From assembly GCA_001898625.1 (NCBI GenBank), contig MKUP01000025.1:186001-250000 (forward strand): a DNA stretch of 64,000 nucleotides. Direction: 5' to 3'. Below, one piece after another: positions 1-64,000 of the stretch (within the stretch, counting starts at the first letter, position 1; each line of letters starts with the position of its first letter). The DNA comes from Burkholderiales bacterium 67-32. GTDB taxonomy: Bacteria > Pseudomonadota > Gammaproteobacteria > Burkholderiales > Burkholderiaceae_B. The position numbers and the translations under genes were made by a program. Under the pieces are notes generated by a model that did no database searches, was not told the origin of the DNA, and saw only the letters and a program-made list of their open reading frames with translations.

Positions 1-407
1 TGCCCGGTATCCACGTCGTGGCCGGGCATGGGTTTGATCTCGATGTTCATCCAGATGCCGTGGCGGCGCAGCCATTGCACGATGTCTTCCAGGCGCGGCA
101 CGGGCTCGCCCTGGAAGCGCGGGTCGAACCAGCCGCCGGCATCCATGCGCGCCAGGTCGGCGGACTCGAATGCGCTCACGTCGCCCACGCCGGGCACGGT
201 GCGCCCGAGCTGGGTATCGTGCATGAGGATGGGGATGCCGTCGGCGGCAAGCATGACGTCGAACTCGACGCCGCCGATACGGCGGGCATGGGCTTCCTGC
301 ATGCCCGCCAGGGTGTTCTCGGGGGCCAGCCGGCCCCCGCCCCGATGGGCCACCACGCGGGGATAGGGCCAGGTCCTGGTGGAAGCAGCGCCCTCCCCCG
401 TGGTCAT
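1..407 (-). CDS. ugpQ: Glycerophosphodiester phosphodiesterase, C-terminus outside window
   Basis: Hydrolyses glycerophosphodiesters to glycerol-3-phosphate plus an alcohol. Reading the minus strand from the ATG at 407 gives the family hallmarks: HRGG near residue 20, PENT a few residues later, the metal ligands EFD, the HD pair (LMHD), and near the window edge NIEIKP. About 135 codons are present of an expected 240-250; the rest lies left of base 1. The start overlaps the stop of the UgpB-like gene by an ATGA, so translation is probably coupled. The pairing of a glycerol-3-phosphate-type binding protein with this enzyme supports the assignment. The frame is intact up to the edge, so this is truncation by the window and not a broken gene. 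Confidence 0.88.
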   Translation of the reverse strand, partial: MTTGEGAASTRTWPYPRVVAHRGGGRLAPENTLAGMQEAHARRIGGVEFDVMLAADGIPILMHDTQLGRTVPGVGDVSAFESADLARMDAGGWFDPRFQGEPVPRLEDIVQWLRRHGIWMNIEIKPMPGHDVDTG

Positions 408-1855
408 TTCTTCGCGCTCATCACCGACGACGACCGCGCCACGGCGTCGTCCAGCCCCTGCTTGGGCGGCTTGACGCCGTTCCAGACGGCGTTCAGTTCG
501 CTGTTGATGATGTCGGTCACGCGATCGTAGTTGTTCAGGCGGAAGCCCCGCGTGAACTTGGCCGGCGGATTGGCCATGGCCCGCACCACGCTCTCGGCGC
601 CCGGGATGTTCTTGTAGAAGGACACCTCGGAAGCGCGATAGGCCGCTTCGGTCAGCGGCAGGAAGCCGGTCTTCTGGTGCCATTCGGTCGCCACCACGGG
701 CGTGGCCAGGTAGGCGATGAAGGTCGCCAGCGCCTTCTGTTCGGCGGTGGAATGGCCGCCCAGCGCCCAGAACGCGGAACCGCCCACGAACGGCGTGCTG
801 GGACGCGAGGCCTCTTCCTCGTAGTAGGGAAGCGGCGCCACGCCATACGAGAACGAAGCCTTGTTCTGTACCTGCGCCAGCGCGCTGCTGCCGCTGGTCA
901 GCACGGCGCATTCGCCGGATGCGAACGCGGCGTCGGCCTGGTCCTGGTCGGTGCGCACCGGGAACAGGTGGCTGCGGACCCAGCTCATCATCAGCGCCAG
1001 GTGGCGGACGTGCAGCAGGTCGTTGGCCAGCAACTGGGCGCCATTGGGGCCGTCCAGACCGTTGTTGCGGGTGGCATAGGCCGTGTTGTGCATGGCCGAG
1101 AGATTTTCCACGTGCACCCAAGTCTGCCAGCTGGTGGCGTAGGGACAGTTCACGCCGTTCTGCAGCAACGCGATCAGGTGCGCCTGCATGTCGCGCCAGG
1201 TGCGCGGCGGGGCATCGGGATCCAGGCCGGCGCGCCGGTACAAGTCGCGGTTGTAGAGATAGATGGGGATGTCGGCCATCCAGGGCAGCGCCAGCAGGCG
1301 GCCCTTGGCGTCGCTCATGCCGGCGGTGGTCTGCGGCAGGAACCAGCGCAGGTCCTTGATCGGATACTTGGCCAGCAGTTCATACATGGGCAGGATGGCC
1401 CCCTGCCGCGCGATGAACTCGGGCGAGCGGTTGTCGGGCAGTTCGACCAGGTGCGGGGCGCGGCGCGCGCGCACGGCGGCGGTGCCGTCCTCGATCAATG
1501 CCTCGACCGAGGGCTTGGACGTGACCTTGACCGTGAAGCCGTGCTGCTGTTCGTTGAAGCGCTGCACCAGCGAATCGAATTCCTGGGTCTGCTGCGGGTT
1601 CAGGGTATGCCATACCTGCAACTCGATCGGACCGGACGGCGCGGCCATCGCGGCGGCGGCGCCGGCGGCACCCGCCGCGCCGGCGGCCTTGGCCGCGCCC
1701 GCCGCGGGCTTCTTGGCCGGCGCGGCCTTGGCGGCCGGCTTGGCACTGCCCTTCTTGGCGCCCTGCGCCGCCGCCGTGCCCAGGCCGCCCACGGCCAGGA
1801 AACTGGCCGCGAGCACCGACACACCCCATTTCAACCAGCGCTTACTCGGCTGCAT
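404..1855 (-). CDS. ugpB: UgpB-like periplasmic sn-glycerol-3-phosphate-type solute-binding protein
   Basis: Family 1 extracellular solute-binding protein, most like UgpB, which delivers glycerol-3-phosphate or its diesters to an ABC importer. I start it at 1855 (MQPSKRW), preceded by GGAG about nine bases upstream; an upstream in-frame ATG has no such site. It has a basic N-region, a hydrophobic segment and an AAAQ-type signal peptidase site. Then follows an unusual linker of about 45 residues rich in Ala, Lys, Pro and Gly before the mature domain begins at IELQVWH. The domain has the DSLVQRFN and LPWMADIPIYLYN blocks of this family. At 483 residues it is longer than E. coli UgpB because of the linker. 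No ugpA, E or C lies between it and ugpQ, so the membrane components must be elsewhere. Confidence 0.8.
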   Translation of the reverse strand: MQPSKRWLKWGVSVLAASFLAVGGLGTAAAQGAKKGSAKPAAKAAPAKKPAAGAAKAAGAAGAAGAAAAMAAPSGPIELQVWHTLNPQQTQEFDSLVQRFNEQQHGFTVKVTSKPSVEALIEDGTAAVRARRAPHLVELPDNRSPEFIARQGAILPMYELLAKYPIKDLRWFLPQTTAGMSDAKGRLLALPWMADIPIYLYNRDLYRRAGLDPDAPPRTWRDMQAHLIALLQNGVNCPYATSWQTWVHVENLSAMHNTAYATRNNGLDGPNGAQLLANDLLHVRHLALMMSWVRSHLFPVRTDQDQADAAFASGECAVLTSGSSALAQVQNKASFSYGVAPLPYYEEEASRPSTPFVGGSAFWALGGHSTAEQKALATFIAYLATPVVATEWHQKTGFLPLTEAAYRASEVSFYKNIPGAESVVRAMANPPAKFTRGFRLNNYDRVTDIINSELNAVWNGVKPPKQGLDDAVARSSSVMSAKK

Positions 1856-1897
1856 CGATCCGTTCTCCGAAAACATGGTCAAGCTCAAGAGACACAC

Positions 1898-3148
1898 TCA
1901 CAAAAAGGGAAAATCCACCTGCGGCCGACGGCCGCTGATCAGATCGGCCAAGGCCTTCCCTGACCCGCAGCCCATGGTCCAGCCCAAGGTGCCGTGCCCG
2001 GTGTTCAGGTACAGATTGGGCAGGCGCGTGCGTCCGATCAGGGGCACGTTCGAGGGAGTGGCCGGACGCAGGCCCGACCAGTACGACACCTGGTCGAAGT
2101 CCAGCGCGCCCGGAAAGAGCTCCCGCGTCAGGGTGGTGAGCGCCTCGCAGCGCACCGTGTTCAGAGCGCGGGAATAGCCGCTGAGTTCCGCGGTTCCCGC
2201 GACTCTCAGCCTGTCGCCCAGCCGCGAAAATACCACTTTATGGGCGCTGTCCGTCAGGCTGACCGTGGGGGCCCGGGTGGAATCCGTAACGGGGTATGTC
2301 GCCGAATAACCTTTGGCCGGATAGACCATGCAGGGCACGCCCAGCGGGCGCACCAGATCCGGCGTGAAGCTGCCCAGCGCGGCCACGAAGACGTCGCCCT
2401 GGACCTTGGCGTAGCGTCCGTGGGCGTCGATGGTCTCGACCGCCTTGACCCACCCGCCCTCGTCCAGCAGGCGCGTGGCCTGGGTCGAGAAACGGAACTC
2501 CACGCCCGCCGCGGCGGCCTTCGCGGCCAGCGCGGTGGTGAATTGATAGACGTCGCCGCTTTCGTCGGCCGCGGTGTAATCGGCTCCGACGATGCGATGG
2601 CTTTGCGGCGCCAGCGCCGGCTCCAGCGCGACCAGCTCCTCGGTGCTGAGGATGCGGCGGTCGACGCCGTATTCGCGCATCAGGTCGGCCGCCTTCTGCG
2701 AAGCGTCGAACTCGGCCGGATCCCGATAGAAATTGATGATCCCTTTCTCGAGATGATCGTAAGGGATGCCCAGTTCGGCGCGCATGGCCTGCAGGGTCTG
2801 GCGGCTATAGGCCGCCATGTTGACCAGGGCCCGTACGTTGCGCGGCAACCGGCCGGGCAGGCATTCGCGCAGGAAGGCCATGCACCACAGCCACTGGTGC
2901 CAGTCGGCGTGCAGCCGGAACAGCAGCGGCGCGTCGCCCTGGAGCAGCCAGCGCGCCAGCTTGAGCGGAGCCTGCGGATTGGCCCAGGGCTCGGCGTACG
3001 AAACCGAGATCTGGCAGCCATTGGCGAAACTGGTTTCCTGCGCCGGACCAGGCTGGCGGTCGATCACCGTGACGTCGTGGCCGGACTGGCGCAGCCACCA
3101 TGCGCTGGACGTGCCGATGATACCGCTACCTAATACGACAACTCTCAT
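1898..3148 (-). CDS. dadA: D-amino acid dehydrogenase small subunit-like FAD oxidoreductase
   Basis: Membrane-associated flavoprotein that oxidises D-amino acids to 2-oxoacids and feeds electrons to the respiratory chain. The 416-residue product begins MRVVVLGSGIIG, a clean GxGxxG FAD site at the extreme N-terminus, followed by DVTVIDRQ with the acidic residue that binds the ribose. The C-terminus carries the DadA pattern GLRPATPSNVPLIG and NTGHGTLGW. The reading frame is open for another 500 bases upstream, but GAGGAG seven bases before 3148 fixes the start. It lies 42 bases upstream of the UgpB-like gene on the same strand. No alanine racemase dadX is adjacent, so the physiological substrate is open. 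Family call is firm; the exact substrate is not. Confidence 0.88.
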   Translation of the reverse strand: MRVVVLGSGIIGTSSAWWLRQSGHDVTVIDRQPGPAQETSFANGCQISVSYAEPWANPQAPLKLARWLLQGDAPLLFRLHADWHQWLWCMAFLRECLPGRLPRNVRALVNMAAYSRQTLQAMRAELGIPYDHLEKGIINFYRDPAEFDASQKAADLMREYGVDRRILSTEELVALEPALAPQSHRIVGADYTAADESGDVYQFTTALAAKAAAAGVEFRFSTQATRLLDEGGWVKAVETIDAHGRYAKVQGDVFVAALGSFTPDLVRPLGVPCMVYPAKGYSATYPVTDSTRAPTVSLTDSAHKVVFSRLGDRLRVAGTAELSGYSRALNTVRCEALTTLTRELFPGALDFDQVSYWSGLRPATPSNVPLIGRTRLPNLYLNTGHGTLGWTMGCGSGKALADLISGRRPQVDFPFL

Positions 3149-3285
3149 TCTTGCTCCTCGGGCCTGGCGGACCGTGCCCGCCGCGGCGCCGCCCCGGCAG
3201 GCGGCGGAAAGCGTAAGTGTATCGCTCCAGAGGCTGCGGCATGCAAGCGCGCCTCCGGCCCGAGGAGTTCGGCCGGGTCCGGCCT

Positions 3286-4497
3286 TCAGGCCTTCAGCGG
3301 CACGGCGGGATCCGCCGCCGCGCTCTTGGCGGGCGACAGCCCGGCCTGCATGAGTTTGCGGGCCGTCATCTGGTCCACCGGCGAATTGACCGACTCGATG
3401 GCGCGCAGCGCGTCGCCCTCGAAATGCAGCACCGAAAATCCGTTGCCACGCGCCGCCGGCCGCACGACGCTCTCGTAGCCCGGGCGCCACAGGCCGGTGA
3501 TCTGCAGACGCGCCTCGCCCTGGTCCGACCAGAACCAGGGCACGGCCGTATAGGGCTGGGGATCGCCGCACAGCCGCGCGGCCAGGGTGCGTGCCTGGTC
3601 GTTGGCGTTCTGCACCGATTCCAGCCGCAGCGGCTGCGGCCACGCCGGATGCGGAAAGGACGTGCAATCGCCGATGGCGGAAATGGCCGGGTCCACGGTG
3701 GCCAGGGTGGCATCGACCACGATGCCGTTGTCGCAGGCCAGGCCGGCTTCGCGTGCCAGTTCCACGTTGGGCGTGGCCCCTATGCCGGCGATGACGATGT
3801 CCGCGGGGACCACCGCGCCGCCCGAGACCACGCCCACCGCCTTGCCCTGCGCCATCTCCAGGCCGTCGACCGAGCTGCCCAGGCGTATGTCAACGCCCGC
3901 GCCGCGATGCGTCTCCAGCAGGAAGGACGAGATTTCCGGCGACACCGACCGCGTCAGCAGGCGCGGCATGGATTCGAACACGGTCACTTCCTTGCCCAGG
4001 TGGCGGGCGGTGGCCGCGATCTCCAGTCCGATGAAACCGCCGCCTAGCACCACCACCCGCTGGGCATCGGGCAACGCGTCGCGCAGCGCCCGGGCCTGGG
4101 CATAGGTGCGCAGATAGTGCACGCCGGGCGTCCCCACGGGCGCCTGCGGCAATTCGCGCACGCACGCGCCCGTGGCCAGCACCAGGTGATCGTAGGCCAG
4201 GTCTTCCTGCCCCGCGGGCGACGACAGCCGCAGGCGCTTGCCGGCCCGGTCGATGGACACCGCGCGGGTGCCCAGCTTCAGCGTGATGCCGGCCTGCTCG
4301 TAGAAAGACGCGCCGCGCAGCTCGGGCAGCGGCGCCTCCGGATCCTTGATCAGGGTCTTGGAAAGCGGCGGCCGGTGATACGGAATCTCGGGCTCGTCGC
4401 TGACGAGGACGATGCTGCCGGGAAACTGCTTTTCCGCCAGCGAGGCGGCCAGTTGCGCGGCGGCGTGTCCGCCGCCCACGATAACGAGTCGGGTCAT
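3286..4497 (-). CDS. FAD/NAD-dependent ferredoxin reductase of a P450 system
   Basis: Putidaredoxin/palustrisredoxin reductase type: takes electrons from NADH to FAD and passes them to the 2Fe-2S ferredoxin encoded 0.6 kb upstream. The 403-residue protein has an N-terminal FAD motif (VIVGGGHAA), a central NAD motif (VVVLGGGFIGLEIA), the GIGATPN block and the late FAD motif AIGDC. ATG at 4497 overlaps the marR stop as ATGA, so it is the last gene of the P450 unit. Together with the ferredoxin and P450 it makes a complete class I chain, as in the CYP199A systems of Rhodopseudomonas. The same fold also serves Rieske dioxygenases, but no dioxygenase is nearby. Confidence 0.88.
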   Translation of the reverse strand: MTRLVIVGGGHAAAQLAASLAEKQFPGSIVLVSDEPEIPYHRPPLSKTLIKDPEAPLPELRGASFYEQAGITLKLGTRAVSIDRAGKRLRLSSPAGQEDLAYDHLVLATGACVRELPQAPVGTPGVHYLRTYAQARALRDALPDAQRVVVLGGGFIGLEIAATARHLGKEVTVFESMPRLLTRSVSPEISSFLLETHRGAGVDIRLGSSVDGLEMAQGKAVGVVSGGAVVPADIVIAGIGATPNVELAREAGLACDNGIVVDATLATVDPAISAIGDCTSFPHPAWPQPLRLESVQNANDQARTLAARLCGDPQPYTAVPWFWSDQGEARLQITGLWRPGYESVVRPAARGNGFSVLHFEGDALRAIESVNSPVDQMTARKLMQAGLSPAKSAAADPAVPLKA

Positions 4498-5069
4498 GGG
4501 GTGGTTACCTTGCGTCGGCGCGGGCCCCGGGGCGGGACCAGCCCCCGGGCTCGCTGGTTTTCCATGAAGGCGTCGGAAGTGGCATCGACCATGGGGAGAT
4601 TCTCGTGCAGGCGCCGCAGCAGGTCGATCAGCACATCGACCTCGCCGGGCGCGAGCACCGACAGGAACGCCTGTTCGCGGTTGAGCGCGAACTTCATGAT
4701 GCTGTCGTGCATCTGGCGTCCCTGCGGCGTGAACGTGGCGTGGCGCAGCCGGCCGTCGTGGTCGTCGGAACTGAACGAGACCAGGCCCTGCGCATGCATG
4801 CTCTTGAAAGTGCGGCTGACCGAGGCCTTGTCCATGCCGATGAGCTGGCACACGCGCTGCGCGGTGACCTGGCCTTCGATCGCCAGCATGACCATGATCC
4901 GCCAGGTCTCGATGCCGATGCCGTAGGTCTCGAGGTAATGCTTGGACGCGCCGCGCGCCAGCTTGTTGGCGATGAAGGTGAAGTACGCGGGGGCGTAGCG
5001 ATCGAGATCGATGGCGGGGCCCTGCAGCGCGTCGGTGCGCGTCGGACGCTCTCGTTGTCGTGCGGTCAT
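4494..5069 (-). CDS. MarR-family regulator within the P450 operon
   Basis: A 191-residue winged-helix protein. The recognition-helix region runs around residues 70-95 (VCQLIGMDKASVSRTFKSM) and is followed by the wing sequence DDHDGRLRHATFT. MarR proteins usually repress aromatic catabolic genes and release DNA when they bind the aromatic ligand. It sits between the ferredoxin (34-base gap) and the reductase (ATGA overlap), an unusual position inside the operon it probably controls. The obvious operator candidate is the 18-bp palindrome at 11229-11246 in front of livK. The C-terminal RRRK stretch is basic and extends beyond the usual family length of about 150. The ligand is inferred to be the P450 substrate. 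Confidence 0.85.
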   Translation of the reverse strand: MTARQRERPTRTDALQGPAIDLDRYAPAYFTFIANKLARGASKHYLETYGIGIETWRIMVMLAIEGQVTAQRVCQLIGMDKASVSRTFKSMHAQGLVSFSSDDHDGRLRHATFTPQGRQMHDSIMKFALNREQAFLSVLAPGEVDVLIDLLRRLHENLPMVDATSDAFMENQRARGLVPPRGPRRRKVTTP

Positions 5070-5103
5070 GCCTCGGGCACGGATGGCGTGCGTGGATAAG
5101 GGG

Positions 5104-5424
5104 TTATTGGCTCTCCGGCAGCGTGAACGACAGCCCGGCCAAATCTTCGGTCATTCTAACTTGGCAGCTCAGGCGGCTGTTGAAACGGCGCTCGCCCGCC
5201 GTGCACTCCAGCATGTCGTGCTCGGCGGGCTGCACGGGCGGCAACCTCGTCAAGGCCGCCTCCTCGACATAGACGTGGCAGGTCGCGCACATGCACGAAC
5301 CGCCGCATTCGGCGACGATACCGGCCACGCCGGCCGACACCGCCGCCTGCATGATGCTGGTACCGACGGGCACGTCCAGGGTGACGCACTGCCCGCCGGG
5401 CTGGATCAGGTGAACTTCGGGCAT
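5104..5424 (-). CDS. Adrenodoxin-type 2Fe-2S ferredoxin
   Basis: Electron carrier between the reductase and the cytochrome P450. The 106-residue sequence has the adrenodoxin/putidaredoxin cluster pattern Cys40-x5-Cys46-x2-Cys49 and a distal Cys87, with an extra Cys44 inside the loop (ECGGSCMCATCH). The conserved acidic stretch after the loop (VYVEEA) is where such ferredoxins dock their partners. It starts ten bases after the P450 stop, so the two are surely cotranscribed. Length and motif match palustrisredoxin and related proteins. Nothing looks broken. Confidence 0.93.
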   Translation of the reverse strand: MPEVHLIQPGGQCVTLDVPVGTSIMQAAVSAGVAGIVAECGGSCMCATCHVYVEEAALTRLPPVQPAEHDMLECTAGERRFNSRLSCQVRMTEDLAGLSFTLPESQ

Positions 5425-5434
5425 ACGTCCTTCC

Positions 5435-6634
5435 TCATGCGGCGTGGAGTCTCAAGGGCAGGCTCGCCAGCGCCCTCAGCGTGTTGTTCAGGCGCCGCGT
5501 GGACGGCCCCAGCGGTTCGATGCGGCGCACCCGGCGGGCCAGCGTCGACAGGATCAGCTCGCCTTCCAGCCTTGCCACGACCTGCCCCACGCAACCGTGC
5601 AGGCCCGAGCCGAAGGTCATGTGGCCGGTGGCCCGGCGCTCGATGTCGAACACGTCGGGGTTCTGCCACTGGCGCGGATCGCGGTTGGCCGAGGCCAGGA
5701 AGGTCAGCATCTTGGTGTCGGAGCGGATGGGCGCGCCCGCCAGCTCGCAGTCGCGGCTGGCGGTGCGGAAAAAAGTCTGCACCGCCGCCTCGAAGCGCAG
5801 CGACTCCTCGAAAGCCTGGCGCGCCAGCGCGGGATTGGCGTGCAGCTTGTCCCATTGGTCCGGGTGGTTCGCCAGGCACCACAGCGCGTTGCCGATGCCG
5901 TTGACCGTGGTGTCGACACCCGCCGACAGGAAGGAGCGCACCAGCATCGGCGCCTCGGTCTCGGTCAGCTCGCCGGTCTCGACCGCTTGGTAGATCTGGT
6001 CGCCGAAGCCGCCCGGCCGCAGGTTCTGGCGCTGGCAGTTGGTCATGATCCAGTCCGTCAGCGGTTCGACCCGCTTGGCGGCGTTGATCAGCAACTGGTT
6101 GCGGGGGCCGAAGGCGTTGAACACCATGTCGCCATAGGCCAGCAGGTTCTCCCGCCCTTCTTCGGTCAGGCCGACCGCGTCGGGGAAGACCTTGAGGGGA
6201 TAGGCCTCGCCCAGTTCCTTCACGCCGTCGATGGTGCCCTTCTCCAGCAGCCGGTCGATCAGCGCCTCGGCCACCTCCTGGAACTGCGAGCGGATCTGCT
6301 GCACCGTCCTGGGCGACAGGATGCGGCTCAGCACCGTGCGCGAGCGGGTATGCTGCGGCGGATCGGCCTCGAGGATCAGGCTGGGCGGGCGGAACGGTTT
6401 TTCCGTGCGGAAATTGGCCAGCCCGACGCCCGCCGACGAAATGAAGGTCTGCCAGTCGTTCAGCACGCCATGGACCTCGGCATGCCGGGCCACGGCCAGG
6501 ATGCCGTACTTGGGAATGTGCACCACCGGACCGGCATCGCGCATCCGGCGATGGTAGTCATAGGGATCGGTCAGGAACTCGTCGCTGAACGGGTCGAAAT
6601 CGACCACGGGAATATCGGCGGCTATATCGGTCAT
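5435..6634 (-). CDS. CYP199A-like cytochrome P450, predicted para-substituted benzoate monooxygenase
   Basis: Cytosolic heme-thiolate monooxygenase of 399 residues. The heme loop is FGSGLHGCVG with Cys348; the I-helix acid-alcohol pair is Asp241-Thr242 (AGVDTT). From memory of CYP199A2/CYP199A4 of Rhodopseudomonas, a constant offset of ten residues places their carboxylate-binding Arg92, Ser95, Arg243 and Ser244 at Arg82, Ser85, Arg233 and Ser234 here. The substrate-lining Leu98, Phe182, Phe185, Ser247 and Phe298 fall at Leu88, Phe172, Phe175, Ser237 and Phe288. All are present. I therefore infer oxidative O- or N-demethylation, or hydroxylation, of a para-substituted benzoate such as 4-methoxybenzoate. 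It lies 34 bases after livF and ten before the ferredoxin, so uptake and oxidation appear coupled. Confidence 0.92.
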   Translation of the reverse strand: MTDIAADIPVVDFDPFSDEFLTDPYDYHRRMRDAGPVVHIPKYGILAVARHAEVHGVLNDWQTFISSAGVGLANFRTEKPFRPPSLILEADPPQHTRSRTVLSRILSPRTVQQIRSQFQEVAEALIDRLLEKGTIDGVKELGEAYPLKVFPDAVGLTEEGRENLLAYGDMVFNAFGPRNQLLINAAKRVEPLTDWIMTNCQRQNLRPGGFGDQIYQAVETGELTETEAPMLVRSFLSAGVDTTVNGIGNALWCLANHPDQWDKLHANPALARQAFEESLRFEAAVQTFFRTASRDCELAGAPIRSDTKMLTFLASANRDPRQWQNPDVFDIERRATGHMTFGSGLHGCVGQVVARLEGELILSTLARRVRRIEPLGPSTRRLNNTLRALASLPLRLHAA

Positions 6635-6668
6635 GTTCGCCTCACGGGTGGGGTTCGGGGCATGGCCG

Positions 6669-7391
6669 TCACGCGACGGCCATGCCCAGGTAACGATCGA
6701 GAATGTCGTCGCGGGCGCGCAGTTGCGCGCAGTCTCCCTGGTGGACCACGCTGCCGCGCTCCAGGATGACGCCCTGGCGGGCGAAGGCCAGGACCTCCTG
6801 CACCTGCTGCTCGACGATCAGCATGGTGGGTCCGCCCTGGGCCGCCAGCCGGCGGAAGGCTTCCAGCAGTTCCTGGCAGATCACCGGTGCCAGCCCCTCC
6901 AGCGGTTCGTCCAGCAGGAGCAGGCGCGGGCGCCCCAGCAGCGCGCGGGCCACCGACAGCATCTGCTGCTCGCCGCCCGACAACTGGTTGCCCCGGTTGC
7001 GGCGGCGCTCGCGCAGGCGCGGGAAAAGCGCGTAGGCCTGGTCCAGGTCGCCGGCGGGAAAACGCTTCAGACCCGCCACCAGGTTCTCCTCCACCGACAG
7101 GGAGGCAAAGATGTCGCGGGTCTGCGGGACGTAGCCCAGGCCCAGGCCGGCGCGTTCGTCCGGCCGGCAGTGCGTGATGTCGCGCCCCTCGAACAGGATG
7201 CGTCCCGCCTTGACCTGGGCCAGGCCCATGATGGCCTTCAAGGTGGTGGACTTGCCCACGCCGTTGCGGCCCAGCAGCGCGGTCAGGCTGCCCGCCTCCA
7301 CGGCCATGCCCAGGCCGTTCAGCACCGTGACCGGGCCATAGCCCGCCACCACGCCCTGCAATTCCAGCAGGGGAGCGCCGCCCGGGTTCAT
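6669..7391 (-). CDS. livF: Branched-chain/aromatic acid ABC transporter ATPase LivF
   Basis: Second ATPase of a Liv/HAAT-type importer. 240 residues, with Walker A GRNGVGKST, signature LSGGEQQ, Walker B LLLLDEP followed by LEGLAP, and the switch histidine replaced by the usual LivF-type VEQQ. ATG at 7391 overlaps the livG stop as ATGA. Next downstream, 34 bases on, is the P450, which suggests the importer carries the aromatic acid that the P450 oxidises and not leucine. That substrate is an inference from context. Confidence 0.9.
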   Translation of the reverse strand: MNPGGAPLLELQGVVAGYGPVTVLNGLGMAVEAGSLTALLGRNGVGKSTTLKAIMGLAQVKAGRILFEGRDITHCRPDERAGLGLGYVPQTRDIFASLSVEENLVAGLKRFPAGDLDQAYALFPRLRERRRNRGNQLSGGEQQMLSVARALLGRPRLLLLDEPLEGLAPVICQELLEAFRRLAAQGGPTMLIVEQQVQEVLAFARQGVILERGSVVHQGDCAQLRARDDILDRYLGMAVA

Positions 7392-8128
7392 GCCTTCGCT
7401 CCCAGGTAGGCCGTCCGCACCTCGGGATGGCGGCGGATCTCGTCCGGCGTGCCTTCGGCCATGATGCGCCCCTCGGCCAGCACGATGATGCGTTGCGCGA
7501 AGCTGAAGACCAGGTCCATGTCGTGTTCGATCATCAGGATGGAAAGGCTGCCGGGCAGGTCTTCCAGCGCGCGCAGCACGGTACGCCCTTCTCCGCGCGG
7601 CACGCCGGCCATGGGTTCGTCCAGCATCAGCACCTCGGGCCTCAGCGCCAGGGCCAGGGCGATCTCCACCAGGCGCTGCTCGCCGTAGGCCAGGCCGCTG
7701 GGCGTCCGGCCCGCCGCCGGCTCCAGGGACAACCGCTCCAGGATGGACCAGGCCTCGTCGCGGACTTCGCGGCAGGCGCTGAACGGCCGCCACCACCGGT
7801 GCGCCATGCCCAGGCGCGCATGGATGGCCATCTCGATCTGGTTCAGCACCGGCATGTGCGCGGGCAGCGTGGTGATCTGGAAGGTGCGGGCCAGGCCACA
7901 GCCCACCCGACGGGCCTGCGGCAGGTGCGTCAGGCGCCGGCCTTCCAGCAGGACCTCGCCGCCGCTGGGCTTGAGCGTGCCCGAGATCAGGTTGACCAGC
8001 GTGGTCTTGCCCGCACCGTTGGGGCCGATCAGGGCCACGCGTTCGCCGCGCCCCAGGTCGAACGACACCGAGCGCGTCACATGCAGGCCGCCGAAGGACT
8101 TGTCGAGCTTGCTTACGCTGAGCGTCAT
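7388..8128 (-). CDS. livG: Branched-chain/aromatic acid ABC transporter ATPase LivG
   Basis: First ATPase of the importer. 246 residues with Walker A GPNGAGKTT, the LivG-type signature LAYGEQR, Walker B VLMLDEP and switch motif IEHDMDLVF, which is diagnostic for LivG as against LivF. ATGA overlaps join it to livM upstream (8125-8128) and livF downstream (7388-7391). The predicted partner is LivF as an ATPase heterodimer bound to the LivH/LivM membrane pair. Confidence 0.9.
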   Translation of the reverse strand: MTLSVSKLDKSFGGLHVTRSVSFDLGRGERVALIGPNGAGKTTLVNLISGTLKPSGGEVLLEGRRLTHLPQARRVGCGLARTFQITTLPAHMPVLNQIEMAIHARLGMAHRWWRPFSACREVRDEAWSILERLSLEPAAGRTPSGLAYGEQRLVEIALALALRPEVLMLDEPMAGVPRGEGRTVLRALEDLPGSLSILMIEHDMDLVFSFAQRIIVLAEGRIMAEGTPDEIRRHPEVRTAYLGAKA

Positions 8129-9123
8129 GCGACCTCCCGCTTGCTGGCCCGCGCGCCGTTCGCCCATGGCCTGGGCACGGCACGGAGCCAGGACGCGAGG
8201 GACTCGCGCGGCACGAGTACGATCACCATCAGCAGGCCGCCGATGACGAACAGCCAGTGGTAGGGATTGATCGACGAAGCGGTGTGATGCAGGACCATGA
8301 AGATCGCCGCGCCGATGAGCGCGCCGTACAGCCGCCCCGCCCCGCCCAGTATCAGCATGACGAGCGCCTCGGCCGACAGCGAGAAGCCGAAGCTGTCCAG
8401 CCCCACGATGCCGCTGATCTGCGCCGACACCGCGCCCGCCATGCCCGCGAACAGGCCCGCGACCACATAGATCTTCCACAACTGGAGCCCCACCGGCGTG
8501 CCCAGCGCGGGCATGCGCGGCCGGCATTGATGGATGCCCCGCACCGACAGGCCAAAGGGGGAATCGACGATGTGCCTGACGACGTAGTAGCTGCCGACCA
8601 GCACCGCCAGCGCGTACAGATAGGCGACCCTGCCTTCCAGGTCGAAAGGCGCGATGCCCAGGACCGGATCGATGGCGAAGCCCGAGAGCCCGTCATCGCC
8701 GCCGGTCCAGCCGCGCAGCTTATTGGCCAGGCTGTGCAGGATCTGCGCCACGGCCACCGTCAGCATCAGGAAGGTGAAGCCCTGGTAGCGCAGGACCAGC
8801 AGGCCCGAGACGGCGGCCGTTGCCGCCCCGGCCGCCGCGCCCGCCGCCAGCCCCAGCAACGGATCGGCGGTCCAGCGCAACGCGACGATGCCGGCCGCGT
8901 AGGCGCCCATGCCGAAGAAGGCCACGTGGCCCAGGGTGGCCAGCCCCGCGATGCCCACCACCAGGTCCAGCGACAGGACGAACAAGGCCATCACGGCGAT
9001 GCGTGCCAGCAGCGGCCATTGGTCGGGCAGCAGCAGACCGCACAGTCCGACGCCGGCGATGACGACGCAATGCCGCAGCGGCGACGACGGCGCCATGGCG
9101 CGCTCAGTGACCGCGCGATTCAT
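8125..9123 (-). CDS. livM: Branched-chain/aromatic acid ABC transporter permease LivM
   Basis: Inner-membrane permease of 332 residues with eight or more hydrophobic helices. The family blocks VGIAGLATLGHVAFFGMGAY near residue 60 and GAGRLYGALIGAA near residue 270 are present. The cytoplasmic coupling region reads VRGIHQCRPRMPALG, somewhat divergent from the more common IRENEQRARALG form. Start at 9123 is set by the ATGA overlap with livH; the open frame runs further but would cover livH. It pairs with LivH to form the channel. Confidence 0.88.
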   Translation of the reverse strand: MNRAVTERAMAPSSPLRHCVVIAGVGLCGLLLPDQWPLLARIAVMALFVLSLDLVVGIAGLATLGHVAFFGMGAYAAGIVALRWTADPLLGLAAGAAAGAATAAVSGLLVLRYQGFTFLMLTVAVAQILHSLANKLRGWTGGDDGLSGFAIDPVLGIAPFDLEGRVAYLYALAVLVGSYYVVRHIVDSPFGLSVRGIHQCRPRMPALGTPVGLQLWKIYVVAGLFAGMAGAVSAQISGIVGLDSFGFSLSAEALVMLILGGAGRLYGALIGAAIFMVLHHTASSINPYHWLFVIGGLLMVIVLVPRESLASWLRAVPRPWANGARASKREVA

Positions 9124-9983
9124 GCGGCTCTCCTGAGCAGCCCCTGGGGCCGCGCCGACAGCACGAGGATCATGGCGACGAAGAAGAACAGGCTGCCGTA
9201 TTCCGAGGCCAGGTACTTGCTGGCGGTCTCGATCACGCCCAGCAGCAGCGCCGCGGCCAGCGTGCCGGCAATGCTGCCCATGCCGCCCACGGCCACGACC
9301 ACCAGTACCAGGACGAGGTACTTGAGGGCGTAATAGGGTTCGAGCGGCATCAGCTCCGCGCCCAGCACGCCGCCCAGCGCCGCCAGCCCGCAGCCGGCGG
9401 CGAAGGTCAATCCGCTGACCAGGCGTATGTTGATGCCCAGCGCGGCCGCCGCATCCTTGTTGTCGACCGCCGCCCGCAGCCACACGCCGAAGCGCGAACG
9501 CGCGACCACCAGACCGCACAGCAGCGCCACCGCGGCCCCCATGGCGATGACCAGCATGCGCTGCATGGGCAGCGTGCGCATGCCCAGGTCGACCGAGCCG
9601 GCCAGCCAGGGCGGCAGCGGGATCAGTTGCACCTGCGGCCCGAAGGCGAGATTGGTGGCGGCCACGAACACGAAGGCCAGGCCGATGGTGAACAGCACCT
9701 GATCGAGTTCCGAGCGGCGATACAGGCGCCGCAGGACGACGGCTTCCAGCAACGCTCCCAGCGCCGCCGTCAACAGGACGGCGGCGGCGACGCCCGCGGC
9801 ATAGCCCCAGGACTGGGTGCGCACCAGCCAGGCGGCCAGGTAGCCTCCGGTCATCGCGAAGGCGCCATGGGCAAGGTTGATGAAGCGCATCAGTCCCAAG
9901 GTGATGGACAATCCCACGGAGATGATGAACAGCACCATGCCGTAGGAAATCCCGTCGATCAGGATGTTGGCGAGGATCTGCAT
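9120..9983 (-). CDS. livH: Branched-chain/aromatic acid ABC transporter permease LivH
   Basis: Inner-membrane permease of 287 residues. It shows the LivH pattern NILIDGISYGMVLFIISVG at the N-terminus, LGLMRFINLAHGAF near residue 30, the coupling helix RAAVDNKDAAAALGIN near residue 170, and VVVAVGGMGSIAGTL near residue 230. It follows livK after 11 bases and overlaps livM by four. Confident as family; the substrate follows the binding protein and the operon. Confidence 0.9.
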   Translation of the reverse strand: MQILANILIDGISYGMVLFIISVGLSITLGLMRFINLAHGAFAMTGGYLAAWLVRTQSWGYAAGVAAAVLLTAALGALLEAVVLRRLYRRSELDQVLFTIGLAFVFVAATNLAFGPQVQLIPLPPWLAGSVDLGMRTLPMQRMLVIAMGAAVALLCGLVVARSRFGVWLRAAVDNKDAAAALGINIRLVSGLTFAAGCGLAALGGVLGAELMPLEPYYALKYLVLVLVVVAVGGMGSIAGTLAAALLLGVIETASKYLASEYGSLFFFVAMILVLSARPQGLLRRAA

Positions 9984-9994
9984 GGCGGTGGCGC

Positions 9995-11158
9995 CTATTT
10001 CCTGAGCCCGAAGTCCGGCTGCGGCCCGAAGTTCTCGACTTCCTTGTTGATCAGTTGGCCGCCACTGCGTTCGACCTTGCGCAAGTAGACGTTCTGGGTC
10101 ACGTGGCGCGTGGCCGGGTCGATGGACACGGGCCCGCGCGGACTTTCCCAGGACAGCTTGCGGGCCGCCTCGATCGCCGCCGCGCCGTCGCGCTTGCCGC
10201 CGGTGGCCTCGACCATCTTCTGGATGACGGCCATGCCGTCCCAGGCGCCCACCGATGCATAGTTCGCGACAGCATCCTTGCTCTGCCCGCGCAGCGCCTC
10301 GACGAACTTGCGGTTGGCCTCGGACTCGTGCGCGGCCGAGTAGTGGAATGCGGTGGTCAGGCCCAGCGCCGCGTCGCCGAACTTCTGCAGGTCGAATTCA
10401 TCGGTCTCGGCCGAGCCCAGGAAATCGATGCCGGCCGCGCGCAGCCCGTTCTCGTTGTAGGCCTTCACGAATCCCAGGTTGGGCGGCCCGCCGGGCAGGA
10501 AGACATAGACGCCCTCTGCGCCGCTGGCCTTGATCCGCTGCACGAAAGGCGCGAAATCGGTGGTGCTGATGGGCATGCGGATGGACTCGACCACCGTGCC
10601 GCCAAGCTTGGCGAACTCGGTCTTGAAGGCCGTTTCGGCATCGACGCCGGGCGCGTAGTCCGTCACCGCCGTGACCATCTTGCGCTTGCCCTGCTTGTGG
10701 GCCCAGCGCGCGGCGGGAACGGTCACCTGCCAGAGGGTGTACGAGGTACGGATGAAATAAGGCGACTTCTCGGTGATGTCGGATGTCGCGGCGTTGAAGA
10801 TGACCGTGGGCGTCTTCGATTGCGTGATGAGCGGCGCCACCGCCATCGCATTGGGCGTGAAGACGAAGCCGCCCAGATAGTCGACCTTGTCCTTGACGAT
10901 CAGCTCCTGCGCCAGCGCCCGCGTCCCGCTGGGATTGGGGCCGCCGTTGTCGCGATAGAGCACCTGTACCTCGTGGCCGCCGAACTTGCCGCCCTGGCTG
11001 GCCAGGTAGGCCTCCACGCTGTCCTTGTAAAGCTTGCCGTAATGGGCGAACGGACCGGAGAACGGTCCGATGACGCCCACCTTGATCGTCGCCGCCTGCG
11101 CCTGGGCGGCACAGAACACGACCGCGGCCGCAATGGCCCCGCCTATCAGCTTCCTCAT
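9995..11158 (-). CDS. livK: Periplasmic binding protein of Liv/HAAT type, probable aromatic-acid receptor
   Basis: First gene of the transporter-P450 unit. 387 residues with a Sec signal peptide ending AQAQA before ATIKVGV, then a type I periplasmic binding fold (Peripla_BP_6) with the GPFSGPFAHYG ligand-loop segment near residue 30. AGGAGCAGGAG precedes the ATG at 11158. Binding proteins of this branch next to aromatic genes, such as those for coumarate and benzoates in Rhodopseudomonas, take aromatic acids, which fits the P450 downstream. The true ligand is unproven. A promoter and palindromic operator lie 50-90 bases upstream. Confidence 0.87.
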   Translation of the reverse strand: MRKLIGGAIAAAVVFCAAQAQAATIKVGVIGPFSGPFAHYGKLYKDSVEAYLASQGGKFGGHEVQVLYRDNGGPNPSGTRALAQELIVKDKVDYLGGFVFTPNAMAVAPLITQSKTPTVIFNAATSDITEKSPYFIRTSYTLWQVTVPAARWAHKQGKRKMVTAVTDYAPGVDAETAFKTEFAKLGGTVVESIRMPISTTDFAPFVQRIKASGAEGVYVFLPGGPPNLGFVKAYNENGLRAAGIDFLGSAETDEFDLQKFGDAALGLTTAFHYSAAHESEANRKFVEALRGQSKDAVANYASVGAWDGMAVIQKMVEATGGKRDGAAAIEAARKLSWESPRGPVSIDPATRHVTQNVYLRKVERSGGQLINKEVENFGPQPDFGLRK

Positions 11159-11206
11159 GTCTCCTGCTCCTCGTCTCGTGGCGAATCTTCTTGTGCAGTG
11201 AGGGCG

Positions 11207-11246
11207 ATTTTGTGGGAATAAAGTTGGTTAATCAACTAGTTGATTA
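11207..11246 (-). promoter_or_regulatory. Promoter and 18-bp palindromic operator of the liv-P450 operon
   Basis: Bases 11229-11246 form a perfect palindrome, TAATCAACTAGTTGATTA. On the minus strand its distal half supplies a -35-like TTGATT (11235-11230), and 17 bases later comes CAAAAT (11212-11207) as a -10. A repressor dimer sitting there would cover the -35. MarR proteins bind A/T-rich palindromes of this size, so the operon's own MarR regulator is the natural candidate. The distance to the livK ATG is about 50 bases from the -10. Confidence 0.6.
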
Positions 11247-11264
11247 CCCTAACCTTCTACCATG

Positions 11265-11299
11265 AAAAAGCCCCTCGCTCCGGAACGGAACGAGGGGCT
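11265..11299 (-). terminator. Rho-independent terminator of argD
   Basis: On the minus strand a nine-base GC-rich stem (AGCCCCTCG paired with CGAGGGGCT, 11269-11299) is followed directly by five U residues (A-run at 11265-11269 on the plus strand). It lies 40 bases after the argD stop and just upstream of the liv-P450 promoter, so it insulates the two units. Confidence 0.88.
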
Positions 11300-11338
11300 G
11301 CGGGTGACAGCCGCGGCCCGGTTTCCCGGGCGCCGGGA

Positions 11339-12529
11339 CTACTTGCGCACGGCGGTGATGATGCCGTCGAGCTGTTCGAGCATCTGGTCGATCTCGTCGG
11401 TGCTCACATTCAGCGCGGGCATGAAGCGCAGCAGATTGCCGCGCGGCGCGTTCAGCAGCAGGCCGCTGGGTTCGAGCGTGCGGGCGCGCTCGACGATGGC
11501 GGGGCCGTCTTCGCGGTCCATGATCAACGCGCGCAGGAGGCCGTTGCCGCGCTCGCCGGGCATGCCCCACTTGGTGGCCAGCTTCACCAGCCCCCGCGAC
11601 AGGTACTGCCCGCGCTCGCGCACACCTTCCATGAAGCCCGGAGCGGCCAGCGTGTCGAACACCGCCACGCCGATGGCCGTCATGAGCGGGTTGCCGTTGT
11701 AGGTACCGCCCTGGTCGCCGTGCTTGAACACGCAGACCTCTTCACGCGCCAGCATCGCCGCCAGCGGCGCGCCGCCGCCTATGCCCTTGCCCAGCGTCAT
11801 GATGTCGGGCCGCACGCCCGCCTGCTCGTAGGCGAACATCGTGCCGGTACGGCCCATGCCGGTCTGCACTTCGTCCACGATCAGCAGCAGCTTGCGGGCG
11901 TCGGCCAGCTTGCGCAGGTTCTGCATGAACTCGGTGGTAGCGGGAATGACGCCGCCCTCGCCCTGCACCGGCTCCAGCATGATGGCCACGGTCTGGTCGT
12001 CGACCAGCGCTTCGACCGAGGCCAGGTCGTTCAGCTCCGCCTTGGGGAAGCCGTCGACCTGGGGCGCGAAGATCGTGCTCCAGCCCGGCTTGCCCGAGGC
12101 CGACATGGTCGCCAGCGTGCGGCCATGGAAGCTGTGGTTGAAGGTGATGATCTTGAAGGCGCCCTGCTTGTGGACCTGGCCCCACTTGCGCGCGAGCTTG
12201 ATCGCGCCTTCGTTGGCTTCGGCGCCGCTGTTGGCGAAGAACACGCGGTCGAAGCACGAGGCCTCGGTCAGGCGCGTGGCCAGCTCGATCGACGGCAGGT
12301 TGTAGAAGGCCGGCGACGGATTCAGCAGCAGGCCTGCCTGCGCCTGCACCGCCTTGACGATTTCCGGCGGGCAGTGCCCCAGGCAGTTGACCGCCCAGCC
12401 CTGGATGAAATCGAGGTATCGCTTGCCTGCATGGTCCTCCAGCCACGACCCCTGCCCTCGGACGAACACGAGGTCCGGGCGCTGCGTGATCTCCATGAGG
12501 GCGTTGACGTTGAACTGGCCGAATTCCAT
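11339..12529 (-). CDS. argD: Acetylornithine/succinylornithine aminotransferase family protein
   Basis: Class III PLP-dependent aminotransferase of 396 residues. Motifs include [15 protein letters not shown] near residue 105, FHGRT near 140, the aspartate of [12 protein letters not shown] and the PLP lysine in TLGKGIGGG. In arginine biosynthesis it converts N-acetylglutamate semialdehyde to N-acetylornithine; the same family also serves in arginine catabolism. AAGGAG precedes the ATG at 12529. It is bracketed by its own intrinsic terminator and that of the upstream gene, so it is probably transcribed alone. argD is a best guess within a group of close paralogues. Confidence 0.8.
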
Positions 12530-12565
12530 GACTCAAACTCCTTGCGTGCCCGGGGGGGCGAAAAA

Positions 12566-12590
12566 TGGAAAACCCGCCGACGCGGCGGGT
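12566..12590 (-). terminator. Rho-independent terminator of the 2Fe-2S flavoprotein gene
   Basis: On the minus strand an eight-base stem, ACCCGCCG pairing with CGGCGGGT around a three-base loop (12572-12590), runs into a U-rich tail (UUUUCCAUUUUU). It begins ten bases after the stop codon of the reductase at 12600 and lies upstream of argD. Confidence 0.82.
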
Positions 12591-12599
12591 CGATAAACA

Positions 12600-13646
12600 T
12601 TACACCGTGTTGCGGGCGATGTCTGCCTCGGACGTGAAAGAGTCCGCATAAAACTCGTCATCGGGCAGTCCGCACTGTTGTACAAAATCCCTATGCGCCG
12701 ATTCCACCACGATGGGCGCCCCGCAGGCGTACACCTGATGGCCCGAAAGATCGGGCAGATCGGCCATGACGGCCTGGTGCACGAAGCCCGTGCGGCCGGT
12801 CCAGGCGTCCTCGGGCAGTGCGTCCGACACCACGGGCACATAGTGGAAATCGGGACGGGCGCGGGCCCATTCCCGGGCGGCGTCGTCCATGTACAGGTCA
12901 CGCGGACGCCGGCCGCCCCAGTACAGGTGGACCGGGCGGCGCATGTCCTTGTGGATCATGTGTTCGACCATGGCCCTGATCGGCGCGAAGCCGGTGCCGC
13001 TGGCCACCATGACGATGGGCTTGTGGCTGTCCTCGCGCAGGAAGAACGAACCGAACGGCCCCTCGAAGCGCAGGATGTCGCGTTCCTTCAACTGAGTCGC
13101 CCCTGCGCCGAACACGTGGTCGGTGAAGGCGCCGCCGGGCAGGTGGCGAATGTGCAGCACCAGTCCGCCCTCCTCGTGGGGCGCGTTGGCCATGGAGTAC
13201 GAACGGCGCCGCCCGTCCTTCATGATGATCTCGACGTATTGCCCGGCGTTGAAGCGCAGTTGCTCGGTGGCCGGCAATTGCAGGCGGACGATGCGCACGT
13301 CGGGCGCCGCCTCGGTCAGGCCCTGGACCCGGCAGGGCATCTTGCGGATGGGGATGTCGGCGATACCCAGGACCTCGCGCGCCTCGATGGTGAGGTCGCT
13401 GAGCGGGCGCGCCACGCAGAACAGGGTCAGGCCCAGTTCGGCCTCCTCGGGCGTCAGCGTCTGGGCCTGGTGGGGCCCGAGCTCGATCTCGCCCGCGACC
13501 AGCTTGCCCTTGCACGACGAACATGCCCCATTCTTGCAGCTATAGGGCAACATTACGCCTGCCTGCAGCGCCGCATCGAGCACGGTCTGGCCATGTTCGA
13601 CCGTGAACCGATGACCGCTGGGCAGAACGGTGACCTGATGACTCAT
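12600..13646 (-). CDS. 2Fe-2S/FAD/NAD(P)H oxidoreductase, CDP-6-deoxy-delta-3,4-glucoseen reductase-like
   Basis: A single-polypeptide electron transfer protein of 348 residues. The N-terminal plant-type ferredoxin domain (1-90) has YSCKNGACSSCKG and a distal LFC. The flavodoxin-reductase domain has RRSYSMA for FAD, VASGTGFAPIRAM for NAD(P)H and the C-terminal VYACGAP. Beta-proteobacterial genomes commonly carry a copy named after the ascD/ddhD sugar reductases, without the sugar genes; none are seen here, so the name describes similarity only. It could serve any oxygenase that needs one-electron delivery. I use the ATG at 13646; an adjacent GTG at 13649 is also open. Divergent from the SDR gene with only 32 bases between. 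Confidence 0.78.
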   Translation of the reverse strand: MSHQVTVLPSGHRFTVEHGQTVLDAALQAGVMLPYSCKNGACSSCKGKLVAGEIELGPHQAQTLTPEEAELGLTLFCVARPLSDLTIEAREVLGIADIPIRKMPCRVQGLTEAAPDVRIVRLQLPATEQLRFNAGQYVEIIMKDGRRRSYSMANAPHEEGGLVLHIRHLPGGAFTDHVFGAGATQLKERDILRFEGPFGSFFLREDSHKPIVMVASGTGFAPIRAMVEHMIHKDMRRPVHLYWGGRRPRDLYMDDAAREWARARPDFHYVPVVSDALPEDAWTGRTGFVHQAVMADLPDLSGHQVYACGAPIVVESAHRDFVQQCGLPDDEFYADSFTSEADIARNTV

Positions 13647-13678
13647 CACCTGGATCCTATGAAAACGATGGAAATACG

Positions 13679-14764
13679 ATGAATATCCCGCAGCCCGCGC
13701 ATGCCGCGCGCCTGGGTCGCCCGCGCCTCTTGATCATCGGCTGCGGCGACACGGGCATGCACGTCCTGGAGCGGCTGGCGGGCCGGAAACGGGTCTTCGC
13801 GCTGACGTCCAGCCCGCAGCGGCTGCCCGAGCTGCGCGCCGCGGGCGCCATTCCGCTGCTGGGCAACCTGGACTGCCCGCGGCAACTGGCCCGCCTGCGC
13901 GGCCTGGCCGCCGACGTCCTGATGCTGGCCCCGCCGCCCGGACAGGGCGAAGGCGATCCGCGCTCCCGTCGGCTGGCCGCCGTCCTGCGGCGACCGGCCT
14001 CAAAGGCGCGCGCCAGGCCGGCCGCGATGGGCCCCGGCCTACGGCGGATCCGGCACGCCGCCATTGTAGCCAAACCGGGCCGCGGCGCCCTGGCCCGGGC
14101 GGCCAGGCCGATCACGGTGATCTATGCCAGCACGACCGGCGTCTATGGCGATGCGCGCGGCCACAGGCTGTCCGAGACGGCGCCCGTGCGCCCCGCCTCG
14201 CCCCGGGGCCGGCGCCGGGTGGCGGCCGAGGCCGCCTGGCGGGCGCCCGGCCCGGCACGTGCCCGCCAGGCGCACCTGGACCTGGCCCCCTGGCGCGCCG
14301 TCGTACTGCGTATCCCGGGCATCTACGGCCGCCACCGGCTGCCGCTGGAACGGCTGCGCACCGGCCTGCCGCGCCTGGCCCCCGGCGAGGACGTCTACAC
14401 CAACCACATCGAAATCGGCGATCTCGCCCTTGCCCTGGAAGCCGCCCTGTATCGCGGCCGCCCGCAGCGCATCGTCCATGCCGCCGACGGCCAGGACCTG
14501 AAAATGGGCGACTACTTCGACGCCGTCGCCGACGCCGCCGGCCTGCCGCGCCCGCCCAGCCTGCCGGCGGCGCAGGTCCGCGCCGCGGTCAGCCCGGCGA
14601 TGTGGTCCTTCATGCAGGAATCCCGGCGCCTGGACAACCGCCGCCTGGTAGCCGAACTGCGCGTGCGCCTACGTCACCCCACCGTGCGGCATGCCCTGGA
14701 TGAGTGGTTCGCCGCAGGGCGGCCTACTCCCACACGATACGTACCGCCAGGAACAGGAAAATGA
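13679..14764 (+). CDS. NAD(P)-binding SDR/epimerase-family protein (YeeZ-like)
   Basis: 361 residues. An N-terminal Rossmann motif (LLIIGCGDTGMHVLERL) is followed by YASTTGVYGD near residue 155, matching extended SDR proteins of the YeeZ group. The classical YxxxK catalytic pair is not evident, so enzymatic activity is uncertain. The middle (about 100-150) is rich in Arg and Ala and looks poorly conserved. Its last 41 bases overlap the convergent lysE-family gene. No pathway can be assigned from the neighbours. Confidence 0.7.
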   Translation: MNIPQPAHAARLGRPRLLIIGCGDTGMHVLERLAGRKRVFALTSSPQRLPELRAAGAIPLLGNLDCPRQLARLRGLAADVLMLAPPPGQGEGDPRSRRLAAVLRRPASKARARPAAMGPGLRRIRHAAIVAKPGRGALARAARPITVIYASTTGVYGDARGHRLSETAPVRPASPRGRRRVAAEAAWRAPGPARARQAHLDLAPWRAVVLRIPGIYGRHRLPLERLRTGLPRLAPGEDVYTNHIEIGDLALALEAALYRGRPQRIVHAADGQDLKMGDYFDAVADAAGLPRPPSLPAAQVRAAVSPAMWSFMQESRRLDNRRLVAELRVRLRHPTVRHALDEWFAAGRPTPTRYVPPGTGK

Positions 14765-15338
14765 GGCCCGCCAGCCGGTCCAACCACACGCCCACCTGCG
14801 GCCGGCGCCTGAGCAGTTGCCCCAGCAGCCCGGCGAACCAGGCAATCAGGCAGAACACCACCGCCGCCTGCACCATGAAGATCACCCCCAGCCACAGCAT
14901 CTGCCAGTCGGGATGTCCGACCCAGGGGTTGACGAACTGGGGCAGGAAGACCACGAAGAACAGCGTGACCTTGGGGTTCAGCATGTTGGCCAGAACGCTC
15001 TGGCCGAAGATGCGTGCGAAGCCGAGCGGCGGCGGGCCGCCCGTGGGCGAGAAGCCGCCCCGGCTGCGCAGCACCTGCACCGCCAGCCACATCAGGTAGG
15101 CGGCGCCGGCCAGGCGGATCGCGTCGAACGCCATGGGCGAAGCGCGGAGCAGCGCCGCCACGCCCAGCACGGCCAGGGTGGTATGGAACAGGCAGCCCGC
15201 GGCGAAGCCCAGCGCGGCGGCGATGCCGGCGGCGCGCCCCTGGCTGAGGGAACGGGCGAGTACCTGGAGGTTGTCCGGGCCGGGCGCGATGGTCACGCCT
15301 ACCGACAGGGAAAGGAAGAGCAGCAGATCGGCCTGCAT
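14724..15338 (-). CDS. LysE/RhtB-family amino acid exporter
   Basis: Inner-membrane exporter of 204 residues with about six hydrophobic helices. The family signature is at the N-terminus: SVGVTIAPGPDNLQVLARSLSQG. Helix-loop NMLNPKVTLFFVVFLPQF near residue 115 is also typical. Members export basic amino acids, homoserine or threonine; the substrate here is unknown. It follows panD by 16 bases on the same strand, so the two may be cotranscribed. Its 3' end overlaps the convergent SDR gene by 41 bases. Confidence 0.87.
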   Translation of the reverse strand: MQADLLLFLSLSVGVTIAPGPDNLQVLARSLSQGRAAGIAAALGFAAGCLFHTTLAVLGVAALLRASPMAFDAIRLAGAAYLMWLAVQVLRSRGGFSPTGGPPPLGFARIFGQSVLANMLNPKVTLFFVVFLPQFVNPWVGHPDWQMLWLGVIFMVQAAVVFCLIAWFAGLLGQLLRRRPQVGVWLDRLAGLIFLFLAVRIVWE

Positions 15339-15354
15339 CGGCGCACCGGCAGGC

Positions 15355-15720
15355 TCAGGACTTCCGGATCACTTCTTTGATGCGGTTGTTCTCGTCGACC
15401 AGCACCACGATGGGCTTGTGCTCGGCCGCTTCCGCGTCCGTCATGGGGCCGTAGGTGCAGATGATCATCAGGTCGCCCACGTGGGCGCGCCGGGCGGCCG
15501 CGCCGTTCAGCGAGATCTCGCCGCTGCCGCGCTTGCCCTTGATGATGTAGGTGGAGAAGCGCTCGCCGTTGTTGATGTTGTAGAGCTCGATCTTCTCGTA
15601 CTCTTTCATGCCGGCGGCATCGAGGAAATCCTCATCGATTCCGCACGAGCCTTCATAGTTCAGATCGGCCTGAGTCACCGCGACACGGTGAATCTTGGCG
15701 CGAAGCATGATGCGTTGCAT
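15355..15720 (-). CDS. panD: Aspartate 1-decarboxylase proenzyme
   Basis: Pyruvoyl enzyme that makes beta-alanine from aspartate for pantothenate and CoA. The 121-residue proenzyme has the self-cleavage dipeptide Gly24-Ser25 in YEGSCGID, the catalytic Tyr58-region block [11 protein letters not shown], and [12 protein letters not shown]. Length and all hallmarks match active PanD. No panB or panC is adjacent; a LysE-type gene follows. It lies downstream of the ectoine cluster on the same strand but is separated from it by 135 bases with a strong hairpin. Confidence 0.96.
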
Positions 15721-15805
15721 AACTCGGGTGTCCTAGGAAGCGGCCGCAAACGGCCAGGTGCGTTTATACCCGATCCCGGCCGGACCGGTCCGGCGCCGCT
15801 TCCTG

Positions 15806-15835
15806 CGGCAAGGGCGCCCGGAGGCGCCCTTGCCG
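15806..15835. terminator. Strong hairpin after ectD, probable terminator of the ectoine operon
   Basis: A 13-base perfect stem, CGGCAAGGGCGCC pairing with GGCGCCCTTGCCG around CGGA. It starts about 20 bases after the ectD stop on the minus strand and stands between ectD and panD. There is no U-run on either side, so it may stop transcription weakly or protect the 3' end. Confidence 0.55.
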
Positions 15836-15855
15836 GCCGGACCGACAGCGTGGCG

Positions 15856-16788
15856 TCAAACCGACCGCAGGTAGCCGGGCTCCACCGCCTGGATGGGCGC
15901 GAAGCTTTCGCGCGTGGCGATGAACTCCGGCCGCGGATTCAGGCCGTACCTGGGGGGGTTCAGGGTATTTTCCACGCTGTTATACACCATGAACACATTG
16001 GATCGCGGATAGGGCGAGATGTTGCTGTTCGATCCATGCATGGTGTTGCAGTCGAAAAACACGACCGAGCCGGCCGGCGCCGTCAGCACGTCGATGCCGC
16101 CCTGGTCCACCAGCAGTTGCAGGCTGACGGGATCGGGCACGCCGTATTCCTGCTTCTTCAGCGACTGCTTGTAGTGGTCCTGCGGGGTCTCGCCCACGCA
16201 CGAGACGAATTGCCGGTGCGAACCGGGCACGACCATCAGCGGCCCGTTGCTGGCGTCGTTGTCGGTCAGCAGCACCGAGCAGCTCAACGCCCGCATGGCG
16301 GGCATGCCGTCTTCCACGTGCCAGGTCTCGAAGTCCGAATGCCAGTAGAACTCCTTGCCCTTGAAGCCCGGCTTCATGTTGGCGCGCGACTGATGGATAT
16401 AGACGTCGGAACCCAGGATCTGCTTGGCGATGTTGGCCAGCCGCATGTCCTGCGACATCCGGCCGAGCAGCTTGCTCAGCTTGTGGACCATGAACACGGA
16501 CCGGACGACGTCGGTGCCCTTTTCGGTGATGGCCTCTTCGCGGCGGCGGATGGCGGGATCGCGCACCAGCCGCTCGACCTCGCGCTTGAGGGCCTGCGTT
16601 TCCTGCGCGGAGAAGAAATTCTTCAGCAGGATGTAGCCGTTGCGCTCGTAGGCGCCCAGTTGCTCGGCGTCCAGGCCGGAGCCCGGCTCCACCTTGGCGC
16701 TGCCGTACACCACGGGGTCGCGCCGCTGCACGATGCCGGCGGCGCGGTCGGCGCGCGAGGAATAGATATCGCGTGCGGGAGTAATCAT
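15856..16788 (-). CDS. ectD: Ectoine 5-hydroxylase
   Basis: Fe(II)/2-oxoglutarate dioxygenase that converts ectoine to 5-hydroxyectoine. The 310-residue protein has the EctD signature around residues 148-170 (FYWHSDFETWHVEDG), with iron ligands His150, Asp152 and His251. One position in the signature reads MPAMRALS where MPRMRALS is usual. AGGAGGG lies just before the ATG at 16788. It is the last gene of ectRABCD, 72 bases after ectC, so the organism should accumulate hydroxyectoine as well as ectoine. Confidence 0.96.
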   Translation of the reverse strand: MITPARDIYSSRADRAAGIVQRRDPVVYGSAKVEPGSGLDAEQLGAYERNGYILLKNFFSAQETQALKREVERLVRDPAIRRREEAITEKGTDVVRSVFMVHKLSKLLGRMSQDMRLANIAKQILGSDVYIHQSRANMKPGFKGKEFYWHSDFETWHVEDGMPAMRALSCSVLLTDNDASNGPLMVVPGSHRQFVSCVGETPQDHYKQSLKKQEYGVPDPVSLQLLVDQGGIDVLTAPAGSVVFFDCNTMHGSNSNISPYPRSNVFMVYNSVENTLNPPRYGLNPRPEFIATRESFAPIQAVEPGYLRSV

Positions 16789-16860
16789 GGTTGCCCTCCT
16801 TTTCTCATGGGGGGCCGCCCCGCCCGCCGGCGGGCGCGGCCCCTTGCCGCGGCATGGCCG

Positions 16861-17259
16861 TCAGGCGACCTTCGCTTCGTCCAGGGGATAGACGCCCTCG
16901 GCGTCGTGCACTTCCTGGCCGGTCAACGGCGGATTGAAGACGCAGATGACGCGCAGCGGCTCCTTGCCACCGCGCAGGTAGTGCTCGTCGTTGTCGTTGA
17001 GCGCGTAGACCACGCCCGGGCCAAGCTTGTAGACCTTGCCGTCGGCGACGGTCTCGATCTCGCCGTCGCCTTCGATGCACCAGACGGCTTCCACGTGGTT
17101 CTTGTACCAGATGTGGGTCTCGGTACCGGGATGGATGGTGGTCTCGTGGAACGAGAATCCCATGCCGTCCTTCTTCAGCAGCACGCGGCGGCTGGTCCAG
17201 GTCGGCGTGGACACCTCGTTCTCGGTGCCTACGATGTCCTTGATGTCGCGTACGATCAT
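16861..17259 (-). CDS. ectC: L-ectoine synthase
   Basis: Cupin-fold enzyme that cyclises N-gamma-acetyl-diaminobutyrate to ectoine. The 132-residue sequence begins [13 protein letters not shown]. The metal ligands known in the family fall at Glu57, Tyr85 and His93, all present. It overlaps the ectB stop as ATGA at 17256-17259. The larger open frame that continues upstream is only a shadow within ectB. Nothing unusual. Confidence 0.97.
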
Positions 17260-18575
17260 CGTCCCTTTCCTCCAAATTTCAATACACGGGCATTCGATTG
17301 CTTCTGGGCCAGTTGCTCGGCGGCCACGACTTCGGCCACCGCGCGGTCCAGCACTTCCAGCGCCTGCCGGAGCAGGTCTTCCTCGATGGTCAGCGCGGGC
17401 AGGAGCTTGAGCACCTCGTCGTTGGCGCCGGAGGTCTCGATGACCACTCCGCCCTTGAACGCCTGGGCCGCGATCTTGTTGGCCAGTCCGGGCACGCCGC
17501 TGACCAGGCCCTGGATCAGGCCGCGGCCGCGCACCGACAGGTCCGCCTCCGGGTGGCTGTGGACCATGTTCTCCAGCCAGTCGCGCACCATCGTTTCCTT
17601 GGCCTGGATCTCGCAGGTGAAGGCGCCGTCGCTCCAGTAGTGCTCGAGCGCCTGCTGCGCGGTCACGAAGGCCAGGTTGTTGCCGCGGAAGGTGCCGTTG
17701 TGCTCGCCGGGCTTCCAAATGTCCAACTCGGGCTTGATCAGCACCATGGCCATGGGCAGGCCGAAGCCGCTCAGGGACTTCGACAGCGTGACGATGTCCG
17801 GCTGGATGCCGGCCGACTCGAAACTGAAGAAGGTGCCGGTGCGGCCGCAGCCGACCTGGATGTCGTCGACGATGAGCAGCATGTCGTGGCGGCGGCACAG
17901 GCGTTGCAGCTCCTGCAGCCAGCGCAGCGTGGCGACGTTCACGCCGCCTTCGCCCTGCACGGTCTCGACGATCACCGCGGCCGGGGTGTCCATGCCGCTG
18001 CTGCGGTCTTCCAGCATGCGCTCGAAGTACGCCATGGTGTCCACGTCCGGACCGAAGTAGCCGTCGTACGGAATGAAGGTGGTGTTGCCCAGGCTCACGC
18101 CGGCGGCCTCGCGATACTTGGCGTTGGCCGTGGCCGACAGCGAGCCGGCGCTCACGCCGTGGAAACCGTGGGTGAAGGAAACGATGTTCGGGCGCTGCTT
18201 GACGCGGCGGGCCAGCTTGAGCGCGGCTTCCACGGCATTGGTGCCGGTCGGGCCGGTGAACTGCAGCGTGTACTTCATGCCGCGCGGCTTCAGGACCAGC
18301 CGCTCGAACGCTTCCAGGAAATCCTTCTTGGCCGACGTGGCCATGTCCAGGCCGTGCACCACGCCGTCCGCCTGGACATAGTCCAGCAGGGGCTGTTTCA
18401 GCACAGGGTTGTTGTGGCCGTAGTTCAGCGTGCCGGCGCCGGCAAACAGGTCGATGTACTGCCTGCCCTCTTCGTCGAACAGCAACGAGCCCTTGGCCTT
18501 GCTGAAAACGACCGGAAACGAGCGTATGTAGCCGCGGACTTCCGATTCGAGGCGGTCGAAGATCTTGAGATCCAT
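17256..18575 (-). CDS. ectB: L-2,4-diaminobutyrate:2-oxoglutarate transaminase
   Basis: PLP enzyme for the first ectoine step, aspartate semialdehyde plus glutamate to diaminobutyrate. 439 residues with [16 protein letters not shown] near 110, the aspartate of [12 protein letters not shown] near 237 and the PLP lysine Lys266 in [11 protein letters not shown] strong AGGAGGG precedes the ATG at 18575. Its 94-base gap to ectA contains nothing I can name. There is no ectoine-specific aspartokinase gene next to it. Confidence 0.96.
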
Positions 18576-18669
18576 GGTTTTTCCCTCCTGTTTTGCTTCT
18601 AGAAGCGTGAAAGACGTATAGGCGGACCCGGACGAACCGGGACGGATACGAGGGGCATCCGGCCTTTAC

Positions 18670-19203
18670 CTAGAACGGGCCGATGCGCAGCAGCCGCTCG
18701 TCCTCGTGCTCGGCCTGGCCGAACAGTTCGGGCGGAAACATGGGCTGCTCCACGCACTGGGCGCCGCGATCCTGCGCCAGCGCCGCGAACATGCGCCGCG
18801 ACGGCTGGTTGGATGGGGACACGGTGGTTTCGATGCTGTGTACGGGCTGTGGCAGCGACCTGGCCAGCAGGTGCTCGAGCATGCGTTGGCCCAGGCGATG
18901 GCCGCGTGCCATGGGATGGACCGCAACCTGCCAGACGAACAACACGTTGGATTGCTTGGGCGGGAGGTAGGCAGAAACAAACCCTGCCAATTGCCCTTGC
19001 CGGGTGGCCACTACGCAGGTATCGCGAAAGTGCCGGCACAGAAGAAGGTAGGCGTAGGTGGAATTGACATCCAGCGGCGGCGATTCCTGTATGAGTCGCT
19101 GGATGTCCGCGGCATCTTCGATTTCAGGGGGCCGGAGATCGAAATTCTCCAGTGCCGGATTGAAGACCGCGGGTTGGATGAGCGTATCGTCGATCGCTTT
19201 CAG
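18670..19203 (-). CDS. ectA: Diaminobutyrate acetyltransferase, probable CTG start
   Basis: GNAT acetyltransferase that makes N-gamma-acetyl-diaminobutyrate from diaminobutyrate. Reading back from the stop at 18670 gives the full EctA pattern: LRPPEIEDA, the substrate block PPLDVNSTYAYLLLC, then FVWQVAVHP, RGHRLGQRML for acetyl-CoA and the end LLRIGPF. No ATG, GTG or TTG lies in frame before this; the first GTG (19011) would remove the substrate-binding third. An in-frame TAG at 19218-19216 closes the frame. A perfect AGGAGG (19217-19212) stands eight bases before a CTG at 19203, giving L/MKAIDDTLIQP and 177 residues. I take CTG as the start. A sequencing slip is the alternative. Confidence 0.9.
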   Translation of the reverse strand: MKAIDDTLIQPAVFNPALENFDLRPPEIEDAADIQRLIQESPPLDVNSTYAYLLLCRHFRDTCVVATRQGQLAGFVSAYLPPKQSNVLFVWQVAVHPMARGHRLGQRMLEHLLARSLPQPVHSIETTVSPSNQPSRRMFAALAQDRGAQCVEQPMFPPELFGQAEHEDERLLRIGPF

Positions 19204-19270
19204 ACTCCGACCCTCCTATGTTTCGTACGCCGTCGCCCTGCGGCGACGCACTGGGTTGATGGCTACGGGA

Positions 19271-19843
19271 TCAAACCGCCAGGCCTGACTCCGGAGACGT
19301 ATCCGATGCATTGATGTCCAGGATGGGCGAGGTGTCCGAACCCGGGTTCTCCATCAGGCTGACGATGCGCTCGAGCGAGAGCGTGATCGTGGCCTGTTCC
19401 AGCTCCGGCAGCGCGCCCAGGGCGTCGGCCAGCGTTTTCTGCAGCGGCGAAGGCGCCTGGCTGGCCACCTCGCGGCCAGCGTCGGTGGCCGACACCAGGA
19501 CCGTGCGGCGGTCTTCCCTGCTGCGTTCCCGCTTGATCCAGCCCTTTTCCTCCAGCCGGTCGAGGATGCCGACGACCGTGCTTGGACTGACCGAGATTTC
19601 ACGGCTGATGGCGGTGGCCGTGAGCGGCCCCGACTCGATCACGGCCAGGAGACAGACCAGTTGCGGCGCGGTGATGTGGCTGCAGGCAGCCAGTTGCTTG
19701 GAGTGCAGCGCGATGTTGCGCGTGATGCGGCGCAAGGCCCGCAGGATGCGCAGGTTGTAGTTGACGCCCGTATCCGCGGCCGAGCCGATGTGGTCCATGT
19801 CCAGGAAATCGAAAGTGCGTAGTGAAAAAAAATCACTGCCCAC
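19271..19843 (-). CDS. ectR: MarR-family regulator of the ectoine genes
   Basis: A 190-residue winged-helix protein. Its HTH region reads ATAISREISVSPSTVVGILDRLEEKGW, followed by the wing RSREDRRTVLVSATDAG. It lies 67 bases upstream of ectA on the same strand, the arrangement seen for EctR-type regulators that respond to salt. The start is unsure: GTG at 19843 gives the longest form, while ATG at 19798 (MDHIGSAADTG) looks more natural for the family. An inverted repeat at 19859-19880 just upstream is the likely operator and suggests autoregulation with control of ectABCD by readthrough. Confidence 0.85.
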   Translation of the reverse strand: MGSDFFSLRTFDFLDMDHIGSAADTGVNYNLRILRALRRITRNIALHSKQLAACSHITAPQLVCLLAVIESGPLTATAISREISVSPSTVVGILDRLEEKGWIKRERSREDRRTVLVSATDAGREVASQAPSPLQKTLADALGALPELEQATITLSLERIVSLMENPGSDTSPILDINASDTSPESGLAV

Positions 19844-19858
19844 AAATTAATGTAGAGC

Positions 19859-19880
19859 AATGATTTCAACTCAAATCATT
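19859..19880. promoter_or_regulatory. Inverted repeat upstream of ectR, candidate EctR operator
   Basis: AATGATTT (19859-19866) and its exact complement AAATCATT (19873-19880) are separated by six bases. The site is A/T-rich in a GC-rich genome and lies 16 bases before the longest ectR start. A second small repeat, AGTGA and TCACT around an A-run, spans 19821-19837 inside the 5' end of that longest frame. Confidence 0.55.
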
Positions 19881-20002
19881 CTAGTCAGAAAGACCAGGGA
19901 AGTCAACCCCGCAGCCCCTGGATTTCGATGTCAACGGCTCCGAAATTACCCTTATCCGCTTCGATTCCGCTGACATCCCGCTGAAACATGCAAAACCGGC
20001 GT

Positions 20003-22234
20003 TCAGCCTTGCGCCACGCGCTTCCCGGTCAGTTCCGCAGGGTCGAAACTGTCCACCTCGACGACGTCGGCGACGGCCCGCTCCAGGTCTTCGAACATCG
20101 AAGCCTGGGCCGCATCCACCTTGCCGGCACGTACGCCTTCGCGCCAGTCACGGATGCCGGCATGGCGCAGGCCGTCCAGGACCGGAGCGGTGCGCGCCGC
20201 GAGTTCGAACGCCTGCGCCAGCCGGTCCAGCGCCTCGCCCGGGCGCGGCCGGGCCAGGCCCGGCAACAGGCGATCGCGCGCGGGCGACGGCTCCAGCAGC
20301 CGCTCGGCGCAGGCCAGGGTCACCGCGTCGGCCGGACCGCGCCGGCGCACGCCCCGGGGCAGGCAGACCACCCGCAGCAGCCCCGCGGCCGCCCGCGCGG
20401 GCAGGTTGGCCAGCACCGCGTCCAGGCTCGCCTCGATGGAGGCCAGGCCGCTTTCCATGCACCACTGCACCAGCGGCAGGTCTTCGGGCTGCCGCCCTTC
20501 GTCGTGCCAGCGCTTGAGGACGGCGGACAGCAGGTACAGTTCGGCCAGGATGTCGCCCAGCCGCGCCGACAGCATCTCCTTGCGCTTGAGCGCCCCGCCC
20601 AGCGTCGCCAGCGTGACGTCGGCCACCAGCGCGAACGCCGAGGCATAGCGGCCCAGCGCGCGGTAGTACGGGGCCACCGGACCGGCCGAGCGCGGCGCCG
20701 GAGCGAACCGGCTGCCGGTCCAGGCCCGGCCGAAGGCGCGCAGCGCGTTGCCCACCGCGTGGCCGGCATGGCGCCAGAAGGTGCGGTCGAATTCCTCCAG
20801 GCCGCGGGCCGGATCGCTGTCGGCCAGCGCCGCCATCTCGCGCATCAGGAACGGATGCGCCCGGATGGCCCCCTGGCCGAAGACGATCAGGCACCGGGTC
20901 AGGATATTGGCGCCTTCGACGGTGATGCCGATGGGAATGGCGCGATAGACGTTGGACAGGTAATTGCGCGGGCCATCGATCACCGCCTTGCCCGCATGGA
21001 TGTCCATCGCGTCGTTCACCGCGATGCGCATGCGCTCGGTGGCGTGGTATTTCATGATGGCCGAGATCACGGCGGGCTTGTGGCCCGCGTCCAGCGCGGC
21101 GCAGGTCAGGCGGCGCGCGGCATCCACCTGATAGGCCAGCGCCGCCAGGCGGCCGAGCTTCTCCTGCACGCCCTCGAACTTGCCGATCGGAATGCCGAAC
21201 TGCTGGCGCACCCGCGCATAGGCGCCGCTGGTGTGCGCCGAGAATACGCACGAGGCCGCCGCCAGCGAAGGCAGGGAAATGCCCCGGCCCGCCGCCAGCG
21301 CCGTCATCAGCATCTGCCAGCCCTGCCCCACCCGCTCGGCGCCGCCGATGACGGACTCCATGGGGATGAACACGTCCTTGCCCTGGTTCGGGCCGTTCTG
21401 GAACACCTGCATTGCCGGCAGGTGGCGCCGGCCGATCTCCACCCCCGGCGTGTCGGTGGGCACCAGCGCGACGGTGATGCCGATGTCCTCACGGTCTCCC
21501 AGCAGCCGATCGGGGTCGCGCAGCTTGAAGGCCAGGCCGAGCACGGTCGCGACCGGCCCCAGGGTGATGTAGCGCTTGTGCCAGGTCAGCCGCATGCCCA
21601 GCACCTCGCGCCCCTGCCACATGCCCTTGCAGACCACGCCGTGGTCCACCATGGCGGCCGCGTCCGATCCCGCCTCGGGGCTGGTCAGCCCGAAGCATGG
21701 AATGTCTCGGCCATCAGCCAATCGCGGCAGCCAGTGCTCGCGCTGGGCGTCGGTGCCGAAATGCAGCAGCAATTCGCCCGGCCCCAGGGAGTTGGGCACC
21801 ATGACCGTGACCGCCGCCGTCAGCGACCGGGTCGAGATCCGCCGCACGACCTCGGAATGCGCGTAAGCCGAGAATCCCAGTCCGCCGTACTTGCGCGGAA
21901 TGATCATGCCGAAGAACTTGCGCGCCTTCAGGAAGGCCCAGATGTCGGGGGGCAGGTCGTGCAGTTCCCAGTTGACCCGCCAGTCGTCGACCATGGCGCA
22001 CAGCTCGGCCACCGGCCCGTCCAGGAAGGCGCGCTCTTCATCGCTGAGCCTGGCCGGCGGCATGTCCAGCAGGCGGCGCCACTCCGGATTGCCGGTGAAC
22101 AGATCGGCGTCCCACCACACGTCCCCCGCCTCGATCGCGTCGCGCTCGGTGTCCGACATGGTCGGCAGCGCCTTCGCGGCCCAGCGGAACAGAGGCTTGG
22201 ACAGCCATTCGCGGCGCCATGAGGATGCGGCCAT
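20003..22234 (-). CDS. fadE: Acyl-CoA dehydrogenase, FadE type
   Basis: First step of fatty acid beta-oxidation, acyl-CoA to trans-2-enoyl-CoA with FAD. At 743 residues it belongs to the long FadE class. The N-terminal third has the PRKYGGLGFS block and LTSPEAGSDAAA for substrate and FAD; the core has KRYITLGPVATVLGLAFKL and the FadE-type GRGISLPSLAAAS; a 250-residue C-terminal extension (DUF1974-like) completes it. GGAGAC precedes the ATG at 22234. It is transcribed alone, divergent from the nuclease gene, with 127 bases between them that I could not resolve into clear sites. Confidence 0.93.
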   Translation of the reverse strand: MAASSWRREWLSKPLFRWAAKALPTMSDTERDAIEAGDVWWDADLFTGNPEWRRLLDMPPARLSDEERAFLDGPVAELCAMVDDWRVNWELHDLPPDIWAFLKARKFFGMIIPRKYGGLGFSAYAHSEVVRRISTRSLTAAVTVMVPNSLGPGELLLHFGTDAQREHWLPRLADGRDIPCFGLTSPEAGSDAAAMVDHGVVCKGMWQGREVLGMRLTWHKRYITLGPVATVLGLAFKLRDPDRLLGDREDIGITVALVPTDTPGVEIGRRHLPAMQVFQNGPNQGKDVFIPMESVIGGAERVGQGWQMLMTALAAGRGISLPSLAAASCVFSAHTSGAYARVRQQFGIPIGKFEGVQEKLGRLAALAYQVDAARRLTCAALDAGHKPAVISAIMKYHATERMRIAVNDAMDIHAGKAVIDGPRNYLSNVYRAIPIGITVEGANILTRCLIVFGQGAIRAHPFLMREMAALADSDPARGLEEFDRTFWRHAGHAVGNALRAFGRAWTGSRFAPAPRSAGPVAPYYRALGRYASAFALVADVTLATLGGALKRKEMLSARLGDILAELYLLSAVLKRWHDEGRQPEDLPLVQWCMESGLASIEASLDAVLANLPARAAAGLLRVVCLPRGVRRRGPADAVTLACAERLLEPSPARDRLLPGLARPRPGEALDRLAQAFELAARTAPVLDGLRHAGIRDWREGVRAGKVDAAQASMFEDLERAVADVVEVDSFDPAELTGKRVAQG

Positions 22235-22361
22235 CGGGAAGTCTCCTTGTCGACTATCTACCTCATATAGTAAGCCGGCCAGGAGACGGGAACGGGGCCG
22301 CGTGCGGCTTGGGCAGGCACGGTCTGGTTAAATAGAGGCTGCTTCTTCCTCACCCGTCCCC

Positions 22362-23444
22362 ATGCACCCTCCCCGCCTGGCCTTCGTCGACCTGGAAACC
22401 ACGGGCACGACGCCGCGCAGCGACCGCATCACCGAGATCGGCATCGTCCAGGTGGATGCCGACGGCATGCGCGAATGGAGTAGCCTGGTCCATCCCGGCC
22501 GCCCCATTCCCCCCGCCATCCAATCGCTGACCGGCATCACGGACGCGATGGTGGCCGGCGCCCCGCCCTTCGAGGCCCTGGCCGACGACATCGCCCGGCG
22601 CCTGGACGGCTATCTGTTCATCGCCCACAACGCCCGCTTCGACCACGGTTTCCTGCGCGAGGAATTCGACCGGCTGGAGCGGCCCTTCCGGCCCGACGTC
22701 CTGTGCACCGTCCGCCTGTCGCGCAAGCTCTATCCGCAGTACCGCAGCCATAGCCTGGACGCGCTCATCGCCCGTCACGGCCTGCAGGTGCATGCGCGCC
22801 ACCGCGCGCTCGACGACGCCCGGCTGCTGTGGCACTTCTGGCGCGACATCCACCGCGAGTTCCCGGCCGGGCAGATAGACGAACTCGTCGATGCGCTGGC
22901 CGGCCGCGTGCCCTGGCCCGAGTATCTGGATCCGGCGCTGCCTCGCCTACTGCCCGACACCCATGGCGTCTATGTCTTTCGCGACATGAACGGCCAGCCG
23001 CTGTATGTCGGCCGGGCCTCCAGGCTGCGGGACAAGGTGATGTCCCATTTCCAGCCCGGCGGCTGGAAGTCGGCCAAGGCGCGGCGCCTGGCCGAACAGG
23101 TGCGGAACATCGAGTGGCAGGAAACGGGCGGGGCGATCGGCGCCCTGCTGCACGAGAACCGGCTGCTGCGGGCACTGGCGCCATCGCACAACCGCCGGGC
23201 TCGCTCGCCGGCCCTGGCCGGCGATACGCACTGGCCCTACGAGGGCCCGGTGGGCATACGCGAAGCACGCGTCATCCATGTCGTGGAACGCTGGCAGTTC
23301 CTGGGCAGCGCGACCGACGACCAGGCCCTGTACGACCTGCTCGATGGCGCACGCGCCGAGTACGACCACGAGGTCCACCGCATCCTGCGCGACCGGCTGG
23401 CGCTGGTCCCGCTGCTGAAACTGGATCGGGCGCGCACGGCCTGA
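22362..23444 (+). CDS. DnaQ-type 3'-5' exonuclease fused to a UvrC/Cho-type GIY-YIG nuclease
   Basis: A 360-residue two-domain nuclease. The first half is a DEDDh exonuclease: Asp10 and Glu12 in FVDLETTG, HNARFDHGFL near residue 88 and the HRALDDARLL block near 145. The second half (about 195 onward) is a GIY-YIG domain with HGVYVF and LYVGRA as its two signature strands, as in UvrC and Cho. Such fusions are annotated in many beta-proteobacteria as DNA polymerase III epsilon-like; a role in DNA repair is inferred. The gene is transcribed rightward, divergent from fadE. Confidence 0.85.
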   Translation: MHPPRLAFVDLETTGTTPRSDRITEIGIVQVDADGMREWSSLVHPGRPIPPAIQSLTGITDAMVAGAPPFEALADDIARRLDGYLFIAHNARFDHGFLREEFDRLERPFRPDVLCTVRLSRKLYPQYRSHSLDALIARHGLQVHARHRALDDARLLWHFWRDIHREFPAGQIDELVDALAGRVPWPEYLDPALPRLLPDTHGVYVFRDMNGQPLYVGRASRLRDKVMSHFQPGGWKSAKARRLAEQVRNIEWQETGGAIGALLHENRLLRALAPSHNRRARSPALAGDTHWPYEGPVGIREARVIHVVERWQFLGSATDDQALYDLLDGARAEYDHEVHRILRDRLALVPLLKLDRARTA

Positions 23445-23569
23445 CGGCCCGGCGGCCGGGGAGGTTTCATAAACGCTCCGGACGGCTTATCGTTGATCCG
23501 ATCCACCCAGCGGTGGACCTTCACCGATCAGCACGAGACGTGCCCGACCACGACCGCCAGGAGAACGAG

Positions 23570-24601
23570 ATGCCCCCGTCCGCGCCCATGAACCGCCGCA
23601 TCGTCATGGCCAGGCGCCCCGCCGGGACGCCGGCGCCCGAGGATTTCCGCCTGGACACCCAGGCCATGCCCAGTCCCGCGGACGGCCAGGTGCTGCTGCG
23701 CACGCTCTACCTGTCGCTCGACCCCTACATGCGTGGCCGCATGAGCGACGCCGCCTCGTATGCGAAGCCGCTGGAGGTCGGCGACGTCATGCTGGGCGGC
23801 ACGGTGTGCCGCGTGGCCGAGTCGCGCCATCCGGACTTCGCCGCCGGTGATCTGGTCCTGGCCGCCAGCGGCTGGCAGGACTACGCGCTGTCGTCCGGCA
23901 AGGGGCTCACCCGCCTGCCGCCGGACCTCGCTCACCCTTCCTGGTCCCTGGGCGTGCTGGGCATGCCTGGCTTCACCGCCTACGTGGGCCTGATGCAGAT
24001 CGGCACGCCCAAGGCGGGCGAGACGGTGGCTGTCGCCGCCGCGACCGGGGCCGTCGGGTCGGTGGTGGGACAGCTCGCGCGGCTGCACGGCTGCCGCGTG
24101 GTCGGCATCGCCGGCGGGCCGGACAAGTGCGACCACGCGATCCGCGAACTGGGCTTCGACGCCTGCGTGGACCATCGTGCGGCCAACCTCGCCCAGCGGC
24201 TGGCGGCGGCCAGCCCCAACGGCATCGACGTCTATTTCGAGAGCGTGGGCGGCGCCGTTTTCGATGCCGTCCTGCCGCTGCTCAACCGTCACGCCCGCAT
24301 CCCGCTGTGCGGCCTGATCTCGCAGTACAACGCCGTGCCGGGCGTGGAGGCCCCCGACCGCCTGCCCATGCTGATGCGCCTGGCGCTGACCAAGAGCCTT
24401 CGCATCCAGGGCTTCATCGTTTCCGACTGGTACGGCCCGCTCTACCGCGAATTCTCCCGCCAGATGTCGGACTGGATCGCCGACGGGCGCATCAAGTACC
24501 GGGAAGACGTGGTGGATGGGCTGGAAAACGCCCCCGCCGCCTTCATGGGCCTGCTGGAGGGACGCAATTTCGGCAAGCTGGTGGTGCGGGTCGCCCACTA
24601 G
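23570..24601 (+). CDS. NADP-dependent MDR-family oxidoreductase
   Basis: Medium-chain reductase of 343 residues close to leukotriene B4 12-hydroxydehydrogenase/YncB: SLDPYMRGRM near residue 50, LGMPGFTAYVGL near 125, the nucleotide loop AAATGAVGSVVGQLA near 150, and PLCGLISQYN near 245. These enzymes reduce the C=C bond of enones and enals with NADPH and need no zinc. AGGAG lies seven bases before the ATG at 23570; the open frame further upstream belongs to a shadow of the nuclease gene. Probably detoxification; no operon partner. Confidence 0.88.
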   Translation: MPPSAPMNRRIVMARRPAGTPAPEDFRLDTQAMPSPADGQVLLRTLYLSLDPYMRGRMSDAASYAKPLEVGDVMLGGTVCRVAESRHPDFAAGDLVLAASGWQDYALSSGKGLTRLPPDLAHPSWSLGVLGMPGFTAYVGLMQIGTPKAGETVAVAAATGAVGSVVGQLARLHGCRVVGIAGGPDKCDHAIRELGFDACVDHRAANLAQRLAAASPNGIDVYFESVGGAVFDAVLPLLNRHARIPLCGLISQYNAVPGVEAPDRLPMLMRLALTKSLRIQGFIVSDWYGPLYREFSRQMSDWIADGRIKYREDVVDGLENAPAAFMGLLEGRNFGKLVVRVAH

Positions 24602-24688
24602 GCGAAGCGCGGCGTGCTACGCTAGGGGCGTCATCGAACCATTACAAGCAGGGCGCGCCACGGCGCAGTCCCGCAACAGGAGACTCGT

Positions 24689-25136
24689 ATGACATGCCAA
24701 GTGATCCCCCTGCGGCCCCGTCGCGCCAAACGGCGGACGTTTACCGTTCCGGGCAAATCGTTGCTGGTCGCGGTGCCCGTGGCCCTGTCGATAGGCTGGC
24801 TGCTGGCCCTGCCCGGCATGCCGCACGCACAGGCCGGCCCGACGGCTTCGGCCGAACACAGGCAGGATTTCGCCATTTCCAGCGGTGACCTGCGCCCCGC
24901 GCTCGAGAAATATGCCCGCCAGGCGGGCATACGGCTGTCGTTCGATCCGGCCCGGGTGGCCGGCCTGACGACCCCCGGGCTCACCGGCCGCTACACCATC
25001 CAGGACGGGTTGGACACCTTGCTGCGGGGCACCGGCTATACCGCGGCCCAGGAAGGCGGACGCTACGTCCTGATTCCCGAGCCGCCGGCCTCGGCCGGCA
25101 AGCGGCCGCCCAGCGGACCGCGCCTGGTGGGTGCCC

Positions 25137-25150
<14 letters not shown>
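24689..25150 (+). CDS. Orphan periplasmic STN-domain protein
   Basis: 153 residues. A basic, Arg-rich N-terminus is followed by one hydrophobic segment (about 24-44) ending HAQA, which could be a signal peptide or an anchor. The rest (60-130) is an STN fold: FAISSGDLRPALEKYARQAG, SFDPARVAGLTTPGLTG, DGLDTLLRGTGY. STN domains normally form the N-terminus of TonB-dependent transducers such as FecA or of secretins, where they contact an anti-sigma factor or the pilot. Here there is no barrel or secretin after it. AGGAG precedes the ATG. Its last 14 bases overlap dctD. Function unknown. Confidence 0.75.
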
Positions 25151-26472
<1,322 letters not shown>

Positions 26473-26480
<8 letters not shown>

Positions 26481-28377
26481 CCATGGTCTCCTCCAACTTC
26501 GCTGGCCGCAGCTGCAGCACGAATTCCGCCCCGCCCCCCTCCCGGTTGCAGGCGCGCAGGCTGCCGCCGAAATCGCGCACGATGCCTGCCGAGATCGCCA
26601 GCCCCAGGCCCAATCCCACCCCTTGCTCCTTGGTCGTGAAGAAGGGTTCGAACAGCCGGCGCATCACCTCGTCCGGAATGCCCGGCCCGCTGTCCAGTAC
26701 CGAAATGACGACCCAGCCCCCCGCTTGCTGGACCGAGACTTCCAGGCGCCGCTCGTCGCAGCGCGCCATCGCGTCGATGGCATTGCCCAGCAGGTTGACC
26801 AGGATCTGTTCCAGCCGATTGCCGTCACAATAGGCGCAGGCGTCTTCCGGCACGCCCAGGCACAGTTCGATCCGTTCCTGCCGCAGCCGCTGCTCGAGCA
26901 GGAAACAGGCATCCGCCACGGCCACCGCGATCGACGTCGGCTTGAGCAGGGCCGGGGACTTGCGTGCGAACTTCTTCAACTGGCCGGTGATCTTGCCCAT
27001 GCGGGCGATCAGTTGCCCGATCAGGGTCAGGTTCTCCTCGGCGTCGGCCTGCCGTCCCCGCTGCATCAGCACCGTGGCATTGTCGGCCAAGGTGCGCAGC
27101 GCCGCCAGCGGCTGGTTCAGCTCATGCGTGATGCCCGCGGCCATCTGGCCCAGCGCCGCCATCTTGCCCGCCTGCACCAGCTCATCCATGGTGGACTTCA
27201 GGACCTCCTCGGCGCGCCGGCGTTCGGCGATCTCGGTCTGAAGATGGCGGTTGGCGTTGCTCAGCGCCTGCGTGCGCGCCGCCACCTTGCGCTCGAGCTC
27301 GTCGTGCGCGCGCTGCAAGGCCGCCCTGGCCGCCACGCTCTGGGCGATGGCGCGCCGCCGCTGCTGGAGATACAGGCCCAGGATCGCCAGGAACCCCATG
27401 GCCAGCGCCACGGCGATGGCCATGTTGCGGGCGCGCGCGTGAATGGGCGCCATGTTGGACAAGGCCATGAGCTTCCATTGCGTGCCCGGTATCTGGCGGC
27501 TCTGGACCAGGTAGGACGGCAGCAGGAAATTGCCGCCCTCGCCTTCGCGCGCCGCCTCGCTGGTGAACTGGACGATGCGCACGCCCTCGGGCTGCTTGCC
27601 GACCTCGGCCATGCCCAGCGGTTCCAGCGAGCCGGCGCGATGGTATTGGCGCGTCACCGCCAGTTTCTGCAGCGTATGCGACGACAGCGGCGCGAGCGTC
27701 TTGAACTTCCAGCCCGGCACCGAGGTCAGGAAGATCACGCCGTTCTCGTCCACCACCACCACTTTCTCGTCGGCGCGCAGCCACGCGTCGTCGAGCTTGT
27801 CGAGATCGACCTTCAGCGCCGCCACGCCCAGCATCCTGCCATCGTGGTAGATGCCGTACGAGAAGTAGTAGCCCGGCGACTGGCTGACGGTGCCGATGCC
27901 GTAGAAGCGGCCCGACAGCCCCTTGGCCGCGTCGATGAAATAAGGCCGGTACGAGAAGTTGCGGCCGACGAAGCTGGGCGGGCGATTCCAGTTGCTCGCG
28001 GCCAGCGTCAGCCCCTCCATGTTCATCACGTAGATGTCGGAAGAGCCGGCTTTCCGGTTGACCGTTTCCAGGTAAAGGTTGACCCGGGCGATCCGCTCGG
28101 GATTGGCGGGGTCCTGCAACAGCGAGATGACATCCTTGTTCAGGGACAGGATGCCCGGCAGGTAGTCGTAACGGGTCAGCTCGCTCTGCACCCCGCCGGC
28201 ATAGATGTCCAGCCGGTGCTCGACCCCCTGGCGCAGCACCTGGATGCCGGTGCGCTCGCCCCAGATGTAGGCCAGCATCACCGCCAGCACAGCGGCGAAC
28301 AAACAGGCGCCGCCCCACGCCAGGCGGCGCTTGGAAAAACCGCGGGCAGGCGGATTGACGCTCAAGTCCCCATCCAT
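26473..28377 (-). CDS. dctB: Sensor histidine kinase DctB
   Basis: Membrane sensor of 634 residues. A transmembrane helix near residues 20-42 and another near 305-325 flank a periplasmic double-Cache sensor of about 260 residues, as in DctB, which senses C4-dicarboxylates. A short coiled region follows, then the H-box GITHELNQPLAALRT, N-box NLLGNAIDAM and the glycine-rich boxes DSGPGIP and GLGLGLAIS. No good ribosome binding site precedes the ATG at 28377. The gene stands 91 bases after the Bug receptor gene, separated by a hairpin. The actual ligand could be a 2-oxoacid, given the TakP-like transporter elsewhere in the window. Confidence 0.9.
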
Positions 28378-28429
28378 GATTGTCGTTCTAGTGTCCGCAA
28401 TTTATCCCAGGCAGCCCAGGAAAGACATC

Positions 28430-28460
28430 GGAGCTTGCGCCACGGGACGGCGCAAGCTCC
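28430..28460. terminator. Hairpin between the Bug receptor gene and dctB
   Basis: A 12-base perfect stem, GGAGCTTGCGCC with GGCGCAAGCTCC, around a seven-base loop. It begins eight bases after the Bug gene stop on the minus strand. Without a following U-run it may attenuate rather than stop transcription into dctB. Confidence 0.55.
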
Positions 28461-28468
28461 CTTGCCGC

Positions 28469-29443
28469 CTAGTCGGCGTAGACGCCGGCCGCCCGGATGA
28501 CGGGCGTCCACTTGGCGATCTCGTTTCCGAGATGCTTGCGCAGCGAGTCAGGTCGGGCCCGCTCGCCGGTCGCCGCCTGCGCGCCCAGTTCCTCCATCTT
28601 CCCGCGGAACACGGGATCCTGGACCGCCGCCTGCAACGCGGCCGACAACTTCTCGACCACCGCCGGCGGCGTGCCCTTGGGCGCGTACATCGCGTGCCAG
28701 ATCTTGACCTCGATGCCCGGCAGCCCCTGCTCGGCCGCGGCGGGGATGTCCTTGAAGGCGTCGATGCGCGCGGACTGCATCGCGACGTAGGGCTTGACCA
28801 CGCCGGCCTTGATCTGTCCGGCGACGTTGGTGGTCTGGTCGCACATCAGATTCACCTGGCCACCGATGAGGTCGGTCAGCGCCGGCGCGGTCCCCTTGTA
28901 GGGCACCGTGCCCAGCTGCGTGCCGATGGTGCTCATGAACAGGAGGCCGCACAGGTGCGAGGCCGATCCGATGCCGGCGTTCGCCAGGAACAGCTTGCTG
29001 GAATTGGCCTTGATGTAAGGCAGCAAGTCCTTGAAGTTGTCCGGCGGCAGGCTCTTGGTGCCCAGCAGCACCATCGGCACGTCGGCGATCTCGCCGATCA
29101 TCTCGAAATCCTTGAGCGGATCGAAGCCCAGTTGGCGGTACAGCGCCGGCGCGGTGGACATGCCGATGTGGTGGATCAGCACCGTATGGCCGTCGTTGCG
29201 CGCGGTGGCGACCTTCTTCGCGCCTATGGTGCCGCCCGCGCCGCCGACGTTCTCGATCACGATCTGGCCCTTCAGGTGCTTGGCCATGACCGCCGTCACG
29301 TCGCGCGCCACCTTGTCAGTGGGGCCGCCCGCGGCGAACGGCACGACGGCGACGATGGGCGCACTGCCGGGGAAATCCTGGGCCTGGGCCGGCACGGCCA
29401 GGGCTGCCAGGACACCGAGCGATAGCGTGGAAAGAAACTTCAT
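28469..29443 (-). CDS. Bug/TctC-family tripartite tricarboxylate receptor
   Basis: Periplasmic solute receptor of 324 residues with a signal peptide ending VPAQAQ. The family core is clear: VVPFAAGGPTDKVAR, IENVGGAGGTIGAKKVA, PYKGTAPALTDLIGG near residue 180 and the late APKGTPPAVVEKL. AAGGAG lies seven bases before the ATG. It follows the DUF6351 gene by 11 bases, so the two form an operon. Bordetella genomes carry dozens of such orphan receptors; the ligand here is unknown. Confidence 0.92.
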   Translation of the reverse strand: MKFLSTLSLGVLAALAVPAQAQDFPGSAPIVAVVPFAAGGPTDKVARDVTAVMAKHLKGQIVIENVGGAGGTIGAKKVATARNDGHTVLIHHIGMSTAPALYRQLGFDPLKDFEMIGEIADVPMVLLGTKSLPPDNFKDLLPYIKANSSKLFLANAGIGSASHLCGLLFMSTIGTQLGTVPYKGTAPALTDLIGGQVNLMCDQTTNVAGQIKAGVVKPYVAMQSARIDAFKDIPAAAEQGLPGIEVKIWHAMYAPKGTPPAVVEKLSAALQAAVQDPVFRGKMEELGAQAATGERARPDSLRKHLGNEIAKWTPVIRAAGVYAD

Positions 29444-29454
29444 GTCTTTGCTCC

Positions 29455-31668
29455 TTAAGGACGGGTGATGTCGAACAACTGGTTCTTGGGGGACGGGCCG
29501 AACGAGAGCCACGTGCCCTTGAGCGGCTGCTGCTCCACGCCGGGCTTGCTCCAGTCGCATACGCCGCCCGGGAATATCTGGCGCAGGCGCTCCAGTTGGC
29601 CGGCGTTCAGCGTGGTCTTGTAGTCGGCCGGATCCACCGCCTTGAGCTGGCACTTGACGATGTTGTCGGCCAAGGGCTCGCCGGCGGCCAGGCGCGGCGT
29701 GGTGCCCGCCGGGTAGAGCTGGTTGCAGCGCCCTTCCTCGAAGGCGGTGGACGGCTCGACGATCTTGTTGCCGCCGCTGTCCCAGCAGGCATCGGCGAGT
29801 CCCGCAGGCTTGTGCGAGACGACCTTGCGCGGCTTGGGCTGGTCGGAGGCGTCGCTCACCACACCCATCAGCCACTGGTCCATGAGCTGCAGCAGGTTGT
29901 CGCCCACGGGGCCCGGTCCGAGCATGACGTGGTTGTCGAAATGCCCGTTGGCGGCCTTCAGGCGCTCGCGCACCGAGTACGAATGGATCTTGTTGTGGAT
30001 GTCGCCGTTCACCGCGTTGTCGAAGTAGTCGCGATGCTCCAGAACCGCGGTCGAGGCCAAGCCGCCCCCGCCGTGGGTGATGCGGCCGGACTGGTAGGCG
30101 CGGCGGATGGCATCGATGTCGCCTGCCGTGCGCGCCGCCGTGGGCTTCAGGTCCACGTCCAGGCCGCCGATGTTGGCGTTCAGGTCCAGGAACTCGTCCA
30201 CCGTGATGGCGCCGTCGTTCAGCGCCTTCAGGCCGTACTGCACGCCGACGTTATCGATCGGGCGCAGCGCGAAGCCCCGGCTGTCCTTGCCGTAGACGTT
30301 CACCGTATGGTCGTACACGGTGGCGCGGCTGCCGCCGGGGTTGTTGACCGGGTGGTACTTCCGGCTTTCCTCGAAGCCCGCCGGGAACGACACCACCGGA
30401 TCCAGCCGGCCGGCGCTACCGCTCATGTTGGCGATGTTGCCGACCTGCAGGTAGCCGGAGATCGCCTTCTTCTTCTCGTCGGTGTAGGCCAGCCCGCCCG
30501 CGCGGTTGAAGTAATTGTTCAGCAGGCGCGAGTCGAAGACCTTGAACAGCGTGGCCGAGGTCACGTCCGGGAACACCATGTTCACGATGATGCCGTCGAA
30601 CAGGCCCGGATAGTTGTCGGAAGTCTGGAAGCTCTGGTAGGCGCCGCCCGAACCGCCGGTGCCTATCGTGTAGACCGGCGCGCCGTAAGCCTCGATGAAG
30701 CGCTCCTTGGTCATCGCCACGGTCTCGGACGACAGCAGGTCGTTGCAGTTCGAGCCGAAGATGTTCAGCGTGGACGTGACGGCCGCATAGCCCTGTTTCA
30801 TCCATTCGTCGACGATCAGCGTGCCGAAGGTCGCGCCCTGCGTGTACCAGCCGCCCTGGCAACCGCCGCCCAGCGGATACATCAGCTTGCCGTTCCAGGC
30901 CTTGGAGCGCTTGTTCGGGCCGATCTCGCCGTCGTTGAGCGGATCGTGCAGCATCGCCGACTGGTAGATGCCGCGGTTGATGGTGCCCGTCTCCAGCCGC
31001 ACGAGATACGGCACCGTGCGCGCGGTCGGCTTGCCCTCGTCGATGGTGATATAGGTCATGTCGACCGGATAGGCCGTGGGCGTGTTCCAGCGGCTGTTGC
31101 CCCCGGTCTTGTTCCGGTAGAAGTAGTCGACCCGCGTGTTGGTGGAACAGTGCTCGCCGAAGGGACCGTCCAGGGTGCCGCCGCCCAGCCGGCCGAAGCT
31201 GGTCGTGGTGCACAGGAAAGGCTTCTGGTGGGGACCGGAAATCATCGGCCCGGTGATGGGATAGTTCGTGACTTCCAGCGTGGCGGTCGAATCACCCACC
31301 TGGGCGCGCAGCGTGTTCTTGCCCAGCGTCATGCCACGCACCAGCCCCTGCCAGGTGCGGTCGCCGACCTGGGTGAAGGCGCGCGACACGTCGCTCTTGC
31401 CCAGCATGACCTCCGGCGTGCCGCTGACGCCGGCCGGCACTTCCAGCCGCACCAGCGCGTCGTCGCCCGTGACGTAGTCCGGCAGCGAGGACACCGTGCT
31501 CAGTTTGAGGGCTGGCGCGGGCGGCGGCCCGGGAGGCGGTCCGCCATCCCCGTCATCTCCGCCGCACGCCGCGGCCAGCACCGCGGCGGTGCCCGCCGCC
31601 AGGGCCAGCCGGCCCACTCCATATCCATGGGCATGCGCCTGCCGCCCGCGTTTTTTCTCGGGTCTCAT
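29455..31668 (-). CDS. DUF6351-family probable lipoprotein with alpha/beta-hydrolase features
   Basis: 737 residues from an ATG at 31668 with AGGAGG six bases before it. The N-terminus has a basic region, a hydrophobic stretch and a lipobox-like AAAC, followed by an acidic and proline-rich linker (GGDDGDGGPPPGPPP), so it is probably a lipoprotein tethered in the envelope. The central part has GTGGSGGAYQS near residue 325, a nucleophile-elbow-like Gly-x-Ser-x-Gly. I recognise the whole as DUF6351, found beside Bug receptors in Bordetella relatives, with no proven function; a secreted esterase or depolymerase is possible. It heads the operon with the Bug gene. Confidence 0.75.
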   Translation of the reverse strand: MRPEKKRGRQAHAHGYGVGRLALAAGTAAVLAAACGGDDGDGGPPPGPPPAPALKLSTVSSLPDYVTGDDALVRLEVPAGVSGTPEVMLGKSDVSRAFTQVGDRTWQGLVRGMTLGKNTLRAQVGDSTATLEVTNYPITGPMISGPHQKPFLCTTTSFGRLGGGTLDGPFGEHCSTNTRVDYFYRNKTGGNSRWNTPTAYPVDMTYITIDEGKPTARTVPYLVRLETGTINRGIYQSAMLHDPLNDGEIGPNKRSKAWNGKLMYPLGGGCQGGWYTQGATFGTLIVDEWMKQGYAAVTSTLNIFGSNCNDLLSSETVAMTKERFIEAYGAPVYTIGTGGSGGAYQSFQTSDNYPGLFDGIIVNMVFPDVTSATLFKVFDSRLLNNYFNRAGGLAYTDEKKKAISGYLQVGNIANMSGSAGRLDPVVSFPAGFEESRKYHPVNNPGGSRATVYDHTVNVYGKDSRGFALRPIDNVGVQYGLKALNDGAITVDEFLDLNANIGGLDVDLKPTAARTAGDIDAIRRAYQSGRITHGGGGLASTAVLEHRDYFDNAVNGDIHNKIHSYSVRERLKAANGHFDNHVMLGPGPVGDNLLQLMDQWLMGVVSDASDQPKPRKVVSHKPAGLADACWDSGGNKIVEPSTAFEEGRCNQLYPAGTTPRLAAGEPLADNIVKCQLKAVDPADYKTTLNAGQLERLRQIFPGGVCDWSKPGVEQQPLKGTWLSFGPSPKNQLFDITRP

Positions 31669-31849
31669 TCCTGCCTCCTCCTGTCGGGTGTCTTGAATCT
31701 TCTCGTTACAGCGACGGAGAATTAGCAACACCCATGCCAACGCGGCCCCGGCGCGCGATTACGCGGCAAGGGCCTGTTTTCATTGACGTTTTCGGGAGGA
31801 AGGGGGAAGCGGGGGCGGGGGCGGCGGCCAGAATTCCGCCACGCGGGCC

Positions 31850-31881
31850 GCCGGCCGTTCCGGAATTCCGCAACGGCCGGC
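31850..31881. repeat. 32-base near-perfect palindrome after the AI-2E gene
   Basis: GCCGGCCGTT pairs with AACGGCCGGC around the palindrome CGGAATTCCG, with one mismatched pair, so the whole 32 bases can fold on either strand. It begins nine bases after the stop of the AI-2E family gene on the minus strand. There is no U-tract. The rest of the 222-base gap (31669-31890) is very G-rich and shows no gene. Confidence 0.6.
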
Positions 31882-31890
31882 GCGGGGGAA

Positions 31891-32958
31891 TCAGTTCCCG
31901 TCGGCGGACGGCGGGCCGTCTATCGACGAAAACAGGTCCCAGACCGCCATGAACAGCGCGGCGATCAGCGGTCCGATCACGAAGCCGTTGATGCCGAACA
32001 GCGCCATGCCGCCCAGGGTCGAGATCAGGATCACGTAGTCCGGCATGCGGGTGTCCTTGCCGACCAGGATGGGGCGCAGCACGTTGTCGACCAGGCCGAT
32101 CACCAGGATGCCGTACAGCGTCAGGATGACCCCCTGCACCACGGCGCCGGTCAAGAGGAAATAGATGGCGACCGGGCCCCAGATCAGTCCCGCCCCCACC
32201 GCCGGCAGCAGCGACAGGAAGGCCATCACGACGCTCCACAGCAGCGCGCCCTTGATGCCCAGGATCCAGAAGATCAGGCCGCCCAGCACGCCCTGGGTGA
32301 TGGCCACCACGATGTTCCCCTTGACCGTGGCGCGCACGACCGCGATGAACTTGCGGAACAGGTGGCGCTTGTGTTCCTCGGTCAGCGGCAAGGCCTGGCG
32401 GACCCGCGAGGACAGCACGGGCCCGTCGCGCAGCAGGAAGAACAGCAGGTACAGCATCACGCCCAGGCTGATGACGAACTGGAACGTGTTCTGGCCGATG
32501 TTCAGCGCCTGGGTGGCGAAGAACTGGCTGCCCCGGGTGGCCATCTGGGCCAGCTTGTCCTGGACGCTGCTCACGTCGACGAGGCCGAATTTCTCCAGCA
32601 GGCCCCGGGCGGTGGGCGGCAGGGCCGTCATGGCCTGGTCCAGGTATGCGCGGAAGTCGATGTCGCCGGCCTTGATCTGCTCATAGAGCCCGGCGCCCTG
32701 GCTGACGATGGCGCCGGCGATCAGCGAGACGGGAATGATGACGATGAGCACGCACACCCCCAGCGTGGCCAGCGCCGCCAGGTTGCTGCGGCCGCCGAAC
32801 GCCGTCACCAGCCGCCGTTGCATCGGAAAGAAGATGATGGCGAGGATGGCCCCCCAGAACACCGCCCCGAAGAACGGCCACAGCAGCCAGCCGAATGCCA
32901 GCGTGACCAGCACCAGCAGGAGCAGGAAGGTACGGTACTGCAAAGAGGTCTGGCTCAT
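31891..32958 (-). CDS. AI-2E family (TqsA/PerM-like) membrane transporter
   Basis: 355 residues with about eight hydrophobic helices: a pair at the N-terminus, an amphipathic middle part (100-200) and a cluster in the second half with GGLIFWILGIKGALLWSVVMAFLSLLPAVGAGLIWGP split over two helices. This is the PF01594 pattern. Some members move autoinducer-2, others sodium and protons; the substrate here cannot be told. It is followed upstream, 13 bases away, by the TRIC-like gene on the same strand, so the two are probably cotranscribed. Confidence 0.88.
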   Translation of the reverse strand: MSQTSLQYRTFLLLLVLVTLAFGWLLWPFFGAVFWGAILAIIFFPMQRRLVTAFGGRSNLAALATLGVCVLIVIIPVSLIAGAIVSQGAGLYEQIKAGDIDFRAYLDQAMTALPPTARGLLEKFGLVDVSSVQDKLAQMATRGSQFFATQALNIGQNTFQFVISLGVMLYLLFFLLRDGPVLSSRVRQALPLTEEHKRHLFRKFIAVVRATVKGNIVVAITQGVLGGLIFWILGIKGALLWSVVMAFLSLLPAVGAGLIWGPVAIYFLLTGAVVQGVILTLYGILVIGLVDNVLRPILVGKDTRMPDYVILISTLGGMALFGINGFVIGPLIAALFMAVWDLFSSIDGPPSADGN

Positions 32959-32971
32959 CGAGGACGTTCCT

Positions 32972-33592
32972 TCAATGTTCGGGAGGCGTTCGGGTCGTGA
33001 AGACGGGCAGGGTCAGGCTCCAGCGGATCGCCACCATGCGGAACAGGAAACCGGTGACCAGGGAGATGGCCGTGGCATGGTCGTGCTCGATGCCGTAGCG
33101 CTGCAGCAGCACGTATAGCGTGCCGGTGGCCAGCGCGACGGAGGCGTAGAGATCCCGGCGCAGCACCAGCGGCACCTGGTTGCAGAGTATGTCGCGCAGC
33201 AGACCGCCGCATATGCCGGTCACCATGCCCATCAGCACCACGATGGCCGGATGCGCGCCGGCGGCCTCGGCCACGTCGCAGCCGATCACGGCGAAGGCCA
33301 CCAGCCCCAGCGCGTCCAGCAGCAGGAAGGCCATGCGCACCCGGTGCATGTACCGGACCAGGAGCGCCGCCGCCAGGGCCGCGCCCACGGTGAAGAAGAG
33401 ATATTCGGGATGAGCCACCCAGCCCAGCGGGTAGTGGCCGAGCAGCACGTCGCGGATGGAGCCGCCGCCCAGGGCCGTGACGGTGCCGACGACGCATACC
33501 CCGAACAGGTCCATGCGCCGTCTCATGCCCATGATCGCGCCCGAGGCGGCCTCGGCGGTGATCGCGACCAGATAAATCACTTGCAGCAACAT
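32972..33592 (-). CDS. UPF0126/TRIC-type membrane channel (YicG-like)
   Basis: 206 residues, about seven helices made of two similar halves. Each half carries the TRIC hallmark: GGGSIRDVLLG near residue 42 and GGLLRDILC near residue 128. Bacterial TRIC homologues are monovalent cation channels; YicG has also been proposed to move glycine. ATG at 33592 has only a weak ribosome binding site. It heads the two-gene unit with the AI-2E family gene. Confidence 0.88.
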   Translation of the reverse strand: MLLQVIYLVAITAEAASGAIMGMRRRMDLFGVCVVGTVTALGGGSIRDVLLGHYPLGWVAHPEYLFFTVGAALAAALLVRYMHRVRMAFLLLDALGLVAFAVIGCDVAEAAGAHPAIVVLMGMVTGICGGLLRDILCNQVPLVLRRDLYASVALATGTLYVLLQRYGIEHDHATAISLVTGFLFRMVAIRWSLTLPVFTTRTPPEH

Positions 33593-33694
33593 AAGCGGGG
33601 CCGGTGGGCCGTCTCCTTTTCCTGCGCGCCGGACGGACGCGCGAATCAGGCGGATTATCGCATCCGCCGGGACCGCCCGAGCCGGGCGGCCGCC

Positions 33695-34597
33695 CTACCC
33701 CCCGACGGCCGGCAGCGCCTCCATCAGGGTCGCGCGAAAGTCCTCCATGACGGGCGGCACCTTGAAACCGCGCCGCGTCACCTGATAGAGGTCCAGGCTG
33801 ACGGCGGGCTTGGCCAGCAGGTCGGTCGCCACCCGGTGCCGGTGACAGGCCACCAGCGCGAACGTGGGGATGACGGCCGTGCCCAGCCCCGCCTCGACCA
33901 TGGAGATCAGGGTCTCGAAGAAATTGAAGCTCGGGCGGTCTTCGTTGCCGCGTCCAATCTTCTCCAGGTGCGGCTCGATCAGCCGCTGGATGGGATTGGC
34001 GGGCGGCAGGCCGATCAACGGCACGTCGCGCAGGCTGGCCCAAGCGGCCGTGCCCACCGGCCGGCCCGGCGCCCCGTCGGTGGGTGCCACGTGCATCAGC
34101 CGGAACTTGCCCACCGGCGCCCGATCCAGCCCCGCCAGCGTCTTGAAGAAGAACCCCAGCCCGATATCGGCCTCGCCGCCGGCCACCAGCGCCTCCACCT
34201 GCGGCAGGTCGGTATCGGCCAGCCGCAGTTCCACGTGCGGGTGGGATTGCTTGAACAGCTGGAAGACCCGCGGCAGGATGTTGGACGAGATCAGCGGCGT
34301 GGCGGCGATGCGCAGCGTCTGACGCGCGCGCCGGCCAGCCATGCCCAGCTTGGACACCACCTCTTCCAGATCGCCCACCACCCGCTGCGCCACCGGCAGC
34401 AGGTCGCGGCCGGCGTCGGTCAGCACCACCATGCGGGTCGTGCGGTCGAACAGCCGGCAATCGAGCTGCTTTTCCATCTCGCGGATCATGATGCTGAGCC
34501 CGGCCTGCGTCATGTGGGCCTTCTCGGCGGCACGGGTGAAATTGCCGATACGCGCGACGTGCAGGAAAACCTGTAACTGGCGCAATGAAAGATTCAT
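33695..34597 (-). CDS. LysR-family regulator of the flavin hydroxylase
   Basis: 300 residues. HTH at the N-terminus (LRQLQVFLHVARIGNFTRAAEKAHMTQAG) followed by the LysR substrate-binding domain. It is divergent from the flavin monooxygenase gene with 123 bases between, the usual layout for a LysR activator and its target. An A/T-rich inverted repeat at 34607-34620, ten bases from its own ATG, is the candidate binding site. The inducer is unknown. Confidence 0.9.
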   Translation of the reverse strand: MNLSLRQLQVFLHVARIGNFTRAAEKAHMTQAGLSIMIREMEKQLDCRLFDRTTRMVVLTDAGRDLLPVAQRVVGDLEEVVSKLGMAGRRARQTLRIAATPLISSNILPRVFQLFKQSHPHVELRLADTDLPQVEALVAGGEADIGLGFFFKTLAGLDRAPVGKFRLMHVAPTDGAPGRPVGTAAWASLRDVPLIGLPPANPIQRLIEPHLEKIGRGNEDRPSFNFFETLISMVEAGLGTAVIPTFALVACHRHRVATDLLAKPAVSLDLYQVTRRGFKVPPVMEDFRATLMEALPAVGG

Positions 34598-34606
34598 AAA
34601 ACTCTA

Positions 34607-34620
34607 ATATGTATTCATAT
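34607..34620. promoter_or_regulatory. Candidate LysR box between the LysR and hydroxylase genes
   Basis: ATATG-TATT-CATAT, a perfect inverted repeat of 14 bases with T-N11-A spacing, the general shape of LysR sites. It lies in an A/T-rich patch right next to the lysR start, which fits autorepression and activation of the divergent gene. Confidence 0.5.
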
Positions 34621-34720
34621 CATATCTAAACTTCAAAAATAATACGTTCTGGCGCCTAATACCAGCACCAGCGGTTCCCGGACGGGAATCCGCGAGAAAA
34701 TTCTTCACGAGGGTGCGAAC

Positions 34721-35980
34721 ATGAGCAGCAAAGAGGACGTGGTCATCATCGGCGCCGGAATAGGCGGACTGACGCTGGCCCTGAGTCTCCACCAGGCCGG
34801 CATCGCCTGCCGCGTCTACGAGGCCGCGCCCGAGTTGCGGCCACTGGGCGTGGGCATCAACGTCCTGCCCCACGCGGCGCGCGAGCTGTCCGAGCTGGGG
34901 CTGCTGCCCGAACTGGACAAGGTGGGCGTGCGCACGCGCGAATCGATCTTCTTCAACGAACACGGACAGTTCGTGTTCCGCGAAGCCGCGGGCCTGGCCG
35001 CCGGCTTCGACTGGCCGCAATACTCCATCCACCGGGGCGACCTGCAGACCGTGCTGTTCGACGCCGTCAAGCAGCGCCTGGGCCCGGACGCCGTGGTCTG
35101 CGGCCAGCGCTGCACCGGCGCCACGCAGGACGCCGACTCGATCACCGCGCACTTCGTCTCGCCCGAGGGCGAACGCCTGCCCGACGTGCAGGCCCGCCTG
35201 CTGATCGCCTGCGACGGCGTGCACTCGGCCCTGCGCAAGCAACTCTATCCGCAGGAAGGCGCGCCGCGCTATTCGGGCGTCAACATGTGGCGCGGGACCA
35301 CGGTGTGGAAACCGTTCCTGAGCGAGGCCAGCATGGTACGCGCGGGCTGGCTGGACGTGGGCAAGATGGTGATCTACCCCATCCGCAACGACGTCGACGG
35401 CAAGGGCGGCCAGTTGATCAACTGGGTGGCGGAGATCACCGATCCCAACCCGGCCATCCGCGACTGGAGCCGGCCCGGCAGGCTGGAAGACTTCCTGCCC
35501 GCCTTCGAGGACTGGCATTTCGACTGGCTGGACGTCCCCGCCCTGATCCGGTCCTCGGACTCCATCCTGGAATATCCGATGGTGGACCAGGATCCGCTGC
35601 CCACCTGGACCCAGGGCCGCCTGACGTTGCTGGGCGACGCCGCCCATCCCATGGTGCCGCGTGGATCGAACGGCGCGGGCCAGGCCATCATCGACGCGCG
35701 CTACCTGGCGGGCCAGTTGAAGCAGCGCGGCCTGACCGTGGAAGCCCTGCAGGACTACGACAAGGTCCGGGTCGCGGCGACCACGCAGGTGGTGCTGACC
35801 AACCGCACGAATCCGCCCGACGCCATCCTGCGCGAGGTTTTTGAACGCACCGGCGGCAAGCGCTTCGAGCAGCTCGAATCCATCGTCCCGCAGGCCGAAC
35901 TGCAAGCCATCTCCGACAACTACAAGAAAGTCGCCGGCTACAGCCCGGCCTCGCTGAAGGCCCGGCCCTCCTTCCTCTGA
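34721..35980 (+). CDS. Class A flavin-dependent aromatic hydroxylase (PhzS/3-hydroxybenzoate hydroxylase-like)
   Basis: Single-component FAD, NAD(P)H monooxygenase of 419 residues. GAGIGGLTLAL near residue 10 binds FAD; the DG motif is CDGVHSALRK near 165 and the GD motif is LLGDAAHPMVPRGSNGAGQA near 305. The substrate is probably a hydroxylated aromatic or N-heterocycle. It ends in a strong intrinsic terminator, so it is monocistronic, but the VOC, hydrolase and IclR genes follow in the same direction and suggest a hydroxylation, ring opening and hydrolysis sequence. GAGGG precedes the ATG. Confidence 0.87.
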   Translation: MSSKEDVVIIGAGIGGLTLALSLHQAGIACRVYEAAPELRPLGVGINVLPHAARELSELGLLPELDKVGVRTRESIFFNEHGQFVFREAAGLAAGFDWPQYSIHRGDLQTVLFDAVKQRLGPDAVVCGQRCTGATQDADSITAHFVSPEGERLPDVQARLLIACDGVHSALRKQLYPQEGAPRYSGVNMWRGTTVWKPFLSEASMVRAGWLDVGKMVIYPIRNDVDGKGGQLINWVAEITDPNPAIRDWSRPGRLEDFLPAFEDWHFDWLDVPALIRSSDSILEYPMVDQDPLPTWTQGRLTLLGDAAHPMVPRGSNGAGQAIIDARYLAGQLKQRGLTVEALQDYDKVRVAATTQVVLTNRTNPPDAILREVFERTGGKRFEQLESIVPQAELQAISDNYKKVAGYSPASLKARPSFL

Positions 35981-35982
35981 CC

Positions 35983-36045
35983 CCGGGTGGTCCGTGACGG
36001 ACCACCCGGCCGGCTCGAAGCCGCCCTAGGGGCGGCTTTTGTTTT
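35983..36045 (+). terminator. Tandem hairpins ending in a U-tract after the flavin hydroxylase
   Basis: First hairpin: a 12-base perfect stem (CCGGGTGGTCCG with CGGACCACCCGG, 35983-36009). Second: AGCCGCCC with GGGCGGCT (36019-36037) running into TTTTGTTTTT. The second is a canonical rho-independent terminator. Confidence 0.9.
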
Positions 36046-36064
36046 TGCAAAATCAGAAATTATT

Positions 36065-36127
36065 GATAATTTTTATCGGTTCCATAAAGCAATATTTAAA
36101 TTAAAAGTATCTGATCTTGATACTTTT
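36065..36127. promoter_or_regulatory. A/T-rich region with inverted repeats before the VOC-hydrolase-IclR operon
   Basis: Two repeats stand out: GATAA-TTT-TTATC (36065-36077) and a nine-base perfect repeat, AAAAGTATC and GATACTTTT, around seven bases (36103-36127). A TTGACC follows at 36134-36139 as a possible -35. Because the A/T content is so unlike the neighbourhood and an IclR gene ends this operon, I read the larger repeat as an IclR operator. It could alternatively fold as a second terminator for the hydroxylase transcript. Confidence 0.5.
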
Positions 36128-36207
36128 TTAAAATTGACCGAGAATCGCTGCCATACCATCGACAGTCCCGGCCCGGTATCGTCCGGCCCCGAGAGCAAGG
36201 AGACCCC

Positions 36208-36726
36208 ATGGCAGCGCTCGTTCCCATACAAGGCCTGCATCACTACGCCTACCGGTGCAGGGATGCCGAGGAAACCCGTCACTTCTACGAGGACCTCCTG
36301 GGCCTGCCGCTCGCGCACGTGATCCGCGCCGACCACGTACCCAGCACCGGCGAATATTGTCCCTACGTCCACATCTTCTTCGAGATGCGGGACGGTTCCT
36401 ACATGGCCTTCTTCGACCTGGGCGACGGCCAGGCGGCCGAGCCCTCGTCCAACACCCCGGACTGGGTCAACCACATCGCGCTGCAGGTCGAATCCGAGGC
36501 CGAGCTCCACGCGGCCCGCGCCCGGCTGGAGGCGGACGGCGTCGAGGTCCTGGGGGTGACGGACCACGGCTTCGTCCGGTCCATCTACTTCTTCGATCCC
36601 AACGGCATCCGGCTCGAACTGACCACGCGCACCGCGCCCCCCGCCCGACTCGACGAATTCAAGGCCTCGGCCCATGCCGAACTGGCTGACTGGGTCCGCA
36701 CCCGGCCCCTGGCCGCCCACCGCTAA
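36208..36726 (+). CDS. VOC-superfamily protein, possible extradiol dioxygenase or isomerase
   Basis: 172 residues with the vicinal-oxygen-chelate pattern: GLHHYAYRCRDAEETRHFYEDLLG at the start, NHIALQV near residue 90, and FFDPNGIRLEL near 130. These supply the His, His and Glu typical of the metal site. AGGAGA precedes the ATG. It is first in a three-gene operon with an alpha/beta hydrolase and an IclR regulator, and follows a flavin hydroxylase. A ring-cleavage or lactoylglutathione-lyase-type reaction is possible; I cannot decide between them. Confidence 0.8.
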   Translation: MAALVPIQGLHHYAYRCRDAEETRHFYEDLLGLPLAHVIRADHVPSTGEYCPYVHIFFEMRDGSYMAFFDLGDGQAAEPSSNTPDWVNHIALQVESEAELHAARARLEADGVEVLGVTDHGFVRSIYFFDPNGIRLELTTRTAPPARLDEFKASAHAELADWVRTRPLAAHR

Positions 36727-36761
36727 CCGCCCGCCCCGCAACCCACAAGGAAATCCGCGTC

Positions 36762-37973
36762 ATGTCCACGCCGTCCAAGCACACCTTCGACCGCATTCCC
36801 GTCATCCTGCAATTCCGCGAGCCGGTCGAGATGGTGGAAACCTATGGCTTCAACGGCAGCCAGGGCTATACCGTGCTCGAGGGCCAGCGGCTGGTGCCCC
36901 GCGACGTGCCGTCCAAGGTCGTTTTCCTGTTCATGCATCCGGCCTCGACGCTGCAGCTCCTGCCCATGCCCGTGGCGCTGGCCGAGTCGGGCATGCACGT
37001 GCTGTGCGCCGGCAGCCGCTATGCCAAGAACGACTCCGCACTGATCATGGAGAAGGTGGCGGCCGACCTGGGCGCCTACATGCGCTACGCGCGCGAGGAA
37101 CTGGGCTACGAGAAGGTGGTGCTGGTCGGCTGGTCCGGCGGCGGCGCGCTGTCGCTGTTCTACGAGGCCCAGGCCGAGGCGCCTTCGATCACGCACACGC
37201 CGGCGGGCGATCCCTATGACCTGACACAGGCCGGACTCACGCCGGCGGACGGCATCATCTTCATCGCCGCCCACCTGAGCCGGCCGGAAACCCTGACCGA
37301 ATGGCTGGACCCTTCGGTCCGCAACGAGCTGGACCCCGAGGACCGCGACCTCGAACTCGACATCTACGCCCCCGACTGCCCCAACCGGCCGCCCTACGCG
37401 CAGGACTTCGTGGCGCGCTTCCGGGCGGAGCAACTGGCGCGCAATCGCCGCATCAGCGCCTGGGTGCTCGATACGCTGGACCGGCTCAAGCGCTCGTCGT
37501 CGGGCGAGCGGGAACGCGGCTTCGTGGTCCATCGCACCATGTGCGACGTGCGCTGGCTCGACCCCGCGCTGGACCCGAACGGGCGCAAGCCAAACTGGTG
37601 CTACCTGGGCGATCCGCGCGTGGTCAATTCCGGCCCCGCCGGCCTGGCCCGCTTCAGCACGCTGCGCAGTTGGCTGTCGCAATGGTCTTACGACCACTCC
37701 AACATCAAGGGCCCCGTGAATGCCGCGCGGATACGCCAGGTTCCCGTCCTGCAGATCGAGAACGAGGCGGACGACGCCGTGCCCGCCACCCACAACCCCC
37801 TGATCCACGCCGCGCTCGGCACCCCGGACAAGGAGTTCGTGCAGATCCACGGGGCGACCCACTATTACCTGGGGCAGCCCCGGGAACTCGCGCAGTGCAT
37901 GGAAACCATCATCGACTGGACCCGCCGCAAAATCGCGGCGGACTTCGAGGCCCCGACCGCCGCAGCCCGCTGA
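36762..37973 (+). CDS. Alpha/beta hydrolase of unknown substrate
   Basis: 403 residues. The nucleophile elbow is GWSGGGAL near residue 125, the acid probably falls in ENEADDAVP near 330 and the histidine in HGATHYYLG near 365. The protein is longer than typical meta-cleavage hydrolases because of an insert of about 150 residues between the elbow and the acid. AAGGAA precedes the ATG. It sits between the VOC and IclR genes with short gaps (35 and 96 bases). Likely hydrolyses the product of the preceding oxidative steps. Confidence 0.8.
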   Translation: MSTPSKHTFDRIPVILQFREPVEMVETYGFNGSQGYTVLEGQRLVPRDVPSKVVFLFMHPASTLQLLPMPVALAESGMHVLCAGSRYAKNDSALIMEKVAADLGAYMRYAREELGYEKVVLVGWSGGGALSLFYEAQAEAPSITHTPAGDPYDLTQAGLTPADGIIFIAAHLSRPETLTEWLDPSVRNELDPEDRDLELDIYAPDCPNRPPYAQDFVARFRAEQLARNRRISAWVLDTLDRLKRSSSGERERGFVVHRTMCDVRWLDPALDPNGRKPNWCYLGDPRVVNSGPAGLARFSTLRSWLSQWSYDHSNIKGPVNAARIRQVPVLQIENEADDAVPATHNPLIHAALGTPDKEFVQIHGATHYYLGQPRELAQCMETIIDWTRRKIAADFEAPTAAAR

Positions 37974-38069
37974 CCGGGCGGGCCGGCCCGGGATTGATTA
38001 CCATCATGCCTGCGAGCGCGCCGGCCGGCATGGCCGGCGCGCCGAATACCGAGGTGCATCGATCCCGCC

Positions 38070-38825
38070 ATGTCCCAGTTCGCCAAAGTCCTCCAGGTCC
38101 TGGACCTCTTCTCCGAAGCCAGGATCACGCTGGCGGCCGAGGAGATCGCCGACCTGCTCGACGTCTCCCGGCCCACCGCCTTCCGCTACGTCAAGCAACT
38201 ATGCGAGACCGGCCTGCTGGCGAAGATCGCGGGGCGCTACGCGCTGGGCGCCAAGATCATCGAACTCGACTACCGCATCCGGCGGTCCGAACCCATCCTG
38301 CTGGCCAGCCGCGCCAGCATGCGCGAACTCGCCCAGCGCACCGCCATGACGGTCGTGCTGTGCAACATCTACGGTGACGAGATCGTGCACAGCCACCATG
38401 AGCTCGTGGGCGAACTCACCCCCATGAGCCTGGACCGCGGCCACCTGATGCCGCTGTTCAAGGGCGCCGCCTCGGCGGTGATCCTGGCCAACCTCCAGAC
38501 CGCGCGCCTGAAGCGGCTGTACGAGCGCCACAAGGCCGATGCCGAGGTGCGGGCCATCGCCGGCGACTGGCCGTCCTTCGCCCGGCACTACAAGCGCATA
38601 CGCAAGGATGGCCACTACGTCTCGCGCGAGGAGATCGACCCGGGCGTCATCGGCATCGCGGCGCCCATCTTCAACGATGGGCGCCACGTCGTGGGCGCCA
38701 CCACCCTGGTCTACGAGAAAAAGCGCGAGAAGCTGGTGAACGAGGAAGGCTATGCCGAACTGGTGCGCCACTGCGCCGCCGCGGTGACCCAGGAGATCGC
38801 CGCCGCGGCGCAACGCGCTACTTGA
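38070..38825 (+). CDS. IclR-family transcription regulator
   Basis: 251 residues: winged HTH at the N-terminus (AAEEIADLLDVSRPTAFRYVKQLCETGLL) and the IclR effector domain from about residue 75. It ends the VOC-hydrolase operon and probably controls it through the inverted repeats at 36065-36127. Its last eight bases overlap the convergent dctM gene, leaving no room for a separate terminator for either. Confidence 0.9.
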   Translation: MSQFAKVLQVLDLFSEARITLAAEEIADLLDVSRPTAFRYVKQLCETGLLAKIAGRYALGAKIIELDYRIRRSEPILLASRASMRELAQRTAMTVVLCNIYGDEIVHSHHELVGELTPMSLDRGHLMPLFKGAASAVILANLQTARLKRLYERHKADAEVRAIAGDWPSFARHYKRIRKDGHYVSREEIDPGVIGIAAPIFNDGRHVVGATTLVYEKKREKLVNEEGYAELVRHCAAAVTQEIAAAAQRAT

Positions 38826-40539
38826 AGTCGGCGTTCGGGTCCTTGCTCTCCTGTCCCTGTCCCTGTCCTTGCCCTTGCGCGGGCTCTTCGCCGTAGACGC
38901 CCCCGCCTCCGTAGCTTTCGCCGTACGTGCTGTCCACCTCGATCTTGACGCTGCCCGGGTCCACCACGACCTGGTCGCCCTTGTAGTGCATCACCAACCC
39001 CGGCACCAGCATCACGATGGCCACCATCAACAGCTGGATCACGATGAAGGGAATGGAGCCCCAGTAGATCTGGCCGGTGGTGACCTTGGCGATGCGCTTG
39101 CCCGTGACCTTGTCCAGGTAGTCCTCCTTGGGCGCCACCGAACGCAGGTAGAACAGTGCGAAGCCGAAGGGCGGATGCATGAACGACGTCTGCATGTTGA
39201 CCGCCAGCAGCACGCCGAACCAGATCAGGTCTATGCCCATCTTCTCGGCCACCGGCCCCAACAGCGGCACGATGATGAAGGCCAGCTCGAAGAAGTCCAG
39301 GAAGAAGGCCAGCACGAAGGTCAGCACGCTGACGACGATCAGGAAGCCCCATTGGCCGCCGGGCACCGAGGTCAGCAGGTGCTCGACCCACAGGTCGCCG
39401 CTGACGGCCCGGAAGGTCAGGCCGAACACCGTGGAACCGATCAGGATGAACACCACGAAGCACGACAGCTTGGTCGTGGTATCCATGGCCTGCTTGAGCA
39501 GGTTCAGCGACAGGCGCTTGCGGACGAGCGCCATCGCAATCGCCCCCACCGCCCCCATCGCGCCGCCCTCGGTCGGGGTGGCCACGCCGATGAAGATGGT
39601 CCCCAGCACCAGGAAGATCAGAAACAGCGGCGGGATCATCACGAAGGTGACCCGCTCGGCCAGCGCCGACAGCCACCCCAGCCGCAGCAGCTTGTTGGCC
39701 AGCGCGATGACGAAGGCCGACACGCCCCAGATCAGCATGGTCAGCACGATGCGCTCGTCCACCGGCGCGGTGCCGTGTTCAAGATAGTCGCCGACCAGCG
39801 CGGCGATCCCCGCCGAGATCAGCATCAGCACCAGCAGCGAACGGCCGCCGCGGGTCCCGTTGGGCTCCTGGAAACGCCGGGCCTCCTCGGGCAGGGCCGG
39901 CGCGCTGGCGGGCCGGAACAGCGACGCCAGCACCACGTACACGATGTAGGCGCCGGCCAACAGGAAGCCGGGCAGCATCGCGCCCCGGTACATGTCGCCG
40001 ATCGACCGGCCCAGTTGGTCGGCCAGGATGATCAGCACCAGCGAAGGCGGGATGATCTGCGACAGCGTGCCCGAGGCCGCGATCACGCCCGAGGCCAACC
40101 TGCGGTCATAGCCGTAGCGCAGCATGATGGGCAGCGAGATCAGCCCCATGGAAATCACCGAGGCCGACACCACGCCCGTGGTGGCCGCCAGCATCGCGCC
40201 GACGAACACCACCGCGATGGCCAGCCCGCCCCGCAGGGACCCGAACAACTGCCCGATGGTCTCGAGCAGGTCCTCGGCCATGCCGGAACGCTCCAGCACC
40301 AGCCCCATCAAGGTGAAGAAAGGCACCGCCAGCAGCGAATCGTTGGCGATGATGCCGAACACCCGCTGCGGCAGCGCCTGGAACAGCACCGGGGTCAGCA
40401 GGCCCAGTTCGATGCCGATCAGCGCGTACAGCATGCCGTTGGCGGCCAGCGCGAACGCCACCGGGAATCCCAGCAACAGGAAGACCACCAGGTTGGCGAA
40501 CATGATCGGGGCCAGGTTCGCGATCAGGAAGTCGATCAT
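38818..40539 (-). CDS. TRAP transporter large permease (DctM/TakM type)
   Basis: Inner-membrane subunit of 573 residues with 12 or more helices that couples sodium influx to uptake. Family blocks include GFPVAFALAANG near residue 24, VLERSGMAEDLLETIG near 80 and SFMHPPFGFALFYLRS near 485. It belongs to the longer DctM class that goes with a large DctQ. It starts one base into the dctQ stop (TGATG). The last 40 residues form a hydrophilic tail with YGGGGVYGEE and five Gln-Gly repeats encoded by an imperfect hexamer repeat; this tail overlaps the end of the IclR gene. Confidence 0.9.
   Translation of the reverse strand: MIDFLIANLAPIMFANLVVFLLLGFPVAFALAANGMLYALIGIELGLLTPVLFQALPQRVFGIIANDSLLAVPFFTLMGLVLERSGMAEDLLETIGQLFGSLRGGLAIAVVFVGAMLAATTGVVSASVISMGLISLPIMLRYGYDRRLASGVIAASGTLSQIIPPSLVLIILADQLGRSIGDMYRGAMLPGFLLAGAYIVYVVLASLFRPASAPALPEEARRFQEPNGTRGGRSLLVLMLISAGIAALVGDYLEHGTAPVDERIVLTMLIWGVSAFVIALANKLLRLGWLSALAERVTFVMIPPLFLIFLVLGTIFIGVATPTEGGAMGAVGAIAMALVRKRLSLNLLKQAMDTTTKLSCFVVFILIGSTVFGLTFRAVSGDLWVEHLLTSVPGGQWGFLIVVSVLTFVLAFFLDFFELAFIIVPLLGPVAEKMGIDLIWFGVLLAVNMQTSFMHPPFGFALFYLRSVAPKEDYLDKVTGKRIAKVTTGQIYWGSIPFIVIQLLMVAIVMLVPGLVMHYKGDQVVVDPGSVKIEVDSTYGESYGGGGVYGEEPAQGQGQGQGQESKDPNADFK
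38851..38880. repeat. Imperfect hexanucleotide repeat in the 3' end of dctM
   Basis: Five tandem hexamers, CTGTCC three times then TTGCCC and TTGCGC, encode Gln-Gly dipeptides in the DctM tail. Gain or loss of a unit would keep the frame. Confidence 0.7.
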
Positions 40540-41162
40540 CAGCGGCCTCCCTGCGTGCTGCCATGGGCGGCGGCCTCGCGGGCCTGCGCCTCGCGGGCGA
40601 TTTCCTCGGCCAGTTCCTCCTCGGCGGTCTTGCCCCGGTCCCGTTCGCGCGGATCGGGTCCCTTGCCCATCAGGAAGGCCACGCACTTGATCAGGTGCGA
40701 CAGACCGGCCAGCACCAGCAGGAAGAAACCGACCGGGATCAGCAGCTTCACGGGCCAGCGCACCAGGCCGCCCGGATTGGAGGACTGTTCGTCGGTCACG
40801 AAGGAATCGACGAACACGGGCCAGGACAGCCACATGATCAGCACGCATGCCGGCATCAGGAACAGCACGATCCCCAGGATCTCTATCCAGATCTGGGTCC
40901 GCTGCGACAGCTTCTGCGCGACGATGTCCACGCGCACGTGTTCGTTCTTCAACAAGGTATAGCCCGCGGCCAGCAGGAAGATGGCGCCGAACAGGTACCA
41001 CTGCAATTCCAGCCAGGCGTTCGAACTGGTGTGGAAGACCTTGCGCACGATGGCATTGCCCGCGCTGACGAGCACCACCACCAGGGTCAGCCAGGTGACG
41101 GCCTTGCCGACGAACTGGTTCAGCGCGTCGACCAGGCGGGAAAAGGCGAGGAGAGCATTCAT
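40539..41162 (-). CDS. TRAP transporter small permease (DctQ/TakQ type)
   Basis: 207 residues with four hydrophobic helices and the family block LQWYLFGAIFLLAAGYTLLKNEHVRVDI near residue 53. It holds DctP in contact with DctM. The C-terminal 45 residues are charged and Glu/Arg/Ala-rich, probably a cytoplasmic helix. Start at 41162 is chosen because it aligns with family N-termini; the open frame extends upstream through the intergenic hairpin. dctM follows with a one-base overlap. Confidence 0.87.
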   Translation of the reverse strand: MNALLAFSRLVDALNQFVGKAVTWLTLVVVLVSAGNAIVRKVFHTSSNAWLELQWYLFGAIFLLAAGYTLLKNEHVRVDIVAQKLSQRTQIWIEILGIVLFLMPACVLIMWLSWPVFVDSFVTDEQSSNPGGLVRWPVKLLIPVGFFLLVLAGLSHLIKCVAFLMGKGPDPRERDRGKTAEEELAEEIAREAQAREAAAHGSTQGGR

Positions 41163-41184
41163 GGTTGTGGACCGATGCTGAATG

Positions 41185-41210
41185 AAAAACGCCTGGCGCG
41201 AGGCCAGGCG
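41185..41210 (-). terminator. Intercistronic terminator/attenuator between dctP and dctQ
   Basis: On the minus strand a seven-base stem (CGCCTGG with CCAGGCG, 41190-41210) is followed by five U residues (41189-41185). It sits in the middle of the 109-base gap after dctP. A leaky terminator here would give more binding protein than membrane subunits. Confidence 0.72.
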
Positions 41211-41271
41211 GACGATTCCTGCTTCCTGTGCGTGGCGGGGAACCTGGTAGGTAGCGCCACGCTGCTTCCCT

Positions 41272-42360
41272 TTACTTGCGAATGGTGGACATGTAGCCGT
41301 CGAAGTTGCCTTCGGCCACCCGGAACCATGGCAGCACGTTGCCGCGGAAGGCGACCATGCTGTCATAGACCTTCTTGAACTCGGGGCTCTTGGCGCTCAT
41401 CTCGGCATACAGCTTGTTGGACTCCGCATAGCAGGCGTCCATGACCGATTTCGGAAACGCTCGCAACTGCGCCCCCTGCGAGATCAGCCGGCGCAGCGCC
41501 GCCGGATTCTCGGCGTCGTACTTGGCGATCATATCGTTGGTGGCCGCGGCGCAGGCCTGGTCCAGCGCGGCCTGGTACTGCTTGGGCAGCTTGTTGTAGG
41601 CGTCCTGGTTCACGTACAGCGACACCTGCAGCGTGCCTTCCCACCAGCCGGGGTAGTAGTAGTTCTTGGCGACCTTGTGGAAGCCCAGCTTTTCGTCGTC
41701 GTACGGGCCGATCCACTCGGCCGCGTCGATGGTGCCCTTCTCGAGCGCTGGATAGATGTCGCCGCCGGCGATCTGCTGCGGCACCACCCCCAGGCGGGAC
41801 AGCACGGCGCCCGCGAAGGCGCTGACGCGGAACTTCAGTCCCTTCAGGTCCTCGACCGACTTGATCTCCTTGCGGAACCAGCCACCCATCTGGGTGCCGG
41901 TATAGCCGCAGGGGAAGTTGACGACGTTGTACTTCTTGAAGACCTCGCGCAGCAGCTTGAGGCCGTCGCCGTGGCGCATCCAGGCGTTCATCTGGCGCGT
42001 GTTGAGCCCGAACGGCACCGCCGCGTCGAAGCTGAGCGTGGGATCCTTGCCGTAGTAATAATAGGAGGCGCTGTGCCCGCATTCGATGGTGCCGTTCTGC
42101 ACGCTGTCGAGCACCTGCAGCGCGGGCACGATTTCCCCAGCCGGAAAGGCGCGGATCGTAAACTTCCCACCCGTGGCCTCGGACACGTACTTGGCCACGG
42201 CTTCGCCGCCGCTGTAGATGGCATCGGCGCTGCGGGGAAAGCTGGAGGCAAGGCGCCAGGTCACGGTAGGCGCGTCCTGGGCGAATACTGGGGCTGCCAA
42301 CGTCACGCCGCCAGCGGCGGCGCCCACGGTTGCCTTGGTCAGAAAGGAACGGCGGTGCAT
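41272..42360 (-). CDS. TRAP transporter binding protein, TakP-like (2-oxoacid type)
   Basis: Periplasmic receptor of 362 residues. It starts MHRRSFLTK, a twin-arginine signal, and is cut near VFAQDA. From memory it is very close to Rhodobacter TakP, the alpha-keto acid receptor: shared blocks include MGGWFRKEI near residue 175, GVVPQQ(I/V)AGGDIYPALEKGT and GPYDDEKLGF near 230. I therefore predict pyruvate or another 2-oxoacid as ligand. GGGAG precedes the ATG at 42360. A sigma-54 promoter lies 75-90 bases upstream. Confidence 0.88.
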   Translation of the reverse strand: MHRRSFLTKATVGAAAGGVTLAAPVFAQDAPTVTWRLASSFPRSADAIYSGGEAVAKYVSEATGGKFTIRAFPAGEIVPALQVLDSVQNGTIECGHSASYYYYGKDPTLSFDAAVPFGLNTRQMNAWMRHGDGLKLLREVFKKYNVVNFPCGYTGTQMGGWFRKEIKSVEDLKGLKFRVSAFAGAVLSRLGVVPQQIAGGDIYPALEKGTIDAAEWIGPYDDEKLGFHKVAKNYYYPGWWEGTLQVSLYVNQDAYNKLPKQYQAALDQACAAATNDMIAKYDAENPAALRRLISQGAQLRAFPKSVMDACYAESNKLYAEMSAKSPEFKKVYDSMVAFRGNVLPWFRVAEGNFDGYMSTIRK

Positions 42361-42433
42361 GTGCGGGTCTCCCGGGTGGTTGTAACCCACGGGCGGCACC
42401 GGTCCCGTCAAAGGTGTCACGAGACTGCAACCG

Positions 42434-42450
42434 ATGCAAAACAAGTGCCA
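42434..42450 (-). promoter_or_regulatory. Sigma-54 promoter of the TRAP operon
   Basis: On the minus strand TGGCAC, five bases, TTGCAT. This matches the -24/-12 consensus (TGGCAC-N5-TTGC) with the GG and GC dinucleotides ten bases apart. The predicted start of transcription leaves a leader of about 65 bases before the dctP ATG. DctD, encoded at 25137-26480, is a sigma-54 activator. Confidence 0.8.
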
Positions 42451-42514
42451 CCCATAGGTAGGGTAAACACATGATAGCGGCAGGCTCGAGCACTGCGTTC
42501 CTAAGGGAAACCCT

Positions 42515-42534
42515 GATTCCCTGAAAAGGGAATC
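42515..42534. promoter_or_regulatory. Inverted repeat upstream of the sigma-54 promoter, candidate DctD site or hairpin
   Basis: GATTCCCT and AGGGAATC around GAAA. It is centred about 100 bases upstream of the predicted start of the TRAP transcript, a usual distance for an enhancer site. It also lies 15 bases after the Bug gene stop, so a terminator role is the alternative; there is no clean U-run. Confidence 0.5.
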
Positions 42535-42548
42535 GCCATGCACCACGT

Positions 42549-43523
42549 TCAGTCCGCGCCTATCCTGGCCTCCCGGACCACCCGCTTCCATTTCACCAGT
42601 TCGGATCGCAGCAGCTCTCCCAGCTGCTCCGGCGTGCTGGGTTCAGCCAGGGCCCCGAGCGACGCGAACTGCTGCTGGACCTCCGGCAGCCGCAGGATGG
42701 CATCGATCTCGTCGTGCAGGCGCGCGACGATCGCCGGCGGCATGCCCGCGGGGCCGAACACGCCGGTCCAGACGTCGACCTCGCCCTCGGGCAGCCCCAG
42801 CTCGCGCAGGGTGGGAACGTCGGGCAACAAGGGACTGCGCCGGGCGCTGGTGATGGCGAGCGGGCGCACCTTGCCCAGCCTGGCCTGGGGCGCCGAGGTC
42901 AGCACCAGGTCGAACATGGCGTCGACGTGACCGCCCAGCAGATCGTTCAGGGCCGGCGCGCTGCTCTTGTACGGGACGTGCAGCAGCGGAATGCGCGCGG
43001 CGCTCTTGAGCAGTTCCCCCGCCAGGTGATTGGACGTGCCCGCCCCGGCCGACGCATAGGTGATGGGCTGGGCGCGCGACTTCGCCAGCGCCAGGAACTG
43101 CGAGAAGTCCGCCGCCGGCAGCGAAGGATGGACCACCAGCACCAGGGGTAGCGAGTTCACCAGCGAGATGGGCGTGAAGTCCTTGACCGGGTCGAAGTCC
43201 ACCCGGTTGATGAGCGGATTCATGACCTGGGAACTGACGCCGCCATACAGGATGGTGTAGCCGTCGGGCGCCGCCATCGCGGCGTGCTTGACGCCGATGG
43301 CGGTGCTGGCCCCGGGCCGGTTCTCCACGATCACGGGTTGGCCCAGCCGCTGGCCGAGCTTCTGGGCCAGCGCCCGCGTCAGCACATCGGCGGTGCCGCC
43401 CGGCGCGAAGGGCACGATGAAGCGGATCGGCCGGTCGGGATAGGGCTGTGCCCGTGCGCCGGGCGAGGCCATACAGGTGATCGAGATCCCGATTGCCGTT
43501 TGCATGCATAGGGTGCGTAACAT
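42549..43523 (-). CDS. Bug/TctC-family solute receptor
   Basis: 324-residue periplasmic receptor with a signal peptide ending GARAQ and the Bug blocks IRFIVPFAPGGTADVLTR, VENRPGASTAIG and PYKSSAPALNDLLGG. GAGGAT precedes the ATG at 43523. It lies 84 bases downstream of the di-iron protein gene on the same strand, beyond a GC-rich hairpin, so it may be the uptake receptor for that pathway. Ligand unknown. Confidence 0.92.
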   Translation of the reverse strand: MLRTLCMQTAIGISITCMASPGARAQPYPDRPIRFIVPFAPGGTADVLTRALAQKLGQRLGQPVIVENRPGASTAIGVKHAAMAAPDGYTILYGGVSSQVMNPLINRVDFDPVKDFTPISLVNSLPLVLVVHPSLPAADFSQFLALAKSRAQPITYASAGAGTSNHLAGELLKSAARIPLLHVPYKSSAPALNDLLGGHVDAMFDLVLTSAPQARLGKVRPLAITSARRSPLLPDVPTLRELGLPEGEVDVWTGVFGPAGMPPAIVARLHDEIDAILRLPEVQQQFASLGALAEPSTPEQLGELLRSELVKWKRVVREARIGAD

Positions 43524-43568
43524 GGTCGTATCCTCAAGAGCCGGTGGACAGCGCGCGAGACGTCGGCA

Positions 43569-43604
43569 GCGGCGGCCGAGCTCCTTGCGGGAGCCGGCCG
43601 CCGC
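43569..43604. terminator. Long GC-rich hairpin after the di-iron protein gene
   Basis: GCGGCGGCCG pairs with CGGCCGCCGC, and inside it GCTCC pairs with GGAGC, giving 15 pairs with one bulge. It starts four bases after the stop codon at 43608 on the minus strand. No U-tract follows, so it probably reduces expression of the Bug gene or stabilises the message. Confidence 0.6.
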
Positions 43605-43607
43605 GGT

Positions 43608-44522
43608 TCACAGCGTGTATTCGGGCAGGTCTATGCCCAGTTGGGCCGACTTGCTCCGGATCTCGGCCAGCGTGGACACGAAGGCCTCGTGCTCGATGTC
43701 GGGAGGCGCCGCCCCCAGGCCGGCCTTGGCCACGACAAGGTCGAGCCGGGCGAACAGGTCCTGCTCCTCGTTGACGTTGGACGACGAGTGGAACCCGCCC
43801 AGTTCGATATTCTCGATGACATCGATCATGGCCGTCCTCACGTTCTCGCGCACCTCGTCCGAGACCTGCGGCAGACGATACGACAGGTACTCCCAGCCCA
43901 TGCCGATGTGGCGGACCTCGTCGGCCAGGATGCGGCCCAGGACGGCCCGCGCGACGGGGTCGGTGGTGTGGTGATAGCGGACGCGGAAGATCTCGACCGC
44001 GAAGTATTCGCTGACACAATGCCAGCACGCCAGCACGGCCTCGGGGGTGTAGTCCGGATTCATGCCGCGTTCGCGCAGGCCCGCCACCAGACGCTTGCGC
44101 GGCGCACCTTCCGGCGGCTCGGACAGATAGCCTCCCAGCTTCTCGGCCATCATGTAGGAAGCCTCGATGTGCTTGGCCTCGTCCATGAACTTGGTCGCCA
44201 GGGCCAGCTTGATCATGCCGGGCCGGTCCCCCTCGAAGGCGAACCGCAGCAGCACGGTGGGCGATTCGGCCAGGCCGGTGTATTCGCTCCAGGCGCGCCG
44301 GCTCCAGAAGACCCGCGCAGCGTACAGCTCTTCCTCGGTGTACTTGCCCAGGTCCAGCTGGTTCCAGGGAATGTCCGTGACCGGATCCCAGTTCGATCCC
44401 TTGGCCACGGTCCAGATGCGTTCGACGCGGGGCAGCATCTCCCCCAGGTTCAACGGAAACCGCTGCTCGCGGATTCCGGGAAAGCCGGTGACGGGAATGA
44501 AAGACGACGGCTGTGCGGACAT
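43608..44522 (-). CDS. Ferritin-like di-iron carboxylate protein, possible oxygenase
   Basis: 304 residues, mostly helical. It has the four-helix di-iron pattern: Glu80 or Glu86 in WSEYTGLAES, then Glu115-x-x-His118 (DEAKHIEA), then Glu172 or Glu177, then Glu202-x-x-His205 (DEVRHIG). This is the layout of R2-like oxidases and di-iron N-oxygenases; no radical-transfer Tyr signature of ribonucleotide reductase is evident. AAGGAG lies six bases before the ATG at 44522. It is divergent from ridA-tetR-hydrolase, and both promoters share one operator sequence, so it belongs to that pathway. The reaction is unknown; oxidation of an aromatic or nitrogen compound is my inference. Confidence 0.75.
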   Translation of the reverse strand: MSAQPSSFIPVTGFPGIREQRFPLNLGEMLPRVERIWTVAKGSNWDPVTDIPWNQLDLGKYTEEELYAARVFWSRRAWSEYTGLAESPTVLLRFAFEGDRPGMIKLALATKFMDEAKHIEASYMMAEKLGGYLSEPPEGAPRKRLVAGLRERGMNPDYTPEAVLACWHCVSEYFAVEIFRVRYHHTTDPVARAVLGRILADEVRHIGMGWEYLSYRLPQVSDEVRENVRTAMIDVIENIELGGFHSSSNVNEEQDLFARLDLVVAKAGLGAAPPDIEHEAFVSTLAEIRSKSAQLGIDLPEYTL

Positions 44523-44552
44523 CTTGGCTCCTTGTGATTCCGTTTTTTCATA

Positions 44553-44604
44553 ACTAACCAACTGATTAGTTAGTAGTCTAGAAATCATGGGGAAGCCGTG
44601 TCAA
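44553..44604 (-). promoter_or_regulatory. Promoter of the di-iron protein gene with abutting TetR operator
   Basis: Minus strand: TTGACA (44604-44599), 18 bases, TAGACT (44580-44575), then at once the operator 44574-44553, whose ends ACTAAC and GTTAGT are inverted. Plus-strand core TAACCAAC-N4-TAGTTA occupies 44555-44572. Confidence 0.72.
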
Positions 44605-44627
44605 GAAAATTCTTACAGCGATGATCT

Positions 44628-44675
44628 TTGACACGATCAATGGGTGCTGCTTAGAATTAACCAACCAGATAGTTA
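44628..44675 (+). promoter_or_regulatory. Promoter of ridA-tetR-hydrolase with abutting TetR operator
   Basis: Plus strand: TTGACA (44628-44633), 18 bases, TAGAAT (44652-44657), then at once TAACCAAC-N4-TAGTTA (44658-44675). This is the same 14 fixed bases as in the divergent promoter, in the same strand orientation. A bound TetR dimer would cover the start of transcription. Confidence 0.75.
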
Positions 44676-44697
44676 TTTAATGAACAGGGAGACCAGC

Positions 44698-45078
44698 ATG
44701 ACCACCAAGACACCCCTTGGACCCTCGGGCCGCCCCTACTCCCAGGCACTGGACGTGGCCGGCGGCAAGCACATGGTCTTCGTATCCGGCCAACTGGCGC
44801 GAGCCGATCCGGAGCATGCCCATCATCCCGGCGACCTCGGCCGGCAGGCCCGCGAAATCTTCGCCAACATGGACGCGCTGCTGCGCGAGGCGGGAGGCTC
44901 GCTGGCCGACGTGGTCAAGATCACGGCCTTCCTGACGACGCTGGACGGCTATGCGGACTATTCCGCGATCCGCCGCGAAGTCTTCGCCGATCCGCTGCCC
45001 GCCAGTTCCACGGTGCAGGTCTCGTCCCTGGTCACGCCCGGATGCCTGATCGAGATCGAAGCCATCGCGATACTATGA
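44698..45078 (+). CDS. RidA/YjgF/RutC-family protein lacking the catalytic arginine
   Basis: 126 residues from the ATG at 44698 (AGGGAG before it); an upstream in-frame ATG is less well placed. The Rid core is present: FVSGQLA near residue 28, KITAFLTTLDGYADYSAIR near 75, and IEIEAIAIL at the end with Glu121. Where RidA has the imine-deaminase arginine in PARS, this protein has PASS (Ser103). I therefore place it in the Rid branches without Arg105, whose reactions are mostly unknown. First gene of an operon whose stop overlaps the tetR start as ATGA. Confidence 0.88.
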   Translation: MTTKTPLGPSGRPYSQALDVAGGKHMVFVSGQLARADPEHAHHPGDLGRQAREIFANMDALLREAGGSLADVVKITAFLTTLDGYADYSAIRREVFADPLPASSTVQVSSLVTPGCLIEIEAIAIL

Positions 45079-45821
45079 ACGCCATTGGCCGCCCCCTTCG
45101 CAAAGAGCCCTCCATGGCATCACGCACTCCGTCATCCCGCCAGAAGGCCGCCCCCGCCCCGCGCAAGGCCGTGCGCGACAGCGTCGCCACCCGCAGCGCG
45201 ATACTCGACTCGGCCGAGAAGATATTCGCCCGCGACGGGCTGCGCAGCACCCGCACCGAGGAAATCGCCGCGGGCAGCGGCGTCACCAAAGCGATGATCC
45301 ACTATTACTTCGACACCAAGGAAGCCCTGTACCAGGCGGTGCTCGACCGCGTGTTCCAGGACCGCGAACAGGGCATGGATTTCAGTTCCCTGCGCAAGCT
45401 TCCTCCCGTCGATGCGCTGCATGCCTTCGTGGAAAGGCTGCTGCAGCAGATGGTCGCCAAGCCCCACCTCGGTCCGCTGTTCGCGCTGGAGAACATCCAG
45501 AACGACGGCGCGTTCTACAACCGCAATGGCGGCAAGCTGTACCGGACGCTGGCCGACATCCTCGAGCGCGGCGTGGCGGACGGCTCGTTCCGGCAGCAGG
45601 ACCCCGGCCATGCGGCCGTCAACATCATGGGCGCCTGCGTGCACTTCTTCAACGTGTCCTCGAACATCCGGACACTGTGGCCCAAGGACAAGGCCGACTC
45701 CACCGCGTCGATGATCAATCACTGGCGCGCCGTGGTCGAATTCGTCATGTGCGCGGTGCTGGCCCCGCCCCCGGGTCCGCGCGCCAGGAATCCGCGCCAG
45801 CCGCGGCTGGCGGCCCTATGA
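45075..45821 (+). CDS. TetR-family repressor of the di-iron/Rid/hydrolase module
   Basis: About 248 residues if started at the ATGA overlap with ridA (45075); an alternative ATG at 45114 (MASRTPSS) removes 13 residues. A basic N-terminal extension precedes the HTH (RTEEIAAGSGVTKAMIHYYFDTKEALY). The C-terminal half resembles the RutR-type ligand domain. Two copies of a palindromic site lie just downstream of each divergent promoter and are the natural targets. ATGA overlaps tie it to ridA and to the hydrolase, so the repressor is made with the enzymes. Confidence 0.88.
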   Translation: MNAIGRPLRKEPSMASRTPSSRQKAAPAPRKAVRDSVATRSAILDSAEKIFARDGLRSTRTEEIAAGSGVTKAMIHYYFDTKEALYQAVLDRVFQDREQGMDFSSLRKLPPVDALHAFVERLLQQMVAKPHLGPLFALENIQNDGAFYNRNGGKLYRTLADILERGVADGSFRQQDPGHAAVNIMGACVHFFNVSSNIRTLWPKDKADSTASMINHWRAVVEFVMCAVLAPPPGPRARNPRQPRLAAL

Positions 45822-46753
45822 ACGCGGCTCAAGCGGTGGACGCGCTGCTGGCGCGCATCGGCCCGGCCTGGGGCGACGATATCCGGACGCATCGGGACCA
45901 GGTGCTGGAGGCCTATGCGCCCTTGCTGGAAGCGACGGCAGCGGCGGGCCCGGCCTGCACGCGCGACCTCGCCTACGGACCCGACCCGCGCCACGTCCTG
46001 GATCTCTACCGTGACGCGGCCTTTGCCGGCCCCCTGCCCGTCGTGGTGTTCATGCATGGCGGCGCCTACGTGCGGGGGGACAAGGACATCGCCCCGCGCG
46101 TGTACGCGAACGTCCCCACCTGGTTCGCCCGGCAGGGCTACCTGGGCGTCAACCTGGAATACCGGCTCGCCCCCGGCGCGCCCTATCCCGGCGGCGCCGA
46201 GGACCTGGGGCGCGCGCTGGCGTGGATGCGGGCGAACATCGGCGCGCACGGCGGCGACCCCGACAGGATGTTCGTGATTGGCCATAGCGCGGGCGGTACG
46301 CACGTCGCCCACCATGCCCTGGACCCGCGGCTGCCTTATCGCGGCGAGGGACTGCGGGCAGCGGCCATCGTGTCGGGCCGGCTGCGTGCCGATGCGCTGC
46401 CGGCCAACCCCAACGCCGCCGGGGTGCGCGCGTACTTCGGCAACGACGAGAGCCGGTACGAGGCGCTGTCCCCGGTCAGCATGGCGACGCCGGACGCTCT
46501 CCCGCTTTTCGTGGCGATCGCCGAATACGAGAACCCGCTGCTGGACGTCTACGGCGCGGAGTTCTTCCACCGCCTGCGGGCCTGCGGACACCGGGCGAAC
46601 CAGTTCCTCATGCTGCCGCGCCACAACCACATGTCCATCATGGCCCACTTCGACACGGGCGAGGACTTCCTGGGGCGCCAGCTTTGCGGCTTCTTCGCGC
46701 GGCACGGCGGCGTCCGCCAAACCATGCACCACGCGCAATGGCAACCGCATTGA
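45818..46753 (+). CDS. HSL/kynurenine-formamidase-like alpha/beta hydrolase
   Basis: 311 residues. The oxyanion motif HGGAYVRGDK near residue 82, nucleophile elbow GHSAGG near 150 and the C-terminal histidine in PRHNHMS near 268 define an esterase/lipase of the HGG class, which includes arylformamidases. It overlaps the tetR stop as ATGA (45818-45821). It is the last gene of the module and may hydrolyse an amide, formamide or lactone produced by the other enzymes. Its last 116 bases run under the convergent MATE gene, an unusually long overlap. Confidence 0.85.
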   Translation: MNAAQAVDALLARIGPAWGDDIRTHRDQVLEAYAPLLEATAAAGPACTRDLAYGPDPRHVLDLYRDAAFAGPLPVVVFMHGGAYVRGDKDIAPRVYANVPTWFARQGYLGVNLEYRLAPGAPYPGGAEDLGRALAWMRANIGAHGGDPDRMFVIGHSAGGTHVAHHALDPRLPYRGEGLRAAAIVSGRLRADALPANPNAAGVRAYFGNDESRYEALSPVSMATPDALPLFVAIAEYENPLLDVYGAEFFHRLRACGHRANQFLMLPRHNHMSIMAHFDTGEDFLGRQLCGFFARHGGVRQTMHHAQWQPH

Positions 46754-48059
46754 TGGCGCCGTAGACCACCAGCGCCAGCGCCTGAGCCGCGAAAACCCCC
46801 GCCAGCCCCATCCCCGCCGCGATCGCGGCCATCCCGCCGATCGCGCTCAGGGCCAGGCGCACGACGCTGCCGGTCACCGGCCACAGCAGCCGCCCCGCGC
46901 CCTGCGATGCGAAGTAGAGCGCCAGCCCCGCGCCAAAAAACCCATAGACAGGCCCCACGATGCGCAGATAGAGCGATCCGGTGGCCAGCATGTCGGGCTC
47001 GCTGCCGAACATCGACAGCCAGGTGTGAGGGAAAGAAGCGGCCGCCAGGCCTATGGCCTCCGCCACGACGAAGGCGCATCCCGCGCCGACCCAGGCGATG
47101 CGCAGCGCCCGGTCGTGCCGGCCCGCCCCCATCGCCGCGCCCACCATGACGACCATGGGACCGCCCAGGCCGAATACCAGTGGCACGAGCAAGTATTCCA
47201 GGCGCGAGCCAGTGCCGTAGCCCGCGATAGCGGCCGGGCCGAAATGGCCGGTCAGCGCAGTGGCGATGCTGATGGCGATGTTGATCGCCACCGTGGAAAC
47301 CGCGGCGACCAGCCCCACGCGAAGGATGTCGCGGAAAAGCGGCCAGCGCAGCGTCCAGCCCTTCCAGGACAGGCGGACGATGCCGCGGCCCGAACAAAGA
47401 AAGGCCAGCAGCGCGACGCTTCCCGCGGCATAGTAGACCACCAGCGCAATGGCTCCGCCGGCCACGCCCAGGCCCGGCACCGGTCCCCAGCCGAAGATCA
47501 GCAGGGGCGACAACGGCACCAGCATCGCTGTCCCCGCACAGGTGACCGCCGCGGGCAGGCTCATGTTGCCAGTGCCGCGCACGACCGACGCCAGCGAATT
47601 GAACAGCCACACCAGCGCCGCCGCGCCGAAGATCCAGCGCGAATACTCCAGCGCCGCCTCGAGCGAGCCCCCCGAGCCGCCCATGTGTCCGTACAGCCAG
47701 CGGCCGCCCGCCAGCCCGGCCACCGTAAAGAACAGGCTGAACAGCAATCCCACCACGATCGCGTGGCGGACCAGCGAATCGGCATCCTCGCGCCGGCCGC
47801 CTCCCAGCGCCCGGGCGATCGACGAGGAAATACCGCCTCCCACCGCGCCGCCGGACAGCATCTGCATCAACATGACGGTCGGAAACACCAGAGCCACGCC
47901 GGCCAGCGCGTCGGTGCCGAGCTTTCCGACGAAATAGGTCTCGATGATGCCTGCGCTGGCCTGAGCGGCCAGCACCAGCGTGTTGGGCACCGCCAGCCGC
48001 AGCAGCGTGGAAACGATGGGGGCCTCGATGAGGCGGCGCGTGCGCGGATCGATGGACAT
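46638..48059 (-). CDS. MATE-family efflux transporter
   Basis: 473 residues with 12 predicted helices in two halves. N-terminal features TLLRLAVPNTLVLAAQASAGIIETYFVGKLG and the second-half GYGTGSRLEYLLVPLVFGLG are typical of MATE (NorM/DinF) sodium or proton antiporters for drugs. It follows the MFS gene by 13 bases, third in tetR-MFS-MATE. The last 30 residues are Arg/Pro-rich and out of character; this tail is what overlaps the convergent hydrolase gene, so the protein may have been extended by loss of an earlier stop. Confidence 0.88.
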   Translation of the reverse strand: MSIDPRTRRLIEAPIVSTLLRLAVPNTLVLAAQASAGIIETYFVGKLGTDALAGVALVFPTVMLMQMLSGGAVGGGISSSIARALGGGRREDADSLVRHAIVVGLLFSLFFTVAGLAGGRWLYGHMGGSGGSLEAALEYSRWIFGAAALVWLFNSLASVVRGTGNMSLPAAVTCAGTAMLVPLSPLLIFGWGPVPGLGVAGGAIALVVYYAAGSVALLAFLCSGRGIVRLSWKGWTLRWPLFRDILRVGLVAAVSTVAINIAISIATALTGHFGPAAIAGYGTGSRLEYLLVPLVFGLGGPMVVMVGAAMGAGRHDRALRIAWVGAGCAFVVAEAIGLAAASFPHTWLSMFGSEPDMLATGSLYLRIVGPVYGFFGAGLALYFASQGAGRLLWPVTGSVVRLALSAIGGMAAIAAGMGLAGVFAAQALALVVYGAINAVAIARGAWFGGRRRAARRSRKAGAPGSPRPCRSGP

Positions 48060-48072
48060 GCGGCCGGCTCCG

Positions 48073-49365
48073 TCAGGTGAACCGCGCGACGGCGGGCGCG
48101 GGCGCCGGCCGGCGTATCAGGAAAACGATCAGCGCCGCCAGGATGCAGGCCGCGCCCGCGGCATACAGCGCCGGGGTGTAGGTCAGCATCTGCGTGCGGA
48201 CCACCCCCGCGCCATAAGCGGCGATCGCGCCGCCGATCTGGTGGCCGGCGAACACCCAGCCGAATACCATGCCCGCTTTCTCCTTGCCGAATTCGGCCGC
48301 CGCCAGCTTGACCGTGGGCGGCACGGTGGCGATCCAGTCCAGCCCGTAGAACATCGCGAACAGCGACAGGCCATACAGCGTGAACGCCGAGTGCGGCAGC
48401 CAGAACAGCGACAGGCCGCGCAGGCCGTAGTACCAGAACAGCAGCTTGCGATTGTCGTAGCGGTCGGACAGCCAGCCCGACAGTATGGTGCCGACGAAGT
48501 CGAACGCGCCCATCATCGCCAGCACCGAGGCGGCGGGTAGCGCGGCCAGGCCGAAGTCCCCGCACAGCGAGATGAAGTGCGTCTGGATCAGGCCGTTGGT
48601 GCTCAGGCCGCAGACGAAGAAGGTGCCGAACAATACCCAGAACGTGCGGTTGCCGGAAACGCCGCGCAGCACCTGGAGCGGCGCCAGGAACGACGGGCGC
48701 GGCATGGCGGGTGCGACCACCGGGGCGTGCGGATCCGCGCCATAGGGCGCGAGGCCGAGGTCCTGCGGACGGTCGCGCACCAGCAGGAACGCCAGCACGG
48801 CCACGGCCAGGCAGCACGCCACCACCGGCACCACCGCCATGCGCCAGCCCACGTGCTCGATCAGCCACGCCGCGACCGGCAGGAACACCAGTTGCCCCGT
48901 GGCCGCGCTGGCCGTCAGCAGGCCCAGCACCAGCCCGCGCCGCCGGTCGAACCAGCGCGTGGCGACCACCGCGCCCAGCACCACGGCCGTCAGGCCGGTG
49001 CCGAACCCCAGCAGCAGCCCCCACAAGGCGACCAGGTGCCAGACCTCGGACATGCGCGTGGCCAACAACAGTCCGAAAGCTACCAGGATCATGGCCGTGC
49101 ACATGATGCGGCGCAGGCCGTAGCGTTCCATCAGGATGGCGGAGAACGGCCCCATCAGGCCGAACAGCGCGAAGCGCAGCGCCAGCGCCGACGAGATCTG
49201 GTCGACGTTCCAGCCGAACTCGCGGGACAGCGGTTGCAGGAAGGCACCGGGCAGGCCCAGCGCCGCCGACGACGACAACATGGTCAGGAAGGCCAGCGCC
49301 ACCATGACCCAGGAAAAGTGGATGCCTCGCCGGGCCAGCCAGCGCGATACGGGATGGGCGAACAC
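48073..49365 (-). CDS. Major facilitator superfamily transporter
   Basis: 430 residues, 12 helices, with the MFS loop 2-3 motif GPFSAILMERYGLRR near residue 72 and the 8-9 counterpart SGWLSDRYDNRKLLF near 295. It starts at GTG 49365 with AGGAC before it. Twelve bases separate it from the tetR gene upstream. It resembles monocarboxylate/oxalate-formate type carriers; substrate unknown. With the MATE gene it makes a two-pump operon. Confidence 0.88.
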   Translation of the reverse strand: MFAHPVSRWLARRGIHFSWVMVALAFLTMLSSSAALGLPGAFLQPLSREFGWNVDQISSALALRFALFGLMGPFSAILMERYGLRRIMCTAMILVAFGLLLATRMSEVWHLVALWGLLLGFGTGLTAVVLGAVVATRWFDRRRGLVLGLLTASAATGQLVFLPVAAWLIEHVGWRMAVVPVVACCLAVAVLAFLLVRDRPQDLGLAPYGADPHAPVVAPAMPRPSFLAPLQVLRGVSGNRTFWVLFGTFFVCGLSTNGLIQTHFISLCGDFGLAALPAASVLAMMGAFDFVGTILSGWLSDRYDNRKLLFWYYGLRGLSLFWLPHSAFTLYGLSLFAMFYGLDWIATVPPTVKLAAAEFGKEKAGMVFGWVFAGHQIGGAIAAYGAGVVRTQMLTYTPALYAAGAACILAALIVFLIRRPAPAPAVARFT

Positions 49366-49377
49366 GGTGCGGTCCTG

Positions 49378-49983
49378 TCAGGGCGTGGAGGGGGAATCGT
49401 CTTCGGACAGCAGGTGCCGGCGGGCCGCGTCCAGGATCTGGTCGGAAATGGGATCGGCCGCCGTGGCCCGCGCCATCAGCAGCGCGCCCACCATCAGGGA
49501 CAGCTCGACCAGCGCGCGCTCGCGGTCCGCGGCCTCGTCGCCGCTGCCGCGCAACGCGGCCAGCGAATCGACCAATCCATGGATGCCGTCGACGTAGCTC
49601 CGGTGCACCGGCTTGCCGGCGGGTTCCCGGGCCACGTCCACCGCCAGCGATGCCGCCGGGCAGCTGCCGCCGGCGTTGTCGCGCGCCTTCGGCGACAGAT
49701 AGGCTTCGACGATGACGCGCAGCGCGGCGGATGCGTCGGCCGCGCTGGCGGTCCGCTCGCGCCAGCGCTCCAGCGACGTGGCAAAGGCCTTGGCGCAGGC
49801 GGCCGCGGCCAGCGCGTCCTTGGATTCGAAGTGTCCGTAGAAGCCGCCGTGGGTCAGCCCCGCCGCCGCCATGAGGTCGGCCACGCTGACCCCCTTGATC
49901 CCTTGTTCCCGGATCAGGCGCGCCGAGGCTTCCTCGATGGCGGCGCGGTTCTTCTCGGCCTGCTGTCGCGATACGCGGGGCAT
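49378..49983 (-). CDS. TetR/AcrR-family regulator of the MFS-MATE operon
   Basis: 201 residues. HTH: GVSVADLMAAAGLTHGGFYGHFESKDAL, the NemR/AcrR-like form that often senses electrophiles or lipophilic drugs. It heads the operon with the MFS and MATE genes. Its ribosome binding site (AGGAGGG) is inside a perfect seven-base hairpin stem, and a good promoter with inverted repeats lies in the short gap to czcA, so it probably represses itself and both pumps. Confidence 0.9.
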   Translation of the reverse strand: MPRVSRQQAEKNRAAIEEASARLIREQGIKGVSVADLMAAAGLTHGGFYGHFESKDALAAAACAKAFATSLERWRERTASAADASAALRVIVEAYLSPKARDNAGGSCPAASLAVDVAREPAGKPVHRSYVDGIHGLVDSLAALRGSGDEAADRERALVELSLMVGALLMARATAADPISDQILDAARRHLLSEDDSPSTP

Positions 49984-49986
49984 GTC

Positions 49987-50007
49987 GCCCTCCTGTACAT
50001 GGAGGGC
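49987..50007 (-). promoter_or_regulatory. Hairpin hiding the ribosome binding site of tetR
   Basis: In the minus-strand message GCCCUCC pairs with GGAGGGC around seven bases. The AGGAGG of the tetR gene is the 3' arm, four bases from the start codon, so folding would block translation. Confidence 0.6.
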
Positions 50008-50009
50008 GA

Positions 50010-54413
<4,404 letters not shown>

Positions 54414-54425
54414 GACAGGATTCCT

Positions 54426-55685
54426 TCAACGGCCCAGCACGCGGTCGATCGCGATGGCGGCCTGGTAGGTGTCGGCCAGCACGGCCAGGTAGCGGATACG
54501 GGCCTGGAACAGCGTGCGCTGCGCGTCCAGAACGTCCAGGAAACCGGACTTGCCGGCCTCGAACCCGCGGGTGGCGGCCTCATAGGCATCGCGTGCGCCG
54601 GGCAGCACCGCGCCGCGCAGCGTGTCGGCGCTCCTGCGCGCCAGCTCCAACTGCGCGGAAGCCTGCCGCAGCTCGTGGGCCAGCCGGACCTGCATGGCGC
54701 GATGCACATCGCGCGCCTGGTCGGCGCGCACCGTGGCCTCGTATAGGTTGCCCTGGTTGCGGTCGAACAGCGGCAGCGGAATCGATACGCCCAGCAGGGT
54801 CTGGTTGCGCCCCAACTCGTTGTTGCGCTGGGTGCCCGCCGTCAGCCGCACGTCCGGATAGCGCTTGCTGCGCTCGACGCCGATCACGGCATCGCGGCGC
54901 TCGATCTCCAGCCGGTGCGCCGCCAGTTCGGGCGCCTGCTCCAGCTCCCGCAGCAATGCATCGACCGGCGCACGCGCGGGCAGCACGTCCAGGCTGCCCA
55001 CCGCCTGGCCGAAACGCGGGTCGGGCTCGCCCCACAGCGACCCCAGCGCGCGCCTCGCCTCCTGCAGACGCGCTTGCGCCGTCTCCACCTCGAGGTCGGC
55101 ATTGGCCCGCTCGACGCGGGCGCGGGTCTCTTCCAGCGGCGGGACCTTGCCGGCCGCCACCCGCCTGGCCGCGATATCCGCCGCCCGGGCCGCCACTTGC
55201 GCCGACCCGGTGGCCAGCGCCACCCCTTCCTGCGCGATCAGCAGGTCGAAGAAGGCGGCCACCGTGGCCGCGCGCAGTTCCGCACGCGACCGCGTGAACT
55301 CGGCCACCGCCACGGTCTGCGCCCGTTCCGCGGCCAGGATGCGCGCGGAACGCTTGCCGCCGAGTTCGATGGGTATGCCCAGCTCCACGCTGGTGGTGCG
55401 CGAATCGCGCCGTGTGTCCTCGACCGCGAACGCGATGTCGGGATTGGGCAGGACCCGCGCCTGGACGACGCCGCCCTGCAAGGCCTCGGCCTCCTTGGCG
55501 GCGGCCGCCAGTGCCGGGTTGCCCGCGGCGGCCATCGCCAGCGCGGACTCCAGGGTCAGCGGGCCGCCGGCGGCGGGCACCTGGTCAAGAATGGGAATAG
55601 GAACGGGATCGGGCCGCGGCTGGGCCACGACCATGGGGCTGGACAAGACGGCCGCCAGCCCGAGCGGCCATAGAAGTCTGCGCAT
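54426..55685 (-). CDS. czcC: Outer membrane factor of the Czc efflux system
   Basis: TolC-family protein of 419 residues with a signal peptide cut near VVAQ. It has the two related helical halves of the family, with SVELGIPIELGGKR near residue 100 and LLGVSIPLPLFDRNQGNL near 295, both typical of CzcC/CusC proteins. It forms the outer-membrane channel for CzcBA. czcI lies 75 bases upstream. A long plus-strand open frame in the same region is a shadow. Confidence 0.9.
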   Translation of the reverse strand: MRRLLWPLGLAAVLSSPMVVAQPRPDPVPIPILDQVPAAGGPLTLESALAMAAAGNPALAAAAKEAEALQGGVVQARVLPNPDIAFAVEDTRRDSRTTSVELGIPIELGGKRSARILAAERAQTVAVAEFTRSRAELRAATVAAFFDLLIAQEGVALATGSAQVAARAADIAARRVAAGKVPPLEETRARVERANADLEVETAQARLQEARRALGSLWGEPDPRFGQAVGSLDVLPARAPVDALLRELEQAPELAAHRLEIERRDAVIGVERSKRYPDVRLTAGTQRNNELGRNQTLLGVSIPLPLFDRNQGNLYEATVRADQARDVHRAMQVRLAHELRQASAQLELARRSADTLRGAVLPGARDAYEAATRGFEAGKSGFLDVLDAQRTLFQARIRYLAVLADTYQAAIAIDRVLGR

Positions 55686-55760
55686 CGAATTGCACCTGGA
55701 AAACGGTTCCGTGAATTCGGCGAGACGAAAGTAACGAGGGGAACGGCTACGTCTCGCCGG

Positions 55761-56105
55761 CTAGGCGAGCGCGCGCCATTGGGGACGTTCGGGCAGCGAG
55801 ACGGGCGCCGCCGCCAGGAAGGCGGGCGGCGTGGGGGGATGGGCATGGGCGATGCCGGCCTTGGGCAAGTCCGGCGTGCCGGCCAGCACGGCCTGCAACG
55901 CGATCATGTGGCAGACCACGCAATCGGGATGCACGGCTTTCTTGGCGTCGCCTTTGTCGCCGGTGTCCTGGTGGACGTGTTCGTGGTGGCCGAAGTGAAC
56001 CTGGGCCACCGTACCGGTTTCGTGCTGGCAATAGCCCGCCGCCGCTGCCCAGGTGAACTGGAACGGCAGAAAGGCAAGCAGCAGCAGGATGAACAGACGG
56101 CGCAT
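55761..56105 (-). CDS. czcI: CzcI-like small periplasmic metal-resistance protein
   Basis: 114 residues with a signal peptide (RRLFILLLLAFLPFQFTWAAAA). The mature part is rich in His and Cys: GYCQHE, HFGHHEHVHQD and HPDCVVCHM, so it should bind metal. CzcI of Cupriavidus is a regulatory periplasmic protein at the head of czcICBA, and the position here is the same. The ribosome binding site is weak (AAGG). No czcRS or czcD gene is present in the window, so the source of metal regulation is not visible. Confidence 0.8.
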   Translation of the reverse strand: MRRLFILLLLAFLPFQFTWAAAAGYCQHETGTVAQVHFGHHEHVHQDTGDKGDAKKAVHPDCVVCHMIALQAVLAGTPDLPKAGIAHAHPPTPPAFLAAAPVSLPERPQWRALA

Positions 56106-56159
56106 CCGGGCCTTGTAGCCGCTCGCACCACTGCGTGCCTGCGGCAGCTCGTCGCAGCC

Positions 56160-56246
56160 CTAGCGCAGCAACCCGCTGCCGCTGTTGCGCGAGCCACGTG
56201 GCTGGTTCTGCGCGCCGCCCTGGCTGTTGCCGGTTCCCGAGCCGGC
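56160..56246 (-). other. Low-complexity Gly/Asn/Ser/Gln frame directly after the amidohydrolase stop
   Basis: The 141-base gap before czcI holds no start-bearing gene. Read in the frame of the amidohydrolase beyond its TAG, it gives 27 codons rich in Gly, Ser, Asn and Gln (begins AGSGTGNSQGG, ends SGSGLLR) before a second TAG at 56162-56160. It could be a readthrough tail, the relic of a lost gene end, or chance. Confidence 0.35.
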
Positions 56247-57089
56247 CTACAGCCCCAGCACGCGCGCCGCGTTGCCATGCATGACCTTCTCCATCACGGC
56301 GTCGCTGTAGTCCAGTTCCTGCCATTCCTTCAGGATGCGCGCGTACGGCAGGCTGGGATAGTCGCTGCCGAACATGATCTTGTCCTGCAGCCGGCCGCGG
56401 ATGTCGACCTTGAGATTGCCCGGGAAATGCCTGGGCGCCCAGCCCGACATCTCCCAATAGACGTTGCCCTTGTGCAGGGCCACCGCGGTGGTCTCTTCCA
56501 CCCAGGGCCAGCCGGGATGCGCCATGATGATCTTCAAGTTGGGGAAATCGGCCGCCAGGTCATCGATGGCGGCCGGATGGGCATGGCGTATGCGCGCACC
56601 CATGCCGCCCGGCAGGCCGGCCCCCATGCCGGTGGTGCCGACGTCTATCATCACGGCCGCGCCCAGCGAGGCGATTTCCTCGAACAGCGGGTAGTAGCGC
56701 GTGTCGTTGACCGCGAAGTGCTGCATGATGGGATGGAAATGAAAGCCCATGAAGCCCAGCTCGCGCACCGCCCTGCGAGCCTGGCGTATCGCGATCTCGC
56801 CCTTGGCGGGTTCGAGCGCGCCCCAGCACTGGATGATGCGGTCGGGATGGCGTTTCCACATGCCGTACACGTATTCGTTGGTGCAGGGCGGCGTGGCCAC
56901 GGTGGTCTCCAGGTCCAGCGCGACCAGGCAGGCATCCACGCCGGCGGCGGCGAACTCGGCCACGACCTCGTCCTCGGGCTTGCCGACCCAGTTCCGCTTC
57001 CAGTAGGTGGCCAGGGCTTCGACATAAGGTCCCTGAGCGTCGATCCAGGTCTGCGTGCCCGGATAGCAGTGCAAATCGATGATGCGCAT
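56247..57089 (-). CDS. Amidohydrolase (COG2159/ACMSD-like), possible decarboxylase or hydrolase
   Basis: 280-residue TIM-barrel protein. Metal-site elements include IDLHCYPG at the N-terminus, GFHFHP near residue 115, MAHPGWPW near 190 and FGSDYP near 245. In most members the first motif is HxH; here it is His7-Cys-Tyr9, so one histidine is replaced. The family includes decarboxylases of aromatic and muconic acids and ring-opening hydrolases. It is the last gene of the Bug-SDR-ligase operon, 19 bases after the ligase, so it probably acts on an aromatic acid or its product. Confidence 0.78.
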   Translation of the reverse strand: MRIIDLHCYPGTQTWIDAQGPYVEALATYWKRNWVGKPEDEVVAEFAAAGVDACLVALDLETTVATPPCTNEYVYGMWKRHPDRIIQCWGALEPAKGEIAIRQARRAVRELGFMGFHFHPIMQHFAVNDTRYYPLFEEIASLGAAVMIDVGTTGMGAGLPGGMGARIRHAHPAAIDDLAADFPNLKIIMAHPGWPWVEETTAVALHKGNVYWEMSGWAPRHFPGNLKVDIRGRLQDKIMFGSDYPSLPYARILKEWQELDYSDAVMEKVMHGNAARVLGL

Positions 57090-57108
57090 TGTCGCGTCTC
57101 TCCTTCTT

Positions 57109-58749
57109 TCAGGCCGCGGCCGCCCTGGATGCCACCATCTCGGCCAGGGATTTCTTCGACACCTTGCCGAAGGTGGACACCGGAAAATCGTCCAGGACCT
57201 CCAGCCGCTCGGGCAGCTTGAACTTGGCGATCTCGCGCGCCTTCAGGAACGCCACCAGTTCCGGCAGCGTCAGCGACGCGCCCGCCCGCAGCACCACGCA
57301 CGCGCACATGCGTTCGCCCAGGTCGGGATCCGGCATGGGAACGCAGGCCACGTTCTGCACGGCGGGATGCATGAGTATCAGGTTCTCGATTTCTTCCGCG
57401 CTGATCTTCTCGCCGCCGCGGTTGATCAGGTCCTTCTTGCGGCCCTCGACGATGTAGTTGCCCGAGGGATGCCGGCGCATGAGATCGCCGGACCGGTAGA
57501 AACCGTCGGGCGTGAACTGCCTCGCGTTGTACTCGGGCACGCCGAAATAGCCCCGCAGCGTGTAGGGACCGCGGCAGGACAGTTCGCCCACCTCGCCCGG
57601 CCCGACCTCGCGCCCCTCGTCGTCGATCAGCCTGACCTCGTCGTCGGGGCAGACCGGCCGGCCGCAGGTTTCCATCAGCACGTCCTCGGGGTCGTCGTGG
57701 CGCACGAACATCAGCACGCCTTCCGACATGCCGAAGTTCTCCTGCACCAGCGCGGTGGGAATCAGGCGGCGGGTGCGCGAACGGACCTCGGGCTGCATGC
57801 GCTGGCCGCCGCTCTGGATGAGCCGCAGCGACGACAGGTCGTAGCGCCCGATGTCCGGATCGTTGATCAGGCGTATCAGCAGCGCCGGCACCACCTTCAG
57901 GTGCGTGACGCGATGCTTCTCGATCAGCGTGAACATCTCGGCCGGACGGGTGTTCGCGTGCAGCACCACCTTGGCGCCGTTGAACAGGAAGCCCTGTATC
58001 CCGGGACACGCCAATGGCAGGTTGTGCGCGATGGGCAGCACCAGCAGCAGCACGGAATCGCCGTCCACCCGGGTCACTTCCGCCGCCACCTTGGAGTTAT
58101 AGGCGTAGTCGTTGTTGGTGCGCGGGATCAGCTTGGGAATCCCGGTGGTGCCGCCCGACAGCTGGAAGATGCAGGGGTCCTCGGGATCGATGCGGATGTC
58201 GCGCAGAGCCGCACGGCCGCCCGGGGCCGGCGTCTCGATCAGCTCGGCCAGCGAATGTTCTCCCGGCCCCGCCGGGCCCAACACCAGCCGAAGCCGCAGG
58301 CAGTCGTTCTCCTGCCGTATGCGGTCGACGATGGGACCAAAGGCGAAGTCCCCTTGCGATGCCGGATAGACGCAGCAGCGCGCCTGCGACAGCCTGACGA
58401 ACTGGCTGATCTCCAGGTAGCGATGGGTAACCAGCGCGGCGATGGGGATGGCGCCGATCTTCTGCAGCGCGAAATACAGGATCACGAACTCGGCCACGTT
58501 CGGCAGGGTTGGCACGACGCGGTCCAGCGGCCGCAGCCCCAGCGCCAGCAGGTGCAGCGCCAGGTTGTCGCTCAGCCGATCCAGGTCGGCGTAGGTATGG
58601 CTGCGATCACCGTCGACCAGGGCCACCCGATCCGCATGGCGCGCGAAGACCTGCGCGAATTCCTGGGCCAGCGAGCGGTCCTGCCAGTAGCCCCGCTCTC
58701 GGTAGCGGCGGGCGAACTCGGGCGGAAAGGGGACGAATCCTTCGAGCAT
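57109..58749 (-). CDS. Aryl-AMP/aryl-CoA ligase with a salicylate-type specificity pocket
   Basis: ANL-superfamily enzyme of 546 residues, closest in style to EntE/DhbE/PchD. ATP loop SGGTTGIPKLIPR near residue 198, NFGMSEG near 338, SGDL and GRKKDLINRGGEKIS near 420, and the C-terminal lysine in STFGKVSKK. The pocket reads HNLPLACPG with Cys248 and FGMSEGVL with Leu346; by recollection Cys and Leu at these places mark salicylate enzymes, Ser and Val mark 2,3-dihydroxybenzoate enzymes. No carrier protein or NRPS is near, so I infer a catabolic activation of salicylate or a similar acid to its AMP or CoA ester. Confidence 0.85.
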   Translation of the reverse strand: MLEGFVPFPPEFARRYRERGYWQDRSLAQEFAQVFARHADRVALVDGDRSHTYADLDRLSDNLALHLLALGLRPLDRVVPTLPNVAEFVILYFALQKIGAIPIAALVTHRYLEISQFVRLSQARCCVYPASQGDFAFGPIVDRIRQENDCLRLRLVLGPAGPGEHSLAELIETPAPGGRAALRDIRIDPEDPCIFQLSGGTTGIPKLIPRTNNDYAYNSKVAAEVTRVDGDSVLLLVLPIAHNLPLACPGIQGFLFNGAKVVLHANTRPAEMFTLIEKHRVTHLKVVPALLIRLINDPDIGRYDLSSLRLIQSGGQRMQPEVRSRTRRLIPTALVQENFGMSEGVLMFVRHDDPEDVLMETCGRPVCPDDEVRLIDDEGREVGPGEVGELSCRGPYTLRGYFGVPEYNARQFTPDGFYRSGDLMRRHPSGNYIVEGRKKDLINRGGEKISAEEIENLILMHPAVQNVACVPMPDPDLGERMCACVVLRAGASLTLPELVAFLKAREIAKFKLPERLEVLDDFPVSTFGKVSKKSLAEMVASRAAAA

Positions 58750-58758
58750 GGCGCCTCC

Positions 58759-59520
58759 TCAGGTCGAGCTGGTGTAGCCGCCGTCGATCACGACGATCTC
58801 GCCGGTAACGAAACGGTTCGATTGCAGCAGGTTCAACATGGTCTCGGCCACGTCGTCGGCGGTCACGCAGCGGCGCAGCGGCGTGGCCCGGGCACGCTTG
58901 CCCATGAGGTCGCCGTACTTCTCGCCCAGCATGCGCTGCATCCAGTCGCCCTCCATCCAGCCCGGCGCGACGGCGTTCACCCGGATGTCCGGACCCAGGT
59001 TCCAGGCCAGCGTCTTGGTCAAGTTCACGACCGCGGCCTTGCTGGCGGCATAGGGCAAGGGCTGGGGTCCGGGCCGCAGGCCGACGATGCTGGCCGTGTT
59101 GACGATGGCCGGGTCCGTACCCTTCCTGAGCAGCGGCACCGCGGCGCGCGTGACCTGGAAAAGCCCCCGCACGTTCACCGCGAAAGTGCGGTCCCACTCG
59201 TCCATGTCCAGGCTGTCCAGGTCCCGGACTTTCCAGGCCGCGGTGGTGCCGGCGTTGTTGACCAGCGCGTCCAGGTGCACGAACCGCTCGTCGACGGCCC
59301 GCATCATCTGGCGCACCGCCGCGTCGTCGGACACGTCGCACTGGAGCAGCATGGTGCGGGCTCCCAGGGCCGCCGCCTCGCTGGCCACTTCGCCGGCGGC
59401 CTTCCCGCTGGAGGCGTAATTGATCGCCACGTCGTAGCCGGCGCGCGCCAGGGCCAGGACCGCACTGCGGCCGATACCGGTCGCCCCGCCGGTGACCAGG
59501 GCTTTTCTTCGCTCGTTCAT
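58759..59520 (-). CDS. Short-chain dehydrogenase/reductase (FabG-like)
   Basis: 253 residues with the SDR cofactor motif VTGGATGIGRSA, NNAG near residue 90, catalytic Ser in NTASIVG, YAASK (Tyr and Lys) near 155 and the ending FVTGEIVVIDGGYTSST. ATG at 59520 is chosen with GGAA before it; ATGs at 59526 and 59532 are equally in frame. It lies between the Bug and ligase genes, 9 bases from the latter, and probably oxidises or reduces an intermediate of the same pathway. Confidence 0.9.
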   Translation of the reverse strand: MNERRKALVTGGATGIGRSAVLALARAGYDVAINYASSGKAAGEVASEAAALGARTMLLQCDVSDDAAVRQMMRAVDERFVHLDALVNNAGTTAAWKVRDLDSLDMDEWDRTFAVNVRGLFQVTRAAVPLLRKGTDPAIVNTASIVGLRPGPQPLPYAASKAAVVNLTKTLAWNLGPDIRVNAVAPGWMEGDWMQRMLGEKYGDLMGKRARATPLRRCVTADDVAETMLNLLQSNRFVTGEIVVIDGGYTSST

Positions 59521-59555
59521 CTGCATTTCCATCGTGGTTGATTGGACGGCCAGGC

Positions 59556-60551
59556 CTACTGGGGCTGGATCGCCAGTTCCTGCACCGTGTTCTTCCAGAC
59601 CGCCTGCTGGCCCCGCACGAAGGCCTGGAGATCGGCCGCGCTGCCGTGCATGGGGTAGACACCCAGGTCGGCCAGGCGCGAGACCAGTTCCTTGTCGTCC
59701 AGCAGGCGATTGATGTCGACGTTGATGCGCTCGACCACCGCGCCGGGCGTCCCGGTGGGCGCGAACAACGCGAACCACCCCAGCGACTCGAAGCCCGGCA
59801 GGGTCTCGGCCACCGTGGGCACCGACTCCAGGCCCGGCAGCCGCCGCGGCGAAGTCACCGCCAGGGCCCGCATCTTGCCGGCCTTGACGTGCTGGACCAG
59901 GGCGGGGATACCGTCGATGGTCAGCGCCGCCTCGCCCGCCAGCACCGCGTTGATGGCGGCGGGCGATCCGGCATAGGGCACGGTGAAAAGCTGGAACCCG
60001 CCGGCCCGCGCCAGCATCTCGCCGGTCAGGTGCGGCACCGATCCGGCCTGCGCCGCCGCGAAATTCAGGGTGCCCGGCCGGGCCTTCCCTTCCTTCGCCA
60101 GGTCCGCCATGGAACGAATGGCCGACGTGCCCGGCACCACCACCATCATGGGGCTGGTGCCCACGGCGGCCACGGGCACGATGTCACGGTCCATGTCGTA
60201 CTGCGGCTGCTTGTAGAGCAAGGGTGTGAGCACCGCCGCGGCGGCCGGCACGAAGCCCACCGTATAGCCGTCGGCGCCGGATCGCGCCAGCGTGGACATG
60301 CCAGGAATGCCACCGGCGCCGGGCTTATTCTCGACATACACCGGCTGTCCCCAGCCGTGCGAGAGCCGGTCGGCGATCAACCGCGCCACGACGTCGGGCG
60401 CGGCTCCGGGCGGGAACGGCACGATCATCCTGACCGGTTTGGCGGGCCAGGTCTGGGCCCGCGATTCCGGAATCAACGATAGAACGACGGCGAACCCTGC
60501 CGCCCATGCCAGCAACCGGCTGTGCCGGCCCGAGGCCATGATGCGTTGCAT
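59556..60551 (-). CDS. Bug/TctC-family solute receptor
   Basis: 331-residue periplasmic receptor, signal peptide ending SRAQ, with VRMIVPFPPGAAPDVVARL, VENKPGAGGIPG and PYAGSPAAINAVLAG. AGGAG lies before the ATG at 60551. First gene of the operon with the SDR, aryl-AMP ligase and amidohydrolase, and divergent from a lysR gene. It probably binds the aromatic acid that the ligase activates. Confidence 0.92.
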   Translation of the reverse strand: MQRIMASGRHSRLLAWAAGFAVVLSLIPESRAQTWPAKPVRMIVPFPPGAAPDVVARLIADRLSHGWGQPVYVENKPGAGGIPGMSTLARSGADGYTVGFVPAAAAVLTPLLYKQPQYDMDRDIVPVAAVGTSPMMVVVPGTSAIRSMADLAKEGKARPGTLNFAAAQAGSVPHLTGEMLARAGGFQLFTVPYAGSPAAINAVLAGEAALTIDGIPALVQHVKAGKMRALAVTSPRRLPGLESVPTVAETLPGFESLGWFALFAPTGTPGAVVERINVDINRLLDDKELVSRLADLGVYPMHGSAADLQAFVRGQQAVWKNTVQELAIQPQ

Positions 60552-60629
60552 GCTTGTCTCCTGCGCGTGCTATCAAGTTTTTGTGGTGGACGCGAGGTGA
60601 CTGTAGAAAAGTGGCGGTGCTACGGACAA

Positions 60630-60666
60630 GATGTCAAAATCCCACGAGTGATTCGATTTTGATATC
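60630..60666. promoter_or_regulatory. LysR-type operator touching the lysR start codon
   Basis: GATGTCAAAATC (60630-60641) and GATTTTGATATC (60655-60666) are inverted copies with one mismatch, separated by 13 bases. The right arm ends one base before the lysR ATG, which therefore has no ribosome binding site of its own. Confidence 0.65.
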
Positions 60667-60667
60667 C

Positions 60668-61579
60668 ATGAAACTCAATCAGCTGCGGGATCTCGTGGCC
60701 ATCGTCGAACATGGCGGGCTGCGCGCCGCCGCCCGCCGGCTCGGCGTGGCGCAGCCGCTGCTCACCCGCAGCGTGCGCGGCCTGGAAAAGGAACTGGGCA
60801 CGCCGCTGTTCGAACGCCAGGCGCGCGGCATGGTGTTGACGCCGCTCGGCCGGCTGTTCCACGAACGCGCGCGCGGCATGGTCAACGAACTGCGCCGGGC
60901 GCGCGACGAACTGGCGCAGGCCCAGGGCTCGGGCGCCGGCACGGTCATCGCCGGCCTGTCCATCATGCCGCACATGGGCCTGCTGCCCCGTGCCCTGCCC
61001 GCCTTCCGGCGGCGCTATCCCCAGGTCTACCTGCAGCTCATCGAAGGCCTGTTCCCCGATCTCGAATCGCAGTTGCGCAGCGGCGCCATCGATTTCTACC
61101 TGGGCGCCGCGCCCGGCACCGTGCCGGCCGGCTTCATCGTCGAACCGCTGTTCTCGAACACCCGCGCCGTGGTCTGCCGCAAGGGACATCCGCTGGCGCG
61201 CTCGCGTTCGCTCAAGGCACTGGCCGGCGCCGAATGGGCCCTGCCCTCGACCGACTACGACAACCAGGACGACCTGGCGCGGCTGTTCCAGGAATACGGC
61301 CTGCCCGCGCCGCGCGTGGCGCTCCAGGCGCGCACCGCGCTGTCGATGATGGTCGCGCTGGCCAACAGCGACCTGCTCGCGCTGCTGCCGGTGCAATGGC
61401 GGGAATTCGACCTGACGCGCGATTCGCTGCAGGTGATCGCCGTGCGCGAAAGCCTGCCCGCGCCCGACATCGTGCTGATCCGGCGCGCCGAGATGCCCAT
61501 GACGCCGGCGGCCGAACACCTGTGCGACCTCATGCAGCGCAACGCCCCGTCCCTCCAGCCCATGCGGGGCCGCGCATGA
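60668..61579 (+). CDS. LysR-family regulator of the aryl-AMP ligase operon
   Basis: 303 residues from the ATG at 60668: the HTH begins at residue 1 (MKLNQLRDLVAIVEHGGLRAAARRLGVAQPLLTRSV, split over two helices), so this start is right although the open frame begins 114 bases earlier. The remainder is the LysR effector domain. No Shine-Dalgarno sequence precedes it; an inverted repeat fills that place. It is divergent from the Bug-SDR-ligase-amidohydrolase operon and overlaps the following MpaB-like gene as ATGA. Confidence 0.9.
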   Translation: MKLNQLRDLVAIVEHGGLRAAARRLGVAQPLLTRSVRGLEKELGTPLFERQARGMVLTPLGRLFHERARGMVNELRRARDELAQAQGSGAGTVIAGLSIMPHMGLLPRALPAFRRRYPQVYLQLIEGLFPDLESQLRSGAIDFYLGAAPGTVPAGFIVEPLFSNTRAVVCRKGHPLARSRSLKALAGAEWALPSTDYDNQDDLARLFQEYGLPAPRVALQARTALSMMVALANSDLLALLPVQWREFDLTRDSLQVIAVRESLPAPDIVLIRRAEMPMTPAAEHLCDLMQRNAPSLQPMRGRA

Positions 61580-62463
61580 TACGCAGGCATATCGAGGCCC
61601 AGGTCCTGGGCCTGACCGGACTGGCACTGGGCGGCATCGACTTCGAACATCCGCGCGGCGACCCCGGCCTGTTCGGACCCGACTCGGCCAGTTGGAAGGT
61701 GCACGGGGATTTCACCTCCATGCTGATCGGCGGCATTGCCGCCCTGCTCATGCAGATGCTGCATCCGCTCGCGCTCGCCGGCGTCTGGGACCACTCCAAT
61801 TTCCGCCAGGACATGCTGGGCCGCCTGCGCCGGACCGGCCAGTTCATCTCGGGCACCACCTACGCCGCCACGGCGGATGCGGAGCGGTTGATCGCGCGCG
61901 TGCGCGGCATCCACGAACAGGTACGCGGCACGGCGCCCGACGGCCGCCCCTACGCGGCCGACGATCCCGACCTGCTGACCTGGGTCCACGTGGCCGAGGT
62001 CAGCAACTTCCTGGCCGCGCACCTGCGTCATCGCAATCCCGCGCTGTCCGGCGCCGAGCAGGACCGCTACTACGACGAGATCGCGCTGATCGCGCTGCGC
62101 CTGGGCGCCCGCGAGGTCCCCCGTTCGCGCGCGGAAGTGGCGGCCTACCTGGCGCGCATGCGGCCGCAACTGGTGTGCGACGACCGCACCCGCGAAATCG
62201 CCCGCATCCTGCTGTCCCATCCCCCGGCCGTCAGCCCGCTGGCGCGCCCGGTGAGCCGGTTCATGATGGAAGCCGGCACGGCCTTGCTTCCGGACTGGGC
62301 CGCCGACATGCTGGAGTTGCGGCGCCCCGCCTGGCGGGTCCGCGCCGCCGGCATGGCGATCGGCGGCGTCGCGCCGGTGCTGCGCTGGGCCGTGCGCAAC
62401 GGCTCGGCGCACCGGGCAAAGCGGCGCATGGGACTGCTGCCGCCATCCCCCGACAGGCTTTGA
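61576..62463 (+). CDS. DUF2236/MpaB-family oxygenase-like protein
   Basis: 295 residues. The DUF2236 core is present: KVHGDFTSMLIGGIAALLMQMLHPLALAGVWDHS region near 32-65, RLRRTGQFISGTTYA near 75, HVAEVSNFLAAHLR near 127. Characterised members, such as latex-clearing protein and MpaB, bind b-type heme and oxidise hydrophobic substrates. The start overlaps the lysR stop as ATGA, so it is coupled to the regulator and perhaps belongs to its pathway. Substrate unknown. Confidence 0.83.
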   Translation: MIRRHIEAQVLGLTGLALGGIDFEHPRGDPGLFGPDSASWKVHGDFTSMLIGGIAALLMQMLHPLALAGVWDHSNFRQDMLGRLRRTGQFISGTTYAATADAERLIARVRGIHEQVRGTAPDGRPYAADDPDLLTWVHVAEVSNFLAAHLRHRNPALSGAEQDRYYDEIALIALRLGAREVPRSRAEVAAYLARMRPQLVCDDRTREIARILLSHPPAVSPLARPVSRFMMEAGTALLPDWAADMLELRRPAWRVRAAGMAIGGVAPVLRWAVRNGSAHRAKRRMGLLPPSPDRL

Positions 62464-62487
62464 CGGCCGGCATGTGAATGTCTAACA

Positions 62488-62527
62488 TATATTCCATATA
62501 GAAATTTGCTTATTTCTTTAAGAAATA
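62488..62527. promoter_or_regulatory. A/T-rich inverted repeats before the persulfide dioxygenase gene
   Basis: TATAT-TCC-ATATA (62488-62500) and the 17-base TATTTCTTTAAGAAATA (62511-62527), a perfect repeat about a central T, one base before the ATG at 62529. The whole 65-base gap is A/T-rich, in contrast to all around it. ArsR-type sulfide sensors (BigR/SqrR) bind similar sites before such genes; no such regulator is in the window. Confidence 0.5.
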
Positions 62528-62528
62528 T

Positions 62529-63236
62529 ATGATCCTCCGCCAGTTCTTCGAACCCGACTCCAGCACCTACACCTACCTCCTGGCGTCCCGCCGCGCAGGC
62601 GAGGCGCTGATCATCGATCCGGTCAAGGAACGCCTGGACCACTACCTGCAGGCCATACGCGAGCTGGACCTGCGCCTGGTCCACGCCATCGACACCCATA
62701 CTCACGCCGACCACATCACCGCGCTGGGCGATCTGCGCGACGCCACCGCCTGCACCACCATCATGGGCGAACGCTCGCGCGCCGAATGCGTCTCGCGCCA
62801 GGTGCGCGACGGCGAACTGCTGCGTGTGGACGGCATCACGCTGCAGGCTCTGTATACCCCCGGGCACACCGACGAATCCTTCAGCTTCGTGCTGGAGCCG
62901 ACCGCGCCCCAGGCCGTCTTCACCGGCGACGTGCTGCTGATCCGCAGCACCGGCCGCACCGACTTCCAGGCGGGCGACGCCGGGCTGTCGTGGCACTCCA
63001 TCGTCGACCGGCTGTTCGCGCTGCCCGACGACACCACGGTCTACCCGGCGCACGACTACAAGGGCTGGACCGCCTCCAGCATCGGCGAGGAAAAGCGGCA
63101 CAACCCGCGCCTGGCCGGCAAGACGCAGGCCGAATACGTCGAGATCATGCGCAACCTGAACCTGCCCAACCCGCGCCTGATGGACGTGGCCATACCGGCC
63201 AACCTGGCGTGCGGGCAGGCGCCCGGATCGCCGTAA
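62529..63236 (+). CDS. ETHE1-like persulfide dioxygenase (MBL fold)
   Basis: 235-residue metallo-beta-lactamase-fold protein. Metal and structural residues: THTHADHIT near residue 57, the PGHTDES histidine near 115, GDVLLIRSTGRTDFQ near 138 and YPAHDYKG near 177, all as in ETHE1 and bacterial Blh. It oxidises glutathione persulfide to sulfite and so removes sulfide. The ATG has no clear ribosome binding site; an inverted repeat sits in its place. Transcribed alone. Confidence 0.9.
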   Translation: MILRQFFEPDSSTYTYLLASRRAGEALIIDPVKERLDHYLQAIRELDLRLVHAIDTHTHADHITALGDLRDATACTTIMGERSRAECVSRQVRDGELLRVDGITLQALYTPGHTDESFSFVLEPTAPQAVFTGDVLLIRSTGRTDFQAGDAGLSWHSIVDRLFALPDDTTVYPAHDYKGWTASSIGEEKRHNPRLAGKTQAEYVEIMRNLNLPNPRLMDVAIPANLACGQAPGSP

Positions 63237-63270
63237 CGGCCTATCATGGGATCTCTGTCCGCGGAATCCC

Positions 63271-63960
63271 ATGACCGCCCTTCTCGTCCGCCATGAACTC
63301 AACCGCCACGGCCGCGACATCGCGGTCGGGGACATCCATGGCCATTTCACGCGGCTGCGAGCCGCCCTGGACCGCGCGGGCTTCGATCCCGCCACCGACC
63401 GGCTCTTCAGCGTGGGCGACCTGGTCGACCGAGGGCCGGAATCCGGACAGGTGCTGGACTGGCTCGCTCTTCCCTGGTTCCATGCGGTGCGCGGCAATCA
63501 CGAAGACATCGCGATACGCTACGCCAAGGGCAATCCCGTCGACCAGACCAGCTACATCGCCAACGGCGGAGCCTGGTTCGTGACGCAACCCCTCGCGCGG
63601 CGCCATGTCTATGCCGAAGCATTCGCGCGCCTGCCACTGGCCAGGGAGATCGAAACGCAGGTCGGACTCGTGGGCATCGTGCACGCGGACAGCCCGGTGC
63701 GGGACTGGAGCCGGCTGGCCTGGTCGCTGCGGCTGTGGCGCGCGGCGCGGGACCGCGCGATGTGGTCGCGCGATCGGCTGCAGGACGAGAACGCCAGCGG
63801 CGTGGCCGGGCTGCGCGCGCTGGTGGTGGGCCACACGCCCGTGGACGATCCGGTCGTGCTGGGCAACGTCCATCACATCGACACGGGCGGATGGATGCCG
63901 AACGGCCGCTTCACGCTGCTGGACCTCGCCACGCTGCAAGCCATCCCGCCCATAAGCTAG
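63271..63960 (+). CDS. Metallophosphoesterase, PrpA/PrpE-like serine/threonine phosphatase
   Basis: 229 residues with the three phosphoesterase motifs GDIHGH near residue 20, GDLVDRG near 49 and GNHE near 76, plus GHTPVD and HHIDTGGW for the distal metal histidines. It resembles small lambda-type phosphatases. The gene lies 34 bases after the persulfide dioxygenase and may be cotranscribed. The 40 bases after it contain AGGAGGG but no complete gene. Confidence 0.88.
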   Translation: MTALLVRHELNRHGRDIAVGDIHGHFTRLRAALDRAGFDPATDRLFSVGDLVDRGPESGQVLDWLALPWFHAVRGNHEDIAIRYAKGNPVDQTSYIANGGAWFVTQPLARRHVYAEAFARLPLAREIETQVGLVGIVHADSPVRDWSRLAWSLRLWRAARDRAMWSRDRLQDENASGVAGLRALVVGHTPVDDPVVLGNVHHIDTGGWMPNGRFTLLDLATLQAIPPIS

Positions 63961-64000
63961 ACTGGATCCTGCCGCACGCCGCACGGCGACAGGAGGGCAT

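Follow-up and report, generated by a model that had tools for sequence, protein, structure and literature searches.

The locus raises the question of whether five neighbouring genes in the window (the whole 64,000-nucleotide stretch analysed, positions 186,001 to 250,000 of contig MKUP01000025.1 from Burkholderiales bacterium 67-32, GCA_001898625.1) form a catabolic module, and how such a module relates to the Rut pathway, to whose gene types RutR, RutC and RutD a sequence-only reading had assigned three of them. All five genes were found at the places and on the identities given in that reading. The features of the locus were as follows.

42549-43523, minus strand: Bug/TctC-type periplasmic solute receptor (PF03401, 2.1e-63), separated by 84 bp from the upstream di-iron gene
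43608-44522, minus strand: 304-aa di-iron protein resembling R2lox and AurF (ligands E80, E115, H118, E172, E202, H205)
44552-44572, no strand assigned: operator-like site 1, an imperfect palindrome immediately beyond the minus-strand promoter's -10
44575-44604, minus strand: promoter-like site for the di-iron and Bug genes (TTGACA-18-TAGACT, consensus match only)
44628-44657, plus strand: promoter-like site for Rid-TetR-hydrolase (TTGACA-18-TAGAAT, consensus match only)
44655-44675, no strand assigned: operator-like site 2, which shares 76% identity with site 1 and overlaps the -10 of the plus-strand promoter at its end
44698-45078, plus strand: Rid-family protein with Ser replacing the catalytic Arg (PF01042, 2.2e-25)
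45075-45821, plus strand: TetR-family regulator, ATGA overlap with Rid (PF00440, 2.7e-13)
45818-46753, plus strand: alpha/beta hydrolase carrying the motifs HGG and GHSAGG and overlapping the TetR gene by ATGA (PF20434, 5.7e-21; PF07859, 3.1e-17)

All five genes had been described as tied together by ATGA overlaps and shared operators. Two such overlaps were found, linking Rid, TetR and hydrolase; the Bug and di-iron genes lie on the opposite strand with 84 bp between them. The shared operators were borne out as two operator-like sites, one at the start of each divergent promoter, both kept in five Pigmentiphaga-type sequences; the operator pattern was derived from the two sites themselves, and its chance figure states only that no further such site lies within the window. 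A further in-frame ATG was noted in the TetR gene at 45114. The TRAP genes at 38818-42357, which adjoin the module in all four congener stretches, were considered as a further part of it and rejected: an operator-like match was missing near them, and they were as a rule carried neither by the clusters with tandem di-iron genes nor by the Bug clusters. Other TRAP genes were found in marine-type clusters.

The E, ExxH, E, ExxH pattern reported for the di-iron protein was located at E80, E115/H118, E172 and E202/H205, and the six metal ligands were complete in 48 of 48 single-copy di-iron genes. No Pfam or NCBIfam model was matched by the window protein at cut-off. Its AF2 model (mean pLDDT 89.7) was searched with Foldseek; among the best 50 of 688 rows, the nearest solved folds were R2lox and PaaA/PaaC, with R2lox filling rows 1 to 23 (TM 0.62-0.66). 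Structure modelling had been proposed as a check, a protein modelled without a metal site being the adverse outcome; the model instead showed a confident R2-like helical fold with conserved ligands, and a di-iron carboxylate protein of helical R2/ferritin-like fold with a metal site is predicted. R2lox proteins gave the best profile matches among natural PDB proteins and their ExxH motifs align with those of the window protein, but identity in the Foldseek fold alignments was 15-18%. Of the 81 family members, 36 matched the NCBIfam R2lox models at E<=0.001, a level that the window protein did not reach. R2lox is characterised by a Val-Tyr crosslink. The model was also similar in fold to PaaA/PaaC of phenylacetyl-CoA epoxidase, which form a pair of one catalytic and one non-catalytic protein. 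This pair resembles the tandem di-iron copies of relatives, whereas the window holds a single copy; no Paa partner genes were seen in the annotated module clusters. Excerpts of the papers on bacterioferritin (PMC5373536) and on AibH2, which has a different fold (PMC10401708), provided no lead.

Two arrangements of the di-iron gene were distinguished. The single form was found in Pigmentiphaga and most of clade B, and the tandem form, a complete with a degenerate copy, occurred mostly with Liv transporters. Exactly one copy was degenerate at 33 of 33 loci with several di-iron genes, degenerate copies being counted by gene position. In the tree, the window protein was placed beside the tandem copies, with weak resolution (93/75, midpoint root, long branches). 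In all three annotated plasmid regions opened, the gene immediately following a distant relative (24-25%) encodes a 2Fe-2S protein that might serve as electron donor.

Partner genes were scored at 80 related loci, the counts from which are not independent, using profiles built from the first loci found; at several of these loci the contig ends near the di-iron gene. A hydrolase (alpha/beta or GGT) was present in the same locus, at most 10 kb to either side of the di-iron gene, in 67/80, and a Rid gene in 38/80. The hydrolase loci comprised 55 with HydA/HydB at >=150 bits and 12 with GGT at E<=1e-5, three of the latter passing 250 bits. Strictly scored hydrolase and Rid occurred together at 33/80 loci; Rid was missing at 25 of the 58 loci with a strictly scored hydrolase, and 12/80 loci had neither a strictly scored hydrolase, a Rid nor a transporter. 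Members of the aldehyde dehydrogenase and iron-alcohol dehydrogenase families (one member of each named) were found at 10/80 and 9/80 loci, respectively, and no reductase family was noticed among those recurrent neighbours that were named. AMP-binding ligases (11/80 loci at E<=1e-5) were left out of the module. In three genomes of one genus, the di-iron gene is divergent and no partner genes other than Bug lie near it.

Within the genus, the di-iron, Rid and TetR orthologs and a close hydrolase ortholog (>=89%) were found in the same 5 of 11 genomes, own genome included, and hydrolase and Rid recurred beside relatives with 25-40% di-iron identity. Co-occurrence of all five families had been put forward as a check. 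It held for the di-iron protein, the hydrolase and often Rid; the window-type TetR was detected in the genus set alone, the set to which its search was directed, with LysR or GntR regulators at related loci of other lineages, and the Bug gene was uninformative. The proposal that an uncharacterised module centred on a di-iron protein is conserved is upheld in the sense that this core set recurs in many Proteobacteria, and no description of it was recognised in the titles and abstract openings of the open-access literature.

The window Rid passed PF01042 (89.4 bits, cut-off 27.3). The catalytic arginine was present in none of 39 aligned module Rids, the window Rid (Ser) among them; in the own genome, 20 of 30 Rid genes examined, the window Rid being one of the 30, keep it. 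Exchange of this residue in RutC (R104A) is given as inactivating in an excerpt of PMC8113886, and the function of arginine-less Rid proteins is described as unknown in excerpts of PMC4433059 and PMC8113886. Known Rid deaminases depend on this arginine, so in the module, whose Rids lack it, the Rid step may be something other than deamination.

A second cluster in the genus bears on the position of the di-iron enzyme. A Bug-FAD monooxygenase-HydA cluster was found in the own genome and eight congeners, with Rid in 7/9, and occupied all nine HydA loci of 51-53% identity to the window hydrolase in Pigmentiphaga; a flavin enzyme of this type was absent from five further HydA loci examined in the genus. 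The nearest PDB entries to the own-genome flavin enzyme were PnpA and HspB. This sibling cluster shares with the module the hydrolase type, Rid, Bug and a similar order, but has a FAD_binding_3 enzyme in place of the di-iron protein, and its Rids keep the arginine. No published description of it was found. It offers an unexpected parallel within one genus for the idea of a di-iron enzyme occupying the place of a flavin oxygenase.

The module probably serves uptake and oxidation of an organic compound by a route Rut-like in plan but separate, and we assign a probability of about 0.5 to an inducible, O2-using catabolic module of oxygenase, hydrolase and Rid. Computation shows the gene order, the operator-like sites and their conservation, the predicted fold with its conserved ligands, and the repeated company of hydrolase and often Rid; we infer TetR control, O2 chemistry, order of steps, Rid step and substrate class (nitrogenous or aromatic) as follows. 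The window TetR would repress two divergent operons from the two operators located where their promoters begin, and binding of the substrate or an intermediate would release it. A transporter, here represented by the Bug receptor as the weakest link, would import a small molecule (organic acid or amide). O2 activation and oxidation of this substrate would fall to the R2lox/AurF-like di-iron enzyme, possibly by opening of a nitrogen-containing ring or by hydroxylation adjacent to nitrogen, and the alpha/beta hydrolase would then cut the acyl product (amide, formamide or ester). An unstable product of enamine or imine type would be processed by the arginine-less Rid, and an aldehyde or keto acid would enter central metabolism together with ammonia.

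The same enzymes could act in the reverse order, the hydrolase liberating the substrate from its ester or amide form, the di-iron enzyme oxidising the free acid or amine, and Rid only guarding against a side product. We regard this order as unlikely, though it accords with the window hydrolase (AF2 model, mean pLDDT 91.6) being nearest to feruloyl esterase 4zrs both in structure (TM 0.80, kynurenine formamidase 4e11 ranking 27) and in sequence (7.8e-44), and with the GGT found instead of the hydrolase in certain clade B clusters, which would be equally able to act first. It is opposed by the closeness to formamidase of the one HydB tested (4e11 at 1.3e-20, third behind a lipase and a putative esterase) and by the sibling cluster, in which the hydrolase follows the flavin monooxygenase in gene order, gene order being no proof of reaction order. 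The chemistry could also differ: an N-oxygenase of AurF type would act on an amine, and hydrolase and Rid would handle nitroso, oxime or imine products. AurF (PF11583) was indeed the commonest Pfam match of the family (57/81 members at E<=1e-3), and some relatives may pass its gathering score, judged from the best E of 3.7e-11; the window protein, however, scored 21.6 bits against a gathering score of 29.6, and AurF was absent from the best 50 of 688 Foldseek rows, where R2lox and PaaA/PaaC were nearest, so that this reading appears improbable. AurF has an extra ligand.

A true Rut-type pyrimidine pathway with a swapped oxygenase is scarcely credible. The Rut pathway (RutABCDEFG, RutR) shares with the module a plan of TetR regulator, oxygenase, hydrolase and Rid protein, with a flavin oxygenase where the module has the di-iron protein, and RutR and RutC were the best and third NCBIfam matches of the window TetR and Rid. 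Their scores nevertheless fell far under cut-off (58 bits against 368 and 49.5 against 169.1, respectively), and the 12 families that the window hydrolase matched at E<=1 did not include RutD. Across the whole genome, neither RutA, noted earlier as absent (TIGR03612, best 63 bits, cut-off 498.3), nor RutB (TIGR03614, best 109.4, cut-off 377.95) reached cut-off. With these five models unmatched at cut-off and the arginine essential to RutC missing from the Rid, the assignment to RutR, RutC and RutD gene types did not stand and Rut membership was rejected. A role of the di-iron protein in iron storage or oxidative stress, with neighbours unrelated to it, is about as implausible; a weak match to the encapsulin-ferritin model (2e-6, 27.8 bits, cut-off 125) is set against an R2-like predicted fold and length, operator-like sites that the di-iron gene shares with Rid-TetR-hydrolase, and recurrent hydrolase, Rid and transporter partners, and the storage role was rejected on fold and gene context. 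A grouping due mostly to chance, which we hold to be very unlikely, draws on the abundance in the own genome of Bug/TctC genes (at least 150) and Rid genes (34 over cut-off), with Bug within 1.5 kb of 16/30 Rid genes. It holds for Bug: although the window Bug passed PF03401 (214.9 bits, cut-off 27), its adjacency is poor evidence because the genome carries at least 150 TctC genes. The rest of the grouping exceeds chance, since orthologs travel together in 5/11 genus genomes and hydrolase and Rid recur beside the 25-40% relatives.

Extended beyond the window, the catabolic reading leads to a tentative proposal, held at somewhat less than even odds. A widespread, undescribed R2lox/AurF-like oxygenase family, present singly or as a complete copy with a degenerate pseudo-enzyme, would begin the breakdown of a nitrogen-containing compound in Proteobacteria and pass its product to interchangeable hydrolases and arginine-less Rids, and in Pigmentiphaga it would be the counterpart of a flavin monooxygenase cluster with the same hydrolase type. 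The hydrolases beside di-iron genes are of three types (HydA, formamidase-like HydB and GGT) in one role-like position. If the proposal is true, Rid proteins without the catalytic arginine would gain a testable role, and a first one in a pathway; catabolism would acquire an additional di-iron oxygenase branch, in which complete and degenerate genes form a naturally occurring pair for study; and in the flavin and di-iron sibling clusters of one genus, two oxygenase chemistries could be compared directly where the downstream enzymes are of the same types.

Two more family members, searched against plasmids, retrieved a tandem cluster of Paraburkholderia (65.6% to the Achromobacter query) and otherwise distant matches only, and a scan of viral_contigs gave two partial matches (27%). 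Recurrent ORFs without Pfam matches were seen near tandem clusters and may be spurious calls of the simple gene finder. The hydrolase match of one congener contained one in-frame stop in the aligned range, yet the ORF caller gave a 347-aa frame.

The sequence-only reading had taken positions 42549-46753 for an uncharacterised module, and the module proved real and conserved. The window belongs to the genus Pigmentiphaga, its closest named member being P. kullae K24 (98%); in this genus the di-iron gene was present in 5 of 11 genomes and the same five carried TetR, Rid (93-100% identity) and a close hydrolase ortholog (89% or more). The module is probably an oxidative catabolic one. Its genes are:

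42549-43523, minus strand, Bug/TctC receptor
43608-44522, minus strand, di-iron protein (304 aa)
44698-45078, plus strand, Rid
45075-45821, plus strand, TetR
45818-46753, plus strand, alpha/beta hydrolase

Bug and the di-iron gene were separated by 84 bp, and ATGA overlaps joined Rid to TetR and TetR to the hydrolase. The intergenic region (44523-44697) held two divergent promoter-like sites, the only two in 42300-46900 (shuffle mean 0.5), with a 21-bp operator-like site at the start of each divergent promoter (76% mutual identity). Across five aligned Pigmentiphaga-type sequences, one of them the window, both 21-bp sites were kept; they are compatible with a TetR that would repress both divergent operons. 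TRAP transporter genes (38818-42357) adjoined the module here and in 4/4 congener stretches; operator-like sites were absent at the window TRAP genes.

The di-iron protein matched Pfam AurF at 1.4e-4, under the gathering score, and reached no NCBIfam cut-off. In the family alignment, AurF matched 57 of 81 members at E<=1e-3 and the R2lox model 36 of 81 (best 1.3e-6); some members may pass the AurF gathering score, since the best AurF match was 3.7e-11. The AlphaFold2 model (mean pLDDT 89.7) was searched with Foldseek, and the best 23 matches were R2lox proteins without exception, at 15-18% identity and a TM by query of 0.62-0.66; PaaA/PaaC and R2 proteins came after them. In a PDB profile search the top match was a designed helix bundle, with R2lox next. 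E80, E115, H118, E172, E202 and H205 were all present in 48/48 single-copy genes, those of 47 loci plus the window's own, and we infer that the protein binds metal. A second, very distant di-iron-like match lay elsewhere in the same genome (G000:C11:178993-179532; 24%, E 5.6e-4).

At each of the 33 loci with more than one di-iron gene (L055-L086, L100), one or more copies were complete and a single copy was degenerate. The degenerate copy had K or Y at 202 in 33/33 and D172 in 30/33, and it lay downstream of a complete one in every multi-copy locus except L100. The three actinobacterial degenerate copies were more eroded, one being split across two reading frames.

Di-iron matches were found in 22/268 family genomes at E<=1e-10 and in at least 7/399 of a drawn sample of the order at E<=1e-30 (own genome included in both); the second count is a lower bound, since no more than five candidates per genome entered the scoring. 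A scan of genome contigs gave 108 relatives, from which 80 loci were kept (Alpha-, Beta- and Gammaproteobacteria and three Actinomycetota contigs). Among these 80 loci, which are related to one another, a strictly scored hydrolase was present in 58: 27 of the window type (HydA), 28 formamidase-like (HydB) and 3 of a third type (GGT). Counting GGT at E<=1e-5 raised this to 67/80. Rid was present in 38/80, compared with about 0.1 per 20 kb expected at own-genome density (6.66 Mb with 34 Rid-family genes above cut-off); strict hydrolase and Rid occurred together in 33/80, and no strict hydrolase, Rid or transporter was found in 12/80. Five HydA relatives, the window hydrolase among them, were present in the own genome at E<=1e-30. 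Bug is not evidence for the module, because the own genome holds at least 150 Bug/TctC genes and Bug lay near 16 of 30 Rid genes. Six further genome stretches included two duplicates of earlier loci (L082, L098); of the remaining four, one had GGT and three, of one genus, had Bug genes only, two of these sharing sequence.

Tandem clusters usually ran GntR, Liv binding protein, di-iron 1, di-iron 2, LivHMGF, HydB, Rid. On a Paraburkholderia plasmid, Liv and Rid accompanied a tandem pair of di-iron genes; a strictly scored hydrolase was absent. Clade B, a separate group in the di-iron tree, showed LysR or GntR and the di-iron gene, followed by varying combinations of Rid, HydA, Bug, TRAP and GGT; some of its clusters also carried iron-alcohol and aldehyde dehydrogenases. 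In a di-iron tree of 117 rows, the four of Pigmentiphaga type formed one group (99/97) that adjoined both tandem copies (93/75, not firm) and stood deeply apart from clade B (100/100). The window thus appears to pair a tandem-side di-iron enzyme with a hydrolase whose profile type recurs in clade B and in a flavin cluster. Partner sets may have been re-mixed among clusters, which would favour a functional link.

That flavin cluster (G000:C27:95800-99500, L134) comprised Bug, an FAD_binding_3 monooxygenase, HydA (53% identical to the window hydrolase) and Rid. Bug-FAD-HydA was present at 9/9 genus loci with 51-53% HydA (L134 and eight others, L139-L146), with Rid in seven, all keeping the catalytic arginine of RidA/RutC. 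The own-genome flavin enzyme was closest in PDB to PnpA and the pyridine enzyme HspB, and no description of the cluster was found in open-access literature. It points to oxygenase, hydrolase and Rid as a general plan, and is the best support for the earlier proposal that a di-iron enzyme stands in a flavin enzyme's place. Five other HydA loci that were opened (L135-L137, L147, L148) lacked a flavin gene of this type. The proposed likeness to Rut, the pyrimidine breakdown pathway, survived in plan but not in kinship.

HGG and GHSAGG motifs were present in most or all hydrolase members. The window hydrolase was closest to a feruloyl esterase. The one HydB tested had a lipase and a putative esterase as its nearest matches, and kynurenine formamidase 4e11 (1.3e-20) after these. 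Ser or Ala occupied the arginine position in 39/39 aligned module Rids, the window included. RutC R104A is reported as inactive (PMC8113886); Rid4-7 proteins without the residue are termed mysterious, and Ser is given for about 10% of RidA proteins (PMC4433059). Absence of the arginine is not rare in itself: of the 34 Rid genes in the own genome, 30 were examined, the window Rid among them, and 20 of these keep it.

Partial 27% di-iron family matches occurred on two viral contigs (L179, L180). Distant relatives of the di-iron protein (24-25%) on Variovorax and Vitreoscilla plasmids (L133, L181, L182) were followed immediately by a 2Fe-2S protein, and CoA-type genes for aromatic breakdown surrounded them or lay nearby.
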